Shown: positions 1-64,000 of the stretch, in pieces | How the letters are laid out: every line of letters begins with the position of its first letter | Numbering within the stretch: position 1 is the stretch's first letter | Assembly: GCF_000714715.1 (NCBI RefSeq) | Contig: NZ_JMFO01000005.1 | Location: 124,001-188,000 of the forward strand | Source: Candidatus Magnetobacterium casense | GTDB taxonomy: Bacteria; Nitrospirota; Thermodesulfovibrionia; Thermodesulfovibrionales; Magnetobacteriaceae | DNA: 64,000 nt | Reading direction: 5' to 3' | Position numbers and translations under genes: made by a program | The notes under the pieces: model-generated | What the model was told of the DNA's origin: nothing | Database searches by the model: none | What the model saw: the letters and a program-made list of their open reading frames with translations, nothing else

Positions 1-4
1 AAAG

Positions 5-3000
5 ATGTCTCACGATAAAAACATTATACAAAACACCCTGCAGGACATGCGCAAACACCTGCTTGACTTATCGTCCCGGAACCGATTACTCAAGTACCAG
101 CACTCCAAACGTCACGGCATCCGGTTTGTGGATAAACCAAACCTCGATGTGCTCTTTGATCAGCTCGTCAATAACAGGAAAAGTATCCCGATAAGATGCG
201 TGCCAAGACCCCAGGCCTATGAGGGACAGAGACCCGAAGTTGAGCAGTACGCCCAATCTGTCGGTATAGACACGGATTTTGACTTCAACGTCTCCTGCTG
301 CTCTGACGTAAAAACCGGTGACAACACAGAGGTCCGGGCACTGCTGTACCCCGATGAGCTTGAGGGTATTTGCAAGGGTATCAGGACAAAGGCACAGAGC
401 GCACTTGAGGAAACCGGCACCAATATGCTCTACCTCATCTTTGGCTTCCTCGAATTTTACGAAAGCGACACCAGCAACAAACCCATGAATGCCCCTCTGT
501 TGGCAGTGCCTGTCTCTCTGCAAAGGGGGAGTATCGACAACACCACCAGGTGCTATCAGTACAGCCTTGTATACTCCGGTGAAGACGTAAATGAAAACTA
601 TACGTTGCGCGAGAAACTACAGCAAGACCTGACGTTTCACCTACCAATGTATTACGAGGAGGACCTTCCCGGGGCCTATTTTAATGAGATCAGGGATGCC
701 ATCAGGGGGATGAAACGTTGGAATGTCAGGTGTCAACTGACCCTTGGATTTATCTCTTTTGCCAGGATGATAATCTGGGATGACATAGACCCGCAAAAGC
801 ATCCCGAACTCTTGGACCATGAGATAGTCAAAAATGTGTTATCAGGGTGCGGATGCTCCGGCGATTCTATGAGTCTGTTTGCCGAAGATTACGAAATAGA
901 CAAGCATCCACAATCCGACCTGCCGCTGATCTACGACGCCGACTCCTCACAACACAGCGCCATCATAGATGTCCTCTCTGGCAGAAACATGGTTATCAAC
1001 GGCCCCCCCGGCACCGGAAAGTCACAGACTATTACAAACATCATCGCAATGGCACTGAGACAAGGAAAGACTGTCCTGTTTGTATCCGAAAAGCTGGCCG
1101 CCCTGGAAGTCGTAAGTCGTCGCCTGGAGCAGGCACAACTGGGGCACTTCTGCCTTGAACTGCACAGTGCAGCCACTAATAAACAAAAGATACTCAAAGA
1201 CATCGAGGCCCGTCTCAACACAAAGTTTCAACAACCACAACAGCTACAGACAAAAATAAACACGCTCATCCAACACAAGAACACCCTCAACAGACACGCC
1301 GCACTGATGAACCGGGTTGTCGGTAACAACCTGGGACTATCGGTGCATGATGCGTTTTGGCGCCTGGAGCGTTTCAGGCGCTCCGTCGGTGACCTGTCGG
1401 ATTGCGTCGCACACATGTCCATGCCGGAGGCCACCGCATGGTCACCGGAGGAGCTTGACGGTCGCCGCCGCAGCCTTGAAAACCTGGGACGATTGTTTAA
1501 GGAGATCGGCAGGTTTGATTGGGGGCATCCGTGGTGGGGGTTTTCACCGGGGCTGCTTATCTCCGGCGATGATGCCATGATCGGTAGGGGCATCGCTGAA
1601 ACCATTGCCCTGGCTGAGAGGCTTTCGGAGCTGGTGAGGCACTATCAGGAATTCATCGGCGCCCCCCAATCGCACGACATCAAGACAATGGAAACAACCC
1701 TGACGCTCATCGATGCAATACCGCAACCACCAGGTAACTGCATCGGCTCACTTTTGCCGGGCTTCTTTCCCGAAAACGACCCCCACGGGCAAGATAGTCA
1801 CAGGGTGATGCAAGAGGTCTGCTCCGAGGTGTTGCGCGCCAGGGCGTTGCTGCAACAGGCCGATAATGACCTGCTACCGGGTGGTGACATCGATATTGAG
1901 CGAGTTCCGCAGATACTGAGCAGGGGTGAAGAAACGCTCGCCCCCGAAGCCCTGATGCAAGACCTCAATTGGCTCCGGATGCGGGTCAGTAATGCCGTCA
2001 CATGCCTCGAATCCTTCACGGGAGCCATGGCTACACCCGTTGCCTGTGATGCCCCGGCACAAAACACCGCAGAAGAAATCGACAGACTCATTGCCGCCGT
2101 TGCACCCCTGGAGGTCTCCGACATCCCAATCAAGACCCTCAACCGTGAGGCACAGGCCATCCTGAGAGAGCTGGATGCGTTGACCACCGTCTTTGCAACC
2201 ATAGAGGATATCGCCAAACGCCGAAAGTTGCCATTTGATGGCTCACAGACCGCAATAGCAAACCTTGCCAACCTAAAAGACGTACTCGTTAAACAGATAG
2301 ACAGGGAAACCTTAGACAAGGTCAGAGGCGCTTCAGAGTATGTCCTGTCAGGACTCTCCCTGTATGATATCGATGCCGCCCGGGAGCGGCTCGGTGAAAT
2401 CGTACACGAAATTAAACAGACAACCGATGAGTTTCAGGCATTATCACTACAGGCAGGTTTGAGGTTTGATGCCACACCACGGGCAATTGTCCGTATCTGC
2501 ACGTTGGCGGGGATAGCTGAAAAAGCCCCTCTTGACATACTAACCTCCGGCAAGGCCCCTTTTGGGGCGGAGAGGTTTGACAGAATACTTCAGGATGCCC
2601 GCAAGCAACAGCAAGAGATACTTGCGCTACACAGGGGGCTTGACGCACTGTTCTACCTCAAACCATTCCCTGACCCCACACAACTCAAGGATGCAATCAG
2701 GGTGTTCAGGAGGGGGGATAGTTCCTTCAACTTTCTCAGCAGACAGTGGCGACAGGCAAAGAGGTTTTTCAAAGACCTTGCAAAACATAAGGTCAGGCAC
2801 ACCGCCGAGGAATATGCCAGAGAACTGTTTCGCCTGCAGACCCTCTATGAGCGCTCTGCCGCCTTTAGCAACAACGACGAGTACAGAGAGGTCTTTGGTG
2901 GACTGTTCAAGGGGCTTGGCACCAACTTTGACGACATTGCCAGGCTACATGCCTGGTTCATTGAAGGCTATCAGGAGCTAAATAGACACCCCGAGCTGAT

Positions 3001-5884
3001 TGACAGCGTTGACCTTGCAAAGCTAACCCCCAGGACAATACGTCGGCTTGCAGCCATGAAGGGGCATTTCGACAAACTCGCTCAACGCCTCGGACAGTGC
3101 AGGCTGGAGATAAACGGTATATTCAACGAACATGCCTCCAGACTCGACACCTTGTTAAGAAATGCCGGGTGGGTAAAATATACCGAGGCGGTTCAGAAGC
3201 ACATAAAGAATCTCACTGGCATCGTCACCTTCCTCAAGGGATTTGTCAGCCCCTCCGTGTCTCCAAAGCGGGCGTTTGAACTGCTCAGTGCCAGGCTGGA
3301 ACTCCAGGATAGCGCCGGTGAACTGAGTTTGCTTGCTTGTGGCACGGATGGCATTGCCGAGGCCGGCGGACAGACGTTCAGAAAACTTCCTCCCCTGGCA
3401 GGGCAGTCCTGGGGGGTGTATCTGCGGCAGAGTTGGCGCCTTGCCGCTGATGTAGAGAAGCTGTGCAGGTATCTGTCGAGGCTTGTTGCCATAGAGGCCA
3501 CACCTGCCCAGGTCTCGGACTTCATACGTATGAAGCTGGCCCTGGAGGGTGCATTGTCAGGGCTTGTAGCCCCGGCGGACTTATCCTCAGTGACGGGGTG
3601 GGAGGAATATCTCGTGCGTACCTCGGACATTACTGGTGGGGTGATGGAACTGGTCTCCCTGCTGTATCCGATAGCCAGACCGGACAAATCTCTCAGGCAG
3701 GTCATCGATGCCATGCAGAGACGCCACGAGGCAGAGACGATACTACAGCGCATCAGGGGCAACGCCGAGGTTTGTGACCTCCTTGGCGATGCATTTAACG
3801 GGGCATCTACGGATAACGACGCCCTGGAGGCCACTCATCGCTGGGGGGTGGCCGTCACGGAGGCCCTGGACAGGCACTCAAGGCATCCCGGAGTGGGGCA
3901 ACCAAGTTTTGCACATGTGCGGGCAAGGCTGCTCTGCGCAGAGGCACCTGAAAACCTGCAGTTCTTAATGGGACATATCCCGGATGTCGTTAATACCTCC
4001 AGGGCGATTCAGGATACGCTGGCCGACAGACTCCGCAGTCATGGGACATTCACCTGGCAGATATGGCAGGAGGGTAGCAACGCACCTGATACCGCCGACG
4101 GCATCCTGAGCCGATTGCAGAGAGCCTACGAGTGCATTGACTCATTACTGCCCTGGTCAAGATACCTCGCCGAACAAGCCAGATGCACGGAGGCTGGCCT
4201 GGGGGAGTTCGTGACACTGTTGCAGGGGCATACGTTGCCGCCTGACTCTCTTGGCAACGTGTTTGAGTTTGTCGTCTGCCGTTCGGTTACCAGGGGCATC
4301 TGTAGTGCCTTGCCGGAGCTTAATAGCTTCAGCGGTGTCATGCACAATCAAACGGTGTCTGAGTTCATCAGGTGTGACAGAGAACTCATCGCCCTTAACG
4401 GAGAGGCGCTGGCCTACGAAATCGACAGACTCAAAAATGTCCCCGACGGCACCAAAGGCGACAAGATCACCGAAAAGACCGAGCTATCTCTCATTTGCCA
4501 TGAGCTTCCCAAGAAGAAACGCCACCTGCCCATCAGGCAACTTATCAGACAGGCAGGGCGTGCGATCCAGGCATTAAAGCCGTGCTTTATGATGAGTCCG
4601 CTCTCCATAGCCCAGTACATTGAGCAGGGGGCGGTGGAATTTGATCTCGTGGTAATGGATGAGGCCTCACAGCTTCGTCGCGAGGAGGCCTTGGGGGCTA
4701 TCGTGCGCGGCAAGCAGTTGGTCGTCGTCGGAGACCCCAAGCAACTGCCACCAACCAGTTTCTTCGACCGGGTGCTCGGCGACAACGACGACGATGATGA
4801 CAGTGACACCTCTGCGGTGCTGGTGGGAACGGAGAGCATCCTGGATATTTGTCAGCAATCATTTCATCCTGTGAGGTCGTTGCGCTGGCACTATCGCTCC
4901 AGGCACGAGTCGTTGATAGCGTTTTCAAACCACCATTTTTATGACGGCAGACTTGTTGTCTTTCCGGCGCCCTTTGAGCGACACGAGGCCATCGGTTTAC
5001 GCAACAACCACCTACCCGACGGGGTGTATCTCAACCGTCGAAATGAACCGGAGGCCGAACGTGTTGTCGATGCCATCATTGAGCACATGATCGGGCACAA
5101 GGAACGCTCACTGGGCGTGGTGACCCTCAACCAGCCACAGCGTGAACTTATCGATGGCCTGCTGGACAGGCGCCTGCGGGAGATGGAGGGCGGAGAGTCT
5201 CTTCGCGGCTACTGGGAGAACATCGGGGCGCCATTCTTTATCAAGAACCTTGAAAACGTCCAGGGGGATGAGCGCGATGTCATATTCATATCGACGACGT
5301 TTGGCAAGGTGCCGGGCACGAATAAGGTGGCACAGAGGTTTGGTCCAATTAGCAGCGGGGAAGGCTGGCGTCGTCTTAACGTCCTGTTCACCCGTGCGCG
5401 CTACAGGATAGAGCTGTTTACGTCGATGTATCCTGAGGACATTGTCCTTGATGCAAAGACTCCGGCAGGGGCCAGGGCACTGCGGGATTATCTGGAATAC
5501 GCCAGGAGCAGGGTGCTGTCAACTGCGGGGGTCAATGAGCGTCCACCCGACAGCGACTTTGAGATAGCCGTGGGTGAGTTGCTCAGGGCAAACGGCTATG
5601 AGATCGTCCCCCAGCTTGGCGTAGCGGGCTTCTTTATAGACATAGCGGTTCGTAATCCGGACAACCGTGGAGAGTTTCTGGCGGCAATCGAGTGCGACGG
5701 AGCCGCCTACCATAGCAGCAAGTCAGCCCGTGACCGTGACCGTATCCGTCAGGAGATACTGGAGTCCCTTGGATGGCGTGGGCGCATTTGGAGGATATGG
5801 TCAACCGATTGGTTTTATGACCGTCGCAAGGAAGCTCAACGTTTGCTGTCATTCTTAAAGGAGTGCCGGGGCAGAAAATATTGA
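5..5884 (+). CDS. DUF4011-type superfamily 1 helicase with C-terminal nuclease domain
   Basis: The protein has 1959 residues. Its N-terminus resembles DUF4011 (motif LLDLSSRNRLLKY near residue 20). Walker A GPPGTGKSQT is near residue 333. About 1200 mostly helical residues follow, then Walker B DEASQ near 1552, GDPKQLPP near 1576, NVQGDERDVIFIS near 1751 and LNVLFTRAR near 1789, as in UvrD/Upf1-like DNA/RNA helicases. The last 110 residues (about 1848-1940) contain AIECDGAAYH and a trailing RIWSTDW, typical of a Vsr/DUF559-like endonuclease fold. It is likely a nucleic-acid translocase coupled to cleavage. Proteins of this architecture are linked to anti-phage defence; that role is inferred here. 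The ATG lies four bases from the window edge, so its ribosome binding site cannot be judged. It reads intact and has no obvious operon partner in view. Confidence 0.9.
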   Translation: MSHDKNIIQNTLQDMRKHLLDLSSRNRLLKYQHSKRHGIRFVDKPNLDVLFDQLVNNRKSIPIRCVPRPQAYEGQRPEVEQYAQSVGIDTDFDFNVSCCSDVKTGDNTEVRALLYPDELEGICKGIRTKAQSALEETGTNMLYLIFGFLEFYESDTSNKPMNAPLLAVPVSLQRGSIDNTTRCYQYSLVYSGEDVNENYTLREKLQQDLTFHLPMYYEEDLPGAYFNEIRDAIRGMKRWNVRCQLTLGFISFARMIIWDDIDPQKHPELLDHEIVKNVLSGCGCSGDSMSLFAEDYEIDKHPQSDLPLIYDADSSQHSAIIDVLSGRNMVINGPPGTGKSQTITNIIAMALRQGKTVLFVSEKLAALEVVSRRLEQAQLGHFCLELHSAATNKQKILKDIEARLNTKFQQPQQLQTKINTLIQHKNTLNRHAALMNRVVGNNLGLSVHDAFWRLERFRRSVGDLSDCVAHMSMPEATAWSPEELDGRRRSLENLGRLFKEIGRFDWGHPWWGFSPGLLISGDDAMIGRGIAETIALAERLSELVRHYQEFIGAPQSHDIKTMETTLTLIDAIPQPPGNCIGSLLPGFFPENDPHGQDSHRVMQEVCSEVLRARALLQQADNDLLPGGDIDIERVPQILSRGEETLAPEALMQDLNWLRMRVSNAVTCLESFTGAMATPVACDAPAQNTAEEIDRLIAAVAPLEVSDIPIKTLNREAQAILRELDALTTVFATIEDIAKRRKLPFDGSQTAIANLANLKDVLVKQIDRETLDKVRGASEYVLSGLSLYDIDAARERLGEIVHEIKQTTDEFQALSLQAGLRFDATPRAIVRICTLAGIAEKAPLDILTSGKAPFGAERFDRILQDARKQQQEILALHRGLDALFYLKPFPDPTQLKDAIRVFRRGDSSFNFLSRQWRQAKRFFKDLAKHKVRHTAEEYARELFRLQTLYERSAAFSNNDEYREVFGGLFKGLGTNFDDIARLHAWFIEGYQELNRHPELIDSVDLAKLTPRTIRRLAAMKGHFDKLAQRLGQCRLEINGIFNEHASRLDTLLRNAGWVKYTEAVQKHIKNLTGIVTFLKGFVSPSVSPKRAFELLSARLELQDSAGELSLLACGTDGIAEAGGQTFRKLPPLAGQSWGVYLRQSWRLAADVEKLCRYLSRLVAIEATPAQVSDFIRMKLALEGALSGLVAPADLSSVTGWEEYLVRTSDITGGVMELVSLLYPIARPDKSLRQVIDAMQRRHEAETILQRIRGNAEVCDLLGDAFNGASTDNDALEATHRWGVAVTEALDRHSRHPGVGQPSFAHVRARLLCAEAPENLQFLMGHIPDVVNTSRAIQDTLADRLRSHGTFTWQIWQEGSNAPDTADGILSRLQRAYECIDSLLPWSRYLAEQARCTEAGLGEFVTLLQGHTLPPDSLGNVFEFVVCRSVTRGICSALPELNSFSGVMHNQTVSEFIRCDRELIALNGEALAYEIDRLKNVPDGTKGDKITEKTELSLICHELPKKKRHLPIRQLIRQAGRAIQALKPCFMMSPLSIAQYIEQGAVEFDLVVMDEASQLRREEALGAIVRGKQLVVVGDPKQLPPTSFFDRVLGDNDDDDDSDTSAVLVGTESILDICQQSFHPVRSLRWHYRSRHESLIAFSNHHFYDGRLVVFPAPFERHEAIGLRNNHLPDGVYLNRRNEPEAERVVDAIIEHMIGHKERSLGVVTLNQPQRELIDGLLDRRLREMEGGESLRGYWENIGAPFFIKNLENVQGDERDVIFISTTFGKVPGTNKVAQRFGPISSGEGWRRLNVLFTRARYRIELFTSMYPEDIVLDAKTPAGARALRDYLEYARSRVLSTAGVNERPPDSDFEIAVGELLRANGYEIVPQLGVAGFFIDIAVRNPDNRGEFLAAIECDGAAYHSSKSARDRDRIRQEILESLGWRGRIWRIWSTDWFYDRRKEAQRLLSFLKECRGRKY

Positions 5885-5974
5885 CGCTACTGCACTTTAA
5901 GGCAAGAATGAAAGGGGCGGCTTCGCTTCGATATCGATACCTTACATTTGCGGAGTCGGTTATCAACGCTGCAT

Positions 5975-7054
5975 TTATTTAAGTATCCCCTCCAGGGAGT
6001 CTTCGTTTTCCTGCATCCACAGGGCTATCTCCTGTACAATGTCCGTGGCGTAGCGTTGGGGACGCCACCCGGTGACGGCTGTGACCTTTGAGTGGTCGGT
6101 TAGATATATCGGGATGTCTGCCACCCTGTCCTGCATTACGCTGTCTATCTCTACGATGTTGCCAGTAAATCGCTGACACGAAGACGTCAGTTCCCTCAGT
6201 GAAAGGCTTATTTCCCTGCCACCGCCCACGTTGTATGTCTGACCAACGTGTAGGTCTATGTTGCGTATCTGCATATCAATGAGGTCGCAGAGGTCATCGA
6301 CGTGCAGGATGTCCCTGACCTGCTTGCCCTGCCCACCAAACCCAAAATATGCCAACCGCTGTCGCCAAAAATGCCTGGCCACCCAGTGGACAACGATTCC
6401 CTGGTCTACCTTGCCAAACTGCCAGGGGCCGGTCAATACACCGCAGCGGTTTACAACACCTTTGATGCCGTACATATCGATGTACTCATGCAGGAGCAGT
6501 TCTGATGCCAACTTGGTTGCCCCATAGAGTGAACGCACCCCCTCCAGCGGGAAAAGCTCGTTAAGCCCCCTGCGCGATACACCGGGGACGGTTTGTTCGT
6601 CGGAGAGTTCAAACCGGGTCTCTGTATGTTCTATATTCAACCGGTTGATAGTCTTAATGGGGTAGACCCTGCTGGTTGAAAGAAAGATAAAGATCACCGG
6701 GTGAGGCATCCTGCGGGCAAGTTCGAGGCAGTTGATTGTGCCAACGAGGTTGGTGCCGATAACGTACTCAGGCGATGAATTATATCCGGCAAGAACGGAA
6801 GGTTCTGCCGAACACTCCAGTATCAAATCAACGTCGCCAACGCTGTTGAGGTCCTCCTGGTTTCTGATATCGCCGTGGACAAACTCCACACCCCAAGACC
6901 TCAGTCGGGTGACATTGAGTTCGCTACCCCTGCGTTTGAGATTATCCAGGCAAGTGATCTTAAGCTGCGGGTAGCGCCTCCTGAAATTTATAGCAAGCGA
7001 ACTGCCCACAAAACCACACCCTCCGGTGAGCAGCATCCCGTTCATCGTCATCAC
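5975..7054 (-). CDS. NAD-dependent epimerase/dehydratase (extended SDR, CDP-paratose 2-epimerase-like)
   Basis: The 359-residue protein is an extended short-chain dehydrogenase/reductase. The nucleotide-binding motif GGCGFVGS is near the N-terminus, the acidic CLDNLKRRGSE segment matches the second beta strand, and the catalytic YGATK (YxxxK) lies in the middle. The overall sequence resembles CDP-paratose/CDP-tyvelose 2-epimerases, which isomerise nucleotide sugars for O-antigen or exopolysaccharide; the exact sugar cannot be read. The GTG start overlaps the stop of the export gene by four bases (GTGA), so the two are translationally coupled. This fits a small polysaccharide unit. Confidence 0.88.
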   Translation of the reverse strand: MMTMNGMLLTGGCGFVGSSLAINFRRRYPQLKITCLDNLKRRGSELNVTRLRSWGVEFVHGDIRNQEDLNSVGDVDLILECSAEPSVLAGYNSSPEYVIGTNLVGTINCLELARRMPHPVIFIFLSTSRVYPIKTINRLNIEHTETRFELSDEQTVPGVSRRGLNELFPLEGVRSLYGATKLASELLLHEYIDMYGIKGVVNRCGVLTGPWQFGKVDQGIVVHWVARHFWRQRLAYFGFGGQGKQVRDILHVDDLCDLIDMQIRNIDLHVGQTYNVGGGREISLSLRELTSSCQRFTGNIVEIDSVMQDRVADIPIYLTDHSKVTAVTGWRPQRYATDIVQEIALWMQENEDSLEGILK

Positions 7055-7881
7055 TTCGACGGGATAGCAATGGGGGAAGTGTTACCGGACTTGCCACGCA
7101 GGGCATCACCCACCTGTGGGGTCAGGATTATACCACTTTCTATGCCAATGATGAACCCCAGGATGCTCGATATGTTGGAGAGAAACCTGGTCGTATCTGC
7201 CAAACCCGATGATGGCACATAGAGTATGTCACCGTTTCTCAGACGGACGTTATCGGCATATACCCCCGTAAGGACGTTGGCAAAGTTGAGGGTATATATC
7301 TTGCCCCTGCGCAGAAGCACAACACCCGATTCTCTGGCATCATGCGTAATGCCACCGGAAAGGGCAATTGCCTTTATAAGGGTCAGGTCGTCCTCTATGG
7401 GAACCACCCCGGGACGGGCAACCTCGCCTAAGACGTATATCTTGTGGCTATTGAACTTCTGTGCATTTATGACCACATCGGGCTTTACGATGTACTGAGC
7501 GAGCATCTCTTTCATCTTCGCTTCAAGCTCCTTTGTGCTGAGTCCCTTTGCATACACCTGCCCAACCAGTGGGAAGGAAAATCCGCCATCCGGCCTAAGC
7601 GTGATTGAGTTCATTGACAGGTCAGTGTGTCTGTAGACGTTTATGGCGATGATGTCACCGGGGCCAAGCCTTGATATCTCCTCATTGTTGTCGTCCTGTT
7701 GACTATTGCTTGTCAACTCTGCCAGTTGCCCCTGCGGTGCCACATCTGATTGCACTGAGGCACAGCCAAAGACAAAGAGCAGGAGTATAGCCGTCAGCCT
7801 GTTTACGCTGTCCCTGGAAAAACAGACATGCAATACGTCGCTTATATTACGCAGCCATCGTCCTGAAAAAACCTTCGCCAC
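7051..7881 (-). CDS. Polysaccharide export outer-membrane lipoprotein (Wza family)
   Basis: A hydrophobic stretch ends in the lipobox-like LFVFGC around residue 40, suggesting a lipoprotein. A Poly_export domain follows (LGPGDIIAINVYRHTDLS), then SLBB-like segments (KIYVLGEVARPGVVP) and a second one starting GGITHDARESGVVLLRRG. Such proteins form the outer-membrane channel for capsule or exopolysaccharide. The annotated GTG gives an unusually long cytoplasmic leader of about 28 residues, so the true start may be a downstream TTG near LHVCFS. It is the first gene of a two-gene unit with the epimerase. No chain-length regulator (Wzc) is adjacent, so the rest of the pathway must lie elsewhere. 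Confidence 0.9.
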   Translation of the reverse strand: MAKVFSGRWLRNISDVLHVCFSRDSVNRLTAILLLFVFGCASVQSDVAPQGQLAELTSNSQQDDNNEEISRLGPGDIIAINVYRHTDLSMNSITLRPDGGFSFPLVGQVYAKGLSTKELEAKMKEMLAQYIVKPDVVINAQKFNSHKIYVLGEVARPGVVPIEDDLTLIKAIALSGGITHDARESGVVLLRRGKIYTLNFANVLTGVYADNVRLRNGDILYVPSSGLADTTRFLSNISSILGFIIGIESGIILTPQVGDALRGKSGNTSPIAIPSK

Positions 7882-8011
7882 CCGTCACTTTCTCCATATG
7901 TCCTTGTAACGCCATTGATTATTGTACACTATCTCAAGGGGGTTAGTAAAGCTATCGGCGATTACGGGACTTTATTTCATATCGAGCGTTTCTATTGCGT
8001 GCAATACAAAA

Positions 8012-8110
8012 AAAAAGGGGCGGTTTGTGGCAGGGGTGCCTCACCCCCTCCGCCCCCCTTCAGAACCCCCCGCAAGGGGAGGGGCGAGGCGCCCCGGCCG
8101 AAAAGAAGTC
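8012..8110. repeat. C/G-rich low-complexity intergenic segment with hairpin potential
   Basis: The spacer between the export gene and the CPBP gene has A-runs followed by GGGGCGG, then blocks of CCCCC and a CCCCGC...GGGGAGGGGC stem. Similar G-run/C-run patches flank genes near 31090-31130, 33985-34020 and 49030-49065. It lies between two genes on the minus strand and could act as a terminator for the CPBP side or be a degenerate dispersed repeat. No gene is visible here. Confidence 0.5.
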
Positions 8111-8164
8111 CCCTTGACCCCATAAAAATACCACGTGTTTTATTCTTTAATTCAACTGAAATTG

Positions 8165-8721
8165 CTATATTATGGAAGTAAAGGCGAGGTTGGCAACGAG
8201 GTGAAACAGCGTTGATGGCAGTATGTCAGACGTTTTGAGGTATAGCCAGCCCATCATAAGTGAGGGGAAAAAGGTCAGAAGCTGTGTAATGTCGCCGGTG
8301 ACAAGAAATCTCCCACTGTGGCACAGGGCAAACATGGCGCTAACGATAACAACCGATGAGGTACCGTTGCCCAGTGACTCCTGGAGGTAGCCCCTGAAAA
8401 ACAGTTCTTCCGGCAGGGCATTGAGCATAAGCAGCGTCAGTATATACACCGGAGGAGGAGACACAAACGTCCCCTTCATCACGAAAACCTTGATCAGCAC
8501 AAAGGGCAGCACAAAAAAGACACACCCCAGCACGCCCAGAAAAATGTCAGCGGCATTGGGAAACACTGGCAGACGTTTAAGGTAGTACACAGGGATAAGA
8601 TAGAGCACCACCACAATAGCCAGGAAAAAAAACGCATGGCATAGACCTGCTGAATGAGACAGAGAGCCAGTACCACAACAAACCAGGACAGGGCAATATG
8701 CCTGTTGAGATAATTACTCAC
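8165..8721 (-). pseudogene. CPBP family intramembrane metalloprotease, frameshifted
   Basis: The downstream part (8165-8614 frame) has the CPBP/Abi signature PEELFFRGYLQ (EExxxR) and later membrane segments. The N-terminal membrane helix (residues HIALSWFVVVLALCLIQ) lies in a different frame reaching back to a GTG at 8721. The frames meet at a run of eight T on the coding strand (8625-8632). One extra T would give a continuous protein of about 185 residues. The GTG start overlaps the end of the M28 peptidase gene by eight bases. CPBP proteins are membrane proteases related to CAAX prenyl endopeptidases. The break could be a real mutation, phase variation at the homopolymer, or a sequencing error. 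Confidence 0.72.
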
Positions 8722-9622
8722 CCCCTGCCACCGCACCAATTGCACACACCAGCCCTGATACCACCTCGGCCATACTGCCATAGCACAGGGTATCGGGGGT
8801 ATCGCTACGTCTGTGGTAGTTGGGATTCCTGTAAAAGGCCGTATCGGTTATCATGACGGCATCATAACCGCACTTCCAGAACGACTTGTGGTCGGAGAAG
8901 GTTATCCCGGGAATCCACCGGGGCGCTGTAATGGACTCAACCGCCAGCTCAGACCCCTTACGGAAGGCATGTTTGATCCGCGAGACAAACCTCCTTGCCT
9001 TCGTATCACCAACTACGACAATGAAGTTTCCTTCACGAGGGTAGAACCACTTAAAAAATGGCAGCGGAAACCTCTGGCTGTCAGCCTTGTCACTGAAATA
9101 GCCTATCATCTCCAGACAGATCATCAGCTCAACATTCTCGTTTCGTTCCCTGAGGCTCCTTGCATAGACATAACTGGCCATCTGGTCGCTGATAAACGCA
9201 GGAAACTCCTCAAATGCAAAGGCAACAAAACGAACCGTTTTGCTAAATCCGGACGTTGCAACCACCCTGGCGACCTCTAACAGACCGGCAATTCCACTTG
9301 CGTTGTCATCGGCACCAGGGGTACTGTAGACCGTGTCATAGTGAGCACCGATAATGACTACGGTCTCCGGAGACTCTTTTCCCCGGAGTTCAGCGATTAT
9401 GTTTCTGTAGACGTTTCCCCTGTATTTGTACGTCTGGTAGGAGACGCTATAGCCATAGTCAGAGAGCCTTTGAGAGATGTACCGGACTGTTGCTTCCAGG
9501 GCAAACATGTTTCGATATGACCTTGAGCCTATCTCCCGGGCCAGAAAGTAAACAATTTCCTTAACATTGCCGGCGATCTCTCCTTTGCTGTATATCATTA
9601 TGAGTATTCTATGTAAACCCAC
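8714..9622 (-). CDS. M28 family zinc metallopeptidase (aminopeptidase-like)
   Basis: The 302-residue protein carries the M28 metal-binding set in order: GAHYDTV (His), ADDNASG (bridging Asp), FEEF (general base and ligand Glu), CLEMIGYF (acidic ligand) and SDHKSF (second His). These di-zinc enzymes remove N-terminal residues or cleave short peptides. No signal peptide is seen, so a cytoplasmic location is likely. The GTG at 9622 gives the full length; an ATG eight codons later (MIYSKGE) is an equally good start. The frameshifted CPBP membrane protease gene begins inside its stop region, suggesting co-translation. Confidence 0.9.
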   Translation of the reverse strand: MGLHRILIMIYSKGEIAGNVKEIVYFLAREIGSRSYRNMFALEATVRYISQRLSDYGYSVSYQTYKYRGNVYRNIIAELRGKESPETVVIIGAHYDTVYSTPGADDNASGIAGLLEVARVVATSGFSKTVRFVAFAFEEFPAFISDQMASYVYARSLRERNENVELMICLEMIGYFSDKADSQRFPLPFFKWFYPREGNFIVVVGDTKARRFVSRIKHAFRKGSELAVESITAPRWIPGITFSDHKSFWKCGYDAVMITDTAFYRNPNYHRRSDTPDTLCYGSMAEVVSGLVCAIGAVAGGE

Positions 9623-9817
9623 AAGGATTCGTCAACATCAGAATAACAAACGCAATAGTTCAGCTATAACAAAACGTTCCCTTTCCCGTGCCTTTTTTTT
9701 AAACATCTTACAAACTTCCTTGAAATACTTGTTGCTTACTATTGTTGTGATTTAGACCGGTAAAACCGGCTATAGCGATTGTATCATTGGGGCAGGCATG
9801 GTTGTCAAGGGGTGGGG

Positions 9818-10446
9818 TTACCAGCTTGGGGGTTTATGGATTGTGCTGTAGGGTATGGGGTCTGGGAGCTGTGAGGTTGATAAATGCTTTTCCTTTATAG
9901 GTTTGATAAAGTCTGCGCATTCCTGTAATTGCTTGGATTTGTTCTTAAATTTCCAGGGTATACCGATACCTATAACCTTGTGTCCGTGATGATGCTTTAC
10001 AAGTTTTATAGCTCCCGTCAGGTCGCTGTCATTTGATACTACAAAGGCAGTGTCGTATAAATCTAACCAGGCATCGTTTAACAGTTGTATCGCAAGATTA
10101 ACATCAGAGCTTTTTTCTTCAGTCTTTATAACATATTCAAAGGCTTTATTGGGTATTGGGTTAGAAAGAGGTAAACAAACTTTATGGGAGAGAAAATAAC
10201 CATAGTATATCTCTATTTCAGTAATGTATGTTTTTAATGCATTAATATATGTTGTTTGCCGAGCAAGCCGACTCTTGTCACCTCTTTTGCTAACTAAAGC
10301 TGTAAAGTATTTTATCGAAACAATCTTATCTTCAGGCTTTAAGAGTTTACTACACAGTGATTTAAAATCTATCCATTTATATGGAGTAGCATTTACTGCG
10401 CCATAATAGAAATTACATCCGTCTATATATACAAAAACACGATTCA
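9818..10446 (-). CDS. NYN domain protein (LabA/DUF88 family, PIN-like nuclease fold)
   Basis: The start was set at MNRVFVYIDGCN because the beta strand with the first conserved Asp begins there; a longer frame to 10546 adds an unstructured leader. Key motifs are YIDGCNFYYG, the central VSNDSDL and GHKVIGIG, which together form the NYN/PIN-like acidic centre. Family members are putative RNases or regulators. Base composition is noticeably AT-rich relative to the flanking genes, suggesting acquisition. It stands alone, with about 195 bases upstream of the M28 gene holding only a short CCGGTAAAACCGG palindrome. Confidence 0.85.
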
Positions 10447-10659
10447 TAAATGGATACTGCCAGTCGAAAAACACAGAAGCCGTTGTCTCCAACGGCTTCA
10501 TAACCCTGAGGTCGAAACAACAGGGGCGATTTAGCTTTTTCATCACTTCATATTTATATTAAACCACAGTGGTTGGGTGATTGTCAAGCACTTTTTTTTT
10601 GCAACCTGAAAAATTTTTCTGTAGCTCAGACATGATTGCCCTGTTGTCAAGTTCGCAGC

Positions 10660-10688
10660 TTGCTTTTTTGCAGATACGACTGTATAAT
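10660..10688 (+). promoter_or_regulatory. Sigma-70-like promoter of the coiled-coil membrane protein gene
   Basis: TTGCTT at 10660-10665 and a perfect TATAAT at 10683-10688 are separated by 17 bases. The gene's ATG at 10695 comes only six bases after the -10 box. Transcription would therefore begin at or beside the start codon, and no ribosome binding site is present. This suggests a leaderless mRNA. Confidence 0.65.
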
Positions 10689-10694
10689 AAAGAC

Positions 10695-11162
10695 ATGGGT
10701 GTAATAACGATACCAATGGCATTGAGAGAAAAGCTCGGAGAAGAGGCCACAGAGGCTCTTATAATGGTCATCAGCGAGGCCGGATTTGACATGCGGAGAG
10801 ACCTGCCTACAGATATTTCAAACCTTAAGGAAGATGTGTCCAGGATTGAAACCAGACTCGAAGGAGCAATAGCCAGGATAGAAGAAGACGCCGACAGAAC
10901 GGAAACCCGTCTCAAAGAAGACATAGCCGGGACAAAAACTGGCCTTAGAGACTTTGCGACAAGAGATGATATCTCAAGACTCAAGGAAGATATGTCCTGG
11001 ATAAAAGCAGGACTCGAAATAGATATCTCCATACTCAAAAAGGACGTCCGTAGGATAGAAGACAATCTTTTCAAGCGTGATATGCTTGTGCTTAAGTTGT
11101 ATATGGTGCTTTCACTAATGGCAACCATCGCTCTCTTCATAAAAACGTTTTTAATGCACTAA
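10695..11162 (+). CDS. Small coiled-coil protein with C-terminal membrane anchor
   Basis: The 155-residue protein begins MGVITIPMALREKLGEE. It continues with repeated heptad-like segments (RIETRLEG, RTETRLKED, RLKEDMSWIK, ILKKDVRRIED) and ends in a hydrophobic helix MVLSLMATIALFIKTFL. A longer frame upstream is rejected because it would run through the promoter. The layout (short N-terminal domain, ATRDDI motif, coiled coil, one C-terminal membrane helix) matches the protein at 33563-33874, so the two are probable paralogues. It is reminiscent of DUF1640-type proteins. Function is not known. Confidence 0.75.
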   Translation: MGVITIPMALREKLGEEATEALIMVISEAGFDMRRDLPTDISNLKEDVSRIETRLEGAIARIEEDADRTETRLKEDIAGTKTGLRDFATRDDISRLKEDMSWIKAGLEIDISILKKDVRRIEDNLFKRDMLVLKLYMVLSLMATIALFIKTFLMH

Positions 11163-11257
11163 CCGCGCAGATGGTGGTGTTCAAGCCATAACATAATGAG
11201 TCTTGCCTTGTTCTACACACAATATTTAATTTTTTCTCATGACTGCTAAATAAATAC

Positions 11258-11287
11258 TTGACAAAATGTTTTGATGTGTACGATAAT
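11258..11287 (+). promoter_or_regulatory. Promoter of the str ribosomal operon
   Basis: A perfect TTGACA at 11258-11263 is followed after 18 bases by GATAAT at 11282-11287. This places transcription start near 11294, about 37 bases before the rpsL start, leaving room for the GGAGGG ribosome binding site. It is the best candidate for transcribing rpsL-rpsG-fusA. Confidence 0.7.
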
Positions 11288-11330
11288 AGACTTTTGTAAA
11301 AAATGATAAACAAATAATAGTGGAGGGAAA

Positions 11331-11702
11331 TTGCCAACTATAGCACAATTAGTAAGGAAAGGAAGGCAGCAGGTACTAAAGAAGACCAAGAGTCCTGCAT
11401 TACAGAACTGCCCTCAACGTCGGGGTGTGTGTGTGAGGGTCTATACGACAACGCCCAAGAAACCGAACTCGGCCCTTAGAAAGGTTGCCAGGGTAAGGCT
11501 GACAAACGGCTTTGAGGTAACGGCATATATACCCGGGGTGGGTCACAACCTGCAGGAACACTCGATCGTGTTGATACGCGGGGGCAGGGTCAAGGACCTT
11601 CCCGGTGTGAGATATCACATCATCAGGGGATGCCTTGATACCACCGGTGTTGCAGACAGAAAACGCGGACGTTCCAAGTATGGAGCAAAGAGGCCCAAAT
11701 AG
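11331..11702 (+). CDS. rpsL: Small ribosomal subunit protein uS12
   Basis: The 123-residue protein has the near-invariant S12 sequence, including [19 protein letters not shown] and [11 protein letters not shown]. It helps decode the A site and is the classical target of streptomycin resistance changes. The lysine of TPKKPNSA, often mutated in resistance, is the normal wild type. Translation begins at a TTG a few bases after GGAGGG. It is the first gene of the str cluster. Confidence 0.99.
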
Positions 11703-11733
11703 GGCTTGATGACTGAAAGAGGTACGTTTAAAT

Positions 11734-12204
11734 ATGCCAAGAAGAAGAGTTGCCGTTAAGAAAGAGGTTATGCCAGACCCCAAGTACAACAGCAAGATCG
11801 TTGGAAAATTCATCAACGTTATCGTGGAGGATGGCAAGAAGGCAATAGCCGAAAAGATATGCTATGGGGCCTTTGATATAATGAAGGGCAAAACCGGCGA
11901 AGACCCGCTGAAGGTGTTCAAGACGGCCATAGAGAACGCCAAACCACAGATCGAGGTCAAACCCCGGCGTGTTGGTGGAGCGACCTACCAGGTGCCCGTT
12001 GAGATCAGACCACAGAGACGCCTGGCCCTGGCCTTTCGATGGATAAGGAACTATGCCCGCAACAGAAATGAAAAGACCATGATGCAGCGTCTGGCCGGAG
12101 AACTGCTGGATGCCTTTAACAATGTCGGTTCGTCCATAAAGAAAAAGGAAGACACCCATAAGATGGCGGATGCAAACAAGGCATTTGCACACTATAGGTG
12201 GTAG
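11734..12204 (+). CDS. rpsG: Small ribosomal subunit protein uS7
   Basis: The 156-residue protein starts [11 protein letters not shown] and contains the S7 features YQVPVEI and [18 protein letters not shown]. It nucleates assembly of the 30S head by binding 16S rRNA. The length equals the usual bacterial value. It follows rpsL after 31 bases and leads into fusA after six bases, the standard str order. In many bacteria S7 represses its own operon; nothing here proves that. Confidence 0.98.
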
Positions 12205-12210
12205 GATAAT

Positions 12211-14295
12211 ATGACCGATATTCGATTTCCACTGGACAAAACACGTAACATAGGTATCATGGCCCACATAGATGCCGGTAAGACAACCACAACAGAGCGG
12301 ATACTGTACTACACGGGAGTGACCTACAAGATAGGCGAGGTCCATGATGGCACGGCCGTGATGGATTGGATGCCTCAGGAGCAGGAGCGGGGGATAACAA
12401 TCACATCGGCGGCTACTACGTGTTTTTGGAAGGACAACCGGATAAATATCATAGATACGCCCGGACACGTTGACTTTACCATAGAGGTGGAGCGATCGCT
12501 GCGGGTGCTCGATGCCGCCGTGATGGTGATAGATGTGGTGTCGGGGGTAGAGCCTCAGACGGAGACGGTGTGGCGACAGGCCGAACGGTATAGCGTGCCA
12601 AGAATTGCGTTCTTTAACAAGATGGATAGGGTCGGTGCGGACTTCGTGGCGGCCATGGACTCTATGGTAGAAAAGCTCGGCGCTAAACCGGTGGCGTTGC
12701 AGATACCCATCGGGGCTGAGGACAAGTTCAGAGGCCCGCTCGATATCGTCAGAATGAAGGCCTACTTCTTTGACGACGAGGCACTGGGGGCAACGTTTGT
12801 AGAGGGTGACATACCGGAGGAGTATCGGCAGACTGCCCTGGAGTTCAGAGAAAAACTTATAGAGGCAGCGTCGGAAATAGACGATGCCTTGATGGAAAAA
12901 TATATAAACGGACAAGAGATTACAGAGGATGAGATCAAACGTGCAATAAGGCAGGGTGTCATAGACATGTCAATAACCCCTGTGGTGTGTGGGTCGGCCT
13001 TTAAGAACAAGGGCGTGCAGATGTTACTGGATGCCGTTGTTGATTACCTGCCCTCTCCGCTGGACATACCTGCGATTAAAGGTATTGCACCGGGCACCGA
13101 GGATACCATTGAACGTCCGGCGAATGACGATGCACCATTTTCAGCTCTTGCCTTTAAGATAATGACCGATCCATTTGTCGGACAACTGACCTTTATACGG
13201 GTGTACTCGGGCGTGCTCAACGCCGGCTCCTACACATACAACTCCACCAAGGACAAGAAAGAACGCATCGGCAGGCTGCTGCGGATGCATGCCAGTAAAC
13301 GGGAGGAGATTAACAGTGTACGTGCCGGAGACATCGGCGCTGTGGTCGGTCTGAAATACACGCTGACGGGAGATACCCTCTGTGATGAGAAAAATACGGT
13401 GATCTTAGAGTCCATACAGTTTCCGGACCCCGTGATATCCGTGGCAATAGAGCCAAAGACAAAGGATGACCGCGATAAGCTGTTCCTCTCCCTCAACAAG
13501 CTGACGCAGGAGGACCCGTCGTTTAAGGTCGCCTTCAACGAGGAAACCGGTCAGACGTTGATATCGGGTATGGGTGAGCTGCACCTGGAGATAATAGTTG
13601 ACCGCCTGCTGCGTGAATTCAAGGTCGGTGCAAACGTAGGAAAACCACAGGTTGCCTACCGCGAAACGATCAAGTCCAATGCCGGGGCCGAAGGTAAGTA
13701 CATCAGACAGACCGGCGGCAGGGGCCAGTACGGACACGTGGAAATAAAGTTGGAACCCCTGGAGCGTGGCAAGGGTTTTGAGTTTGAAAATAAGATAGTT
13801 GGGGGCATCATCCCCAGGGAGTACATCCCCGCCATTGAGGCCGGGATGAGAGAGGCTTTAAGTTCAGGCGTTGTTGCCGGTTATCCGGTGGTGGACATGA
13901 AGGCAACGCTAGTCTATGGCTCCTATCACGAGGTGGATTCGTCGGAGATGGCCTTTAAGATAGCCGGCTCCATGGCACTGAAGGAAGCCGCACGGAAGGC
14001 ACATCCCGTCCTGCTTGAACCAATCATGGACGTAGAAATCGTGACCCCCGAGGACTACATGGGGGATGTCATCGGCGATATCAACTCAAGACGTGGACGT
14101 GTCCACTCGATGACCAAGCGTGGCAATGCCCAGGTCATAGAGACAACAGTGCCGCTTGCCGAAATGTTTGGCTATGCCACGGTGCTCCGGTCCAAGACCC
14201 AGGGCAGGGCAAGCTACACCATGCAGTTGGCACAGTACGAGGAACTCCCAAAGGCCGCTCAGGATGAGATCGTTAAAAAGGTCAAGGGTGGATAG
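12211..14295 (+). CDS. fusA: Translation elongation factor G
   Basis: The 694-residue protein has the G-domain motifs [13 protein letters not shown] (P loop), RGITITSAA (switch I region), DTPGHVDF and NKMD, then domains II-V ending in the C-terminal beta-alpha fold (GEVIG-like region [14 protein letters not shown]). It catalyses ribosomal translocation and subunit splitting with RRF. Length and motifs are fully normal, in contrast with the EF-G-like protein at 34053-36149. It lies six bases after rpsG. Confidence 0.99.
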
Positions 14296-14380
14296 TAAGG
14301 CGTGGAGGTAGTGTTTTGTGAGGATTCTCCGATGTCTGTAAAAAATATACATGGATAACGGACCAGGAAATAAAAAAGAT

Positions 14381-14408
14381 TTGACATTGGTGTAATTTCT
14401 GTGATACA
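14381..14408 (+). promoter_or_regulatory. Promoter ahead of tuf
   Basis: TTGACA at 14381-14386 and GATACA at 14403-14408 are spaced by 16 bases, with a TG just before the -10 box. The site lies in the 235-base fusA-tuf gap and would give a leader of about 115 bases. It suggests that tuf and the S10 genes can be transcribed separately from the str genes. Confidence 0.6.
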
Positions 14409-14530
14409 CTAATTCCCTTGTTCAGAAATCTTTCGAAAGAGCGAACAATGAAAAAACAGAAAGAACTAAGTTGATAAACTATTGCCTGTATAAGCTATAG
14501 AGATTAAGTAAAAAAACAAGGAGGGATGAT

Positions 14531-15730
14531 ATGGCAAAGGCCAAGTTTGAAAGGACTAAACCGCACGTGAACATCGGGACGATTGGTCACGTGGACCATG
14601 GCAAGACAACGCTGACGGCAGCAATAACCAAGGTACTTGCAATCAAGGGCCAGGCCAAGTTTACGGCCTACGACCAGATAGACAACGCCCCGGAGGAAAA
14701 GGCCAGGGGTATCACAATAGCCACGGCACACGTGGAGTACGAAACAGGCAAACGACACTATGCACACGTTGACTGCCCCGGACATGCCGATTATGTCAAG
14801 AACATGATAACCGGAGCGGCTCAGATGGATGGTGCCATCCTTGTGGTGAGTGCAGCCGATGGTCCGATGCCTCAGACGAGGGAACACATCCTGTTGGCCA
14901 GACAGGTGGGCGTACCCTACATCGTGGTGTTTATGAACAAGGTCGATATGGTGGACGACCCCGAACTCTTAGACCTGGTCGAGCTTGAGGTCAGAGAGTT
15001 GCTCAGCAAGTATCAGTTCCCCGGCGACGATATCCCCATAGTCAAGGGCAGCGGCCTCAAGGCGCTTGAGAGCACCAGCACCGATAACGCCGCAGCCGAG
15101 TACAAGTGCATCCACGACCTGATGGACGCAGTGGACGCCTACATACCCGAACCACAGAGGGCACTGGATAAGCCGTTTCTGATGCCCATCGAAGACGTGT
15201 TCTCCATCAGTGGACGTGGCACGGTCGTCACGGGCAGGGTTGAGCGTGGCATAGTCAAGGTCGGCGAAGAAATAGAAATAGTTGGCATAAGCGCAACCAG
15301 AAAGTCGGTCGTCACCGGAGTGGAGATGTTCAGAAAGCTCCTCGATGAGGGACGAGCCGGTGATAACATAGGAACGCTGTTGCGCGGTGTTGGCAAGGAC
15401 GAGGTCGAAAGGGGCCAGGTGTTGGCCAAACCAGGCAGCATAACGCCTCACACGAAGTTCAGGGCAGAGGCCTACGTGCTGACAAAGGAAGAGGGCGGAC
15501 GGCATACCCCGTTCTTTAAGGGGTACAGGCCGCAGTTCTACTTCAGGACAACGGACGTCACCGGGGTCGTGGAGCTGCCCGAGGGCGTTGAGATGATCAT
15601 GCCTGGTGATAATATCAATGTGGCGGTAGAGTTGATATCTCCAATAGCGATGGAGAATGGACTGCGGTTTGCCATAAGAGAGGGCGGCAGGACCGTAGGG
15701 GCCGGAGTCGTTACGGAAATATTGGAGTAG
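14531..15730 (+). CDS. tuf: Translation elongation factor Tu
   Basis: The 399-residue GTPase has [30 protein letters not shown] and NKVDMV, followed by the two beta-barrel domains ([32 protein letters not shown]). It delivers aminoacyl-tRNA to the ribosome. A strong AAGGAGGGATG-type site precedes the ATG. Only one tuf copy is present in the window. It is the first of the genes running into the S10 cluster. Confidence 0.99.
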
Positions 15731-15734
15731 TGTT

Positions 15735-16040
15735 TTGAACGAAAAAATACGCATAAAGCTAAAGGCCTACGACCACAGGCTCCTTGACCAGTCTGTGAGA
15801 GAGATAGTGGACACGGTTCACCGAACCGGCGCCAGAATAGCAGGACCGGTGCCGTTGCCCACACACATACAGAAGTTCACCGTACTGAGGTCTCCGCACG
15901 TTGACAAGAAATCAAGGGAGCAGTTTGAGATCAGAACTCATAAGCGATTGATAGACATACATGACCCAACCCAGCAGACGGTTGATGCGCTGATGCAGTT
16001 GGAGTTGGCCGCCGGCGTTGACGTTGAAATTAAGCTGTAG
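15735..16040 (+). CDS. rpsJ: Small ribosomal subunit protein uS10
   Basis: The 101-residue protein has S10 hallmarks [23 protein letters not shown] and the loop [18 protein letters not shown]. It is part of the 30S head and, as NusE, also serves in antitermination complexes. The start is a TTG four bases after the tuf stop, implying close translational linkage. No ATG is usable without losing the first beta strand. Confidence 0.98.
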
Positions 16041-16096
16041 GGATTTGGAGATAGTGTTATAATGAATCGTAATCAAGATGAGCATGGGAGTTGGTC

Positions 16097-16711
16097 ATGA
16101 CAGGAATTATAGGTAAAAAGCTAGGGATGACACAGGTGTTTGCCGAAAACGGCAATATGGTCACTGTCACGTTGATAGAGGCCGGCCCCTGCAGCGTCAT
16201 CCAGGTAAAGACGATAGAACGGGACGGCTACGCAGCCGTAAAGATGGGCTTCATAGAAGAGCGCAAGGTCAGCAAGGTCAATAAACCCATGAAGGGCGTC
16301 TTTGACAAGGCCAACCAAAAGCCATACAAGATACTCAAAGAGTTTAAGATGACTGGCCTTAAGGTCGGCGATGTGGTGACGGTGGATAAATTCGCCCCCG
16401 GAGAAAAGGTAAAGGTCTCAGGCATATCAAAAGGTAAGGGTTTTCAGGGGGTAATGAAACGACACAACTACGCCGGAGGTCCGGCCACTCACGGGTCGAT
16501 GTTCAACAGAGCACCCGGTTCTATCGGAGCAAGCTCGTTTCCCTCAAGGGTATGGAAAAATAAGGGGATGCCCGGTCATATGGGCTGTGAAAGAGTGTCG
16601 GTGAAAAACGTAACGATCTTTGACGTTAAACCCGACCAAAACCTCCTTATAGTCAAGGGGATGGTGCCTGGAGCAACAGGCAATATTATAGAGATCACAA
16701 GGCAAAATTAG
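16097..16711 (+). CDS. rplC: Large ribosomal subunit protein uL3
   Basis: The start is placed at the ATG giving MTGIIGKKLGMTQVF, which is six bases after GGGAG; a TTG two codons upstream is less likely. The 204-residue protein contains KGKGFQGVMKRH and GPATHGS..RAPGSIGAS, the extension that reaches the peptidyl transferase region. It is an early 23S rRNA-binding protein. It lies in standard S10 order between rpsJ and rplD. Confidence 0.97.
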   Translation: MTGIIGKKLGMTQVFAENGNMVTVTLIEAGPCSVIQVKTIERDGYAAVKMGFIEERKVSKVNKPMKGVFDKANQKPYKILKEFKMTGLKVGDVVTVDKFAPGEKVKVSGISKGKGFQGVMKRHNYAGGPATHGSMFNRAPGSIGASSFPSRVWKNKGMPGHMGCERVSVKNVTIFDVKPDQNLLIVKGMVPGATGNIIEITRQN

Positions 16712-16739
16712 GCATTTAATTTTATGATAGGTAAGGGTT

Positions 16740-17426
16740 ATGATAGAGGCTGAGATCAGAGACGTTGACAACAATATTGTAGATAGGGTACAACTGCCAC
16801 AAGAGATATTCGGTCTGGAAGTACGACAGGATATACTTCAAAGCGCCGTTGTAAACTACCTTGCAAACCAGAGGCAGGGCACACATGCAACCAAGACCAG
16901 AGGGCTGGTCAGGGGCGGTGGGCGCAAGCCATGGAAACAAAAACATACAGGCAGGGCAAGGCATGGCAGTAACAGGTCTCCCCTGTGGAAGGGCGGAGGA
17001 ACCATATTTGGACCACAGCCGCGCGATTACTCGTTCAAGCTCAATAAGCAATTCAAGAGGCTGGCGCTAAATACGGCTCTTTCGGCAAAACTCTCCGAAG
17101 GCAAACTCCTGGTCATCAACGCACTCCAGGTAGAAAAAGTCAGCACAAAGGGCATCGTGGGCATACTGGGAAAGTTGGGTATCGACCAGCAACGGGTATT
17201 GATAGTCCTGCCGCCAGTGAAGCAACCAGGTGCGGGCGCCGCAGCCGTAGACGGCTCGGTGTTGGATAATAACAGACGCGTGGTGTTGTCGGCCAGAAAT
17301 ATTGACGGCGTAAGGGTTATAAATGTCACCGACATTAACACGTATGGGATATTGGCCCACGACTATGTCCTGATGACGAAGGACTCGTTGTCACTTTTTA
17401 GTGCAACCAAGGGGGGAACCAACTGA
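16740..17426 (+). CDS. rplD: Large ribosomal subunit protein uL4
   Basis: The 228-residue protein shows the L4 loop (NQRQGTHATKTRG, GRKPWKQKHTGRARHGS, PLWKGGGTIFGP) that lines the exit tunnel. The C-terminal fold includes HDYVLMTKDSL. In enterobacteria L4 autoregulates the S10 operon; whether that holds here cannot be told. Its stop codon overlaps the rplW ATG by one base, so translation is coupled. It is about 20 residues longer than E. coli L4. Confidence 0.97.
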   Translation: MIEAEIRDVDNNIVDRVQLPQEIFGLEVRQDILQSAVVNYLANQRQGTHATKTRGLVRGGGRKPWKQKHTGRARHGSNRSPLWKGGGTIFGPQPRDYSFKLNKQFKRLALNTALSAKLSEGKLLVINALQVEKVSTKGIVGILGKLGIDQQRVLIVLPPVKQPGAGAAAVDGSVLDNNRRVVLSARNIDGVRVINVTDINTYGILAHDYVLMTKDSLSLFSATKGGTN

Positions 17427-17716
17427 TGAATAACCTGCACGCAGTGATCAAGCGACCGCTCTTTACAGAGAAAGGCACGTTTCTAAAAGATAGCGAAAAT
17501 AAGCTCTATGTGGAAGTTGACCTCAAGACAAACAAGATAGAGATCAAAAAGGCCTTCGAGGAAAAGTTCAAGGTGAAGGTGGAGAAGGTGGCAATAACAA
17601 TGAGACCTTCCAAGTGGAAGAGGTTTGGCAAGTCAATCGGTAAGACAAGAAAGCTGAAAAAGGCAATAATCACCCTCAAAGAGGGCGAAAAACTAGACTT
17701 TATTGAAGGTGTATAA
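17426..17716 (+). CDS. rplW: Large ribosomal subunit protein uL23
   Basis: The 96-residue protein contains VIKRPLFTEKG, EVDLKTNKIEIKKAFEE and the typical region MRPSKWKRFGKSIGKTRKLK. L23 lies at the tunnel exit and docks SRP, trigger factor and the translocon. It begins within the rplD stop and ends one base before rplB. Confidence 0.96.
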   Translation: MNNLHAVIKRPLFTEKGTFLKDSENKLYVEVDLKTNKIEIKKAFEEKFKVKVEKVAITMRPSKWKRFGKSIGKTRKLKKAIITLKEGEKLDFIEGV

Positions 17717-18535
17717 ATGGGAATAAGACGCTATAGGCCAACGTCGGCAGGCAGACGGTTTCAAACCGTGTCGGATTTCGCCAACATCACGGCAGAACAA
17801 CCACATAAACCCCTGGTGGTGGGGATGCGCAAAAGCGGCGGCAGAAATAACCAGGGCAGAGTGACCTCATGGCAACGAGGTGGAGGAGTCAGACGACTCT
17901 ACCGAATTATCGACTTTAAAAGAGACAAGCTGGGGGTGCAGGCCAAGGTTGAAACCATAGAGTATGACCCAAACAGGTCATCCCGCATAGCGCTCTTAAA
18001 ATACATAGACGGACACAGAAGCTATATAATTGCCCCGGAAGGACTCAAGGTCAACGACTCCGTGACCTCCGGCCCCGGCTCCGATATAAAGGTCGGTAAC
18101 GCACTGCCGCTGAAAGAGATACCCCTGGGTAGCATCATCCATAACGTGGAACTGAAACCCGGGCAGGGAGGCAAACTGGTGCGCGGCGCCGGTACCCAGG
18201 CCCAACTCATAGCCAAGGACCCCAAGTATGCCCAGGTAAAACTGTCATCGGGTGTTGTGCGCCTGATCCCGATCACGTGCATGGCCACCATAGGACAGGT
18301 CAGTAACGCCGAACACGAAAATATATCAATCGGCAAGGCAGGCAGAAATCGCTGGAAAGGCAAAAAGCCTCACGTCAGAGGCGTCGTGATGAATCCCATC
18401 GACCACCCGCTAGGCGGAGGCGAGGGCAGGAGTTCTGGTGGCAGACCGCCGTGTTCACCGTGGGGTAAACCCGAGGGCGTCAAGACCAGAAAGAACAAAC
18501 GAACAGAGAAGTATATTGTAAAGAAAAGAAAATAA
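17717..18535 (+). CDS. rplB: Large ribosomal subunit protein uL2
   Basis: The 272-residue protein has the L2 core, including [31 protein letters not shown] and the C-terminal [18 protein letters not shown]. The latter holds the conserved His required for peptidyl transferase activity. It is one of the most conserved primary binders of 23S rRNA. It directly abuts rplW. Confidence 0.99.
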
Positions 18536-18546
18536 GGGAGTAAAAT

Positions 18547-18831
18547 ATGCCTAGATCGATAAAGAAAGGTCCGTTTGTTGACGAGAAACTAAAAAAGAAG
18601 GTGGACAGACTGGTGGCCGCAGGAGAAAAGAAGATAATCAAGACGTGGTCAAGGAGATCAACGGTAGTGCCCGACTTCATAGGCTATACGTTTGCCGTCC
18701 ACAACGGGCATAAGTTCATTCCTGTGTACGTGACAGAAAATATGATAGGACACAAGCTGGGTGAATTTTCGCCAACGCGCACCTTCAGAGGACACGCGGG
18801 CAGCGACAAAGGCTCCGGTAAGGGAAAATAG
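18547..18831 (+). CDS. rpsS: Small ribosomal subunit protein uS19
   Basis: The 94-residue protein begins [15 protein letters not shown] and includes [18 protein letters not shown] and [13 protein letters not shown]. It sits in the 30S head with S13. An AAGGGAG element lies just before the ATG. The position after rplB is the expected one. Confidence 0.98.
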
Positions 18832-18871
18832 ACACACAGGCCAAGACAGCACTGAAATAGGGAGAGCTTAA

Positions 18872-19201
18872 ATGAATGCAAAGGCGATATTAAAGTACGC
18901 CCGGATTACACCGCGTAAGGCGAGACGGGTTACGGACCTGATAAAAGGTAAAAAGGCAAAGGAAGCAGCGGTTCTGCTGAGTTTTATGCCCTACCGCGGT
19001 GCGGCAATGGTGGCCAAGCTACTGAAGTCCGCAATGGCCAATGCGGGGCAGAAAAATGTCGCAGACCCCGACGAACTCAACGTATCCCTGGCATACGTAG
19101 ATCAAGGACCAACCATGAAACGTATAATGCCACGGGCTATGGGCAGAGCAAACGTAATCAAGAAACGAACAAGCCATATCACAGTGGTCTTGTCAGACTA
19201 A
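18872..19201 (+). CDS. rplV: Large ribosomal subunit protein uL22
   Basis: The 109-residue protein matches L22 (ARITPRKARRVTDLIKGKKAKEA, the hairpin end RIMPRAMGRANVIKKRTSHITVVL). The beta hairpin lines the exit tunnel and is a macrolide-resistance site; no unusual changes are visible. A GGGAGAG site precedes the ATG. Confidence 0.97.
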   Translation: MNAKAILKYARITPRKARRVTDLIKGKKAKEAAVLLSFMPYRGAAMVAKLLKSAMANAGQKNVADPDELNVSLAYVDQGPTMKRIMPRAMGRANVIKKRTSHITVVLSD

Positions 19202-19213
19202 CGGAGGTGATTT

Positions 19214-19858
19214 TTGGGTCAAAAGACACATCCAACGGGTAACAGACTTGGTATAAACAAGACGTGGGACTCCCGTTGGTACCTGAAGGTAGGTTATGCC
19301 AAACAGTTACACGAAGACCTTTATTTAAAGAAATATATCAAGGAAAAGCTGTACCACTCAGGGATCAGCAGGGTCGAGATCGAACGGGCCGGACAAAAAC
19401 TAAAGATTATAATCTATACGGCCAGACCGGGTATCATAATAGGCAAGAAAGGCGCAGAGGTAGAAAATCTCAAGAAATCAATAGAACTTGTGATCGGTAA
19501 ACAGGTCAGCATAGATATCAAGGAAATTAGAAAACCTGAACTGGATGCACAGCTTGTGGCCGAAAACATAGCGATGCAGATAGAAAAACGCGTGGCCTAC
19601 AGACGGGCAATGAAAAAATCCGTGCTGTCATCGCTGAGATTCGGCGCCCAGGGTGTCAAAATAGCGTGTTCCGGGCGACTGTCCGGCGCCGAAATAGCCA
19701 GGGCAGAGTGGTATAAAGAAGGACGTGTCCCGCTGCATACCTTCCGCGCAGATATAGACTACGGATTCGCCGAGTCAAAAACGACCTATGGAATAATCGG
19801 CGTCAAGGTCTGGATATACAAGGGCGACGTACTGCCCGAGTCCAAAGGACCTGCGTAG
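19214..19858 (+). CDS. rpsC: Small ribosomal subunit protein uS3
   Basis: The 214-residue protein shows [20 protein letters not shown], the KH motif [14 protein letters not shown] and the C-terminal [25 protein letters not shown]. It shapes the mRNA entry site and has helicase-like activity. Translation begins at a TTG after ACGGAGG. It is slightly shorter than many S3 proteins, lacking an acidic tail. Confidence 0.98.
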
Positions 19859-19926
19859 AGAGCCACACACAGGATCGTATAACTAGCATAAGGTGAGAAG
19901 AAGGTGAGCATAAGGAGTAAAAAGCT

Positions 19927-20346
19927 ATGTTGATGCCCAAGAAGATAAAGTTCAGAAAGGCAATGAAGGGAAACATGAATTGCAAGGCCGCCAGAGGCGT
20001 CGAGATATCCTTTGGTGACTACGGCCTCCGCGCACTGGAGCCAGGATGGATATCAAGCAGACAGATAGAGTCTGCCAGGGTGGCCATCACCAGATACGCC
20101 AAAAGAGGCTGTAAACTGTGGATACGCATATTCCCCGATAAGCCTATAACCAAAAAACCCGCTGAAACAAGAATGGGTAAAGGTAAGGGTAACCCCGAAT
20201 ACTGGGTGGCCGTGGTCAGACCCGGTAAGGTCATGTACGAACTGTCAGGAGTCACCGAAGAAGTGGCCAAAGAAGCCCTGCGACTGGCGTCGTATAAACT
20301 GCCCATTGCTACAAAGTTCGTTAAAAGAGAGGAGGCTGTCATTTGA
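19927..20346 (+). CDS. rplP: Large ribosomal subunit protein uL16
   Basis: The 139-residue protein has the L16 features [14 protein letters not shown], the conserved loop [18 protein letters not shown] and [11 protein letters not shown]. It organises the A-site tRNA binding region. AAGGAG lies nine bases before the first ATG (MLMPKK). The 68-base spacer after rpsC contains two AGCATAAGG copies. It overlaps rpmC by four bases. Confidence 0.98.
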
Positions 20347-20585
20347 AACCGGCAAAACTCAGAGAACTAACCACGCAAGAGTTGAGGCAAAAAGAAGACG
20401 ACCTCAGAAGAGAGCTGTTTAACCTTCGCTTTCAGGCCGCCAAGGGCGATATCCAAAACCCCAAACGGATTAAAACGATAAAGAAAGACATCGCCAGGGT
20501 GCTGACAATCATAACGCAACAGGCTATGACACCAAAAGCCCCAAGCGGGCAGGCCGCAACAGCACAAAAGCTGAAAAGCCAATGA
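20343..20585 (+). CDS. rpmC: Large ribosomal subunit protein uL29
   Basis: The 80-residue protein begins at a TTG that overlaps the rplP stop (TTGA). The two-helix core is clear: [30 protein letters not shown]. The Ala/Pro/Gln-rich tail after residue 62 ([15 protein letters not shown]) makes it longer than the usual 60-70 residues. It sits at the tunnel exit next to L23. Confidence 0.95.
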
Positions 20586-20609
20586 GGAAATACTAAGTGA
20601 GGAAGGACG

Positions 20610-20870
20610 ATGCCTAAAAAGGTTTACACAGGAGAGGTTATTAGTGACGCCATGGACAAGACTGTGACGGTGGCCGTCTCACGGCTGTATCAGCACCCGC
20701 TGTACAAAAAAACCGTGAAAAAAACCATGAAACTAAAAGTCCACGACGAAAATAACCAGAGCAAGGTCGGCGATACGGTGCAGATCAGAGAATCAAGACC
20801 ACTGAGCAAGACAAAGCGATGGGTGTTAATAAACCCCGCAAGGAAGGAGCACGAGGGTGATACAGGTTGA
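20610..20870 (+). CDS. rpsQ: Small ribosomal subunit protein uS17
   Basis: The 86-residue OB-fold protein contains [35 protein letters not shown] and [11 protein letters not shown]. It binds 16S rRNA early in assembly. The gene end overlaps the rplN start by 14 bases. A GGAAGGA site lies upstream of the ATG. Confidence 0.97.
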
Positions 20871-21225
20871 AAGCATACTCGATGTGGCAGATAACTCCGG
20901 AGCGAAAAAAGTTATGTGCATAAAGGTGCTGGGCGGCTATAAGAAACGCTACGCACGACTTGGCGATATTATAGTGGTCAGTGTCAAGGAGGCCCTGCCC
21001 GAAGGTGCAGTGAAAAAAGGCTCCAAGGCAAAAGCCGTCGTCGTCAGGACCGTCAAGGAAACCAGACGGGATGACGGTACATATATACGATTCCAGCAAA
21101 ACGCCGTGGTCCTCATAAACGCCCAGGGCGAACCGGTGGGTACAAGAATCTTTGGCCCAGTGGCCAGGGAACTGAGATGGAAGGAATTTACCAAGATTAT
21201 ATCGCTCGCACCCGAGGTGCTGTGA
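20857..21225 (+). CDS. rplN: Large ribosomal subunit protein uL14
   Basis: The 122-residue protein starts at a GTG ([21 protein letters not shown]) and includes [16 protein letters not shown] and [14 protein letters not shown]14 forms an intersubunit bridge and is the RsfS binding site. AAGGAGC precedes the GTG, inside the rpsQ coding end, so the genes are coupled. Confidence 0.98.
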
Positions 21226-21260
21226 CCACAAGTGATGTTTCATTTAGGAGAGGCTAAGAG

Positions 21261-21578
21261 ATGGGATTAAGCATTAAGAAAGAAGATACAGTGGTTGTCC
21301 TCACGGGCAGCGAAGCCGGTAAAAAAGGCAGGGTCATACGCGTGATCCCCAAAAAGGCAAGCGCTATCGTGGAAAACACCAACATGATAAAGAAACACAT
21401 GAAGCCCAATAAACAATACACACAGGGCGGCATAATCGAAAAGGAAGCCCCTATAGACCTGTCCAAGCTGATGCTGATCTGCCCCCGTTGCAGCAAGCCA
21501 ACACGCATAGGGAACCAAATCCTTGACAGCGGAAAGAAAATCCGCCTGTGCAAGAAGTGTAAGGAGGTAATTGACTAG
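21261..21578 (+). CDS. rplX: Large ribosomal subunit protein uL24
   Basis: The 105-residue KOW-domain protein has [21 protein letters not shown] and [12 protein letters not shown]. The C-terminus carries two Cys pairs (CPRC and CKKC), as in L24 forms that may bind zinc. It helps start 50S assembly. It follows rplN after 35 bases. Confidence 0.97.
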
Positions 21579-21583
21579 AAGCT

Positions 21584-22129
21584 ATGGCAGCCCGACTCAA
21601 AGAAAAGTATAAAACGGAGATTATCCCGGCACTCAAAAAAGGCTTCTCCTATAAAAACGTGATGCAGGTGCCAAAGCTCCAGAAGGTAGTCCTAAACGTA
21701 GGCCTCGGTGAGGCCGTGCAGGATATAAAACTCCTCGACGCAGCACAAAAAGAATTGGAGATGATCTCAGGGCAGAAGTCAATTGTCACCAAGGCCAAGA
21801 AATCCATAGCCGGTTTTAAGCTGCGCAAGGGTATGCCAATAGGATGCTGCGTGACCCTCAGAGGCGAAAAAATGTACGAATTCCTCGACAGATTCATAAG
21901 CGTGTCCCTGCCAAGAATCCGCGACTTCAAGGGCATCAGCGGAAAGTCCTTCGACGGCAGAGGCAACTACTCAGTAGGCATCAGAGAACAGTACATATTC
22001 CCGGAAATAGACTACGATAAGGTCACCATGGTCCACGGCCTCAACGTGGTCATCTGCACAACCGCAAACACGGACAAGGAAGGTAAGGCACTCCTGAAAG
22101 AATTGGGCATGCCCTTCAGGGAGGCATAA
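21584..22129 (+). CDS. rplE: Large ribosomal subunit protein uL5
   Basis: The 181-residue protein shows L5 signatures [40 protein letters not shown] and [12 protein letters not shown]. It binds 5S rRNA in the central protuberance. It starts five bases after rplX. Length and sequence are ordinary. Confidence 0.98.
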
Positions 22130-22162
22130 TTAAAATGATAGAAACACTGATATTGAGGTGAT

Positions 22163-22348
22163 ATGGCAAAAACGTGCATGATAGAGAAGGCCAAGAGGCC
22201 TCCAAAGTTCAAGGTAAGGACATACAACAGGTGCCACCTGTGTGGAAGGCCCAGGGGGTTTTTACGTAAGTTTGACCTCTGTAGAATATGTTTCAGAAAA
22301 CTGTCGTTGCAGGGTAACATCCCTGGCGTAACGAAGTCAAGCTGGTAG
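22163..22348 (+). CDS. rpsN: Small ribosomal subunit protein uS14, zinc-binding type
   Basis: The 61-residue protein is the short, zinc-binding (C+, type Z) form of S14. Four cysteines in CHLCGRPRG...LCRICFRKL coordinate zinc, and the tail [13 protein letters not shown] is typical. It sits in the 30S head. A TGAGGTGAT site precedes the ATG. Confidence 0.98.
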
Positions 22349-22358
22349 AGGTGAATTT

Positions 22359-22751
22359 ATGATGACCGATCCAATTGCTGATATGCTGACCAGAATGAGA
22401 AACGCAATCTTGATAAAGGCAGAAAAAGTCGATATCCCAGCATCAAGAATCAAACTGGAGATTGCAAAACTCCTCAAGGAAGAAGGCTTTATCAGGGCGT
22501 ACAAGATATTGAAAGACAAGAAACAGGGCGTCTTAAGGGTATCTCTTAAGTACATAGACAATAAGAGCATCATAACGGGCCTCAAACGTGTCAGTAAGCC
22601 CGGCAGACGGTTATATACCGGCTACAAGGAAGTTCCAAACGTCATGGGAGGAGTTGGCATAGTGGTGCTGACCACGCCCAAGGGTGTGATAACCGACAGC
22701 ATGTGCAGGAGAGACAAGGTTGGCGGCGAGGTGTTGGCTTACGTCTGGTAA
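22359..22751 (+). CDS. rpsH: Small ribosomal subunit protein uS8
   Basis: The 130-residue protein has MTDPIADMLTRMRNA at the start and GIVVLTTPKGV near the end. It is a primary 16S rRNA binder and in E. coli represses the spc operon. The next gene, rplF, is 282 bases away instead of the usual few bases, because of a repeat-bearing spacer. Confidence 0.98.
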   Translation: MMTDPIADMLTRMRNAILIKAEKVDIPASRIKLEIAKLLKEEGFIRAYKILKDKKQGVLRVSLKYIDNKSIITGLKRVSKPGRRLYTGYKEVPNVMGGVGIVVLTTPKGVITDSMCRRDKVGGEVLAYVW

Positions 22752-22769
22752 GATTATTGATATGTGTCC

Positions 22770-22925
22770 GGGTGGTCGGTGGTCGGGTAGTGCAGGCTGG
22801 TGGTCAGCGGTGGTGCAGGCTGGTGGCCGGGTGACATGTGCAACGTCGCTGGTGTCAGCGGTGGCAGGTTGGTGGTCAGCGGTGAGCGGCCAGTGCATGG
22901 GCGCCAACGTGAGGTTGGTGCCAGG
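22770..22925. repeat. G/T-rich imperfect direct repeats in the rpsH-rplF spacer
   Basis: GTGCAGGCTGGTGG occurs at 22790 and 22813. GGTGGTCAGCGGTG occurs at 22799 and 22871, and a related GGTGTCAGCGGTGG is at 22851. The two copies 22792-22812 and 22864-22884 differ at one of 21 positions. The block is strongly strand-biased, with few C on the coding strand. It interrupts an otherwise tight ribosomal operon. Small open frames through it on both strands are not credible genes. Confidence 0.75.
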
Positions 22926-23033
22926 GCTTGCATAGGACACTTGCAATTATGCCGGAGGATTGCACACAATAAAGTTACATGATAATAAGATTGTGCCAAA
23001 AATTATTAAGACAATTAAGAGGTGAGGCTGACG

Positions 23034-23576
23034 ATGTCGAGAATTGGTAAAAAGCCGATAGAACTCCCTAAGGGTGTGACGGTGACTGTGACAGACTCCG
23101 AGGTGCGAGTCAAAGGTGGTAAGGGCGAGTTGAACTGGCGTGCCCCGGATGTGTTGAAAATAGAGGTGGAGGCATCTCAACTTAAAGTGCAACGACAGGG
23201 AGAATCCGCCTCAGAACGTGCCCTGCACGGACTGACAAGAACCCTGATATACAATATGTGCGTGGGTGTGTCGGAGGGCTTTAAACGGGATATGGAACTG
23301 ACAGGCGTTGGCTACAGGGCCTTCGTCAACGGAGATAAACTGGAATTTGCCGTAGGATACTCACACCCGGTGGTCTATCCACTGCCGGCAGGTATCACAG
23401 CCGAGGTCGATAAGAAACAAACCAAACTGACCCTCTTCGGTATAGATAAGCAACTCCTGGGCCAGGTGGCCGCCAATATACGCGCCATCAGACCACCGGA
23501 TGCCTATAAAGGAAAAGGAATCAGATATGCAAATGAAAAGATCAAACTAAAACCAGGCAAGACTGGTTCAAAGTAG
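23034..23576 (+). CDS. rplF: Large ribosomal subunit protein uL6
   Basis: The start is placed at ATG giving MSRIGKKPIELPKGV, preceded by AGAGGTGAGG; a GTG four codons upstream is unlikely. The 180-residue protein has the two L6 domains with MELTGVGYRAFV and the C-terminal RPPDAYKGKGIRYANEKI. It lies near the sarcin-ricin loop and the GTPase centre. It is bounded on both sides by repeat-bearing spacers. Confidence 0.97.
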   Translation: MSRIGKKPIELPKGVTVTVTDSEVRVKGGKGELNWRAPDVLKIEVEASQLKVQRQGESASERALHGLTRTLIYNMCVGVSEGFKRDMELTGVGYRAFVNGDKLEFAVGYSHPVVYPLPAGITAEVDKKQTKLTLFGIDKQLLGQVAANIRAIRPPDAYKGKGIRYANEKIKLKPGKTGSK

Positions 23577-23590
23577 TGTGCGACCTGAAA

Positions 23591-23674
23591 TGAAGTATAG
23601 ATTAGTGAAGTATAGAGTTAGTGAAGTATAGATTAATGAAGCATAGATTAATGAGGCCTGGATTAATGAAGCCC
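23591..23674 (+). repeat. Tandem repeat of a 15-base unit between rplF and rplR
   Basis: Five and a half copies of the unit TGAAGYATAGATTAR occur at 23591, 23606 (one extra base), 23622, 23637, 23652 and 23667. The last units are diverged (TGAGGCCTGGATTAA). Each unit carries stop codons, so it is non-coding. The block fills the 122-base gap and ends just before the rplR ribosome binding site. Confidence 0.85.
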
Positions 23675-23698
23675 AAATCAAAGTGAGGATGTACGACA

Positions 23699-24061
23699 GT
23701 GAAAAACGAAAAGCTATACCTGCGGCAGAAACGACATGACAGAGTCCGCAAAAAGGTTGAAGGTACCCCGCAAAGACCACGACTGTCGGTCTACAAGAGC
23801 CTCAACCACATGTATGCCCAGTTGATAAACGACACCGAAGGCGTGACCCTCGTCTGCGCCTCCACGCTCGAAAAGCCCCTGCGAACCGAAACGGGCCATA
23901 AGGGCAACGTGGTCGCAGCCAAAAAGGTCGGAACATTGCTTGCACAAAAAGCAAAGGAAAAAGGTATAACCAAGGTCGTCTTCGACAAAGGCGGCTTCAA
24001 GTACCACGGTAGGGTTAAGGCGCTGGCCGACGCAGCCAGAGAATCAGGACTAGAGTTTTAG
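23699..24061 (+). CDS. rplR: Large ribosomal subunit protein uL18
   Basis: The 120-residue protein begins at GTG ([19 protein letters not shown]) and contains [18 protein letters not shown] and [21 protein letters not shown]. It binds 5S rRNA together with L5. GTGAGGA lies about ten bases upstream. It follows the 15-base tandem repeat. Confidence 0.97.
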
Positions 24062-24097
24062 CAGATACTGGATTAATCAGAGATATAAGGAGGTAAG

Positions 24098-24604
24098 TTG
24101 GGACGGATCGATTATGCTGAGTTAACCCTTCAGGAGAAAGTGGTTTTCATAAATCGTGTGGCAAAGGTAGTCAAAGGTGGACGGAGATTTTCCTTCAGTG
24201 CGCTGGTGGTGGTTGGCAACGGCGAGGGTATTGTTGGCATCGGCAAAGGCAAGGCCAATGAAGTGCCCGAGGCAATCAAAAAGGCAATAGAAAAAGCAAA
24301 GAAATCGCTCTTCCAGTTTCCCCTCAAGGACGGAACTATCCCACACCGGATAACGGGACACTACGGCTCCGGCGTGGTGGTGCTAAACCCCGGCAGAGAG
24401 GGAACCGGCCTGATAGCCGGAGGCCCCGTGCGTGCAGTGCTCGAAGTATCGGGCGTCCACAATATTGTGGCCAAATCAATCGGAAGCACAAACGCATTCA
24501 ACGCCGTACGGGCAACCCTCAACGGCCTGACGCTGCTTAAAAACCCCGAACTGGTCATGAAGCAAAGAGGCAAAACAGACGATAACAAGGAGTCCGGTAA
24601 ATGA
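24098..24604 (+). CDS. rpsE: Small ribosomal subunit protein uS5
   Basis: The 168-residue protein has [33 protein letters not shown] and [13 protein letters not shown]. It lies at the mRNA entrance and affects decoding fidelity. A strong AGGAGG lies a few bases before the TTG start. It overlaps rpmD by four bases (ATGA). Confidence 0.97.
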
Positions 24605-24792
24605 AGATAAAAGTAACATTGATACGCAGCTATGCCGGTAAGACCGAAAAAATGAGAAAGGTCCTCCAGGCCCTCGGATTGCGCAAGATCGGTATGACCG
24701 TGCTGCATGGCAAAAACCCCGCAATAAGCGGAATGCTTCACAAGGTCTCCCACCTCGTCCGCGTAGAGGAAGCGGTTGAAACAACACTATAA
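24601..24792 (+). CDS. rpmD: Large ribosomal subunit protein uL30
   Basis: The 63-residue protein matches L30 ([28 protein letters not shown] and [11 protein letters not shown]). It begins inside the rpsE stop. The next gene, rplO, starts only after a 159-base structured spacer, which is long for this position. Confidence 0.96.
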
Positions 24793-24819
24793 CACACTCT
24801 CTCAACGCATACGACCGCA

Positions 24820-24912
24820 GGGGCATGAGGCAGACGGGAAGCGCGCGCGGCCAACGCAATATACGGGCCACGTACACACCGTAACGGTGAAGTGTACAAC
24901 GACGCATGCCCC
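24820..24912. other. Structured GC-rich spacer between rpmD and rplO
   Basis: An outer inverted pair GGGGCATG (24820-24827) and CATGCCCC (24905-24912) encloses a GCGCGCGC tract. It also encloses an inner hairpin, GTACAC-ACCGT (24872-24882) with ACGGT-GAA-GTGTAC (24884-24897). There is no T-run after it, so it is not a classical terminator. It could be an RNA processing or regulatory element, or a small insertion. Confidence 0.55.
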
Positions 24913-24951
24913 AATGATAAAGAATAAAGCAAAGATAGGAGGTCTATAGCA

Positions 24952-25398
24952 ATGAAACTAAATGAACTCAAGCCTGCCGATGGTAGCACCAAAAAGGTCA
25001 AAAGGGTCGGGCGAGGCTGTGGCTCCGGACACGGAAAGACGTCATGCAAGGGGCACAAGGGCCAGAAGGCACGCGCCGGAAGCGGTAAAGGCCCCGGCTT
25101 TGAAGGCGGCCAGATGCCTCTGCAACGTCGCCTGCCCAAACGGGGATTCAAGAACTATCCATTCAGTGTGCAATACGCCATCGTCAACCTCGACGATATA
25201 GACGCAATTGAGGGTGAAACTGAAATAACCCCGGAGTTGTTGGTTAAAAAGGGCATTGTTAAGAAATTGCTCTGCGGTATCAAGGTGCTGGGCAATGGTC
25301 AACTGCAAAAACCTCTGACGGTGAAGGCAAACAAATTCAGTAAGACTGCCCTGGATAAGATAACCACCTCGGGGGGTAAAGCAGTGGTACTGGAATAG
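24952..25398 (+). CDS. rplO: Large ribosomal subunit protein uL15
   Basis: The 148-residue protein shows the basic, glycine-rich L15 N-terminus ([20 protein letters not shown]) and [20 protein letters not shown]. It is a late assembly protein of the 50S subunit. It is preceded by AGGAGG and followed after six bases by secY. Confidence 0.98.
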
Positions 25399-25404
25399 AG
25401 GTGT

Positions 25405-26712
25405 ATGTTGGGATTCTTAGGTAGCTTTCAAAACATACTTAAAATAGAAGAACTAAAAAAACGACTGTTTTTTACATTCGCCCTGCTGACCGTCTACAGG
25501 ATAGGCGCCCATATACCCACCCCCGGTATAAGCGGAGAACAGTTAAGTAAGTTCCTCACGACACACGGTGGCGCCCTGATGGGATTCTTCGATATGTTCT
25601 CAGGCGGTGCGCTGTCGCGTGTAACTATCTTTGCCCTGGGCATAATGCCCTACATCAGCGCATCCATCATCCTGCAACTGTTGACCGTCGTGGTACCAGC
25701 CATCGGTAAACTGGCAAAAGAGGGCGAAGAAGGACGCAAAAAAATAACTCAGTACACCAGATACGGTACCATATTGATAAGCGCCATACAGGGCTTCGGT
25801 ATCGCCGCAGGGCTCGAAACCATGGCGGAAGGACAGTTCATACTCAACCCCGGTTGGGGTTTCAGATTCACTACCATGATTACCCTCACGGCAGGCACTG
25901 CCTTTATCATGTGGCTGGGCGAACAGATAACCGAACGTGGCATCGGTAACGGTATATCGTTGATCATATTCGCAGGTATAGTGGCACGACTGCCAAACGC
26001 TGTCATCGATACAATCAGACTCCTCAGAGCAGGCGAATTGCCCATAATCGTCTTGCTCATCATCATAGTCATGATGGTGGGCGTTGTGGCCGGGATAATC
26101 TACATGGAACGAGGACAACGAAAGGTCCCCGTGCAGTACGCCAAACGAGTCGTCGGTAAACGCATGTATGGCGGACAAAGCTCACACCTGCCGTTAAAAA
26201 TCAATACCGCCGGCGTTATCCCACCAATATTTGCGTCGTCCATTATAATGTTTCCGGCAACAATCGCCGGATTCATAGCGGTACCGTGGGTGCAGGCATT
26301 TGCAAAACAACTCACCCCGGGGTCGCTTGTGCATGACGTGATCTATGTGATAATGATAATCTTCTTCTGCTACTTCTATACGGCTATCGTGTTTAATCCC
26401 GTTGACATAGCAGATAATATCAAAAAACAGGGAGGCTATATCCCCGGTGTCCGACCAGGAAAGAATACCTCCGACTACATATTCAGGGTGTTGTCACGGC
26501 TGACCTTTGTAGGGGCCATCTACCTCTCCGTGGTGTGCGTACTGCCCAGTATACTGATAAGTAAGTTCAACGTGCCGTTCTATTTCGGAGGTACCTCCCT
26601 GTTGATCGTCGTAGGAGTGGCGCTGGATACCGTCTCCCAAATAGAATCACATCTGTTGACGAGGTCGTATGACGGCCTGCTGAAAAAAGGCCGAATCAAA
26701 GGCAGGAGATGA
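25405..26712 (+). CDS. secY: Protein translocase subunit SecY
   Basis: The 435-residue integral membrane protein has ten predicted helices and the SecY signatures FDMFSGGALSRVTIFALGIMP and GERGIGNG-type loop (ITERGIGNGIS). The cytoplasmic segment YAKRVVGKRMYGGQSSHLPL follows, then a further loop with QGGYIPGVRPGK. It forms the channel for Sec-dependent export with SecE and SecG. It is linked to the ribosomal cluster as usual. The next gene is map; adk, commonly found between them, is absent. Confidence 0.99.
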   Translation: MLGFLGSFQNILKIEELKKRLFFTFALLTVYRIGAHIPTPGISGEQLSKFLTTHGGALMGFFDMFSGGALSRVTIFALGIMPYISASIILQLLTVVVPAIGKLAKEGEEGRKKITQYTRYGTILISAIQGFGIAAGLETMAEGQFILNPGWGFRFTTMITLTAGTAFIMWLGEQITERGIGNGISLIIFAGIVARLPNAVIDTIRLLRAGELPIIVLLIIIVMMVGVVAGIIYMERGQRKVPVQYAKRVVGKRMYGGQSSHLPLKINTAGVIPPIFASSIIMFPATIAGFIAVPWVQAFAKQLTPGSLVHDVIYVIMIIFFCYFYTAIVFNPVDIADNIKKQGGYIPGVRPGKNTSDYIFRVLSRLTFVGAIYLSVVCVLPSILISKFNVPFYFGGTSLLIVVGVALDTVSQIESHLLTRSYDGLLKKGRIKGRR

Positions 26713-26782
26713 CAGGACAACAGAGTTGCGAAAACCGGGATTTGAGAGACCAGGGCTGAGGAAATCAAGCCAAAAGACTTCT

Positions 26783-27532
26783 GTGATAATACTAAAGTCC
26801 GATGACGAAATAAAGAAAATCGCCCTGGCATCAAAAATAGTAGCCGAAGTATTGAGACTGCTTGAAACTATGATAAAACCGGGCGTGACAACAAAGGAAG
26901 TTGAACAGTACGTGGAAAAGATCATAAAGGAAAGAAACGGCGTGCCTGCCTTTAAAGGCTACAAGGGGTATCCCTCAAGCCTGTGCACGTCGATAAACCA
27001 CGAGGTAGTCCACGGGATACCATCGAAGAAAAGGGTGCTCAAAGACGGCGATATCATCAGCATAGATGTGGGCGTCGTCTACAGAGGCTTCATCGGAGAT
27101 GCCGCCAGAACCTATCCGGTTGGCAACGTCAGCGAAGAAACAAAGAGACTGCTCAGGGTCGCAGAGGACTCCCTGTATAAGGGAATAGAAAAGGCCTGGC
27201 CAAGTAACAGAGTCTCCGATATCTCCTACGCAATCCAAAACTACGTGGAGAAAAACGGCTACTCCGTGGTGCGCAACTTCGTCGGACATGGCGTGGGTAA
27301 ATCCCTGCATGAAGAACCGCAGATACCAAACTATGGACAACCAAACAAAGGCCCTCTACTGAGAAAAGGCATGGTGCTCGCAATAGAACCTATGGTCAAC
27401 GCCGGCACAAGCGATGTTGTCATAATGAACGACGGCTGGACCGCTGTGACCTCCGATGGCATGCCCTCGGCTCACTTCGAACACACCGTGGTCGTTACCG
27501 ATGATAAACCACAGATATTGACCAGACTATAA
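26783..27532 (+). CDS. map: Type I methionine aminopeptidase
   Basis: The chosen GTG gives VIILKSDDEIKKIALASKI, matching the normal MetAP N-terminus; a TTG at 26726 would add 19 basic residues. Metal ligands are seen in SIDVGVVYRGFIGDAARTY (two Asp), FVGHGVGKSLHEEP (His), LAIEPMV (Glu) and HFEHTVVV (Glu). The enzyme removes initiator Met from nascent proteins. It stands between secY and infA in the spc/alpha junction. Confidence 0.95.
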   Translation: MIILKSDDEIKKIALASKIVAEVLRLLETMIKPGVTTKEVEQYVEKIIKERNGVPAFKGYKGYPSSLCTSINHEVVHGIPSKKRVLKDGDIISIDVGVVYRGFIGDAARTYPVGNVSEETKRLLRVAEDSLYKGIEKAWPSNRVSDISYAIQNYVEKNGYSVVRNFVGHGVGKSLHEEPQIPNYGQPNKGPLLRKGMVLAIEPMVNAGTSDVVIMNDGWTAVTSDGMPSAHFEHTVVVTDDKPQILTRL

Positions 27533-27559
27533 ACTTATATACAAGAGACTGGATTAACG

Positions 27560-27778
27560 ATGGTAAAAGAAGAAAACATAGAAGTCCAGGGCACCATACT
27601 GGAGGCCCTGCCCAATGCAATGTTCAAAGTGGAGCTGGATAACAAACAGGTGATAACCGCCTATGTCTCCGGTAAAATGAGGATACACTATATAAAAATC
27701 CTCCCCGGCGATAAGGTCCTGGTTGAACTGTCCCCCTACGACTTGACAAAGGGACGAATCACATACAGATACAAGTAA
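27560..27778 (+). CDS. infA: Translation initiation factor IF-1
   Basis: The 72-residue OB-fold protein has [21 protein letters not shown] and [21 protein letters not shown]. It binds the A site of the 30S subunit during initiation. Length is exactly that of the family. It lies 28 bases after map. Confidence 0.98.
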
Positions 27779-27838
27779 ACCGTGTATGCAACTATCATCC
27801 GGGATGTTAAAGAATGTTAAAATATATGGAGGAGTACT

Positions 27839-27952
27839 ATGAAGGTACGTGCATCAATAAAACCAATTTGCTCAAAGTGCAAGATGATAAAACGCAAGGG
27901 TGTGCTGAGGGTAATATGCGATAACCCCAAACACAAACAGAGGCAGGGCTAA
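27839..27952 (+). CDS. rpmJ: Large ribosomal subunit protein bL36
   Basis: A 37-residue reading frame begins [19 protein letters not shown] and ends NPKHKQRQG. The CxxC pair, a third Cys and the final His define the zinc-binding L36 ribbon. GGAGGAGT lies just before the ATG. It lies in its standard place between infA and rpsM. Confidence 0.98.
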
Positions 27953-27963
27953 GAAGGAGAACT

Positions 27964-28338
27964 ATGGCAAGAATAGCAGGTGTAGATTTACCTAAGAAAG
28001 AGCGAGTGGAGATCGGACTGACCCGCATCTTTGGAATCGGCCGATCAACCTCTAAAAAAATACTGACGGAGGCCTCCGTCAACCCCAATATCCGCGTCAA
28101 TGACCTCAGCAATGAGGACATCGCAAAGATAAGAGGTATCATAGACCGAGACATCAAGGTCGAAGGAGACCTCCGCAAAGAGGTCACCACGAGCATTAAA
28201 AGATTAACCGATATAGGGTGCTACAGAGGTGTCAGACATAAGACAGGACTACCCGTCCGCGGCCAAAGAACCAAGACAAATGCACGCACCAGAAGAGGAC
28301 CATCCAAGGGTGTAGTCAAGAAAAAGGGAGGTAAATAA
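27964..28338 (+). CDS. rpsM: Small ribosomal subunit protein uS13
   Basis: The 124-residue protein has [45 protein letters not shown] and NARTRRGP. It contacts the P-site tRNA and the B1 bridges. AAGGAG precedes the ATG. Its stop overlaps the rpsK ATG by one base. Confidence 0.98.
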
Positions 28339-28727
28339 TGCCGCCAAGGAAACGTAAGGGGCCAAAAAAAGAAAAACGCAGAATAGCAAGCGGTGTTGCA
28401 CACGTACAAACAACTTTCAACAACACCCTGGTGACCATTAGCGACCAGACAGGTAACGTGCTTGCGTGGTCAAGCGCCGGAAGCCTCGGCTTTAAAGGCT
28501 CACGTAAGGGTACCCCCTATGCAGCCCAAATGGCGGCAGAGGCTACCGCTAAAAAGGCAATAGATATGGGTATGAAACAAATAGACGTCTACGTCAAAGG
28601 TCCCGGCGCCGGCAGAGAGTCCGCCATCCGGGCCATACAGGCAGCAGGCCTGGATATCAACATCATCAAGGACGTAACCCCCGTGCCGCACAACGGCTGT
28701 AAACCCCCAAAAAGGAGGCGCGTGTAG
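28338..28727 (+). CDS. rpsK: Small ribosomal subunit protein uS11
   Basis: The 129-residue protein has [41 protein letters not shown] and the end [18 protein letters not shown]11 lines the mRNA path in the 30S platform. It is coupled to rpsM by a one-base overlap and is three bases from rpsD. Confidence 0.98.
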
Positions 28728-28730
28728 GAT

Positions 28731-29357
28731 ATGGCAAGATACAGAGAATCGTTGTGCAGATTATGCCGCAGAGATGGCGAAAAACTCTTCCTCAAAGGAC
28801 AACGCTGCCTAACCGATAAGTGCTCCATCGAAAGAAGAAAGTACGGCCCCGGACAACACGGACAGAGACGCGCAAAACTCTCCGACTTCGCTATCCAACT
28901 CAAGGAAAAACAAAAGGTCAGAAGAATCTACGGCGTCATGGAAGGACAGTTCAGAAAATATTTTGCCCAGGCAGACAGAAAAAAAGGTGTAACCGGAGAG
29001 ATGCTCCTGCAGTTTCTCGAACTCAGACTCGATAACATCGTCCATAGAATGGGCTTTGCCGCCAACAGAAACCAGGCCAGACAACTAGTAGGACATGGCC
29101 ACTTCCGCGTCAATGGCGTAAAGGTAAACATCCCCTCCTACCGCCTCAAGGCCGGTGACAAGGTGGGGGTTGTGGAGGCCAGTAAGGCCATTGCCTCCAT
29201 CCAGGAAAGCGTATCGCGTGTCACACACGCCGGCGTCCCACGATGGCTTGAGATCGATGCCAACGCTATGGAGGGTAAGGTGCTGCACGTACCCTCAAGA
29301 GATGATATCCCTATTGAAGTGAAGGAGCAGTTAATAGTTGAGTTTTATTCCAGATAA
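28731..29357 (+). CDS. rpsD: Small ribosomal subunit protein uS4, cysteine-containing type
   Basis: The 208-residue protein keeps the four-cysteine N-terminal zinc site (CRLCRRDGE...RCLTDKC), the S4 RNA-binding core RLDNIVHRMGFA and GHFRVNGVKVNIPSYRLK. It is the primary binder that starts 30S body assembly. In some bacteria it represses the alpha operon. It follows rpsK after three bases. Confidence 0.98.
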   Translation: MARYRESLCRLCRRDGEKLFLKGQRCLTDKCSIERRKYGPGQHGQRRAKLSDFAIQLKEKQKVRRIYGVMEGQFRKYFAQADRKKGVTGEMLLQFLELRLDNIVHRMGFAANRNQARQLVGHGHFRVNGVKVNIPSYRLKAGDKVGVVEASKAIASIQESVSRVTHAGVPRWLEIDANAMEGKVLHVPSRDDIPIEVKEQLIVEFYSR

Positions 29358-29375
29358 TCTAACGGAGGCTTTTTT

Positions 29376-30455
29376 ATGTTGCCTGATATAAGTAGCTTTC
29401 AGTTGCCGGAAAACGTTTGTGTCGAAGAGGAAACGTTTTCAAGCACATATTGTAAGCTCATCGCCGAACCACTAGAACGGGGCTATGGCGTGACCCTGGG
29501 CAATGCACTGCGAAGGGTCCTGCTGTCTTCCATTGAGGGAGCGGCTATAACCTCGATAAAAATAGATGGCGTCTTCCACGAATTCTCCACCATAAAGGGT
29601 GTAAAAGAGGATGTCGTTGAGGTTATCCTCAACCTCAAAAAAATCAGACTCTCCATCCCCGACAACGATATGCTTACCGCCTTTATAGACGTCAGAGACA
29701 AAGACGTTGTAACGGCCTCCGATATCGTCGGACAGGGCGCCGTGATCGGTATACTGAACCCTGATGCACACATAGCAACCCTTGACACAGGGGCCGATTT
29801 AAAGGCCGAACTGACCATCCGAAAAGGAAGAGGTTATGTCCCCGCCGAAGAACTCAAAAGCGCCAGCATGCCCATTGGCACTATCGCAATAGATGCCATC
29901 TATACCCCCGTCAAAAAAGTCGTCTTCAACGTCGAAAAAACAAGAGTCGGAAAATCCACCGACTACGACAGACTTATCCTCGAAGTCTGGACAGATGGCA
30001 GCATAAACCCTAAAGAAGCAATCGAAAGAGCCACTGAAATGTTGATAAAACACCTCAAATTCTTCATGCTTGTTACCCCGGAAGAGGAATTTGAAGAAAA
30101 GGAAATCAGCAGAGAAACCCCGGCTCCTGCGGTAGTTATGGAACCTGAACCGGTATACGAAGAACCCGTAACCGTCACGGAAGAGGACGGCAGAGAGTTC
30201 AATAAAAACCTGATAAAGGCCGTAGATGAACTCGAATTCTCTGTAAGGTCCCAAAATTGCCTCAAAAGCGCAGATATTAAATATATCTACGAACTCGTCC
30301 AAAAAACTGAAGACGACATGCTTAAGATGAAAAACTTCGGCAGAAAATCCCTCGATGAAATACGCGAAGTCCTGCTGACTATGGGACTGGACTTCGGCGC
30401 CAAAATAGACATTGAAGCCGTAAAAAGAGAACTCGCTGAAAGAAACGGAGGATGA
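29376..30455 (+). CDS. rpoA: DNA-directed RNA polymerase subunit alpha
   Basis: The 359-residue protein has the N-terminal dimerisation domain (FSSTYCKLIAEPLERGYG, GNALRRVLLSSIEGAAIT) and the C-terminal domain with LKMKNFGRKSLDEIREVL. The linker of about 45 residues (roughly 225-270) is acidic and Pro/Glu-rich, which makes the protein longer than the usual 315-345. It forms the assembly scaffold of RNA polymerase and the activator contact. AACGGAGG precedes the ATG. Confidence 0.98.
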   Translation: MLPDISSFQLPENVCVEEETFSSTYCKLIAEPLERGYGVTLGNALRRVLLSSIEGAAITSIKIDGVFHEFSTIKGVKEDVVEVILNLKKIRLSIPDNDMLTAFIDVRDKDVVTASDIVGQGAVIGILNPDAHIATLDTGADLKAELTIRKGRGYVPAEELKSASMPIGTIAIDAIYTPVKKVVFNVEKTRVGKSTDYDRLILEVWTDGSINPKEAIERATEMLIKHLKFFMLVTPEEEFEEKEISRETPAPAVVMEPEPVYEEPVTVTEEDGREFNKNLIKAVDELEFSVRSQNCLKSADIKYIYELVQKTEDDMLKMKNFGRKSLDEIREVLLTMGLDFGAKIDIEAVKRELAERNGG

Positions 30456-30458
30456 CCC

Positions 30459-30851
30459 ATGCACCACAGAATCGCTACAAGAAAGTTTAACAGAACGGCA
30501 AACCAGAGAAAGGCCCTGTTTAGAAGCCTGATCTCTGCCCTCATTATATACGAACGTATTGAAACCACGCTGGTGAAGGCCAAAACCATCAGGGGTATGG
30601 CCGAAAAAATGGTCACCCTCGGAAAACGCGGAGACCTGCACTCTAAGCGCCTGGCAATGGCAGACCTGCCAAACCGAAAGGCCGTAGCAAAATTGTTTGC
30701 CACCATCGCTCCAAGGTTCGCCGATAGAAACGGTGGATACCTCAGAATAGTCAAAACACGAAGACGACTAAAAGACCAGGCAGAACTGGCCGTTATCGAG
30801 TTCGTTGATTACGTCAGGCCACCTAAGGAAGAACAGGAAAAGACAAAATAA
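30459..30851 (+). CDS. rplQ: Large ribosomal subunit protein bL17
   Basis: The 130-residue protein shows MHHRIATRKFNRTANQRKALFRSL and ETTLVKAKTIRGMAEKMVTL. The tail YVRPPKEEQEKTK is slightly extended. It binds near the tunnel exit. It ends the usual alpha operon and is followed after 12 bases by a 33-residue membrane peptide gene. Confidence 0.97.
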   Translation: MHHRIATRKFNRTANQRKALFRSLISALIIYERIETTLVKAKTIRGMAEKMVTLGKRGDLHSKRLAMADLPNRKAVAKLFATIAPRFADRNGGYLRIVKTRRRLKDQAELAVIEFVDYVRPPKEEQEKTK

Positions 30852-30863
30852 CCCAAAGGAGTT

Positions 30864-30965
30864 ATGTCAAAACCTATGCTTGAGATTTTGTCCGGTATAC
30901 TGATTTTTGTCATCTGGATACTGTTGCAGCTCTTTGTGTTGCCGCGCTTTGGCATAAGAACCTGA
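30864..30965 (+). CDS. 33-residue single-pass membrane peptide downstream of rplQ
   Basis: An ATG 12 bases after the rplQ stop follows an AAAGGAG site and opens a 33-codon frame, MSKPMLEILSG... The middle is one hydrophobic helix (ILIFVIWILLQLFVLP) and the end is a short basic tail RFGIRT. Position, ribosome binding site and composition argue for a real gene. No function is known. It is the last gene before the strong hairpin at 31085-31132. Confidence 0.6.
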   Translation: MSKPMLEILSGILIFVIWILLQLFVLPRFGIRT

Positions 30966-31084
30966 GCAACCAATGTCAAGGAAGCGTGCACTTCCGATGT
31001 AAAAAATCACAAAGAAACCATTAAGGGTGACCTGAAAACACCAAAGTAGTGTCTCCCCGTATCCTCTGTATATTTCATGCTAGC

Positions 31085-31132
31085 AAAAGAAAGAAGGGGG
31101 CGGTTCAGCCCCCCTCAGTCCCCCTTCTTTTT
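31085..31132. terminator. Rho-independent terminator at the end of the alpha operon
   Basis: GAAGGGGG (31093-31100) pairs with CCCCCTTC (31120-31127), with an inner GGGGGC/GCCCCC alternative, followed by a T-run. A-rich sequence before the stem makes it able to work in both directions. It separates the ribosomal cluster from the convergent surface-protein gene. Confidence 0.8.
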
Positions 31133-31166
31133 CGCTCCAGGTCGCACTTGGTTCCTGCTAAACCTT

Positions 31167-33191
31167 TTATTCAGGCTGCCAGTTGTTGGGGATTCCCTTT
31201 GCCGGATAGCCTCCACCGGATATATTAACACCGTTCATGAGCCACATGTAGACGTCTCCGGTGGTGGAGTCTTGCCAGAAGATGTCGCCCTTGCCATCGC
31301 CGTTATAATCTCCGGTTGCCTTGATCTGCCAGTTAGATGGAACCCCGGCTGCCGCATAACCGCCACTGGCTATATCCAGACCACTCATAAGCCAGATAAA
31401 GACATCGCCTGATGACGGGTCTTGCCATATGACATCCGCTTTGCCATCTGCATTGAGGTCCCGGACCGCTTTAATCTGCCAGTTGCCCGGAACTCCCCTG
31501 GAAACATAGTTTCCGGATGATATGCTTGCAGCGTTCATTAACCATCCGGCTACGTCACCTGTTGAGGTGTTCTGCCACAGGACATCAGCCATGCCATCGC
31601 CGTTAAGATCACCGACGGCCTTGATATCCCACTGCGGCGGGATCGTCTTTGCCGCAAAACCTCCGCCTTTTATCGCTGCTCCATCCATTAACCATATGTA
31701 GGTGTCACCCGTTGAGGTATTTTGCCAGAGGATGTCGCTCTTGCCATCGCCATTGAAGTCACCTGTTGCCTTGATTTGCCACTCCTTTGGTATTGCACGT
31801 GCGGCAAAATCACCACCCGTTATCGTGGCGCCATCCATCAGCCAGATGTAGACATCCCCATTATTGGTGCTTTGCCAGAGAACGTCACTCCTGTCGTCGC
31901 CATTGAAGTCACCCGTACCCTTGATCCCCCATTCTGTAGGCACACCCTTGGCGACATAGCTGCCATTGCCTATTGTTGCCCCACTCATGAACCACATGGC
32001 TATATCACCCGTTGCAGCATCACGCCACAGGACGTCTCCACTGCCATCCCCGTTGAAGTCCGGCGTATTCTTGTACACCCAACCACCACGCACCGGCCAC
32101 ACACGATAACCTGAATACTTAGAAGTGCCCGCAACACTGCCATTGCTGATGTTGACAAGCCATGCAAGGTATGAACTGTTAGCACTGCTGGTGGATGACC
32201 AATAAGAGTTGGTTGCCTTGACGTTTGTAAAAGGATTGCCAGATGCAAGTGCCGGATTGAGCCTTCCACGGTCAACCAGGCTCATAAGCTCCTTTTTGTT
32301 TGGTAGTCGCCAGTCGTTGTAGCCAAGGTAGTTGGCGCCGTTTAAGCAGGCCACGTAATCAATGGCCGCCTGCCAGCTCCTGTCGCTGCCCGTGCATGTA
32401 CCTGTTGCCGGTGTATTGGCGTCTTTAGACCACAATAGTCCCGTGAGATTGTCCATAACGGTACCGTCATTGACATCCGTAAAGCGAGGGTTCGGCCATG
32501 CCGCACCAGCCTTTAATGCGCCATCATCTCCCGTACCGTAGCTGGTGGTCTGTCCGGTAGACCAGACAAAGGCATCATCAAATGCACCACTCTGTCCCGC
32601 ACGTACCGGCCACATACACAGCCTGGAACTCTTGGCTCCGGTGTGGATGACGCCATCAACCGTGCTGACAAGCCACGCATGTGATGTATTGCTGGCGCTG
32701 GTGGTAGAAGACCAGTAGCTGTCAGACCTTACGTGCGTAAACCCCTGCGAAGTCAGCCATGTAGATTGCACGGCCTCCTGTGCGTTGGTGAGGCTCTCCA
32801 GCTCGTTGACGTTTGCCAGGCGCCAGTCGTTATAACCGAGATATTTTGCCCCGTTTAAGCAACCTATGTACTCAATGGCTGTTTGCCAGTTCCTGTCGCT
32901 GCCCGTACACGTATTCGTTGTTGGTGTGCAGGCGTCCTGAGACCACACCAATCCCGTCAGAGTATCTGTTACCGTACCGTTGGTGTTGATATTAAATCGC
33001 GGTTCCGGCCAGATCACGCCGGCCTTTAGTGCTCCGTCATCACGCCCGGTGTAGACCTTTGTCTGACCCGTACGCGACAGATTAACGGTGACCGCATATG
33101 CCGTCCCTCCAAGACCCGGAAAGACCAACCATGCAATCGCAAACATCACCAGGACAATAAACACCCTCACTTCCAGCAATAGAAGAAACAT
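31167..33191 (-). CDS. Secreted protein with two DUF1566 (Lcl) domains and FG-GAP/VCBS repeats
   Basis: The start is placed at ATG after AAGGAGGT (33189-33191). It gives a signal peptide MFLLLLEVRVFIVLVMFAIA... ending near AYA (residue 33), 674 residues in all. Two DUF1566/Lcl_C domains follow (about 64-200 and 225-370), each with YLGYNDWRL, SYWSST and WPVR. The rest has six repeats of about 48 residues with the calcium-like motif DFNGDGKSDILWQ and a WLM segment, as in FG-GAP beta-propeller blades. Such proteins are extracellular and are guessed to bind surfaces or glycans. The longer frame to 33353 lacks a ribosome binding site and is rejected. Confidence 0.88.
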   Translation of the reverse strand: MFLLLLEVRVFIVLVMFAIAWLVFPGLGGTAYAVTVNLSRTGQTKVYTGRDDGALKAGVIWPEPRFNINTNGTVTDTLTGLVWSQDACTPTTNTCTGSDRNWQTAIEYIGCLNGAKYLGYNDWRLANVNELESLTNAQEAVQSTWLTSQGFTHVRSDSYWSSTTSASNTSHAWLVSTVDGVIHTGAKSSRLCMWPVRAGQSGAFDDAFVWSTGQTTSYGTGDDGALKAGAAWPNPRFTDVNDGTVMDNLTGLLWSKDANTPATGTCTGSDRSWQAAIDYVACLNGANYLGYNDWRLPNKKELMSLVDRGRLNPALASGNPFTNVKATNSYWSSTSSANSSYLAWLVNISNGSVAGTSKYSGYRVWPVRGGWVYKNTPDFNGDGSGDVLWRDAATGDIAMWFMSGATIGNGSYVAKGVPTEWGIKGTGDFNGDDRSDVLWQSTNNGDVYIWLMDGATITGGDFAARAIPKEWQIKATGDFNGDGKSDILWQNTSTGDTYIWLMDGAAIKGGGFAAKTIPPQWDIKAVGDLNGDGMADVLWQNTSTGDVAGWLMNAASISSGNYVSRGVPGNWQIKAVRDLNADGKADVIWQDPSSGDVFIWLMSGLDIASGGYAAAGVPSNWQIKATGDYNGDGKGDIFWQDSTTGDVYMWLMNGVNISGGGYPAKGIPNNWQPE

Positions 33192-33317
33192 CGTCGCTAC
33201 CTCCTTGATAATCTTAAATATGTGATTATTAAGGATAACATAGTCAATATACTGAAATGACACATTTTTTTCAGGCATGATAATTGAGTGTGAAATAATA
33301 GGGTCAAGCAATTTTGA

Positions 33318-33506
33318 TACCCGAAAAAACTCGAATCCGATCAGTATACTCACTCACTTTACGAAAGAGCCTTTAACGACATAGCATTTATGCTGTTTGC
33401 AGAAACACTTATCCCTGGGAAACGAAGCATTATGGGGCATGTTGCCCTGATAGCCCTTGAACGTGCAGGGAAGGTCTTAGCTAAAGAGGTTGCGATATGC
33501 AGTTAG
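33318..33506 (+). pseudogene. Possible gene remnant
   Basis: An open stretch of 62 codons between TGA and TAG reads in part LESDQYTHSLYERAFND and GHVALIALERAGKVLAKEVA, which looks protein-like. No start codon or ribosome binding site fits its beginning; the first ATG lies about 30 codons in. It is most likely a decayed fragment. Its family is not recognised. Together with 33507-33562 it fills the gap between two genes on the minus strand. Confidence 0.3.
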
Positions 33507-33562
33507 GCTTGTTTGCTGATCGGAGGAACTGACTTGAGCGGGGGAGGGGTTAGTCCCTCTCT

Positions 33563-33874
33563 CTACCGCATAATGCCTAAGAACTTATACAGCAAATCAA
33601 GCGCCTTGGAGTTGGTTAAGATAATGACAAATATGAGGATAAGAAAGTATAACCGCATCTTGGATTCCAGTTTTAACTCAAGCAAAGCCAAGTCTGCTTT
33701 TGTGGCAAATCTCTTTTCCATTTCTGTCAAAAGCTCGTCCTTACTGGTTTTCCACTTGTACTCGGTAACATCCGATATTGTCGTCTCAAACGCCTTGACT
33801 ACACGTTTGGCATCGTCAGACCCCATACTCTTTTCAAGGGCTTCGTATACTTCCAATGGTAACGTTACTGCCAT
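33563..33874 (-). CDS. Small coiled-coil protein with C-terminal membrane anchor
   Basis: The 103-residue protein starts MAVTLPLEVYEALEKSMG. It continues with a charged helical stretch including ATKADLALLELKLESKM and ends with the hydrophobic LYFLILIFVIILTNSKALD. The layout matches the protein at 10695-11162, including an ATKADL/ATRDDI motif before the last coil, so they are probable paralogues. It resembles DUF1640-like proteins. Its promoter leaves no room for a leader. The function is unknown. Confidence 0.72.
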   Translation of the reverse strand: MAVTLPLEVYEALEKSMGSDDAKRVVKAFETTISDVTEYKWKTSKDELLTEMEKRFATKADLALLELKLESKMRLYFLILIFVIILTNSKALDLLYKFLGIMR

Positions 33875-33880
33875 ATCCTT

Positions 33881-33909
33881 ATGATATCACACCCCCAAGC
33901 CAAAGTCAA
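33881..33909 (-). promoter_or_regulatory. Promoter of the second coiled-coil membrane protein gene
   Basis: On the minus strand TTGACT (33909-33904) and TATCAT (33886-33881) are 17 bases apart. The ATG at 33874 follows the -10 box by six bases. Spacing and gap are identical to those of the promoter at 10660-10688, and an untranslated leader is not possible. Confidence 0.6.
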
Positions 33910-34052
33910 CCGCCATTAGCCTTCTACTCTTGCGTAAGCCTGATGACCTCATTGAACCGCTTTGCCATCATGTCCATCCTGCGGTCTGAGGGAGGGCAGA
34001 GCCCCCCCTTCTTTCTTCTTCCGTATTCTTTTTGCACAATTGCCTTTCTGGT

Positions 34053-36149
34053 CTATTCTTCGGTGTCTTTCTTGCTTCTTTCGGCGATTATCTTCTGTGA
34101 GATGTGTGCTGGAACGTCCTCATAGTGTGAGAACTCCATCGAGTACAGACCTCTGCCGGAGGTGATGCTGTGCAGTTGGTTGGCGTAGGTGAGGATTTCC
34201 GACATTGGCACGGCTGCCGCAACCTTTTGATTGCCCCCGGCCTGGGATTCCACACCCTGAACCTTCCCTCGTTTGGAGTTCAGGTCGCCAATGACGGCTC
34301 CAAGGCAGTCATCCGGGGTTATGACCTCTACGTTCATGATCGGCTCCAGCAGGACGGGATGGGCATCCATGGCCGCCTTTTTGATTGCCATGGAACCCGC
34401 TATCTTAAAGGCCATTTCAGATGAATCCACGGCATGGTACGAGCCGTCAAAGATGGTCACCCTCAGGTCAACCATCGGATATCCCGCCAATATGCCGGAC
34501 TTTAGCTTTTCTATGATCCCCTTCTCTACGGCCGGGATGTACTGACGAGGCACTGCACCACCCACTATCTTGTCAACAAACTCAAACCCGCTACCGCTTG
34601 GCAGAGGCTCTATTTCAATCCAGCAATCGCCGTACTGACCGCGTCCGCCGGACTGCTTCTTGTATTTACCCTGTGCCTTTGCCTTGGCACGTATGGTCTC
34701 CCTGCATGGCACCGTGGGGGTCTTCATTTCGACCTCTACGCCAAACTTCCGCTTGAGCTTGTGCAGTGCCACCTCTATGTGTATCTGCCCCATGCCGGCT
34801 ATGATCATTTCGTTGGTCTCCTCGTCGCGGTGAAACCTTAGCGTCGGGTCCTCATCGAGTATCTTGTGCAGGCCGGTGCTGACCTTGTCCTCATCGCCCT
34901 TTGTCTTTGGCTCTATGGCATAGGAAATAATAGGCTCGGCAAACTTCAGCGGCTTAAAGACAAACGGATGTGCCTCTTCACACAGGGTATCCCCGGTGAG
35001 GGTCTCCTTTAGCTTTGTCACGACGCCAAACTCCCCAGGACCCAGGCCCTGTGCCGGTATCTGCTTTTTGCCAAGGAGATAGTGTACGTGTCCGATCCTT
35101 TCTCTGATACCCTTTGTTGCGTTGTAGACCGTGGTGTCGGGTTTCAACTGCCCAGAGAACACACGGAACATGGTCAGTCTTCCCGCGTAGGGGTCGGCGA
35201 TGGTCTTAAAGACGTAGGCCGCCAACGGTTTGTCCCTGAGCGGTTGCAGCGTGACTTCGGTGCCGTTGTCGGGGATTTTTGCCGCAATGGGTTTTATTTC
35301 GGCCCTTCTGAGGGGTGAGGGCATACATTGTATGATGGTGTCAACGAGCTGCTGGATGCCATAATTATTAACGGCACTGCCAAAGGTCACGAGGATAAAC
35401 TTCCGTGTTGCGGCGCCATTGACGAGGCCGTTGAGGATTTCCTGTTCGGACAGCTCCGCCCCCTCGAGGTACTTTTCAAGCAGGGCGTCGTCGGACTCGG
35501 CCACGCACTCAATGAGGTCCTTTTTGAATCCCTCTGCCTTGGACACCAGTTCGGAGGGTATGTCGGCCTCTGCGTAGGCACCGTCTGCGGTGCGTTTGTA
35601 TGCCCGCTGCTTGACAACGTCAATGAGTCCTTCCATTGGGGCACTGTCCGACAGAGGTATGAACAGGGTAATGGGTTTGATATCAAAACTATCCTTTATC
35701 TGCTGGAAGGCTGCCTGGAAGTCGGCGTTTTCCTTATTGACCTCGTTGATGAACACGATTACAGGGATGTCAAACTCCGCCGCCATAGACCACACCTTCA
35801 TGGTTTCGGCCCTGATCCCCGATACGGCACTGACAATGACCACCGCACCATCGGCAACCGTCAGACACCCGCGCGTATCCTCAAGGAAGTTTATAAAGCC
35901 CGGCGTATCTATCAGGTTCAGCACGTATCCCCCCCGCCACTGGCACTGAGCCAGCGCGGAACTAATGGATAGCTTGCGTTCGATCTCTTCCTGATCGAAG
36001 TCCGTTACCGTGTTACCATCAGCGACACTGCCCATCCTGGTTATAGCGCCGGAATTAAAGACTATCGCCTCCGTTAAAGTGGTCTTGCCTGCACCACTGT
36101 GAGCTAAAAGAGCAATGTTTCTTATCTTGTCAACGTCAACACTTGCCAT
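34053..36149 (-). CDS. EF-G-like GTPase (elongation factor G paralogue)
   Basis: The 698-residue protein has all five EF-G domains, but its G domain differs from canonical EF-G. The P loop is AHSGAGKTTLTEA, the switch I motif RGITI is replaced by ERKLSISSA, and the NKMD guanine motif is replaced by NEVNKEN. The C-terminal regions ([34 protein letters not shown]) are conserved. This pattern defines the EF-G-like subfamily often labelled fusA2, for which translocation activity is doubtful. It stands apart from the ribosomal cluster, with the rseC gene upstream. Confidence 0.92.
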   Translation of the reverse strand: MASVDVDKIRNIALLAHSGAGKTTLTEAIVFNSGAITRMGSVADGNTVTDFDQEEIERKLSISSALAQCQWRGGYVLNLIDTPGFINFLEDTRGCLTVADGAVVIVSAVSGIRAETMKVWSMAAEFDIPVIVFINEVNKENADFQAAFQQIKDSFDIKPITLFIPLSDSAPMEGLIDVVKQRAYKRTADGAYAEADIPSELVSKAEGFKKDLIECVAESDDALLEKYLEGAELSEQEILNGLVNGAATRKFILVTFGSAVNNYGIQQLVDTIIQCMPSPLRRAEIKPIAAKIPDNGTEVTLQPLRDKPLAAYVFKTIADPYAGRLTMFRVFSGQLKPDTTVYNATKGIRERIGHVHYLLGKKQIPAQGLGPGEFGVVTKLKETLTGDTLCEEAHPFVFKPLKFAEPIISYAIEPKTKGDEDKVSTGLHKILDEDPTLRFHRDEETNEMIIAGMGQIHIEVALHKLKRKFGVEVEMKTPTVPCRETIRAKAKAQGKYKKQSGGRGQYGDCWIEIEPLPSGSGFEFVDKIVGGAVPRQYIPAVEKGIIEKLKSGILAGYPMVDLRVTIFDGSYHAVDSSEMAFKIAGSMAIKKAAMDAHPVLLEPIMNVEVITPDDCLGAVIGDLNSKRGKVQGVESQAGGNQKVAAAVPMSEILTYANQLHSITSGRGLYSMEFSHYEDVPAHISQKIIAERSKKDTEE

Positions 36150-36184
36150 CTTTGTCCCCCTTCTAACTTAAGATATATATTTAA

Positions 36185-36637
36185 TTACAAGTCTAAAACT
36201 TTTTTAACCACTGCCTTGTATTCAGTCTTTTTTTCGAGTCTGCCCGATATCAGCTTTACCGCCACAATGGACAGGAGCAATGCCGTAAAACCCCCGATAG
36301 CACTGACAACATCAGGCTTCATGGAAGCAAACACGGGCACACCGCTTAACAGGGACTTGCCCGCGATGGCCCCCAGCAGCAGCGCTATGGCCGGCATGGC
36401 ATAGACTAGCATGGCACCCTTGAGGTACGTATACGTCTTTAGCTCCACGACGACCTTTTGGCCAACCTTTGCGTTTGCGGTATTTATGGCCTCTATCACG
36501 GAGGCCTCCGTCTCTGATGCGTCATCGTCGGAGTTGCACACCTTGCTACTGATGCAGTGGGCGCACGCGCTTGTGCGTTGAACCACCACCGTGGCCATTA
36601 TGCCTGAGACATCTTTTACGATCGCCGTCTCTTCCAT
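36185..36637 (-). CDS. RseC/MucC-like SoxR-reducing system protein
   Basis: The 150-residue protein begins METAI-like (MEETAIVKDVSGIMATVVVQRTSA) and has an early Cys cluster CAHCISSKVC. A central segment (YLKGAMLVYAMPAIALLLGAIAG) and a second membrane helix follow. This matches RseC, a membrane protein linked to SoxR reduction and envelope stress. The other Rsx/Rnf genes are not adjacent, so its partner system cannot be assigned. Confidence 0.85.
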   Translation of the reverse strand: MEETAIVKDVSGIMATVVVQRTSACAHCISSKVCNSDDDASETEASVIEAINTANAKVGQKVVVELKTYTYLKGAMLVYAMPAIALLLGAIAGKSLLSGVPVFASMKPDVVSAIGGFTALLLSIVAVKLISGRLEKKTEYKAVVKKVLDL

Positions 36638-36832
36638 GATGGTATGAATTGTAACATAAATGGACGTGGAATATGTCCTGTATTTTTAAAGAAATAAAAA
36701 AGGGTGTTGTATATAATTTTAGCACACCAAATTAAGGCTTTGAAAAAAACAGTTGAGATTAATTACAATAGATGGGAGCAATAGATTGCCGTTATACAAT
36801 GACAGTGCTTTGAAAGAAAGGAGGTTAAACAG

Positions 36833-38065
36833 ATGGGTTTTGTTGTAGGATTGAAGTGCCGTGAGTGTGCAAGGGAGTATGCCGTGGAGCCGATTTACGT
36901 GTGCGAGTTTTGTTTTGGTCCCCTTGAGGTCGTCTATGACTATGAGAAGATAAAGAATGCCCTCACGCGGGAAAAGATACTCCAACGGGAGAAGAACCTG
37001 TGGAGGTACAGGGAGCTTTTACCGATAGATGGCGAGCCACAGGTAGGATTACATTCCGGATTCACGCCTCTGGTTGAGACCAAAAACCTTGCCCGCGCCC
37101 TCGGGGTCAAAAGCCTGTTTGTCAAGGATGATACCGTGGTACATCCCACGCTTTCGTTTAAGGACAGGGTTGTGGCGGTTGCCCTGACAAAGGCCAAGGA
37201 ATTCGGTTTTGATACGGTATCGTGTGCCTCAACGGGTAATCTGGCACACTCCGTTTCGGCGCACGGGGCCAAGGCCGGATTTAAACGGTTTATCTTTATC
37301 CCTGCTTCGCTTGAAGCCAGCAAGATTGTGGCATCGCTTGTCTATGAGCCCAATCTCATAGCCGTTGACGGCAACTACGACGACGTCAACCGGTTGTGCA
37401 GCGAAATAGCGAATAAGTACAAGTGGGCGTTTGTAAACATCAACATCAGACCGTTTTATGCCGAAGGTTCAAAGACGCTTGGCTTTGAGACGATAGAGCA
37501 GTTGGGTTGGAAGGCCCCTGACAACGTGGTGGTGCCCTGTGCCAGCGGGTCGTTGCTGACAAAGGTGTGGAAGAGCTTTAAGGAGTTCCACGACATCGGG
37601 GTTCTCGATAATCTGCACACGCGTGTTTTTGCCGCCCAGGCCGAAGGCTGTAACCCCATCGTCAGCGCCATAAAGAGCAAGGTAGACGTCATCAGACCGA
37701 TCAAGCCACACACCATAGCCAAATCGCTTGCCATCGGAAACCCCGCTGATGGCTACTACGCCCTGAAGATCGTCCATGAGACGGGAGGCCATGGCGAAGA
37801 CGTAACCGATGACGAAATCATCGAAGGCATACAGTTGCTTGCACGCACCGAAGGCATATTCGCCGAAACAGCGGGCGGGGTTACGGTGGCAGTCACCCGC
37901 AAGCTAATTGAGCAAGGCGTCATCGGCAGGGACGAAACCACGGTTATCTGTGTCACCGGCAACGGACTCAAGACACAGGAGGCCCTTACCGGAAGAACCG
38001 TTAAGCCACACCATATCTCACCACACATGGATTCCTTTGAGGAAGTATTAAATAAGATCAGATAA
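36833..38065 (+). CDS. thrC: Threonine synthase family protein with N-terminal zinc ribbon
   Basis: The 410-residue PLP enzyme starts with a CREC...CEFC four-cysteine ribbon (residues 9-30). It then has the fold-type II core, with the PLP lysine in HPTLSFKDRV (Lys110) and the phosphate loop CASGSLLTKVW region. Threonine synthase converts O-phosphohomoserine to threonine. A GAAAGGAGGT site precedes the ATG. It is the first gene of a run with a sulfur carrier, a NIL protein and a second threonine synthase, so one paralogue may have a different acceptor. Confidence 0.88.
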   Translation: MGFVVGLKCRECAREYAVEPIYVCEFCFGPLEVVYDYEKIKNALTREKILQREKNLWRYRELLPIDGEPQVGLHSGFTPLVETKNLARALGVKSLFVKDDTVVHPTLSFKDRVVAVALTKAKEFGFDTVSCASTGNLAHSVSAHGAKAGFKRFIFIPASLEASKIVASLVYEPNLIAVDGNYDDVNRLCSEIANKYKWAFVNINIRPFYAEGSKTLGFETIEQLGWKAPDNVVVPCASGSLLTKVWKSFKEFHDIGVLDNLHTRVFAAQAEGCNPIVSAIKSKVDVIRPIKPHTIAKSLAIGNPADGYYALKIVHETGGHGEDVTDDEIIEGIQLLARTEGIFAETAGGVTVAVTRKLIEQGVIGRDETTVICVTGNGLKTQEALTGRTVKPHHISPHMDSFEEVLNKIR

Positions 38066-38079
38066 ATTATGGAGGCATT

Positions 38080-38358
38080 ATGTCAGTAAAAGTGAGGATT
38101 CCCACCCCCCTGCAAAGGCTCACGGAGGGAAAGCAGGAGGTAGAGGCTAACCCCGGCACCGTTATAGCCATCGTAGGAGAACTCGACACCAGGTACCCCG
38201 GGATCGCCGAGCGGATATCCGAAGGTGGAAAGATACGGCGGTTTGTCAACATATATGTAAACGAAGAAGACATACGGTTTTTAAAGGCAGAGGAGACCCA
38301 AGTACAGGACGGAGCGGAGATATCCATAGTGCCGGCCATAGCCGGTGGCTGCTTTTGA
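38080..38358 (+). CDS. MoaD/ThiS-family ubiquitin-like sulfur carrier
   Basis: The 92-residue protein has the beta-grasp pattern (VKVRIPTPLQRLTEGKQEVEAN, FLKAEETQVQDGAEISIVPAIAGG). It ends in Gly-Gly-Cys-Phe rather than Gly-Gly. In this family the second Gly must be C-terminal to be adenylated and carry thiocarboxylate sulfur, so the extra CF would need trimming. It lies between the zinc-ribbon threonine synthase and the NIL gene, overlapping the latter's earliest possible start. It is likely part of a sulfur-transfer reaction rather than of molybdopterin synthesis. Confidence 0.85.
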   Translation: MSVKVRIPTPLQRLTEGKQEVEANPGTVIAIVGELDTRYPGIAERISEGGKIRRFVNIYVNEEDIRFLKAEETQVQDGAEISIVPAIAGGCF

Positions 38359-38378
38359 ATACCGACAGGGAGACAACA

Positions 38379-38615
38379 ATGAAGAGACGAATAAAGCTAA
38401 CCTTTCCGCAACACCTGATCAAGGAGCCGGTCATCTACACGGTGGCCAAAAAGTGTGATGTCATACCCAACATCAGGCGTGCCCGCGTGACGGAGACCGT
38501 GGGAGAGATGATCCTGGAGATTGATGGCGAGGAAAACAATGTTGAACTGGCCATAGAGGGCCTCAGAGAGGCCGGCGTGGACGTTGAGCCTGTCGATGGC
38601 GATATAATCCAATAG
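38379..38615 (+). CDS. NIL domain protein
   Basis: The start at MKRRIKLTFPQHLIKEP follows GGGAG; a TTG eight codons earlier is possible. The 78-residue protein is a single NIL domain (PVIYTVAKKCDVIPNIRRARVTE, ending AIEGLREAGVDVEPV). NIL domains occur at the end of methionine-importer ATPases and next to ferredoxins in homocysteine synthesis genes, where they are thought to sense or bind sulfur amino acids. Here it sits between a sulfur carrier and a threonine synthase. Confidence 0.86.
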   Translation: MKRRIKLTFPQHLIKEPVIYTVAKKCDVIPNIRRARVTETVGEMILEIDGEENNVELAIEGLREAGVDVEPVDGDIIQ

Positions 38616-38662
38616 AGTGAGCGTCCTGCAACAATAATCTAAAGAAGGAGAATATAGGATAA

Positions 38663-39769
38663 ATGATCAAGGAAGACAACCTGGATGGTATATCAGTCAA
38701 TAAAAACACAGCGTGGGGTGGTATTATCGATACATACAGGGATTACCTGCCGGTTAGCGCTAGCACTCCGGTTGTTTCGCTAAACGAGGGTAATACGCCC
38801 TTGATCAGCGCCGGGAACTTGTGCCGGAAGATAGGTTTTGATGGCAGGGTGTATTTTAAGTTTGACGGTCTTAATCCCACGGGTTCGTTCAAGGACCGCG
38901 GAATGACGATGGCGATATCGAAGGCCGTTGAGGATGGCGGCAGGGCGGTCATCTGTGCCTCTACGGGTAACACGTCAGCCTCTGCGGCGGCCTATGCGGC
39001 CCGTGCAGGGATCAGTTGCATCGTGTTGATCCCCGAGGGCAAGATAGCCCTTGGCAAGCTGGTGCAGGCCATTATTCATGGAGCGGTGGTGTTGCAGATA
39101 AAGGGGAACTTTGACGTGGCGCTGTCCATTGTCAGGGCGGTGGTGGAGAAGTACCCGATAACCCTGGTCAACTCCATAAATCCCTACCGGATAGAGGGTC
39201 AGAAGACGGCGGCCTTTGAGGTCTGCGATCAACTGGGAGTTGCCCCCGACTACCATGTGCTGCCGGTGGGGAATGCGGGCAATATTACAGCATATTGGAA
39301 GGGCTACAACGAGTACAGGGCCAAGGCAAAGATAAACACGTTGCCTGTGATGGTGGGTATACAGGCAGCGGGCGCTGCCCCCATTGTCAGAGGCCATGTG
39401 GTGGAAAACCCCGAGACAATTGCCTCTGCCATCCGGATCGGCAACCCCGCCAGTTGGAAGTTTGCCCAACAGGCCAGGGACGACTCCGGCGGCGTCATAG
39501 ACATGGTCACCGACGAAGAGATTCTGGAAGCCTATGCGCTGGTTGCAAAGACGGAGGGCGTCTTCTGTGAGCCTGCCTCGGCGGCATCAATCGCAGGCCT
39601 GATAAAGCTCAATGCAAGCGGGTATTTCAAGAAAGGTTCCACGATAGTCTGCACCCTCACGGGAAACGGCCTCAAAGATCCAGACACCGTCTTTAAGATC
39701 AACAAAGACCCCCTCAAGGTCTGGTCTGACCTCAACGCCGTCGAGGACTACATAAGACAGTTGATTTGA
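38663..39769 (+). CDS. thrC: Threonine synthase, second paralogue
   Basis: The 368-residue protein lacks the zinc ribbon and is closer to standard bacterial threonine synthase. It has LNEGNTPLI, the PLP lysine in [13 protein letters not shown] (Lys77), [16 protein letters not shown] and the glycine loop [23 protein letters not shown] precedes the ATG by about nine bases. A second threonine synthase next to the first is unusual, and one copy may serve homocysteine rather than threonine formation. Confidence 0.9.
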
Positions 39770-39786
39770 AATATGGATATTAACAA

Positions 39787-40686
39787 ATGCAAGTGAATTC
39801 ATCAAATGTTGACATAACAAAGCCAATTGATATTGCTTACAAAAGAACGTGTGAGTGTAAACCAACGCATATAAACTGTATGACCCCAAAGGAATGGCTA
39901 AAAAGCCAAATAGGTGTGTGGCAATTTACATATGAAAAGAGGGATATACGAGACAAGACATTGCATCCTGCAACATTCCCGATTACGTTGGCTCAAAAGA
40001 TAATATCGCTCTTTTCACATGAAGGTGAGCTGGTCGTTGACCCCTTTGTTGGAAGTGGTACAACGCTTGTTGCTGCACGTGATCTAAACCGTAATTCAGT
40101 TGGTTTTGATTTACAAAATAGTTATGGCACTCTTTCATTATCCAGGTTGAACGATAGTTGTATTTTTAATACGTCTAAGCAGATATTTGTAAATGACGAT
40201 GCGAGAAATATCCATGAGTATTTTGACGAGAAAACCATAAGTCTTATCTGGACTTCGCCTCCTTACGCAAACCTGTTAAACAGGGAAAGGAAAAACAAGT
40301 CAAGACGTATCAGAAACAATGAACAACTTGGTAAAATTGAACAATACTCACAAGATACAAGAGATTTGGGAACAATGCCTCTAAAGGACTATTGCCAGGC
40401 AATGGGTGACATCTTTCACTCTATCTTACCACTATTGAAACCAAAAGGACATTGTGTCATAAATGTCCCTGATATGTGGTGGAATAATCAAAGGATTACA
40501 ATACATGTCTCCTTAATTGAAGAATTAAGAACAAGAGGTTATGAATTGCGAAATATTATTATTTGGGATAGAACAAATATTGTCAATCAAATTGGAATCT
40601 TTGGGTGGCCAAGTAATTATATAACGATGGGTGTGACGTTTGAGTACTTGCTTGATTTCTGGAAACCTCCATGTGGTTTAGATTGA
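39787..40686 (+). CDS. DNA methyltransferase (SPPY type, probable N4-cytosine)
   Basis: The 299-residue protein has the AdoMet motif DPFVGSGTTLVAARD near residue 85 and the catalytic motif WTSPPYANLLN near residue 156. SPPY suggests N4-cytosine methylation. The motif order, AdoMet part first, is reversed compared with the common beta class, implying a circular permutation. The gene is clearly AT-rich relative to its neighbours and lies one base before the restriction enzyme gene, so it was probably acquired as a pair. Confidence 0.88.
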   Translation: MQVNSSNVDITKPIDIAYKRTCECKPTHINCMTPKEWLKSQIGVWQFTYEKRDIRDKTLHPATFPITLAQKIISLFSHEGELVVDPFVGSGTTLVAARDLNRNSVGFDLQNSYGTLSLSRLNDSCIFNTSKQIFVNDDARNIHEYFDEKTISLIWTSPPYANLLNRERKNKSRRIRNNEQLGKIEQYSQDTRDLGTMPLKDYCQAMGDIFHSILPLLKPKGHCVINVPDMWWNNQRITIHVSLIEELRTRGYELRNIIIWDRTNIVNQIGIFGWPSNYITMGVTFEYLLDFWKPPCGLD

Positions 40687-41472
40687 ATGAACACTTACAC
40701 AAAAGAGCAATTAATAAATAAGCTAATAAGCATTAAAGATATGGGATGGATAAGAAATGCACGACCTGGCAATGCCGGTGGGATTGGCAACACTTTGGAA
40801 GATTTGCTGGGCATTAAGGAAAATAACTTGCCAATCCCAAATGCCTCTGAATGGGAATTAAAGTGTCAAAGATTAAACTCATCTTCATTAACAACTCTTT
40901 TTCACATGGAGCCTTCACCACGTGCATTAAAATTTGTGCCTCAAGTATTGCTTCTCAAATATGGTTGGTCTCATCATGAGGCAGGTAAAAAATATCTTTC
41001 ACAGGAGATGAGTTTCCGTCAGACAATTCATGGAAAATCAAGAAGTGACAGGGGTTTTATGGTTACAATTTGCCATCCGGAAAGGAAGGTCTTAATATCG
41101 TTTGATGCTAAATATGTTTCAGAGAGACATTCTATTTGGTTAGAATCTGTTAAAGACAAGATTGGATTGGGAGAACTTGAGCCTCAACCATACTGGGGGT
41201 TTGACGACTTATTTCATAAGGCTGGAACTAAACTCTTAAATTGTTTTTATATACAAGCAAATGCCAAACATGAAGGTGGAGTAGAGTATTTTTCTTATGA
41301 AAAGATAATGATGCTTCAGAAATTTAGCCTTGACAGGTTTTTAGAGGCTATTGAAAACGCTGCTGTCTTAATTGATTTTGACGCAAGGACTGGTCATAAT
41401 CATGGAACAAAATTCAGATTACGCCAGGATAAGATGCCGGAACTCTATGAGCATATAACGGTTATTGCGTGA
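40687..41472 (+). CDS. MvaI/BcnI-family type II restriction endonuclease
   Basis: The 261-residue protein has GGIGNTLEDLLGI followed by EWELKCQRLNSSSLTTLFHMEP. These match the MvaI/BcnI family, in which the Glu-Leu-Lys element holds the catalytic E-x-K. Family enzymes act as monomers on CCNGG-type sites (MvaI CCWGG, BcnI CCSGG), but the exact site here is unknown. The ATG follows the methyltransferase stop directly (TGA-ATG). The low GC content fits horizontal transfer. Confidence 0.87.
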   Translation: MNTYTKEQLINKLISIKDMGWIRNARPGNAGGIGNTLEDLLGIKENNLPIPNASEWELKCQRLNSSSLTTLFHMEPSPRALKFVPQVLLLKYGWSHHEAGKKYLSQEMSFRQTIHGKSRSDRGFMVTICHPERKVLISFDAKYVSERHSIWLESVKDKIGLGELEPQPYWGFDDLFHKAGTKLLNCFYIQANAKHEGGVEYFSYEKIMMLQKFSLDRFLEAIENAAVLIDFDARTGHNHGTKFRLRQDKMPELYEHITVIA

Positions 41473-41966
41473 AGAGGGTCTTGATTATACGCTCCACGGG
41501 GTTCCAGCACCTGGACAGGATACTAGGTAAACTCAAAGACAAGTACCCGCAGGGTGAGATATGCCTGCTGACGCATCAACACGGTAAACCCCTTGCTGAA
41601 AAATATGCAGAAATCTCCAACGTCTATGTCTATCCCCATACGGGCGCCTTTAGCTTCCTGCGGGCGCCTTATGAGCCAACGTCAGAGCTGAAGAGTCGGG
41701 CATTTGATGTTGTCATCGTACCGGTAGGCAACGTCACTGGTGCAGGATTTCTCAACGTCTTCTTGTTTTCCTTTCGACTCAGGGCGGAGACACGCCTCAT
41801 GTGCAACATATCATTGGAGTTCAAACCGCTGACCCGTTTGGCTCTAACCGTATCACTGCTCAAGGGCATCGCCTTTACGGCAGTGGCAGGGGTGATTACG
41901 GTTGTCGTATCGTTGCTGTTTCTGATTCTTTGGATAGTCGGCTCCGTTGCAGGACGGAAGGCTTGA
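41469..41966 (+). CDS. Glycosyltransferase-like N-terminal domain fused to a membrane helix
   Basis: The 165-residue protein opens with KRVLIIRSTGFQHLDRILGKL and DKYPQGEICLLTH, reminiscent of the first Rossmann half of heptosyltransferase/GT-B enzymes. It then turns into a hydrophobic end (TAVAGVITVVVSLLFLILWIVG). The catalytic second half is missing. The GTG start overlaps the restriction gene stop by four bases. It has the higher GC of the host genome. It could be a truncated enzyme or a membrane-anchored relative. Confidence 0.5.
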   Translation: MKRVLIIRSTGFQHLDRILGKLKDKYPQGEICLLTHQHGKPLAEKYAEISNVYVYPHTGAFSFLRAPYEPTSELKSRAFDVVIVPVGNVTGAGFLNVFLFSFRLRAETRLMCNISLEFKPLTRLALTVSLLKGIAFTAVAGVITVVVSLLFLILWIVGSVAGRKA

Positions 41967-42016
41967 GGATTACTTTGGCACTCTCGCATCGCTTGCTTTA
42001 CTTAAAGGAAAACTAA

Positions 42017-42790
42017 ATGGTACAATTAAGAATGCTGTTGAATTTGGAGAAAAATGCAGCTTTATCGGTTGTACAGTCTTTGCGTAGTGAAAAGTTGAAG
42101 GATTTTCTCGTTATCACAGGTGATGCCGGGCGAGATGCATTCATGGAATCGGATGGATTGAGCGGTATCCCTGTTATCGGTATACTTAACGGTCTCCGGG
42201 AAGCTGGAAAGGAAATAACTAATGAACTTTTTGTTCATAAAATTCTACGTTTTCTGGAAGCCTTGGATATCACAACGTCAGAGGAGCGCTTCAAGTTTAC
42301 CGAGTGGCTTGAAAGCGAGGGAAATACCGAGCAGTTTGGAGAAACCATACTCCATTTAATTGATAAAATTGACGACACTGTTAAGGCAAAAATAACGGGC
42401 CGGATCATTGCTGCCCTAATCAAGGGCTATATCGACTACGACAAAGCGATGCGATTGGCACACATAATCAACAAATGTTACGCTAAAGACTTGGAATACC
42501 TTCGGAGCTTTCGCTAGGGTACGCAAGGGAATATGACCGATATTGCCGATGCACTATGGTCTGCCAGCCTCTTATCGCATAGAGGTATTGACGGTGGTTC
42601 ATTTACAGATGATCAAGAATCAGGTGGAGCTATTTATGCGTTGAATGAATACGGCAAGATGCTTATTGAATTTGGATGGTGCCCCAATAAAACCACCCGT
42701 GAGACTTTCAAAAAAACTGACAGAGGAGAGAACTTAATCCAGTTCAAGAGCATTGAAGATTTATTTAAAGACCTGGAACTTCACAAGTGA
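42017..42790 (+). pseudogene. Unknown protein split by an in-frame TAG
   Basis: Two frames, 42017-42517 (166 residues, MVQLRMLLNLEKNAA...) and 42533-42790 (85 residues, MTDIADALWSASLL...), lie in the same reading frame with only the TAG and five codons between them. The first part holds DKAMRLAHIINKCYAKDLEYL; the second holds YALNEYGKMLIEFGW, a typical C-terminal closure. Read through, it is a single 257-codon gene. The family is not recognised. The second half does have AAGGGA before its ATG, so two proteins remain possible. The stretch lies in an accessory region. Confidence 0.6.
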
Positions 42791-43051
42791 AGTACAAACC
42801 TGTCTCTACCGGGCAATTCAAGAGGGACATCAGGAAAATGTTACTACGTGGGGCCAATGCAGAACAATTGTACGAAGTCATGACGAAACTCAGCAACGGA
42901 GAAAATCTTGCTCCAAAGCACAGAGACCATAAGCTTGTCGAGTGAGTACACAGGACGACGAGAATGCCACATTGAAACTGACTGGCTTCTGATTTACAAA
43001 ATTGACGGCCAGTGCATCGTTTGTATGTCATCACTCAATAAATTGATTTAA
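42787..43051 (+). pseudogene. RelE/YafQ-like toxin, frameshifted
   Basis: The GTG at 42787 overlaps the upstream stop. The frame reads VKYKPVSTGQFKRDIRKML...APKHRDHKL, then meets a stop at 42943. The second frame, from about 42938, reads EYTGRRECHIETDWLLIYKI, the conserved RelE/YafQ ending. One inserted or deleted base near 42937 explains both halves. Intact relatives cleave ribosome-bound mRNA. No clear DinJ-type antitoxin precedes it, so this looks like the remains of a toxin-antitoxin unit. Confidence 0.75.
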
Positions 43052-43626
43052 CGCACATATTCGACTATGAAATTAAGATAACTTCTATCATCCATAGGAT
43101 TATGGTGGTCTTTTACTGAAAGGAGAACCCTGTATATGCACTTCAATCTATCCATCAAACTTTCTCTTTTCCCATGTGCTTCTCTGAATTCGATTATGTC
43201 ATTTATATACTCTACCAAGTCTCGTACTATTGGTGATAATTTGGTTAGATATTTAGATGATACCCCTGTTATATGTGCCTTACCCATCTCCAAGAGATAT
43301 TCAAGTGCAGCCTGCGCATCCTTATCAACTAACTTTCTATTTTTCTTGTAAGTGCTCACAATACAAAACTCGATGTTCTGTAGCACATCAAGGTAATCAT
43401 ATTCATTGCCAATAATAGAATTCAACTCTCTCTCAAAGTTCTTGGCCTCATTAAATGTCTGTTTGTCAGTGAAGCACTGCTTAGATGCTGAGAAGAAAAA
43501 GCAATCATGAGGACAATCTACCTCTCCACCCTTTTTGTCACCACAGCACTGACTGCATATAAGCACACCAAAGGAAGGACAGTTTCTCTTACCTTTTCTT
43601 GAATTACATACAACACACTTAGCCAT
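43048..43626 (-). CDS. Cys-rich zinc-finger-like protein of unknown function
   Basis: The 192-residue protein has an N-terminal Cys cluster (CVVCNSRKGKRNC...LICSQCCGDKKGGEVDCPHDC) covering the first 42 residues, likely one or two zinc sites. About 150 mostly helical residues follow, with no recognised motif. The composition is AT-rich. It converges on the broken toxin gene, overlapping its end by four bases. A nucleic-acid role is only a guess from the zinc ribbon. Confidence 0.6.
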   Translation of the reverse strand: MAKCVVCNSRKGKRNCPSFGVLICSQCCGDKKGGEVDCPHDCFFFSASKQCFTDKQTFNEAKNFERELNSIIGNEYDYLDVLQNIEFCIVSTYKKNRKLVDKDAQAALEYLLEMGKAHITGVSSKYLTKLSPIVRDLVEYINDIIEFREAHGKRESLMDRLKCIYRVLLSVKDHHNPMDDRSYLNFIVEYVR

Positions 43627-43713
43627 ATAGCATATTTATACCTCACTCTATATTATAGCAACCATCGTTATCTGTCAAGTTAAAAATCTGTTTCGGAACT
43701 ATCAGTTAAACAC

Positions 43714-44637
43714 TTAGATATTATCGCTCGCCAGAAATTCCACACGATTTCTCCCGGCCTTTTTTGCCATATACAGGGCCGTATCCGCTGCCTCTATCAA
43801 AGCACTTGGCTGACTGTTGCACTGTGGTATCATAGTTGTTACCCCCAGACTTATGCTAACATGGTCTGCCGCATCTGAGTATTCATGGGGTATGTCCATT
43901 GCACATACAACCTCCCACAGGCGTTTTGCAACCGTCATGGCACCGTGGCCATCGGTATCGGGCAGGATACAGGCCAGTTCCTCACCCCCATATCTGGCTA
44001 TGAGGTCCAACGAGCGCGGCATCGCAGCCTTTAAGGACAACGCAACCTCCCTCAGACAATCATCCCCGGCACTATGACCGTAATTGTCGTTAAAACGCTT
44101 AAAGAAATCAATATCAATCAATATCATCGACAGCCTTGTCTGTCTCCTGACGGCACTGTTCCAGGTAAAATCAAGGAACTCATCAAATTTCCGGCGATTG
44201 GCTATCCCTGTCAGTACATCCTCCCTGGCCATGACCTCCAGTAAGTCCCTCTTGCGCTTTAACTCAACGTGGGTCTTCACACGCGCCTCAACAATGGGCG
44301 GACTAAAGGGCTTGGTGATGTAATCCACCGCCCCCAGCTGAAACCCATACCTCTCCTCTTCAACGTTGCTTAACAGCGTTATAAAGATCACAGGGATGTC
44401 CTTGGTATGGCCGTTTTCCTTAATCCGGCGGCAGACCTCATAGCCATCCATACCGGGCATCAGTATATCCAGGAGGATCAGGTCGGGTTTGTCCTCGTTT
44501 GACTCCAGAAGACTGATTGCCTTGTCTCCACACTTTGCTACAACCAATGTATAATGCTCTTTGAGCAGATTCACCAGAATATCAATGTTGACCTTTTCGT
44601 CATCGACGATCAGTATCTTTGCACGTTTTTCCTTCAT
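43714..44637 (-). CDS. Response regulator with diguanylate cyclase (GGDEF) output
   Basis: The start is placed at MKEKRAKILIVDDEK, preceded by GGAGAG. The receiver domain (about 1-125) has the phosphoacceptor Asp57 in LLDILMPGMDG and the Lys of ITKPF. The GGDEF domain begins near 150, with RYGGEEL at about 217 as active site and RSLD five residues ahead as the inhibitory I-site. It makes c-di-GMP when phosphorylated. It lies just behind the hybrid kinase gene, which is its probable partner. Confidence 0.95.
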   Translation of the reverse strand: MKEKRAKILIVDDEKVNIDILVNLLKEHYTLVVAKCGDKAISLLESNEDKPDLILLDILMPGMDGYEVCRRIKENGHTKDIPVIFITLLSNVEEERYGFQLGAVDYITKPFSPPIVEARVKTHVELKRKRDLLEVMAREDVLTGIANRRKFDEFLDFTWNSAVRRQTRLSMILIDIDFFKRFNDNYGHSAGDDCLREVALSLKAAMPRSLDLIARYGGEELACILPDTDGHGAMTVAKRLWEVVCAMDIPHEYSDAADHVSISLGVTTMIPQCNSQPSALIEAADTALYMAKKAGRNRVEFLASDNI

Positions 44638-44659
44638 AATAGGTATCTCTCCATTTTCG

Positions 44660-47410
44660 TTAGACAGTAAGCCCCAATGACTGAGCAAAGGCAATCAAAA
44701 CAGCATGTGCTTCGTCAAAGTCGTAATCATTTATATACCTCTCAATATCCGCCATTGCCTCAGCCTTGCAATGCCCTTCCAACATGCCCTTGAGAGTCTG
44801 AAGCTCTGCCACGGACCGCGAATCACCCTCCAGAAGCAACACCGCCAGCTTCCGTATTGAGACCACTACGGCTTCGTTGCCTCTGAGGTCTTCTGCATCG
44901 CCCGTGCCTACAGTATGTGGCTGAGAAGCTGCTTCAGGTGGCGTGGTGTCATCAATCCCCGACAGGTCTGCCATAACGTCATCGAATGCCATTTTAAATG
45001 CGTTCAACAGTGAGTCAAGGTCAGCGATATCCGCGGTAGTATCCTTGAGCGCCTTGTCCAGTGGTTGCAATGCCTGGTACAGCTCAGTGGCACCGAGGTT
45101 ACCGGAAACCCCGGCCAGGGCATGCACCAACTCACGGGCCGCTTTGTAGTTATTGTTGTCCAGCTCGTTGCAAACTGCCTTGAAGCTGTCTTTGTATTTG
45201 CCGTAAAGTTGCCTCAATAGTTCGACGTACAGGTTTGTGTTGCCTACACATCTATCCAGTCCGAGGCATATATCGATCCTGCTCAACCGTGTCAGCAGCG
45301 CCGTCTCTGCACCTTCAGCCGGAGTCTGAGAAGACGGTGTTGGTAGCAAAAGTGTTGGTGGCAGTTTAGCCTCCCCGGGGAGTAGCCAATGCAACAGCGT
45401 GGTGTAGAGCTGAGTGGGCTGTATGGGTTTACCGATGTGGTCATTCATCCCTGCGGTCAGACACTTCTCCCGCTCTCCGGTGAGGACGTTGGCGGTCATG
45501 GCGATAATTGGCAGACCGGCAAGTTCCTGCCTCTGCCGTATCCGTCTTGTAGCCTCATAGCCATCCATAACGGCCATCTGGATATCCATCAGCACGACAT
45601 CAAAATAATGCGATGGCATCGTCGTGACGGCATCCACCGCCTCTGCACCGTTTCGGGCAATGTCCACCCTAACCCCCTTGCTCTGGAGTATTTCCATGGC
45701 AACCTGGCGATTGATGTCGTTGTCCTCTACCAGGAGTATGCGTATGTCTGCCAACCTTTCAAGCCCCTCCACCTCGGTCTCTGTGGCGGGTATTACGCCC
45801 CTGTGCCGGACAACGTCCTCGCCAACTACCGACAGGATGGTCTCAAACATCACCGACAGACTGACCGGTTTTATGAGGATGTTATCAATGTGTGCCCCCC
45901 TGGCTGCCTGCATGACCTCCTCACGACCATATGCGGTTACCATGATGACCTTTGGCGTCTTGCTCTGCGGCAGGAGCCGGTTGATTTCCTTCACTGTTCT
46001 GATACCGTCCATTTCTGGCATCTTCCAGTCAATGAAGATCATGTCGTAGGGGTCATCCAGCGAACGCTCCAACTCGGCCAGGGCCTCTGTCCCCGAGGCC
46101 ACGGGTGTTACATTAAACGAAAAGGACTCCAGCGTGTATTTCAGTATGTCGCGTGCTGCCGGATTGTCATCGGCCAGGAGCACCCTCATGCCCACGTATT
46201 TATCCGACGGCAGACGGAAGCGGCGTCTGTCGGGGTTTTGCCTGTCAAACTGCGCCGTAAAGTGAAAGACTGACCCCACCCCGGGGGTACTCTCCACCCA
46301 TATGCGACCGCCCATCATCTCTGTCAGGCGCTTGCATATGGTTAATCCCAGGCCGGTGCCGCCGTACTTGCGTGTAGTAGAGGTGTCGGCCTGCGTAAAT
46401 GGTTGAAACAGTGTGGTTATCTGCCGAGGGCTTATCCCTATGCCGGTATCTTTGACCGAAAAGTGCAGGCAGGCCATATCATCGGTTACCTCGTTGACCT
46501 CGATGCAGATGATGATCTCCCCCTCTGTGGTGAACTTGATGGCGTTGTTTGAGAGGTTGATCAAAACCTGCCCCAGGCGCAGGGGGTCTCCAACAAGTGC
46601 CAGCGGAACGTCCCTGCCTACGTGGAAACAGAACTCAAGACCCTTTTCGTCGGTCTTGAGAGTAATCAGGTTCGATACATTGTGCAGCACCTCATCCAGG
46701 TGGAAGGGGATATACTCCATTTCCAACTTTCCGGCCTCGATCTTGGAAAAGTCCAGGATGTCATTGATAACCCCCAGCAGGGTCTGGGCAGAGGTGTTGA
46801 TCTTTGTAAGGTAGTCCAGTTGTTTGTCATCGAGGTTGGTTTTGAGTGCGAGGTAGGCCATACCGATGATGGCGTTGAGGGGGGTGCGTATCTCATGGCT
46901 CATGTTTGCCAGAAAGTCGCTTTTTGCCTTGTTGGCGCTTGTGGCCATTTCCTTGGCGGTGCGCAACTGTTCGGTTTGGTCGCGCAGGAGTTGTTCTCTG
47001 TAGACCGTGTCGGTGATATCCTGTATCCTGATTATGCAGCGAAAGCGCCTGTCCTTGGAGCGTATGCCGCTGATGAGCACGACCTGACTTATCCTTTCGT
47101 CCCTCCTGGGGTCAGCCGTAGACTGGTACAGGGGGAAGGGTCTGTTGGTCAGCTTGTGGGACAGCGTGGTGGGCAGTCCAAAGGCGAGGGCATTGTCGAT
47201 CCCGCGCATGATCCGTGTATCGGTCATATCTGGAAAAACATCATAAAAGCCACGGCCTGTTACCTCATCCCTGCCAATGCGTGAAGCCTTCTCCATCCAG
47301 CGGTTCCAGAGCAGGATGCGTCTGTCAGCATCAAGGATTATAACACCGTCAGGACTTTTATCCAAAACCGTAAGTAAAAAATCCTCTGTCATGAGATCAT
47401 CCATAGCCAA
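44660..47410 (-). CDS. PAS hybrid sensor histidine kinase with two receivers and HPt
   Basis: The 916-residue protein has in order: an N-terminal PAS domain (ILDADRRILLWNRW), HisKA with His172 in MSHEIRTPLN, HATPase motifs DTGIGI and GTGLGLTI, receiver 1 (Asp461 in FIDWKMPEMDG), receiver 2 (Asp609 in LMDIQMAVMDG) and a C-terminal HPt domain with His763 in LVHALAGVSG. No membrane helix is seen, so it is cytoplasmic. This is a full phosphorelay. The response regulator-GGDEF gene begins 22 bases after its end, so c-di-GMP synthesis is a likely output. Confidence 0.96.
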   Translation of the reverse strand: MAMDDLMTEDFLLTVLDKSPDGVIILDADRRILLWNRWMEKASRIGRDEVTGRGFYDVFPDMTDTRIMRGIDNALAFGLPTTLSHKLTNRPFPLYQSTADPRRDERISQVVLISGIRSKDRRFRCIIRIQDITDTVYREQLLRDQTEQLRTAKEMATSANKAKSDFLANMSHEIRTPLNAIIGMAYLALKTNLDDKQLDYLTKINTSAQTLLGVINDILDFSKIEAGKLEMEYIPFHLDEVLHNVSNLITLKTDEKGLEFCFHVGRDVPLALVGDPLRLGQVLINLSNNAIKFTTEGEIIICIEVNEVTDDMACLHFSVKDTGIGISPRQITTLFQPFTQADTSTTRKYGGTGLGLTICKRLTEMMGGRIWVESTPGVGSVFHFTAQFDRQNPDRRRFRLPSDKYVGMRVLLADDNPAARDILKYTLESFSFNVTPVASGTEALAELERSLDDPYDMIFIDWKMPEMDGIRTVKEINRLLPQSKTPKVIMVTAYGREEVMQAARGAHIDNILIKPVSLSVMFETILSVVGEDVVRHRGVIPATETEVEGLERLADIRILLVEDNDINRQVAMEILQSKGVRVDIARNGAEAVDAVTTMPSHYFDVVLMDIQMAVMDGYEATRRIRQRQELAGLPIIAMTANVLTGEREKCLTAGMNDHIGKPIQPTQLYTTLLHWLLPGEAKLPPTLLLPTPSSQTPAEGAETALLTRLSRIDICLGLDRCVGNTNLYVELLRQLYGKYKDSFKAVCNELDNNNYKAARELVHALAGVSGNLGATELYQALQPLDKALKDTTADIADLDSLLNAFKMAFDDVMADLSGIDDTTPPEAASQPHTVGTGDAEDLRGNEAVVVSIRKLAVLLLEGDSRSVAELQTLKGMLEGHCKAEAMADIERYINDYDFDEAHAVLIAFAQSLGLTV

Positions 47411-47458
47411 CCTATATTATACAGAAGGGAGCGATTTAAAAGAAAAGCACCAAATCTA

Positions 47459-48346
47459 CTACAAACTTATCCATTGAGGCAGATAACCAAATAACACAAT
47501 GCCTGACAGGAAACTCGATATATTTGCTCCAACTGTTACAAGTGCAGCCTCTTTTATGCGGATATGTCCCCTGTTGAAATAACTGATGAAAGACACCTCA
47601 AAGAATAACACCAGAAACTCCGAAAGGATTAAAAAAAACAGATATGGCATGAGATTGTTCATTATCGAAAAGGCGCTCCACAAGACGGGCAGAGATATGC
47701 AGTTTGCAACCATGACGGAAATTAATACTACCCGCCCGCTCTTCTTGAGGAATAACAGGCAGATATACCAACAGAGCAGTTCGGTGACAAGCGTTACTAT
47801 AAATGCAGTCATAAAGGCCTTATATGTGTTAAATGACCGATCGTAATTCAAGGAGATGGTAGTCCTGCCGTTATCCATAAGAGTCATAGAATATTGCAGC
47901 AGCACGGAGATCGGTTTGTCAATCTTATCGGATACAAAGACGTTGGTTTTACCGGATGCCTTAATCGACAAAGCAAGGCGAATCTCTTTTGGGAGATCAT
48001 CGCGGTATTTAAACCAACACCTGCCATCGTTGCACATGGTTTTTGATGACTCATTTCTGTCCACAGTCCAATAGCAACCCCGTTGTTTATCCTCCAGTAA
48101 TATTACCTCTGGCCGGGCGTCTTTTTCACCTGGCTGGATACTTTGCGGGAGACTGGGTTTATAACAGCCCAAGATGGCAAGTGTCATCTCTTGCGTTGTT
48201 TCACCGGTCAGGTTTGTTACATTAACGGTTATATAATTAGCAGGTGGCGGTGCCAGGTTGGCGCTGCTGCAAATGGGATACGTTAGACCCAATATCAGTA
48301 CAAGCGGGCACAAACAGTTTTTTAATACCACGAATCTCTTTATCAT
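47459..48346 (-). CDS. Membrane protein of unknown function with extracytoplasmic domain
   Basis: The start is placed at MIKRFVVLKN after GGGGATGG. A signal sequence (CLCPLVLILGLTYPICSSA) is followed by an extracellular stretch of about 150 residues with Cys pairs (GCYW, CNDGRCW). Four or more C-terminal membrane helices follow. No family is recognised. It forms a compact set with the two unknown genes upstream, both also envelope-type. The preceding gene overlaps its start by four bases. Confidence 0.6.
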   Translation of the reverse strand: MIKRFVVLKNCLCPLVLILGLTYPICSSANLAPPPANYITVNVTNLTGETTQEMTLAILGCYKPSLPQSIQPGEKDARPEVILLEDKQRGCYWTVDRNESSKTMCNDGRCWFKYRDDLPKEIRLALSIKASGKTNVFVSDKIDKPISVLLQYSMTLMDNGRTTISLNYDRSFNTYKAFMTAFIVTLVTELLCWYICLLFLKKSGRVVLISVMVANCISLPVLWSAFSIMNNLMPYLFFLILSEFLVLFFEVSFISYFNRGHIRIKEAALVTVGANISSFLSGIVLFGYLPQWISL

Positions 48347-48603
48347 TTGCCATCCCCTTTCCGACACCGGATGGTTTCAGCTTTACTGAAAATCTGAAGG
48401 GCATTTTTATCATACGCAATCAGCGCAGCCGTATCGTTATCATAGTTTGCATTAATAGCAATGGAGCACGCCGCAGCCGACTGAGTAAACAGGGGCTTAT
48501 TAGCGTCACAAGGGTTAAGGTACTTGGTATGAGGGATAATAATCTTACTGATCAGTATGGAAACGCCATTGGGTGGTGGTGTATATATTACGGTTGCTGG
48601 CAT
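48343..48603 (-). CDS. Small protein of unknown function in an envelope cluster
   Basis: The frame codes about 86 residues from MPATVIYTPPPNG and includes NPCDANKPLF, CSIAINANYDND and a charged end KAETIRCRKGDGK. Its 5' part overlaps the 48545-48940 gene by about 59 bases in another frame, so the start is uncertain. It overlaps the next gene by four bases. It might instead be the shifted C-terminus of its neighbour. No known family. Confidence 0.4.
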   Translation of the reverse strand: MPATVIYTPPPNGVSILISKIIIPHTKYLNPCDANKPLFTQSAAACSIAINANYDNDTAALIAYDKNALQIFSKAETIRCRKGDGK

Positions 48604-48940
48604 GTTTCTGGAATAATATTGTTGCAATTATAAAAGAATACACGACAAGAATTGTATAAAGTACTACATTATGGGTACCATTGAACAGATAGGTGGGGTC
48701 GCCTTCCGTGCCTTTGAATAAATCATGGACAGAGACCAGGGTCAGCAAAAAGACAAGTGCAAAAGTGGCGCAAAGGTAAAAATACATATCCGCATTCTTT
48801 GTCTTAATCCCTAATAAGCGGTTTGTGAGGGGGCTTATCATAAGTCCTGCTCCGCCGCAAAACAGCATCGGCGCTACAAAGAAAACCACCCACACCGACA
48901 CATATATAACACGTGTAAAGATATCGCCAAATTCAATCAT
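48545..48940 (-). CDS. Small multi-pass membrane protein
   Basis: The 131-residue protein has three or four hydrophobic helices (VIYVSVWVVFFVAPMLFCGGAG; MYFYLCATFALVFLLTLVSV; VVLYTILVVYSFIIATILF) and a short hydrophilic tail. The family is unknown. It leads a set of three overlapping unknown genes that probably work together in the envelope. The 254 bases upstream carry a C-rich patch and the shared 22-base element. Confidence 0.55.
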   Translation of the reverse strand: MIEFGDIFTRVIYVSVWVVFFVAPMLFCGGAGLMISPLTNRLLGIKTKNADMYFYLCATFALVFLLTLVSVHDLFKGTEGDPTYLFNGTHNVVLYTILVVYSFIIATILFQKHASNRNIYTTTQWRFHTDQ

Positions 48941-49102
48941 TGTATTCTAATCTCAATTGTAAGCTCTATTATAGCATATTTCTATTTGACTAAACTAAGT
49001 ACCGTGCCAATAAACACGTGAAGAAAAAAAAGAAGTACCCTCGCTGCCCCCTTGACCCCCATCATGCCCAGGTGTGAGAACATAACAGGCGCTTGCAAAA
49101 TG

Positions 49103-49124
49103 TTGCTTCCTGTAAATATTTCTG
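49103..49124. repeat. Copy 1 of a 22-base exact element upstream of the sensor-GGDEF gene
   Basis: The element TTGCTTCC...TATTTCTG (22 bases) is found again at 58402-58423 ahead of the glycosyltransferase gene. Both copies are followed by a T-run and CAGCAAGA, and then by TATAG close to an ATG. It may be a protein-binding site or the end of a small repeat. Confidence 0.6.
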
Positions 49125-49194
49125 CGATGATATGTCACATGTTTTAATTTTACGGTGAGCAGTATTTTTTTGCAGCAAGATTTTCTTGTGACAT

Positions 49195-51438
49195 ATGTTA
49201 TTATATAGTGCTATGAAAAACTCTATAGTGAGGAAGAGAAATGGTATGAGGCTATCGACAAAGTTAATTTTATTTTTCTCAGGCATAGGCATAGTGTTTC
49301 TGACCGTAGCGATGTATATAGGGCAAAGCACTACCGTTGACATATTGGACAGTCAGATCAGGACAGCGCTTGAAAACTACACGTTTCATACAGTGGACAA
49401 ACTCGACAGGGTGCTCTACGAAAAATACGTAGACGTAAAGAATATAGCAAGAGACCCAATAATTGCATCGAGGCAATCAACACCCGTGCAAATTACGGAA
49501 CGATTGAAGTCATACCAGAGTACCTATGCCTCCTATGTGTCAATGTCGTTTTTTACCCTGGACAGGGTACGCATTGCCGATACGTCCGGTAAGGATATCG
49601 GACAACAGTATCCGCTTAAGGGGTACTGGACGCAATTAAAAGAGGGGACGGACGTCTTTGTAGACGTAAGTTTCTCAAATTCCACAGGTAATAACGTAAT
49701 CAGGTTTGTGACCTATGTCAAGGATAGGGAAGGCGTTTCTTTTGGTGTAGTTGTCCTGAAGCTGACCATGGATGTCCTGGATGATATAGTCAAGAGCGCT
49801 AAAGGGGACCAGAACAATGACGTAAATATGGATGTAGACCTGGTCAATAGTGAAGGGATGCTCTTGTATTCCAGCGATAACGCAAAAGGTATACTGAAAG
49901 AGATATCGCCTGACTGGGTATTTGCCAAACCGCTGTTGTTATCGGGCAAAAGCAGGGGCAGTACCAGGCATCGGCATTCCGATGGCGCCGAGGAGGAGAT
50001 ATTGGCCTTTAACCGTGAGCGTGGATACGGGGACTTTAAAGGAAACAATTGGACGTTAATGATGAGCGTTCCATCAAAAATGGCCTTTGCGCCAGTCAGA
50101 CAACTGAGAGTCAGGATGGCAATACTCTCTGTCCTGTTTGCTATCGTGGGTTTGGCCACTATATATATTTTTGCACGACGAATGACAAGGCCGCTGGAGA
50201 CCTTGTCACACGGCTTCAGCGAAGTGGGCAAGGGCAACCTTGACATAAGCATAGACGTTCGTTCAAAGGACGAAATAGGGCGAATGTCCTTAGCGTTTAA
50301 CACTATGGTTACAGAGTTGAAAGACCATAGCGAAAAACTACTGACTTACGGCATTGATATGCAAAAGAACAACGTGGAACTTAAGACCAAGGCAAGGCTG
50401 CTGGAGTTGCGCGAGTTGGAGAGCGGACTGTTCAGCAGGATGAGTGAGCTGTTTCAGGCCTGCAACTGCGTTGAGGAGGCCGGCGTTGTTATAACCAACA
50501 CGGTGTCGCAGTTGTTTCCTCGTGACAGGGGTGCGCTTTACATCTATAACTCGTCGAGGAACATGCTTGAGAGCATATCCGTTTGGGGCAATCCCCCACC
50601 CCAGGAGCTTGTGATTACGCAGAACGAGTGTTGGGGGCTGAGGCGTGGCCATGTGCATGTCATGGTTGATGATGCCAGGGACATTGCCTGTCAACATGTG
50701 AGGGAGAAGGGTGTCCCCTACATCTGTACGCCCATCATGGCCAAGGGTGAGACGATAGGGATGCTGCACCTGTTGCTTGATTCATTGAAAGGGAAGTCAT
50801 ACGAACAGGATTGGCTCAAAGAAAAGGAGCAATTGGCCATGAGGTTGGCAGAGGGATGTGGTCTGGCGATAATCAACCTCAAACTCCAGGAATCGCTCAG
50901 AAACATGTCCATGCGCGACCCGCTTACGGGACTGTTTAACCGTCGCTACATGAAGGAATCGCTTGAGCTGGAGTGGCAACGGTCCATGCGTAAGTACACG
51001 CCCATTGGGATAATCATGATAGACATAGACCACTTCAAGCAGTTCAACGACACCTTTGGACACGATGGAGGAGACAAGTTGCTTTGTGAGTTGGGCATGT
51101 TTCTTACCAAACAAATTCGTGGTGGAGACATCGCCTGCAGGTATGGAGGGGAGGAGTTCACCATCATCATGCCCGAGTCCTCTGCTGAGGTGACTATGCA
51201 GCGGGCAGAGCAGATAAGAGAGGCCGCCTGTCACATGCACGTCGTGTATAAGCAGCAGTCCCTTGGCACCATAACGTTATCGATAGGGGTGGCAGTCTTA
51301 CCGGTTCACGGGTCAGACACCAACATAGTCTTACAGGCGGCAGACGCAGCACTCTATCGCGCAAAGCGTGAAGGACGCAACAGGGTTTGCATGGCGGAAG
51401 AGGTCAGTGGTGAGAGTGTGTTTACAGAGGTGATTTAA
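49195..51438 (+). CDS. Transmembrane sensor with Cache, HAMP, GAF and GGDEF domains
   Basis: The 747-residue protein has a first membrane helix (LSTKLILFFSGIGIVFLTVAMYIG) and a periplasmic Cache-like region of about 250 residues. A second helix (VRMAILSVLFAIVGLATIYIF) is followed by HAMP (RPLETLSHGFSEV), a GAF-like segment and the C-terminal GGDEF domain. RYGGEEF lies near residue 651, with RGGD five residues ahead as I-site. It should make c-di-GMP in response to an external ligand. The ATG at 49213 (MKNSIVRKRNG) is a good alternative start. No EAL or HD-GYP partner is nearby. Confidence 0.94.
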   Translation: MLLYSAMKNSIVRKRNGMRLSTKLILFFSGIGIVFLTVAMYIGQSTTVDILDSQIRTALENYTFHTVDKLDRVLYEKYVDVKNIARDPIIASRQSTPVQITERLKSYQSTYASYVSMSFFTLDRVRIADTSGKDIGQQYPLKGYWTQLKEGTDVFVDVSFSNSTGNNVIRFVTYVKDREGVSFGVVVLKLTMDVLDDIVKSAKGDQNNDVNMDVDLVNSEGMLLYSSDNAKGILKEISPDWVFAKPLLLSGKSRGSTRHRHSDGAEEEILAFNRERGYGDFKGNNWTLMMSVPSKMAFAPVRQLRVRMAILSVLFAIVGLATIYIFARRMTRPLETLSHGFSEVGKGNLDISIDVRSKDEIGRMSLAFNTMVTELKDHSEKLLTYGIDMQKNNVELKTKARLLELRELESGLFSRMSELFQACNCVEEAGVVITNTVSQLFPRDRGALYIYNSSRNMLESISVWGNPPPQELVITQNECWGLRRGHVHVMVDDARDIACQHVREKGVPYICTPIMAKGETIGMLHLLLDSLKGKSYEQDWLKEKEQLAMRLAEGCGLAIINLKLQESLRNMSMRDPLTGLFNRRYMKESLELEWQRSMRKYTPIGIIMIDIDHFKQFNDTFGHDGGDKLLCELGMFLTKQIRGGDIACRYGGEEFTIIMPESSAEVTMQRAEQIREAACHMHVVYKQQSLGTITLSIGVAVLPVHGSDTNIVLQAADAALYRAKREGRNRVCMAEEVSGESVFTEVI

Positions 51439-51491
51439 GCCACTGGTCAAAACGTGCTATATAATGCAATCTTGCTTTAACCACATAATGT

Positions 51492-51977
51492 CTATCTAAA
51501 ACCTATGCTTTGTAACTCTGCATTCGTTGTTAAGTACGTTAGCTCATTACAATAAAAATTCCATCTTTCATAGACAGGCAAGCTATTCTCTACTGCAATC
51601 TTAGATGCTATTTTACTTTTGGCTATCCGATAAAAGAATATCTCTTTAGTCTTGTTTGGTTTGCTCGTACTTATAATGTGGTCAAATACGCTATCTTTCC
51701 GCTTTTGGCTTGCCAAATCAGAAATTAAGCCTAAGACAGTTATGTCTCCATGTGTTTTGGTTAAGTCAAGTAGTTTACTCTCATTCACTTTGTCTATATT
51801 ACGTATCAGCCAGTCTATTAAAATCCATGTCAATCTGCCAGAATAACGACAATATTTTGTCGATTCTGAAATCAGGGCCTCAACTGATATCGGTTCAATG
51901 TTCTTTGCTTCAGAAACTAATACTTTGCTATCATATTTGTTCCAATGTTGAAATAACGTATCTATTTTATCTTCCAT
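51492..51977 (-). CDS. Unknown protein paired with a nucleotidyltransferase-like gene
   Basis: The start is placed at MEDKIDTLFQHWNKYD, whose ATG lies in the end of the upstream gene (16-base overlap). The protein of about 161 residues is helical and rich in Ser/Lys/Ile, with no recognised motif. The AT-rich base composition matches its partner and differs from the flanks. The overlap argues for a two-gene functional unit, perhaps of toxin-antitoxin or defence type. Confidence 0.55.
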   Translation of the reverse strand: MEDKIDTLFQHWNKYDSKVLVSEAKNIEPISVEALISESTKYCRYSGRLTWILIDWLIRNIDKVNESKLLDLTKTHGDITVLGLISDLASQKRKDSVFDHIISTSKPNKTKEIFFYRIAKSKIASKIAVENSLPVYERWNFYCNELTYLTTNAELQSIGFR

Positions 51978-52486
51978 TGCTGTTCCTCTAAAAAGTATTG
52001 TATTTTCTGTGCCCAATCAGGACGGGTTTTTGAAATGTGATCAATGTCTCTTAAGACGACCTGCTTGTCTTCCTCTGTTAGTTTAGGCAGTAGTATTTCA
52101 ATATCTTCTAAATCCTGTTCTCTTAAGGCAATAATTTTCATTATCAATTGTTCTGCTATCCCAATGGCATAGATTTCGATATTAGATAGTTCTATTTGCA
52201 ATGCTTTAGTTCTTTCTTGAAAATCAGGCGGCAAAATATTAGCGAAACCCTTTATACTATCGTTAAACCAATTATCATTCAAGTTAAACTTGTCAGCAAT
52301 TTTTCTTGCTGCATCCCTAATCTTATATAAGTTGCCACCTTCAATTATTGCATCAACATCTCTTGTTGCTCTTGATGCTCCATAATGAATAATCATTGCA
52401 GCTCCACCTGCAATGATCACCTTGTAGTGACAGGTAAGCAATTTGTCTAATTCTTTCAACACACATATGAGCAACAACCTATCCAT
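51962..52486 (-). CDS. Nucleotidyltransferase-fold protein (DUF6036/AbiEii-like)
   Basis: The 174-residue protein has VIIAGGAAMIIHYGASRATRDVDAII, the GG...D-x-D pattern of minimal nucleotidyltransferases of the DUF6036/AbiEii-like kind. A helical tail contains MKIIALREQDLEDIEIL. Relatives act as toxin or regulatory parts of two-gene defence units. It is the first gene of an overlapping pair with low GC, suggesting an acquired module. Confidence 0.72.
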   Translation of the reverse strand: MDRLLLICVLKELDKLLTCHYKVIIAGGAAMIIHYGASRATRDVDAIIEGGNLYKIRDAARKIADKFNLNDNWFNDSIKGFANILPPDFQERTKALQIELSNIEIYAIGIAEQLIMKIIALREQDLEDIEILLPKLTEEDKQVVLRDIDHISKTRPDWAQKIQYFLEEQQWKIK

Positions 52487-52539
52487 TTTTTCATCTTAGC
52501 ACATTCTTTGCCAAATAGTCATTCAAAAAATGCAAATCT

Positions 52540-53271
52540 CTAACAACCTCTTCTGGTCAATAACGTACCAATCTGCGACCCGCCGGGAAATATCCCATAG
52601 TGACACTGGGTCATAAAGCCCAGGTCGCTGATGCTGTCGCCTACTCCGATGGTCAGAGTGGGCTGATAGCGTTGTACGAGGTAGTCAATGGCGTGTTTTT
52701 TGTCCAGGAACGTGGGCACCAGCGATACGTTGTTGTCGTTGTGGCAGATGTTGTATCCGCCACCCTCAACGACGCCTTCCAGTTGTCTCACCAGGGCACG
52801 GAGCATATCCATGTAGTTAGCGTCGGAGGTGTTTGTGTGCTTGAGCGTTACGTAGTAATCATCCACGTTGTATATCTTAAAGCAGGAGCCGTTGATCAAT
52901 CCAGCCACCCTCTCATATGTGTCCCGGACCGATGGCGTCAGGGGTTGGTACAAGGATTTCATGTGCTTGCTCCACTGTTCATCGGGCAATCCATGAGTTG
53001 TTATAAGGCCGCCGTAGTAGAGGGCCGAAACCGTTATGCGTTGATGTCGGCTCAAAAACGTCCTGTCATACTGGGTGGCATCCCGTGCGGTGACGGGGAC
53101 TACCATAACGCCTTCGGCAGAGAGAAAGATATCAAGAAAGCGTCTCTGAGCGTCGGTCATAAAGGACGTACCTGTGGCCGGGTGTATGCCCCGGGGGTTC
53201 TTCCGGAGGGTCTGAAATATGGTGTCATCGAGATCGAGAAAGACAATGGTCTGTGGGTGAGTTTTGTGCAT
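52540..53271 (-). CDS. HAD superfamily phosphatase
   Basis: The start is placed at MHKTHPQTIVFLDLDDTIF, five bases past the stop of the aldolase gene. Longer frames begin inside that gene. The protein of about 243 residues has motif I DLDDT, motif II near VTARD and the C-terminal VGDSISDLGFM (motif IV). Such proteins dephosphorylate sugar phosphates or similar metabolites. It is the last gene of a run with the CitE-like aldolase, a kinase and a rubredoxin. Confidence 0.82.
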   Translation of the reverse strand: MHKTHPQTIVFLDLDDTIFQTLRKNPRGIHPATGTSFMTDAQRRFLDIFLSAEGVMVVPVTARDATQYDRTFLSRHQRITVSALYYGGLITTHGLPDEQWSKHMKSLYQPLTPSVRDTYERVAGLINGSCFKIYNVDDYYVTLKHTNTSDANYMDMLRALVRQLEGVVEGGGYNICHNDNNVSLVPTFLDKKHAIDYLVQRYQPTLTIGVGDSISDLGFMTQCHYGIFPGGSQIGTLLTRRGC

Positions 53272-53275
53272 GTTG

Positions 53276-54169
53276 TCAGTCTCTGAGGCCATATATCCTG
53301 GCCCGTTCGATGATAACCCTGGCCCAGTTGCTGTGTGTGGCCTTTTCGTGGAATCTGTCAAACATCTTGAATACAGGGGGACTGTCGGGGGACAGTATCT
53401 TCAACGCTGCGGCGTGTTCCTCACGGTCAACCTTGTAGACCTCCTCGACGATCTCAACCTGCCAGGGGTGTATGACGGTCTTTCCAAATAGTCCGTTTGC
53501 AAGGTCGAGGGCAGCCTCTTGTTGCAGCTTGTCCTTACTTTTTTGGGAAAAAGACTCCCACACGGGGCCAGTTATGTTAAAACCGCAGGGCTTAAACGTA
53601 AGCACTATGTTGGCAATTGCCAGTTCTATTACCCTTATGTCGTATATGGTCATCGTAGGGTCTCTCCTCATGCCCATACTTGAGAGCATGTCATTGGCTC
53701 CTATTCTGAGAGACAAGACTTTGTCCCTGTAGGTAAGAAGGAAATCTCTGATGTGGTGGAGCGCCTCTGTCGTGAATACGTCTCTTTCAAGCACAGGCAT
53801 GTAGAACTTGTCACCTATGTCAATCATCATATACTGTTCCATGTTGGAGCAGCAGAATTTTGGCAACACCAGGCCATTAATCAATTCAATGCCCTTAAGG
53901 TCGAGCACCATGGGTATCTCAAACTCATTGCGCACCCGTATAAAGATCATCGGTACACGACTCTGACTGTCTTTGAGTCTGTGGAGCATCTGTTGAAGGT
54001 TGTCGTAGGCGAAACTGAGAGCATCATCGGCAATGGAGTCCTCCGTGTCAAAGATGACAGACCGCAGTTGTGGGTACTTCTCTGCCGTTGCTACTCCGGC
54101 GATATCCGCATGTGTTGCCGGGACGTAGAGCGAGGCACCGAGCCTCAGATAGTGCATGTGATTACTCAT
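53276..54169 (-). CDS. HpcH/HpaI aldolase/citrate lyase-like (CitE-type) protein
   Basis: The 297-residue TIM-barrel protein starts LRLGASLYVPATHADI. It has VIFDTEDSIADDALSFA (metal-binding Glu/Asp region), LVLPKFC and GANDMLSSMG, as in CitE-like C-C lyases. A HAD phosphatase follows directly. CitE-like plus HAD pairs occur in the predicted metabolite-synthesis module of tellurium-resistance (Ter) type operons; no Ter, ATP-grasp or PRTase gene is in view here. The substrate is unknown. Confidence 0.85.
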   Translation of the reverse strand: MSNHMHYLRLGASLYVPATHADIAGVATAEKYPQLRSVIFDTEDSIADDALSFAYDNLQQMLHRLKDSQSRVPMIFIRVRNEFEIPMVLDLKGIELINGLVLPKFCCSNMEQYMMIDIGDKFYMPVLERDVFTTEALHHIRDFLLTYRDKVLSLRIGANDMLSSMGMRRDPTMTIYDIRVIELAIANIVLTFKPCGFNITGPVWESFSQKSKDKLQQEAALDLANGLFGKTVIHPWQVEIVEEVYKVDREEHAAALKILSPDSPPVFKMFDRFHEKATHSNWARVIIERARIYGLRD

Positions 54170-54186
54170 GTACTTACAGCCTCTGT

Positions 54187-55401
54187 TTACAGCTTCAATT
54201 CGATAACAAAGGCGGTCCTGGCATCTTCGCTGGTGGTGGCGTATATGCTGCCACCCATGCTGTTTTCTATGATTATCTTTGACATGTAAAGCCCTATGCC
54301 TGAGCCTACGTTGTCTTTCTTGGTTGTAAAGTAGTGGTCAAATATTTTGTCTCTGATATCCGGCTCTATGCCCTTGCCGTTGTCTTTTATGACGAGCGTG
54401 ACTTTTTCGGCGTCTCTTTTTATATCGACCTCTATGAGACCTTTAACGTTTGCGGCAGTGCGCTTGTCGTTAATGGAGTCCACGGCGTTGGTGATGATGT
54501 TTAAGATGACCTGTTTGAACTCGTTTTCATACCCATAGACCGTTACGTTATCGGGTGCAGTAGATTTAACCCTTATCTCCACGGAGTTGTGACGCAGCAG
54601 TGCGCTTGTGATCGCACAAACAGCCTCCACGGCAGACTTGACGTTAAACAGCACCTTGCTCTTGGATGGTTTGCAGAAGTCCTTGAAATCGTTGATCGTA
54701 TTGGCCATAAAGTTAATCTGTGAGATGGCCTCACTGGCAGCGTCTATAACACGGCCCTTGTCCACATGGCCACTGTCGCAGGCGTCCTGGAGGTCCTCCA
54801 TGAGCAGGGCCATGATGTTTAACGGCGTGCGCCACTGGTGCGCTATCATGGTGATCATCTCACCCATGGCGGCCAACTTTGCCTGTTGGGTCATCAGTTC
54901 CTCGTGTATCCTACGTTTTTCGACCTCATGCTGTACACGTCTTTCAAGGTCGGAGTTTATCTCCTTCAACTGCTCGGACCTCTCCTGCAACCTCTCCTTT
55001 GAGCGTACCAGCTCCGTGATGTCACGCGATATACCGATCGTTCCTATTATGACCCCATGGGCATCATACCACGGTATCTTGGTAACGGAGTTCCAGACCT
55101 CCGTGCCATCTATGTGTGTGACGCGTTCCACCTTGTTGGTTATCTGGATACCCGTTTTTATTATCTGTTCGTCATCAAGGCAGGCCTTGGCAGCCTGTTC
55201 CCTGGACATGAAGTCAAAGTCGGTCTTGCCTGTCATATTCTCTGCCGTGGTGCCGGAGTGATCGGCCTTGGCCTTGTTTACCTTTACAAATCTGTTGTTG
55301 CCGTCCTTGAAGTAGATGGAATCGGGGATATTATCCATCAGCACCTGCAACAATCTCAGTTCCGACTGAAGTAGCAGGGTATCTTCGTTTGATGCTACCA
55401 C
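54187..55401 (-). CDS. PAS sensor histidine kinase
   Basis: The GTG at 55401 starts the protein. The longer frame to 55446 would run inside the rubredoxin gene. The 404-residue protein has one PAS domain (LMDNIPDSIYFKDGNNRFVKV), a coiled coil, HisKA with His188 in MIAHQWRTPLN, and HATPase motifs NAVDSI, DNGKGI and GSGIGLYMSK. The start overlaps the rubredoxin stop by seven bases, so they are coupled. It lacks a membrane helix. A PAS domain next to rubredoxin could mean redox or oxygen sensing. Confidence 0.9.
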   Translation of the reverse strand: MVASNEDTLLLQSELRLLQVLMDNIPDSIYFKDGNNRFVKVNKAKADHSGTTAENMTGKTDFDFMSREQAAKACLDDEQIIKTGIQITNKVERVTHIDGTEVWNSVTKIPWYDAHGVIIGTIGISRDITELVRSKERLQERSEQLKEINSDLERRVQHEVEKRRIHEELMTQQAKLAAMGEMITMIAHQWRTPLNIMALLMEDLQDACDSGHVDKGRVIDAASEAISQINFMANTINDFKDFCKPSKSKVLFNVKSAVEAVCAITSALLRHNSVEIRVKSTAPDNVTVYGYENEFKQVILNIITNAVDSINDKRTAANVKGLIEVDIKRDAEKVTLVIKDNGKGIEPDIRDKIFDHYFTTKKDNVGSGIGLYMSKIIIENSMGGSIYATTSEDARTAFVIELKL

Positions 55402-55553
55402 GGTGAAAAATCCCCCTTTGTCACCCCGCACACGGGACAATGCCAACTCCCCGGCAAGGCATCAAAGGCTACACCGGCTAAGATACCATGTGCCTTATCG
55501 CCCCTTGCCGGGTCATAGATGTAACCGCAAACTGCACAGACATACTTTTTCAT
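55395..55553 (-). CDS. Rubredoxin
   Basis: A 52-residue frame on the minus strand reads MKKYVCAVCGYIYDPARGD, then FDALPGSWHCPVCGVTKGDF. The two CxxC pairs (CAVCGYIYDP and CPVCG) bind one iron and define rubredoxin, a small electron carrier used mostly in anaerobes for superoxide/oxygen reduction. It lies seven bases after the matrixin gene on its coding side. Its end overlaps the kinase start. Confidence 0.95.
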   Translation of the reverse strand: MKKYVCAVCGYIYDPARGDKAHGILAGVAFDALPGSWHCPVCGVTKGDFSPW

Positions 55554-55559
55554 CGCAAT

Positions 55560-56801
55560 CTAATAAGGTACGTACACCGTCAGGGTATTATACATCAGGG
55601 TGCTTAGACTCAGTATCCCGTTAGCGGAGGTATCCACGCCAAAATATATATAGTAGTACCCGGAGGGCAGTCCTGATGCGCTTAACAGCCGTGTGGGTTG
55701 AAGGTTAAACAGGGCGCCTTTATATGCAGGTCTGACATCGTATGCGTGTGCAGCAGCCAGCCACTGGTCTGGATACACATAGTAGTATGTCCCAAATGGT
55801 GTAAGGACATAGACCCACCAATCTGCCATGGTGCCGTCTTTGTTGCCTGGAGCGAGGCTCACGTCGATGTCAAGCGTATCGGTTGATTTAATCGTGAGGT
55901 AGCCATCGACGCCGTTGCCTGTAATCATCGGTTTGAGGGTACCGGTGTCACCCTCCTCTGTGACGGTGAACGTCTCACCTGATATGTTGATGGTACCGGT
56001 CCTGCTTGTCGATGCCTTGTTGGCAGAGGCCGAGTACGTGACGGTACCGTTGCCGGAGCCGGTTGAACCGGACGTAATTGACAGCCATGACACCTCCGGG
56101 GCGGCAAGCCATCCACAGCCGTTTTCTGTTGTAACCGTGATAGTTCCGCTACCGCCATTGGCCGACATTGTCGCAGTGGCAGGTGATATACTGTAGATGC
56201 ACGTCGATGCCGGATACAGGGACGTTATGCCATCCATATCGTCCTGCTCCAGGGTTCGTTTTTTGGTCTCACCCCTTGAGGCATACCCGTACATTGTCTT
56301 TTCTGAATCGGCTGCCGCATCGTAGAGGTCCTTGAGGCTAAGGCAATGGCCCAATTCGTGAACGGCTATATTTTGCAGGTCGTAGGAGTTCGGTGTCAGG
56401 TCGGTGCTGTAGAGGTATTTGGTATTAAAGTTTATGTCATCGTCAAAAATCTCTCCCGTTTGAGGGTCGTACCAGACGCTGTTGACGGCCAGGGAACCGT
56501 TAGTGTTGTTGTTGAAGCACATGATGTTTACGCCATCGTTGTCGCCGCAGTTGGTTGCGGTTGTGGCGCCGGCATAGGCGAATCTGAAGGAAGTCGTTGT
56601 CACGCTGTTCCACGTTTGCATGGCTGCCGTGATTGCCTCAAGCGCCCCCGTTGGGCCTCCCGTGGTGTTGGCATATAAAGTAACACCGGGTTGCTTTTGC
56701 TTCAGGATAGCACCCGATGAAGTCTTATTCACTCCAAAGGCAAGGACTTCCGAACTCCAGAGCACGCAGAGGCACAAAAACAGTGCCCTAAACCTTACCA
56801 T
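55560..56801 (-). CDS. Secreted matrixin-like metalloprotease with BACON-type domain
   Basis: The start is placed at MVRFRALFLCLCVLWSSEVLAFG, a signal peptide that follows GAGGGGTC. The protein has about 413 residues. The zinc site is VHELGHCLSLKDL (HExxHxxxxxD), with a Met-turn at TMYGYAS. A BACON-like domain (GCGWLAAPEVSWLSIT, GTINISGETFTV) and a C-terminal beta-rich domain follow. It degrades or binds proteins outside the cell. Its start overlaps the end of the gene at 56788-57336 by 14 bases, so the two are produced together. Confidence 0.86.
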   Translation of the reverse strand: MVRFRALFLCLCVLWSSEVLAFGVNKTSSGAILKQKQPGVTLYANTTGGPTGALEAITAAMQTWNSVTTTSFRFAYAGATTATNCGDNDGVNIMCFNNNTNGSLAVNSVWYDPQTGEIFDDDINFNTKYLYSTDLTPNSYDLQNIAVHELGHCLSLKDLYDAAADSEKTMYGYASRGETKKRTLEQDDMDGITSLYPASTCIYSISPATATMSANGGSGTITVTTENGCGWLAAPEVSWLSITSGSTGSGNGTVTYSASANKASTSRTGTINISGETFTVTEEGDTGTLKPMITGNGVDGYLTIKSTDTLDIDVSLAPGNKDGTMADWWVYVLTPFGTYYYVYPDQWLAAAHAYDVRPAYKGALFNLQPTRLLSASGLPSGYYYIYFGVDTSANGILSLSTLMYNTLTVYVPY

Positions 56802-57336
56802 TCTTTGTGACCCCTCTGATCTTTTTAATGAACGTGCCGATGGGTACATTATTGTCGATAACGGCAGGGTTACCCTCTATGTAGTCGAGTTCCTTGATGG
56901 CGGTGCCGTCTTTTACGGTGTACTTGCCCTGCTTGTCGCCATGTACGAGGAATACGGTTTCTTTGACCTTTCCTGTACCGGGTTTGGTCTTAAGAAACAC
57001 GATAACGTCCTCACCCTTGACCACGGAGACGACATCCCTCAGTTGCAGGGTCAGGTCTCCCACGGTGCCGCCTTCATACTCAAATGCGGCGGTCTTTGCG
57101 GTAAAGTCTCCTCTGATGACCTGTGTAACCTTAAGTTGTGCCCTGGTGATAATAGTGCCGGCCTTTTGGTCCCAGGTTGATTTTGTCTGCTCCACCACGC
57201 CTCTTAAAATAACGTCGGAAGCCATTACCAGGTCGTCCGTGCTGATAGCGACAGCCCCATATAAGGGGACAACACCCAACGTCATTGCCACTATCACTGC
57301 CGCCATGCAATAAACCAAAGATACCCTTTTCTTCAT
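56788..57336 (-). CDS. Secreted protein of unknown function paired with the matrixin
   Basis: The start is placed at MKKRVSLVYCMAAVIVAMTLG (signal peptide), preceded by AAGGAGAACAAGG. The mature part of about 160 residues is beta-rich, with DDLVMASDVILRGVVEQTKS and GEDVIVFLKTKPGTGKVKETVF. It overlaps the matrixin gene, which suggests that it is an accessory or inhibitor of the protease. No family could be named. Confidence 0.65.
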   Translation of the reverse strand: MKKRVSLVYCMAAVIVAMTLGVVPLYGAVAISTDDLVMASDVILRGVVEQTKSTWDQKAGTIITRAQLKVTQVIRGDFTAKTAAFEYEGGTVGDLTLQLRDVVSVVKGEDVIVFLKTKPGTGKVKETVFLVHGDKQGKYTVKDGTAIKELDYIEGNPAVIDNNVPIGTFIKKIRGVTKNGKV

Positions 57337-57402
57337 TTCCTTGTTCTCCTTAATCGGTATAAGTTTTAAAGTCATTAAAAAGCCGAGCCCCTCATTAGGT
57401 GT

Positions 57403-58275
57403 CTACAGAAACTCCTTTATCAGCTCGTGAGCGTCATGCGTGGACGTAAACTGTTTGCGCACAAAGGCGAGCTCTCTGCCTGTGTTTTCGAGCCTGGACA
57501 TGAGCTTCTGTATTATAAAGATCAATATGGTCAGGGATGCCTTTGGATGGTTCTTGATGAACTCAATGAATGCGTTTTTGTCAAACCGGATCAGTAGCGA
57601 CGTTACCTCGGCCGTAACGTTTGCGGTTCTCTTGCCGCTTTCAAAGACGCAGGATTCGCCAAAGACGTCGTTTTTATCGATGGTGCTGAGGTATGCCTCT
57701 TCATCGTCCTTTTCGGGGTTGGTCTTTGTAACGCGTAGCGCCCCTGAGACGACGCAGTAGAAGCAGTCTGCCGCCTCGCCCTCGATGACGATCCTGGTAT
57801 CGGGGGCATACTCCTCGGTCTCCGCTATGTAGGCAAGGGATTCCAGTGCGCTTTCGCTCAGATACTGAAACAGCACGACGTGTTTGAGCATTTCGGCGAT
57901 CTGCTGGTGTTTCTCTATGACCCGTTCGTATGTCTTGAGTTCGGACTTCATGACCTCTTCCGTTATCTTGCCCAGCATTACGAGTGTGTTGCCGATAAAG
58001 GGCTTCTGGTCTTCTATGTAGTATTTTACGCGATTGGCGTTTTCCTGGGTCATGAAATTCTTCTTGATGGCCATCTCCTCAAACGTAAAGTCCGAGTCTG
58101 CCTGCAGTGTCAGTATCTGGAACACCTGTTTCATATCGAGGAATCCAAGTTCTATGGCAACCTTTTCAAAGGGCTGTATCTTTTTCTTTTGGTACTGCAG
58201 GGCCTCCAGGACATCCTCGACCTTGACAAGCTCCCTGTCTATAAGGTATTTGCCAAAAAAATAATTCTTACTCAG
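57403..58275 (-). CDS. Cyclic nucleotide-binding domain protein with apparent CTG start
   Basis: The N-terminal part (residues 1-60: SKNYFFGKYLIDRELVKVEDVLEAL...) resembles the MshEN/'ELIDRGLI...EEVLEAL' helical module. The cyclic-nucleotide-binding fold follows (about 150-270: IVIEGEAADCFYCVVSGALRV, GESCVFESGKRTA). No ATG, GTG or TTG begins the open frame. The only start with a well-placed GGAGG (nine bases) is CTG at 58275. A shorter version from ATG at 58134 would cut the N-terminal module. It is a likely regulator of gene expression or signalling. Confidence 0.8.
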   Translation of the reverse strand: MSKNYFFGKYLIDRELVKVEDVLEALQYQKKKIQPFEKVAIELGFLDMKQVFQILTLQADSDFTFEEMAIKKNFMTQENANRVKYYIEDQKPFIGNTLVMLGKITEEVMKSELKTYERVIEKHQQIAEMLKHVVLFQYLSESALESLAYIAETEEYAPDTRIVIEGEAADCFYCVVSGALRVTKTNPEKDDEEAYLSTIDKNDVFGESCVFESGKRTANVTAEVTSLLIRFDKNAFIEFIKNHPKASLTILIFIIQKLMSRLENTGRELAFVRKQFTSTHDAHELIKEFL

Positions 58276-58401
58276 CTTCGTTGTCCTCCACTATAAAATT
58301 TTCTCTCAACGTCAGCTTTAATGATATCAATAACATCCGACAATAGTCAAGCACGGCAGAAAACTATGTTAAACGTAAATACCTTATATGCAGCACAAAT
58401 A

Positions 58402-58423
58402 TTGCTTCCTGTAAATATTTCTG
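58402..58423. repeat. Copy 2 of the 22-base element upstream of the glycosyltransferase gene
   Basis: This is identical to 49103-49124 over 22 bases. The T-run and CAGCAAGA that follow are also shared. It lies 44-65 bases before the ATG at 58467, with a TTATAG-like -10 region between. Confidence 0.6.
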
Positions 58424-58466
58424 TAGGGTTTTTTACAGCAAGAAATATTGTACAATTATAGAGCTA

Positions 58467-59567
58467 ATGAATACCAGAATATCAGTAATCATAGTCAACT
58501 ACAAGACGGCGGAGTTTGTCTTACGGTGTGTTGACTCTATCCTTGCCGGTGATTCCGATGGGATTGAGGTCATAGTTGTGGACAACTCCACGGACAGGTC
58601 AGAGGCAAAACGCCTGGAGGTGTTGATCGACAGGGGGGTGAGGGTCATCATCAACACCGACAACTGTGGCTTTGCACGTGGCTGCAATCAGGGCGTCATG
58701 GCTGCCACGGGGCAGTACATCATGTTTCTCAACCCCGACACACTTGTCTTTGACGGCTGCCTGCAACGCCTCGTTGACTGCCTTGAGGGAGCCCGTGATG
58801 TGGGCGCAGTTGGGCCAAGGACATGGTGGGACAGCGCCAGGACCATGCAGCTTATCCAGCAACGTCTGCCATCGCCATCTCTGAGCATAATTGAGGCACT
58901 GAGCGGGCTGAGGTATTTTAATCTGGCCATAGACAGGGCGCTGCTGCAGAGGGACTACCTCCACGCTACTACGACAACCCCACTGTCAGTGGCAATGCTG
59001 CCCGGGGCGGCCATCCTGACCTACAGGGCAATACTGCAACGGGTCGGCCCATTTGACGAGGGCTATCCCCTCTACTTTGAGGACAGCGACTGGTGCAGAC
59101 GCCTCAAACAACACAAACTCAACCTGTACATGGCACCAGATGCAGAGATATGCCACTTCTACAACCAGAGCGCAAGGACAGACAGCGGAGGTTCATTTGG
59201 TAAATTCGCCGTCTCACAGCAGAGATACATGGCAAGACACCACGGGAAGCTATCACCCCTGGCCGCCACAGCCATGGCAAAGGCAATCCGTAAGCTGTCC
59301 AGGCGTCACTCGCCAACAGATATCACAGACATCGGTGTAATCCGGCATCAGCCACGTTTTTCGTCAGACAGGCACTTCACAGGCAGATTGCTCTTTCAGC
59401 TCTCCGTAAACACGGCATTTGTGCCATCGGCAATAGCGTTCGTGGACAGGGCCGACTTTCAACTGCCACAGGAGGTCTGGTCGTACCTGGGCCACGGCGT
59501 CTATTATGCCCGCTTTGTAACGCCTCAGCCCTACAGCGTCCTTGATACGTGGCAGTTTACAAAATAG
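58467..59567 (+). CDS. Glycosyltransferase family 2
   Basis: The 366-residue protein begins with the GT-A pattern ISVIIVNYKTAEFVLRCVDSIL, VIVVDNSTDRS and GFARGCNQGV. It has YIMFLNPDT (the DxD-like Asn-Pro-Asp-Thr site) and FDEGYPLYFEDSDWCRRL. This matches rhamnosyl- or other polysaccharide transferases. A C-terminal extension of about 80 residues is not assigned. The 22-base element and a near-leaderless promoter lie upstream. Confidence 0.9.
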   Translation: MNTRISVIIVNYKTAEFVLRCVDSILAGDSDGIEVIVVDNSTDRSEAKRLEVLIDRGVRVIINTDNCGFARGCNQGVMAATGQYIMFLNPDTLVFDGCLQRLVDCLEGARDVGAVGPRTWWDSARTMQLIQQRLPSPSLSIIEALSGLRYFNLAIDRALLQRDYLHATTTTPLSVAMLPGAAILTYRAILQRVGPFDEGYPLYFEDSDWCRRLKQHKLNLYMAPDAEICHFYNQSARTDSGGSFGKFAVSQQRYMARHHGKLSPLAATAMAKAIRKLSRRHSPTDITDIGVIRHQPRFSSDRHFTGRLLFQLSVNTAFVPSAIAFVDRADFQLPQEVWSYLGHGVYYARFVTPQPYSVLDTWQFTK

Positions 59568-59588
59568 CGCCGTGACTATGGATTTGGC

Positions 59589-59617
59589 TTGACACTTTGA
59601 GGAGATTGTGTTAGTAT
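59589..59617 (+). promoter_or_regulatory. Promoter of the response regulator-kinase gene
   Basis: A perfect TTGACA at 59589-59594 is 17 bases from TAGTAT at 59612-59617. The ATG at 59625 follows after seven bases, at the expected transcription start, so the mRNA is probably leaderless. No ribosome binding site is seen at the right distance. Confidence 0.62.
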
Positions 59618-59624
59618 CTCCTTA

Positions 59625-61136
59625 ATGTATGTTGAATTAAATAGTGACAAGGCCCAAGAGATACTCAGAGGTATAAGCCTGCTGTATGTTGAAGATGACG
59701 AGGTTATTAACAGACAACTCTCCGTATTCTTAAGAAGGCGCGTAAAAAACTTCTTCAACGCCTGTAATGGCAGGGAAGGGCTTGAGGTGTTCAAGACACA
59801 CACGCCTGATATGGTCGTTACCGATATAAACATGCCTGACATGGACGGCATTCAGATGGTCAGGCATATTAAGGAAATACGACATGATACCAAGATAATC
59901 CTTACCACTGCCTTTAACGACGAGGAATACTTTATCAGGGCCATCGATGCCAATGTAGACAGCTTTATGAAAAAACCGATAGACCCCTATAAACTCCTCG
60001 AAACGATGATAAACCATGCAATTGTCTCTATCCAAAAGAGGGAGGTTGAGGAAAAAAGCAGACTCATCAACTTCATACTCAACAACAGCATAGGTGACGC
60101 CGTAATATCAACCGATGTACGTGGCAATGTGACATTCATCAATCCCGCTGCCCAGTACATGCTCGGATGTCTCGTTGAGCATGTATATGGCAAGCCGCTG
60201 TCAGGGGTCTTTACTATAACGGACAATGGCTACGATAAAACGCTCTCCCCTGAATCGCTCATCAGAAATGAGGTGATAGACCTCAAAAATCATACACTGC
60301 AGTTGCCAGGTGGGCAGCAATTGCGGATATACGGCAGCACCTCGCCAATACGAGATGACAACGACAGCTTTATGGGCGTTGTCATAGTATTCCAGGACCT
60401 CGACAAACTCCGGGAGGCTCAGGAGCGGTTAAGCTATCACCGGGAGAGGTTTATCTCCGTGCTAATACACGACATCAAAACGCCCTTAATTGCGATCTCA
60501 GGCTATGCCAGACGCTTCTTGCTTGGCAAGGCCAAAAGCGATGAGGACAAGAACAAACTTGTCGGTAACATCCAGAACATTTCGGATGACCTGCTCAACA
60601 CCATCGAGGAGACATCGAATCTGCTCAGGGAAAAGGGTGCCTTGAACTCCTGCAACCTCGAACACATGCACTTTGACAAGATACTGACGGCGGCCATTAT
60701 AAACTGTCTGCCTGCAATGGATACCAGGGGAATCAGCCTCACCATCAACAACCATGAGGGCATAGATCGTCCTCACGTTGAGCATATCACAATGGTTGGC
60801 GATCAACGCCAGCTCATGAACATGATAGAAAACCTCCTGAGCAATGCCACCAAGTACGCCAGGAGCAGTATCCGGGTGAGCTATGACAGAGATGATGTGA
60901 CCGTCAGGCTGACCGTCACAGATGATGGCCCCGGTATTGACAGTTGCTATATCGATAAAATCTTTGACCCATACTACCAGATTCCTGGCAGTGTAAAGGG
61001 GACAGGGCTTGGTCTGTACAGCGTCAAAAAAGTGGTCGAAAACCACAAAGGCACCATCTGCGTAAAATCACAACTAAACGTCGGCTCCACATTTGAGGTC
61101 ACCATCCCTTGTGACCCGTTGACAGAGGGGGGGTAA
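59625..61136 (+). CDS. Response regulator-PAS-histidine kinase hybrid
   Basis: The 503-residue protein has a receiver first (LLYVEDDEVINRQLSVFL, Asp67 in VVTDINMPDMDG), then PAS (DAVISTDVRGNVTFINPAAQ). A kinase follows, with His282 in LIHDIKTPLIAISG and HATPase motifs NLLSNATKYA, DDGPGID and GTGLGLYSVK. It is cytoplasmic. The receiver-first order suggests that it is phosphorylated by another kinase before it acts. Its promoter lacks a leader. Confidence 0.94.
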   Translation: MYVELNSDKAQEILRGISLLYVEDDEVINRQLSVFLRRRVKNFFNACNGREGLEVFKTHTPDMVVTDINMPDMDGIQMVRHIKEIRHDTKIILTTAFNDEEYFIRAIDANVDSFMKKPIDPYKLLETMINHAIVSIQKREVEEKSRLINFILNNSIGDAVISTDVRGNVTFINPAAQYMLGCLVEHVYGKPLSGVFTITDNGYDKTLSPESLIRNEVIDLKNHTLQLPGGQQLRIYGSTSPIRDDNDSFMGVVIVFQDLDKLREAQERLSYHRERFISVLIHDIKTPLIAISGYARRFLLGKAKSDEDKNKLVGNIQNISDDLLNTIEETSNLLREKGALNSCNLEHMHFDKILTAAIINCLPAMDTRGISLTINNHEGIDRPHVEHITMVGDQRQLMNMIENLLSNATKYARSSIRVSYDRDDVTVRLTVTDDGPGIDSCYIDKIFDPYYQIPGSVKGTGLGLYSVKKVVENHKGTICVKSQLNVGSTFEVTIPCDPLTEGG

Positions 61137-61171
61137 GGGAGAGGTGGGTAAGCAGTGGAAAAAAAAAGTTC

Positions 61172-61200
61172 TTGCAAATGACATTCAGTTGTGATATACT
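61172..61200 (+). promoter_or_regulatory. Promoter of tRNA-Gly
   Basis: TTGCAA at 61172-61177 and TATACT at 61195-61200 are 17 bases apart, giving a start near 61207, about 63 bases before the mature tRNA. It is the best promoter in the gap after the response regulator-kinase gene. Confidence 0.6.
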
Positions 61201-61269
61201 ACATAGCATAAGTAACCGGAGCAACTTGGTTGAGCATGATGGCTGTGGTTGCTGAATGATATCTGTTAA

Positions 61270-61344
61270 GCGGGCGTAGCTCAGTGGTAGAGCACAACCT
61301 TGCCAAGGTTGGGGTCGCGAGTTCGAGCCTCGTCGCCCGCTCCA
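61270..61344 (+). tRNA. tRNA-Gly (anticodon GCC)
   Basis: The sequence folds as a standard cloverleaf. The acceptor arms GCGGGCG and CGCCCGC pair perfectly. The D arm is GCTC AGTGGTA GAGC. The anticodon arm is CAACC TTGCCAA GGTTG with GCC, and the T arm is GCGAG TTCGAGC CTCGT. The CCA end is encoded (TCCA). Confidence 0.97.
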
Positions 61345-61514
61345 TTCCTAAAGTGTCAAAAGTAAGTTCAAAGTAAATCCGTTTATCCTCAAAAAACAAC
61401 TCTAAACGTACCGTCCTTGTAGTGTATCCTGCATCTATGCGTAATGTCAGTTCTTAACTGAAGAGATTGTGGAGATTGCCTTGTTGTTGGCATGTAAAAT
61501 GCTACACTTATGGC

Positions 61515-61679
61515 ATGAATAAAGAATTTGTCATGGGACATATAGCAGTCATGCAGGTCAAGGGTGATATCCTGATAATAGGGTTGCCTGTTTCTGAGGA
61601 TATTGAGTGTATCATAGACCACGTGCAGGAGATGTATTCAGCCGTTGTTGTTGATATCAAAGATATGTGGATCAATTGA
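61515..61679 (+). CDS. Possible small STAS-like fragment
   Basis: The frame codes 54 residues (MNKEFVMGHIAVMQVKGDILIIGLP...VVVDIKDMWIN). It recalls the first half of a STAS anti-sigma-antagonist domain, stopping at the VVVDIKDMWIN strand where the family's phosphorylated Ser would follow. No clear ribosome binding site is present. It may be a truncated gene or a chance frame. Confidence 0.3.
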   Translation: MNKEFVMGHIAVMQVKGDILIIGLPVSEDIECIIDHVQEMYSAVVVDIKDMWIN

Positions 61680-61850
61680 AGCAGGCGCAGAGGTAAATTT
61701 TTGCCTTCGGTTGAATAATTTTCTCACTTAACAGGCAGAATATCCTGATTTACTCCGAACTATGTTGTCGTTTGTCATTATTATGGCGATTTAAGTTGAT
61801 AATGTGACATAACGCTATTAAAGGAATCTTTTAAGCGGCGCTGGTGATAT

Positions 61851-63569
61851 CTATGGTTGTATCAGTGAGGGGTCTTGTCCCTGTAGTGCTGCTGTGAGGT
61901 TACGTTTTGTTATTTCGTAATCGGGATTAATGGCCAGCGATTTTTTGAAGAGGGCGATGGCCTCTTGCTTTTTGCCTGTTGAAAACATGACGGCCCCCAG
62001 GCCGTTGTAGGCCGAGTGACTGTCGGCTCTGATCTCTATGGCCCTGGAGAAGCTATCGGCTGCTTCCGTCATCCTGTTGAGGTGAAACAGTGCCCTGCCG
62101 AGGTTGACATAGGCATCCCACATGAAGGGGTTGAGTGCTACGGCTTTTTTGAGGGTCTCTGCGGCGTCATCGAGCCTGTTTGCATCGAGCAGGGCGGCTC
62201 CGAGATTGCCGTAGACCAGGTAATTAGCGCCTGTTACCCGCTCCGATTGTTCAAACAGCGACACGGCATTGCGCCAGTAGCCCACCTGTCTGTAGGCAAG
62301 CGCACCGTATAGCAGGACAACTACGGCACATGTTGCAAGCATGGCATTTCTGATAACGCCCTGTTGAGTTAAACGCGGGTATTTTAAAATCACCTCTGAC
62401 ACACCCATCGTTACCACAACAAACAACCCTATGGATGGTATGTACGTATATTTGTCCGCCATGCCCTGTGCACCAACCTGTACCAGTCCGATGACAGGCA
62501 ACAGGGTCACCATGTACCACAACCACCCCATCGCTAAATAAGGCCGTCTCCGTATGGTTGCAATAGCCGCTACCGACATGACAAGGAGTATCAGAATGCT
62601 GACGGCTATGAGCCAGGGCGGTAGATTATTCTCAAGTGGATATATCACCGACAGACCGGTTGGGACAAGCAGCTTGCCGGCATACCTCACATATGACACC
62701 AGGGCGTTGGATAAACGCAGTTGCAGGGGCACCTGCGACAGGGACGATATTGCACTGACGCTCTGTTGCGCATAGATGGTGATCAGACTGCTGATGGCTG
62801 CTATTGCAAAGAGCGGGAGTTTTTCTGTTATCAGTGCGATGAGGTTTTTTTGTCTGAGTCTGTGCAGCGGCCACAGGTCAACTAGCACGAGTACAACTGG
62901 CAGGGTCACCACCATAGGCTTTGCCATGAGACCGGCAACAAAGAGGACACTCAGGATAACATAGCCCCTGGTGCATGGTCGTTGTACGTAGCGCACGTAG
63001 GCCAACAGTGCCAGTATCCAGAACAGGCCGCTGAGGACGTCCTTGCGCTCTGCCACCCAGGCCACGGACTCAACGTGCATGGGATGAACGGCAAAGACAC
63101 CTGCCATAAATGCACTCTGCCACAGCGCACCGGTCATCCTCTGAAGCAACAGAAACAGCAGCACGGAGTTAGTTGCGTGCAACAGGAGGCTTGTGAGGTG
63201 GTGTCCCCCGGGGGACAATCCGTGGACGTTGACGTCGAGCATGTGTGACAGCCAGGTCAGGGGGTGCCAGTTGCCTCCGTAGGTGGTTGTAAATGCCCAT
63301 TGGATGCCGGCAAGGCTCAGTCCGCCTCGTACGCGTGCGTTGTTTAGTACGTATAGCGGGTCGTCGAGGTTTATGAAGTCATGCCGCCACATCTGCACGT
63401 AGACGAGCACTACGGCCAGGATCAGGCAGAGCACTATGGCGTCTGTGACGTTGAGGGCGTCCTTGCCAGGGGCATCTGCGCCGGAGACGTTTGTGTCGGG
63501 TGTGTCTTCTAAGTTCCCGGCTTTTTTCTTTTTATGGGCCTTATTTTTTGACACATTCGTTGGTGTCAT
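61851..63569 (-). CDS. Multi-pass membrane protein with C-terminal TPR repeats (DUF1736/TMTC-like)
   Basis: The 572-residue protein has about ten hydrophobic helices, with the conserved pieces FINLDDPLYVLNNARV, WHPLTWLSHMLDV, HHLTSLLLHATNSVLL and HPMHVESVAWVAERKDVLSG. The last 120 residues are three TPR units (NYLVYGNLGAALLDANRLDDA; AYVNLGRALFHL; AYNGLGAVMFSTG). The fold resembles mannosyltransferase-like GT-C membrane proteins. The start at 63569 overlaps the upstream gene's end by 29 bases; a GTG at 63554 is an alternative. Confidence 0.86.
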   Translation of the reverse strand: MTPTNVSKNKAHKKKKAGNLEDTPDTNVSGADAPGKDALNVTDAIVLCLILAVVLVYVQMWRHDFINLDDPLYVLNNARVRGGLSLAGIQWAFTTTYGGNWHPLTWLSHMLDVNVHGLSPGGHHLTSLLLHATNSVLLFLLLQRMTGALWQSAFMAGVFAVHPMHVESVAWVAERKDVLSGLFWILALLAYVRYVQRPCTRGYVILSVLFVAGLMAKPMVVTLPVVLVLVDLWPLHRLRQKNLIALITEKLPLFAIAAISSLITIYAQQSVSAISSLSQVPLQLRLSNALVSYVRYAGKLLVPTGLSVIYPLENNLPPWLIAVSILILLVMSVAAIATIRRRPYLAMGWLWYMVTLLPVIGLVQVGAQGMADKYTYIPSIGLFVVVTMGVSEVILKYPRLTQQGVIRNAMLATCAVVVLLYGALAYRQVGYWRNAVSLFEQSERVTGANYLVYGNLGAALLDANRLDDAAETLKKAVALNPFMWDAYVNLGRALFHLNRMTEAADSFSRAIEIRADSHSAYNGLGAVMFSTGKKQEAIALFKKSLAINPDYEITKRNLTAALQGQDPSLIQP

Positions 63570-64000
63570 ATACGCCGTTACAGTTTAAATCGCACCATTT
63601 GCCGAGCTTAATCGTTGTCTCCGATATCGTTATGCACGAAAATTCGGGGTAGTTGACGTCGTCGCATCCGGGGGAGGTGGGGTTACAGGCGGTTGGGGTG
63701 GCGGCGGCACGGCACGTTGTTGCAGGGTTATCCGGTTTGCAGCCCGTGGTTTTTTTGTCGCATTCCCTGCACCCGGTGTACAACTGCATTTCGCCGTGTG
63801 CAAAGGCGGATGTCACTGTCTCATTGAGTTCGGTAATGGCCGTGCTCTGTGGCGTAAAGGCGATTACCTGCAGTGCGTAAAGGAGTGTGATGGGATAGGT
63901 CTGTCCCTGTAGGTGGATTGTGTGCATGGAGAAAAAGCCTCCCGGATCGGTTATCCTGCCATCTGTTGCGGATGTGGTATCGCACTTGCCGGCAGACGTT
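63541..64000 (-). CDS. Cys-rich protein, N-terminus beyond the window
   Basis: The minus-strand frame stays open to the window edge and reads DGRITDPGGFFSMHTIHLQG and QLYTGCRECDKKTTGCKPDN with several further Cys. The end (WCDLNCNGVYDTNECVKK) resembles a calcium-binding or EGF-like secreted motif. The start is not in this window, so it is partial. The TPR membrane protein gene overlaps its stop, suggesting co-translation. Confidence 0.55.
   Translation of the reverse strand, partial: TSAGKCDTTSATDGRITDPGGFFSMHTIHLQGQTYPITLLYALQVIAFTPQSTAITELNETVTSAFAHGEMQLYTGCRECDKKTTGCKPDNPATTCRAAATPTACNPTSPGCDDVNYPEFSCITISETTIKLGKWCDLNCNGVYDTNECVKK

Follow-up and report, generated by a model that had tools for sequence, protein, structure and literature searches.

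A candidate stand-alone anti-phage helicase-nuclease of the Hhe clade in Candidatus Magnetobacterium casense

The gene and the layout of its protein

The window, the whole stretch of 64,000 nucleotides analysed here from Candidatus Magnetobacterium casense, opens with a single intact reading frame at 5-5884 on the forward strand, which by the ORF list and its translation encodes 1,959 aa. Translation bore out the coordinates of an earlier sequence-only reading, with an ATG at 5 and a stop at 5884. In genome coordinates the gene starts at G000:C5:124005, and the open frame runs over 1,979 codons from stop to stop; a TTG lies in frame 15 codons 5' of the ATG, outside the window, so the ATG is a putative start. 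Given an intact 5.9-kb frame with domain matches, the gene is not a chance reading frame. Its features, and the gene that converges on it from the right, are as follows.

5..5884, + strand: DUF4011 helicase-nuclease gene, 1,959 aa
59..619, + strand: DUF4011 domain, residues 19-205, 119.8 bits (Pfam)
950..1174, + strand: first half of RecA1, AAA_19, residues 316-390 (Pfam)
1001-1030, + strand: Walker A motif GPPGTGKSQT, residues 333-342 (alignment)
1202..4504, + strand: almost all-helical middle region between the RecA1 halves, residues 400-1500 (model and conservation)
1925..2419, + strand: middle block 1, residues ~641-805 (alignments)
2666..2785, + strand: best-conserved 40 residues of 561-1440 (888-927), near the predicted arm tip (conservation)
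3080..3259, + strand: middle block 2, residues ~1026-1085 (alignments)
3380..3604, + strand: middle block 3, residues ~1126-1200 (alignments)
4625..4759, + strand: second half of RecA1, AAA_11, residues 1541-1585 (Pfam)
4649-4669, + strand: Walker B motif VVMDEAS, residues 1549-1555 (alignment)
4835..5410, + strand: RecA2, AAA_12, residues 1611-1802 (Pfam)
5558..5857, + strand: MTES_1575 restriction-endonuclease-like domain, residues 1852-1951 (Pfam)
5975..7054, - strand: NAD-dependent epimerase gene, convergent right-hand neighbour, not part of the system (Pfam)

The sequence-only reading had described a DUF4011 domain, a split superfamily 1 helicase and a Vsr/DUF559-like nuclease. The first two stand, while the nuclease label gives way to MTES_1575, which scores 114.3 bits against a Pfam gathering score of 38.2; DUF559 is absent among the Pfam matches of the protein at E ≤ 0.001 and is matched weakly in two relatives (L051 and L068). 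The same reading took the Walker A, the DEAS box and the nuclease Asp/His region to be intact, and all the motor motifs together with D1879, E1896, D1898 and H1903 are indeed in place. Across the 30 rows of the Hhe clade defined below, 22 positions in motor and nuclease were checked, and at every one the window protein carries the commonest residue. The Q motif, Walker A, Walker B and motifs III, IV, V and VI have key residues that are invariant where present (27 to 30 of the 30 rows), and the four nuclease residues are kept in 30/30. With a Q motif and motifs I, II, III, IV, V and VI the protein classes as an SF1B (UPF1-like) helicase. What the locus holds is one intact protein in which, besides DUF4011, both the SF1B motif set and the nuclease site are complete.

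Genomic neighbourhood

Upstream and divergent from the gene are a TorD-like gene, a 78-aa frame and NrfD; downstream and convergent are the epimerase gene and a polysaccharide-export gene, and further on rpsG and fusA. The sequence-only reading had asked for a look at the upstream genes and named placement inside a housekeeping DNA repair operon as evidence against a defence role. We reject such an operon here, since the gene is flanked by TorD/NrfD genes and by polysaccharide genes, which on either side lie on the other strand, and a Pfam scan of 18 neighbours contains no repair gene.

The TorD and NrfD genes (L023, 3997-5878, - strand) lack adjacent Fe-S and catalytic subunits, and are apparently a headless molybdoenzyme operon as far as gene content tells. 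At the corresponding loci of two relatives, G012 (L074) and G009 (L179), an Fe-S subunit and a molybdopterin catalytic subunit, both roles read from sequence, are followed by TorD and NrfD; these loci show the whole molybdoenzyme operon, without the junction to the epimerase. The window gene occupies the position of the operon head seen there. Elsewhere in the window genome the best matches to the missing subunits have 27% identity (catalytic) and 45% (Fe-S). Loss of the operon head could be independent of the gene's arrival. In two genomes of the same genus (G001 and G002) the epimerase gene is retained with a second epimerase beside it, and searches of G001-G003 found no TorD, so that no simple empty site is demonstrated in the same-genus genomes; G011 has a weak TorD match.

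PADLOC finds no established defence gene among 17 neighbours of the window gene. An NYN-domain gene (window 9818-10546, - strand) matches HEC-09 with 153.8 bits, and a 56% identical relative of it lies in G012, ~7 kb from the TorD gene. The mad2 model is matched with 77.1 bits by a PrmC-like methyltransferase, probably housekeeping, whose gene lies 5 kb upstream. Two TIR-domain genes and then a TPR gene lie 6-8 kb upstream (L022, 11657-13805, - strand); the TIR genes have weak to moderate PADLOC matches, to PDC-S66 and bSEFIR.

Family placement

At least 579 DUF4011 helicase-nuclease relatives were confirmed in one scan, and the best 80 of them were kept. In total 119 family ORFs including that of the window were collected, of which 115 were aligned and 112 entered the tree after short, duplicate and half-empty rows had been dropped. 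Outside the tree are two truncated relatives: L078, a close match (51% over residues 8-562), and L053 (5872-8511, genome G397), with 46% identity over residues 7-847, which stops at 879 aa near a contig end.

In the 112-row tree, built on 551 columns of motor and nuclease, the window protein and Klebsiella Hhe share a clade of 30 rows (SH-aLRT 100), inside which the window protein belongs to a 7-row clade (SH-aLRT 100) with L075, L076, L050, L077, L155 and L082, which we call its sisters. A more careful tree of 50 rows supports both groupings at 100/100 and joins the window protein with L075 and L076 at 94/85. The closest by identity over the tree columns is L075, at 68%.

Profile scores draw the boundary differently. 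Against NCBIfam Hhe (NF042953) the window protein scores 1356.9 bits, below the equivalog cut-off of 2000, and against NCBIfam ProA (NF058533) 1122.4 bits, below the cut-off of 1500; the positive controls were Klebsiella Hhe, with 2732 bits on Hhe, and a Raoultella plasmid ProA-type protein, with 2223.8 on ProA. Hhe proper and ProA proper are rejected, both cut-offs being missed. Because the tree placement is 100/100 but the cut-offs are missed, the protein is, by tree and profile scores, an Hhe-clade relative and not an Hhe equivalog. The name Hhe, which the sequence-only reading had given, is thereby right at the level of the clade but does not extend to Hhe proper.

The defence-system profile search which that reading had proposed returns strong matches in PADLOC, the best to the candidate model PDC-S37 (1236.9 bits), and 948.5 bits to Hhe. 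Klebsiella Hhe scores 1266.1 on PDC-S37 and the ProA-type control 1180.8, about the same, hence this broad model does not separate the branches and we reject PDC-S37 as a separate identity. A literature search on PDC-S37 found no paper. PDCs are described as putative single-gene candidates, most of those in the core set of that paper still awaiting validation (PMC12988326). Other papers list 'Gao Hhe' among the defence systems of V. europaeus (PMC13249269) and report deletion of hhe from ECOR17 as a candidate defence system (PMC9391042).

The window protein has in common with Hhe (NCBIfam NF042953; PADLOC PDLC02194) the DUF4011 domain, the split SF1 motor, the MTES_1575 nuclease, the single-gene arrangement and the clade, and is ~34% identical to Klebsiella Hhe over 1,640 aligned residues. 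It differs in lacking a 61-residue insertion found after residue 101 of Klebsiella Hhe, in having extra middle blocks, and in ending right at the nuclease, whereas Klebsiella Hhe continues for a 123-residue tail, which is missing from several other Hhe-clade rows too. With ProA it has the DUF4011, SF1 motor and nuclease core in common; the ProA-type control (L070) is longer by ~357 residues at the N-terminus and 246 at the C-terminus, and the trees place it outside the Hhe clade. Hhe itself was reportedly shown by Gao and colleagues to protect against phage.

Motor, middle arm and predicted structure

Among the nearest motors by sequence in solved proteins are SMUBP-2, SEN1, UPF1 and DNA2. The window protein has the motor motifs of these SF1B helicases on either side of its split; unlike in them, Walker A is followed by ~1,100 residues before the conserved stretch that leads up to Walker B, and a nuclease is fused at the C-terminus. 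A predicted model of residues 1-640 (23 rows, mean pLDDT 73.0, pTM 0.47) is best over ~11-270, mostly 80-95, and structure alignment of this model pairs the RecA1 half of the window protein with IGHMBP2 at Z = 5.4 over 92 residues, with an rmsd of 3.7. Foldseek finds nothing for the same model at E ≤ 0.001, and since the structure alignment hardly probes DUF4011, we assign that domain to no solved fold. The nuclease gives chance-level matches only when compared with solved sequences.

The model of residues 400-1560 (22 rows, mean pLDDT 74.7, pTM 0.37) is almost all helix. In a second structure comparison distant segments pair symmetrically about one centre, for example at 10/1077, 107/987, 246/826 and 318/752 in model numbering, where the ranges are first and last aligned residues only and all rows are below Z = 8. 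We infer from this an out-and-back helical hairpin with its tip near protein residue 935, on account of the end-residue ranges, the Z scores and the low pTM as a predicted shape only. For the middle model Foldseek ranks MukB, Wadjet JetABC, condensin and Smc5/6 highest, at TM values no greater than ~0.08; apart from two MukB rows (MukB E = 3.3e-6, TM 0.08), none passes E = 0.001. With such a TM and no structure row at Z = 8, we claim for the modelled arm a general resemblance to long coiled-coil arms and no kinship with them. Residues 888-927 are the best-conserved 40 between 561 and 1440 (25 rows) and lie close to the predicted tip, in a modest peak, both ends of the middle region being better conserved. 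Profile comparison of middle pieces suggests internal repeats, ~945-1020 versus 1245-1316 with a probability of 95.7, a score that helical composition may inflate.

Variable parts within the branch

Middle block 1 is common to L075, L076 and L053 and mostly absent in other Hhe-clade proteins, being partly filled by L091 and L104 in one alignment. Middle blocks 2 and 3 are common to L075 and L076, and in the other alignment, which has 115 rows, no row apart from L075, L076 and the window protein fills half or more of each. The third block taken singly is often partly filled in other members there, so the block boundaries depend on the alignment.

A GreA/GreB C-terminal domain is found at the end of 5 of the 6 sisters (L076, L077, L155, L082 and L050); the window protein and L075 have no such tail. 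All 5 tails scanned alone exceed the Pfam gathering score for the domain, although L050 scanned whole falls just below it (25.5 vs 26.9). A profile of the sister tails matches solved GreA and Gfh1, and when run over the 119 family ORFs it recovers those five plus L093 and L131; in these Hhe-clade proteins the Gre-like domain is fused behind the nuclease. Judged by these matches, the tails suggest contact or docking with RNA polymerase. In a narrow literature search, judged by titles and abstract openings, none of the papers listed concerns a Gre-tailed Hhe. Other members add other parts: L047 (2716-8742), from the same family as the window genome, has N-terminal ankyrin repeats ahead of DUF4011, and L054 and L092 carry DUF3320. 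Since members add Gre-like tails, ankyrin repeats or DUF3320, the family core looks, from domain content, like a chassis with changeable extra domains.

Defence genes beside the sister proteins

Strong PADLOC matches lie near 5 of the 6 tree sisters, as listed here.

L075 neighbours: HmaA 1455.7 bits, HmaB 392.8 bits
L076 neighbours: IetA 338.5, IetS 886.9, AbiEii 372.3 bits
L077 neighbours (Wadjet): JetC 1494.5, JetA 682.4, JetD 459.1 bits
L155 neighbours: type I MTase 849.6, REase 161.9 bits
L050 neighbour: type IV restriction enzyme (mREase) 331.9 bits

The origin of the name Hma is given in PMC8565338. The 20 sister-neighbour ORFs behind the 5/6 count were hand-picked from the listed neighbours (45 within 5.5 kb, some further out), and the picks beside L075, L076, L077 and L155 were chosen for defence-like appearance, a selection that bears on the count. 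Control ORFs from L072, L074 and L179, also hand-picked, have 0/10 matches at E = 1e-5 in PADLOC. Beside the sixth sister, L082, an ORF matches MzaA with 257.3 bits over 244 residues. We left it out of the count, since NCBI assigns its MzaA model to the sigma-70 family and the product of the ORF may be an ordinary sigma factor. Near the truncated L053 there is no more than a weak PADLOC match (28.2 bits).

Distribution

Some match is found in 9 of 18 other genomes of the family, some of them incomplete, and a long relative in 1 of 18 (G014). Matches in G001-G003 are distant and cover the motor only, with ≤34% identity over ≥400 residues and up to 42% over short Walker A stretches. Of 395 genomes sampled from the phylum, a hand count gives 61 with a match of any strength and 12, the window genome among them, with a match above 200 bits. 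Searching the genome contigs with the window protein alone gave 6 stretches and no relative, and megablast gave no match in E. coli genomes. Plasmid matches number 432 of 72,556 records, none over 80% of the query, with 221 of the 432 predicted conjugative; phage matches number 2 of 50,697.

The gene was probably acquired by horizontal transfer: a solitary gene, with missing operon partners beside it and a long match in 1/18 family genomes, fits an acquired gene and not a repair operon. Composition adds little, since its GC of 0.544 lies within the range of 32 other genes (mean 0.498, sd 0.049; 3/32 as high) and its GC3 is ordinary (14/32 as high). For P. aeruginosa, PMC10250203 describes a large DUF4011 gene as a conserved flank of core defence hotspot 1 in every isolate; this gene suggests that such proteins need not all be accessory genes.

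Interpretation

The reading that we favour, with a probability of about 0.7, is that the window protein would act against phage on its own, as a single-protein effector of the Hhe clade whose gene probably arrived by horizontal transfer. A defence function as such is very likely from homology and context, given the clade placement, best PADLOC and NCBIfam matches that are candidate or named anti-phage families, and sisters near defence genes. Against the favoured reading stand the RNA helicases among the solved relatives of the motor, the result that none of the 17 PADLOC-scanned neighbours is an established defence gene, and the core DUF4011 gene of P. aeruginosa. The substrate is likely DNA rather than RNA. 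As for mechanism, the DUF4011 part and the long helical arm may recognise or clamp invading DNA, such as free ends or branched or actively processed phage DNA; ATP hydrolysis would then let the motor travel along this DNA, which the MTES_1575 nuclease, being tethered, would cut or nick. This order of clamping, translocation and cutting is tentative.

A host DNA repair or recombination helicase-nuclease, Dna2-like and with no direct anti-phage role, is unlikely. It would account for the relatedness of the motor to DNA2 and SMUBP-2, for a large core DUF4011 gene in P. aeruginosa (PMC10250203), and for an ORF near L050 that, by its sequence alone, resembles a UmuC-type polymerase, but 0/18 of the Pfam-scanned neighbours are repair genes, presence within the family is patchy, and it is restriction or other defence genes that lie near 5/6 sisters. 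Decay offers a different account of the solitary gene beside an incomplete operon, as a silent remnant of a mobile element; with one intact 1,959-aa frame and 22/22 checked catalytic and motif positions kept, this is very improbable.

The presence of UPF1 and SEN1 among the nearest solved motors, and of tails on 5/6 sisters that suggest RNA polymerase contact, could instead point to an RNA-directed helicase-nuclease attacking phage transcripts or R-loops. We consider this improbable as well, the nuclease domain being restriction-endonuclease-like and the window protein having no Gre-like tail. The same tails allow a more speculative scheme of transcription-coupled attack on DNA, for which we would give long odds: a split motor with an SMC/Rad50-like out-and-back arm, whose conserved tip would sense or clamp DNA, might find phage DNA by its heavy transcription, with 5/6 sisters docking on RNA polymerase through the GreA/GreB-like tail and the window protein as a tail-less form relying on its enlarged arm.

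Significance

Under the favoured reading of an Hhe-clade anti-phage effector, the window protein lies, by its tree position, on a distinct branch of an already known family. DUF4011 helicase-nucleases are widespread, as the size of the confirmed set indicates, and the open-licence literature searched gave no account of how they recognise phage. What is new in this branch are the extra middle blocks common to two or three relatives, the predicted helical arm, and the Gre-like tails that most sisters have and this protein does not. The conserved stretch near the predicted arm tip and the GreA/GreB-like tails of the sisters provide two handles on phage recognition, and the tails make docking on RNA polymerase directly testable.
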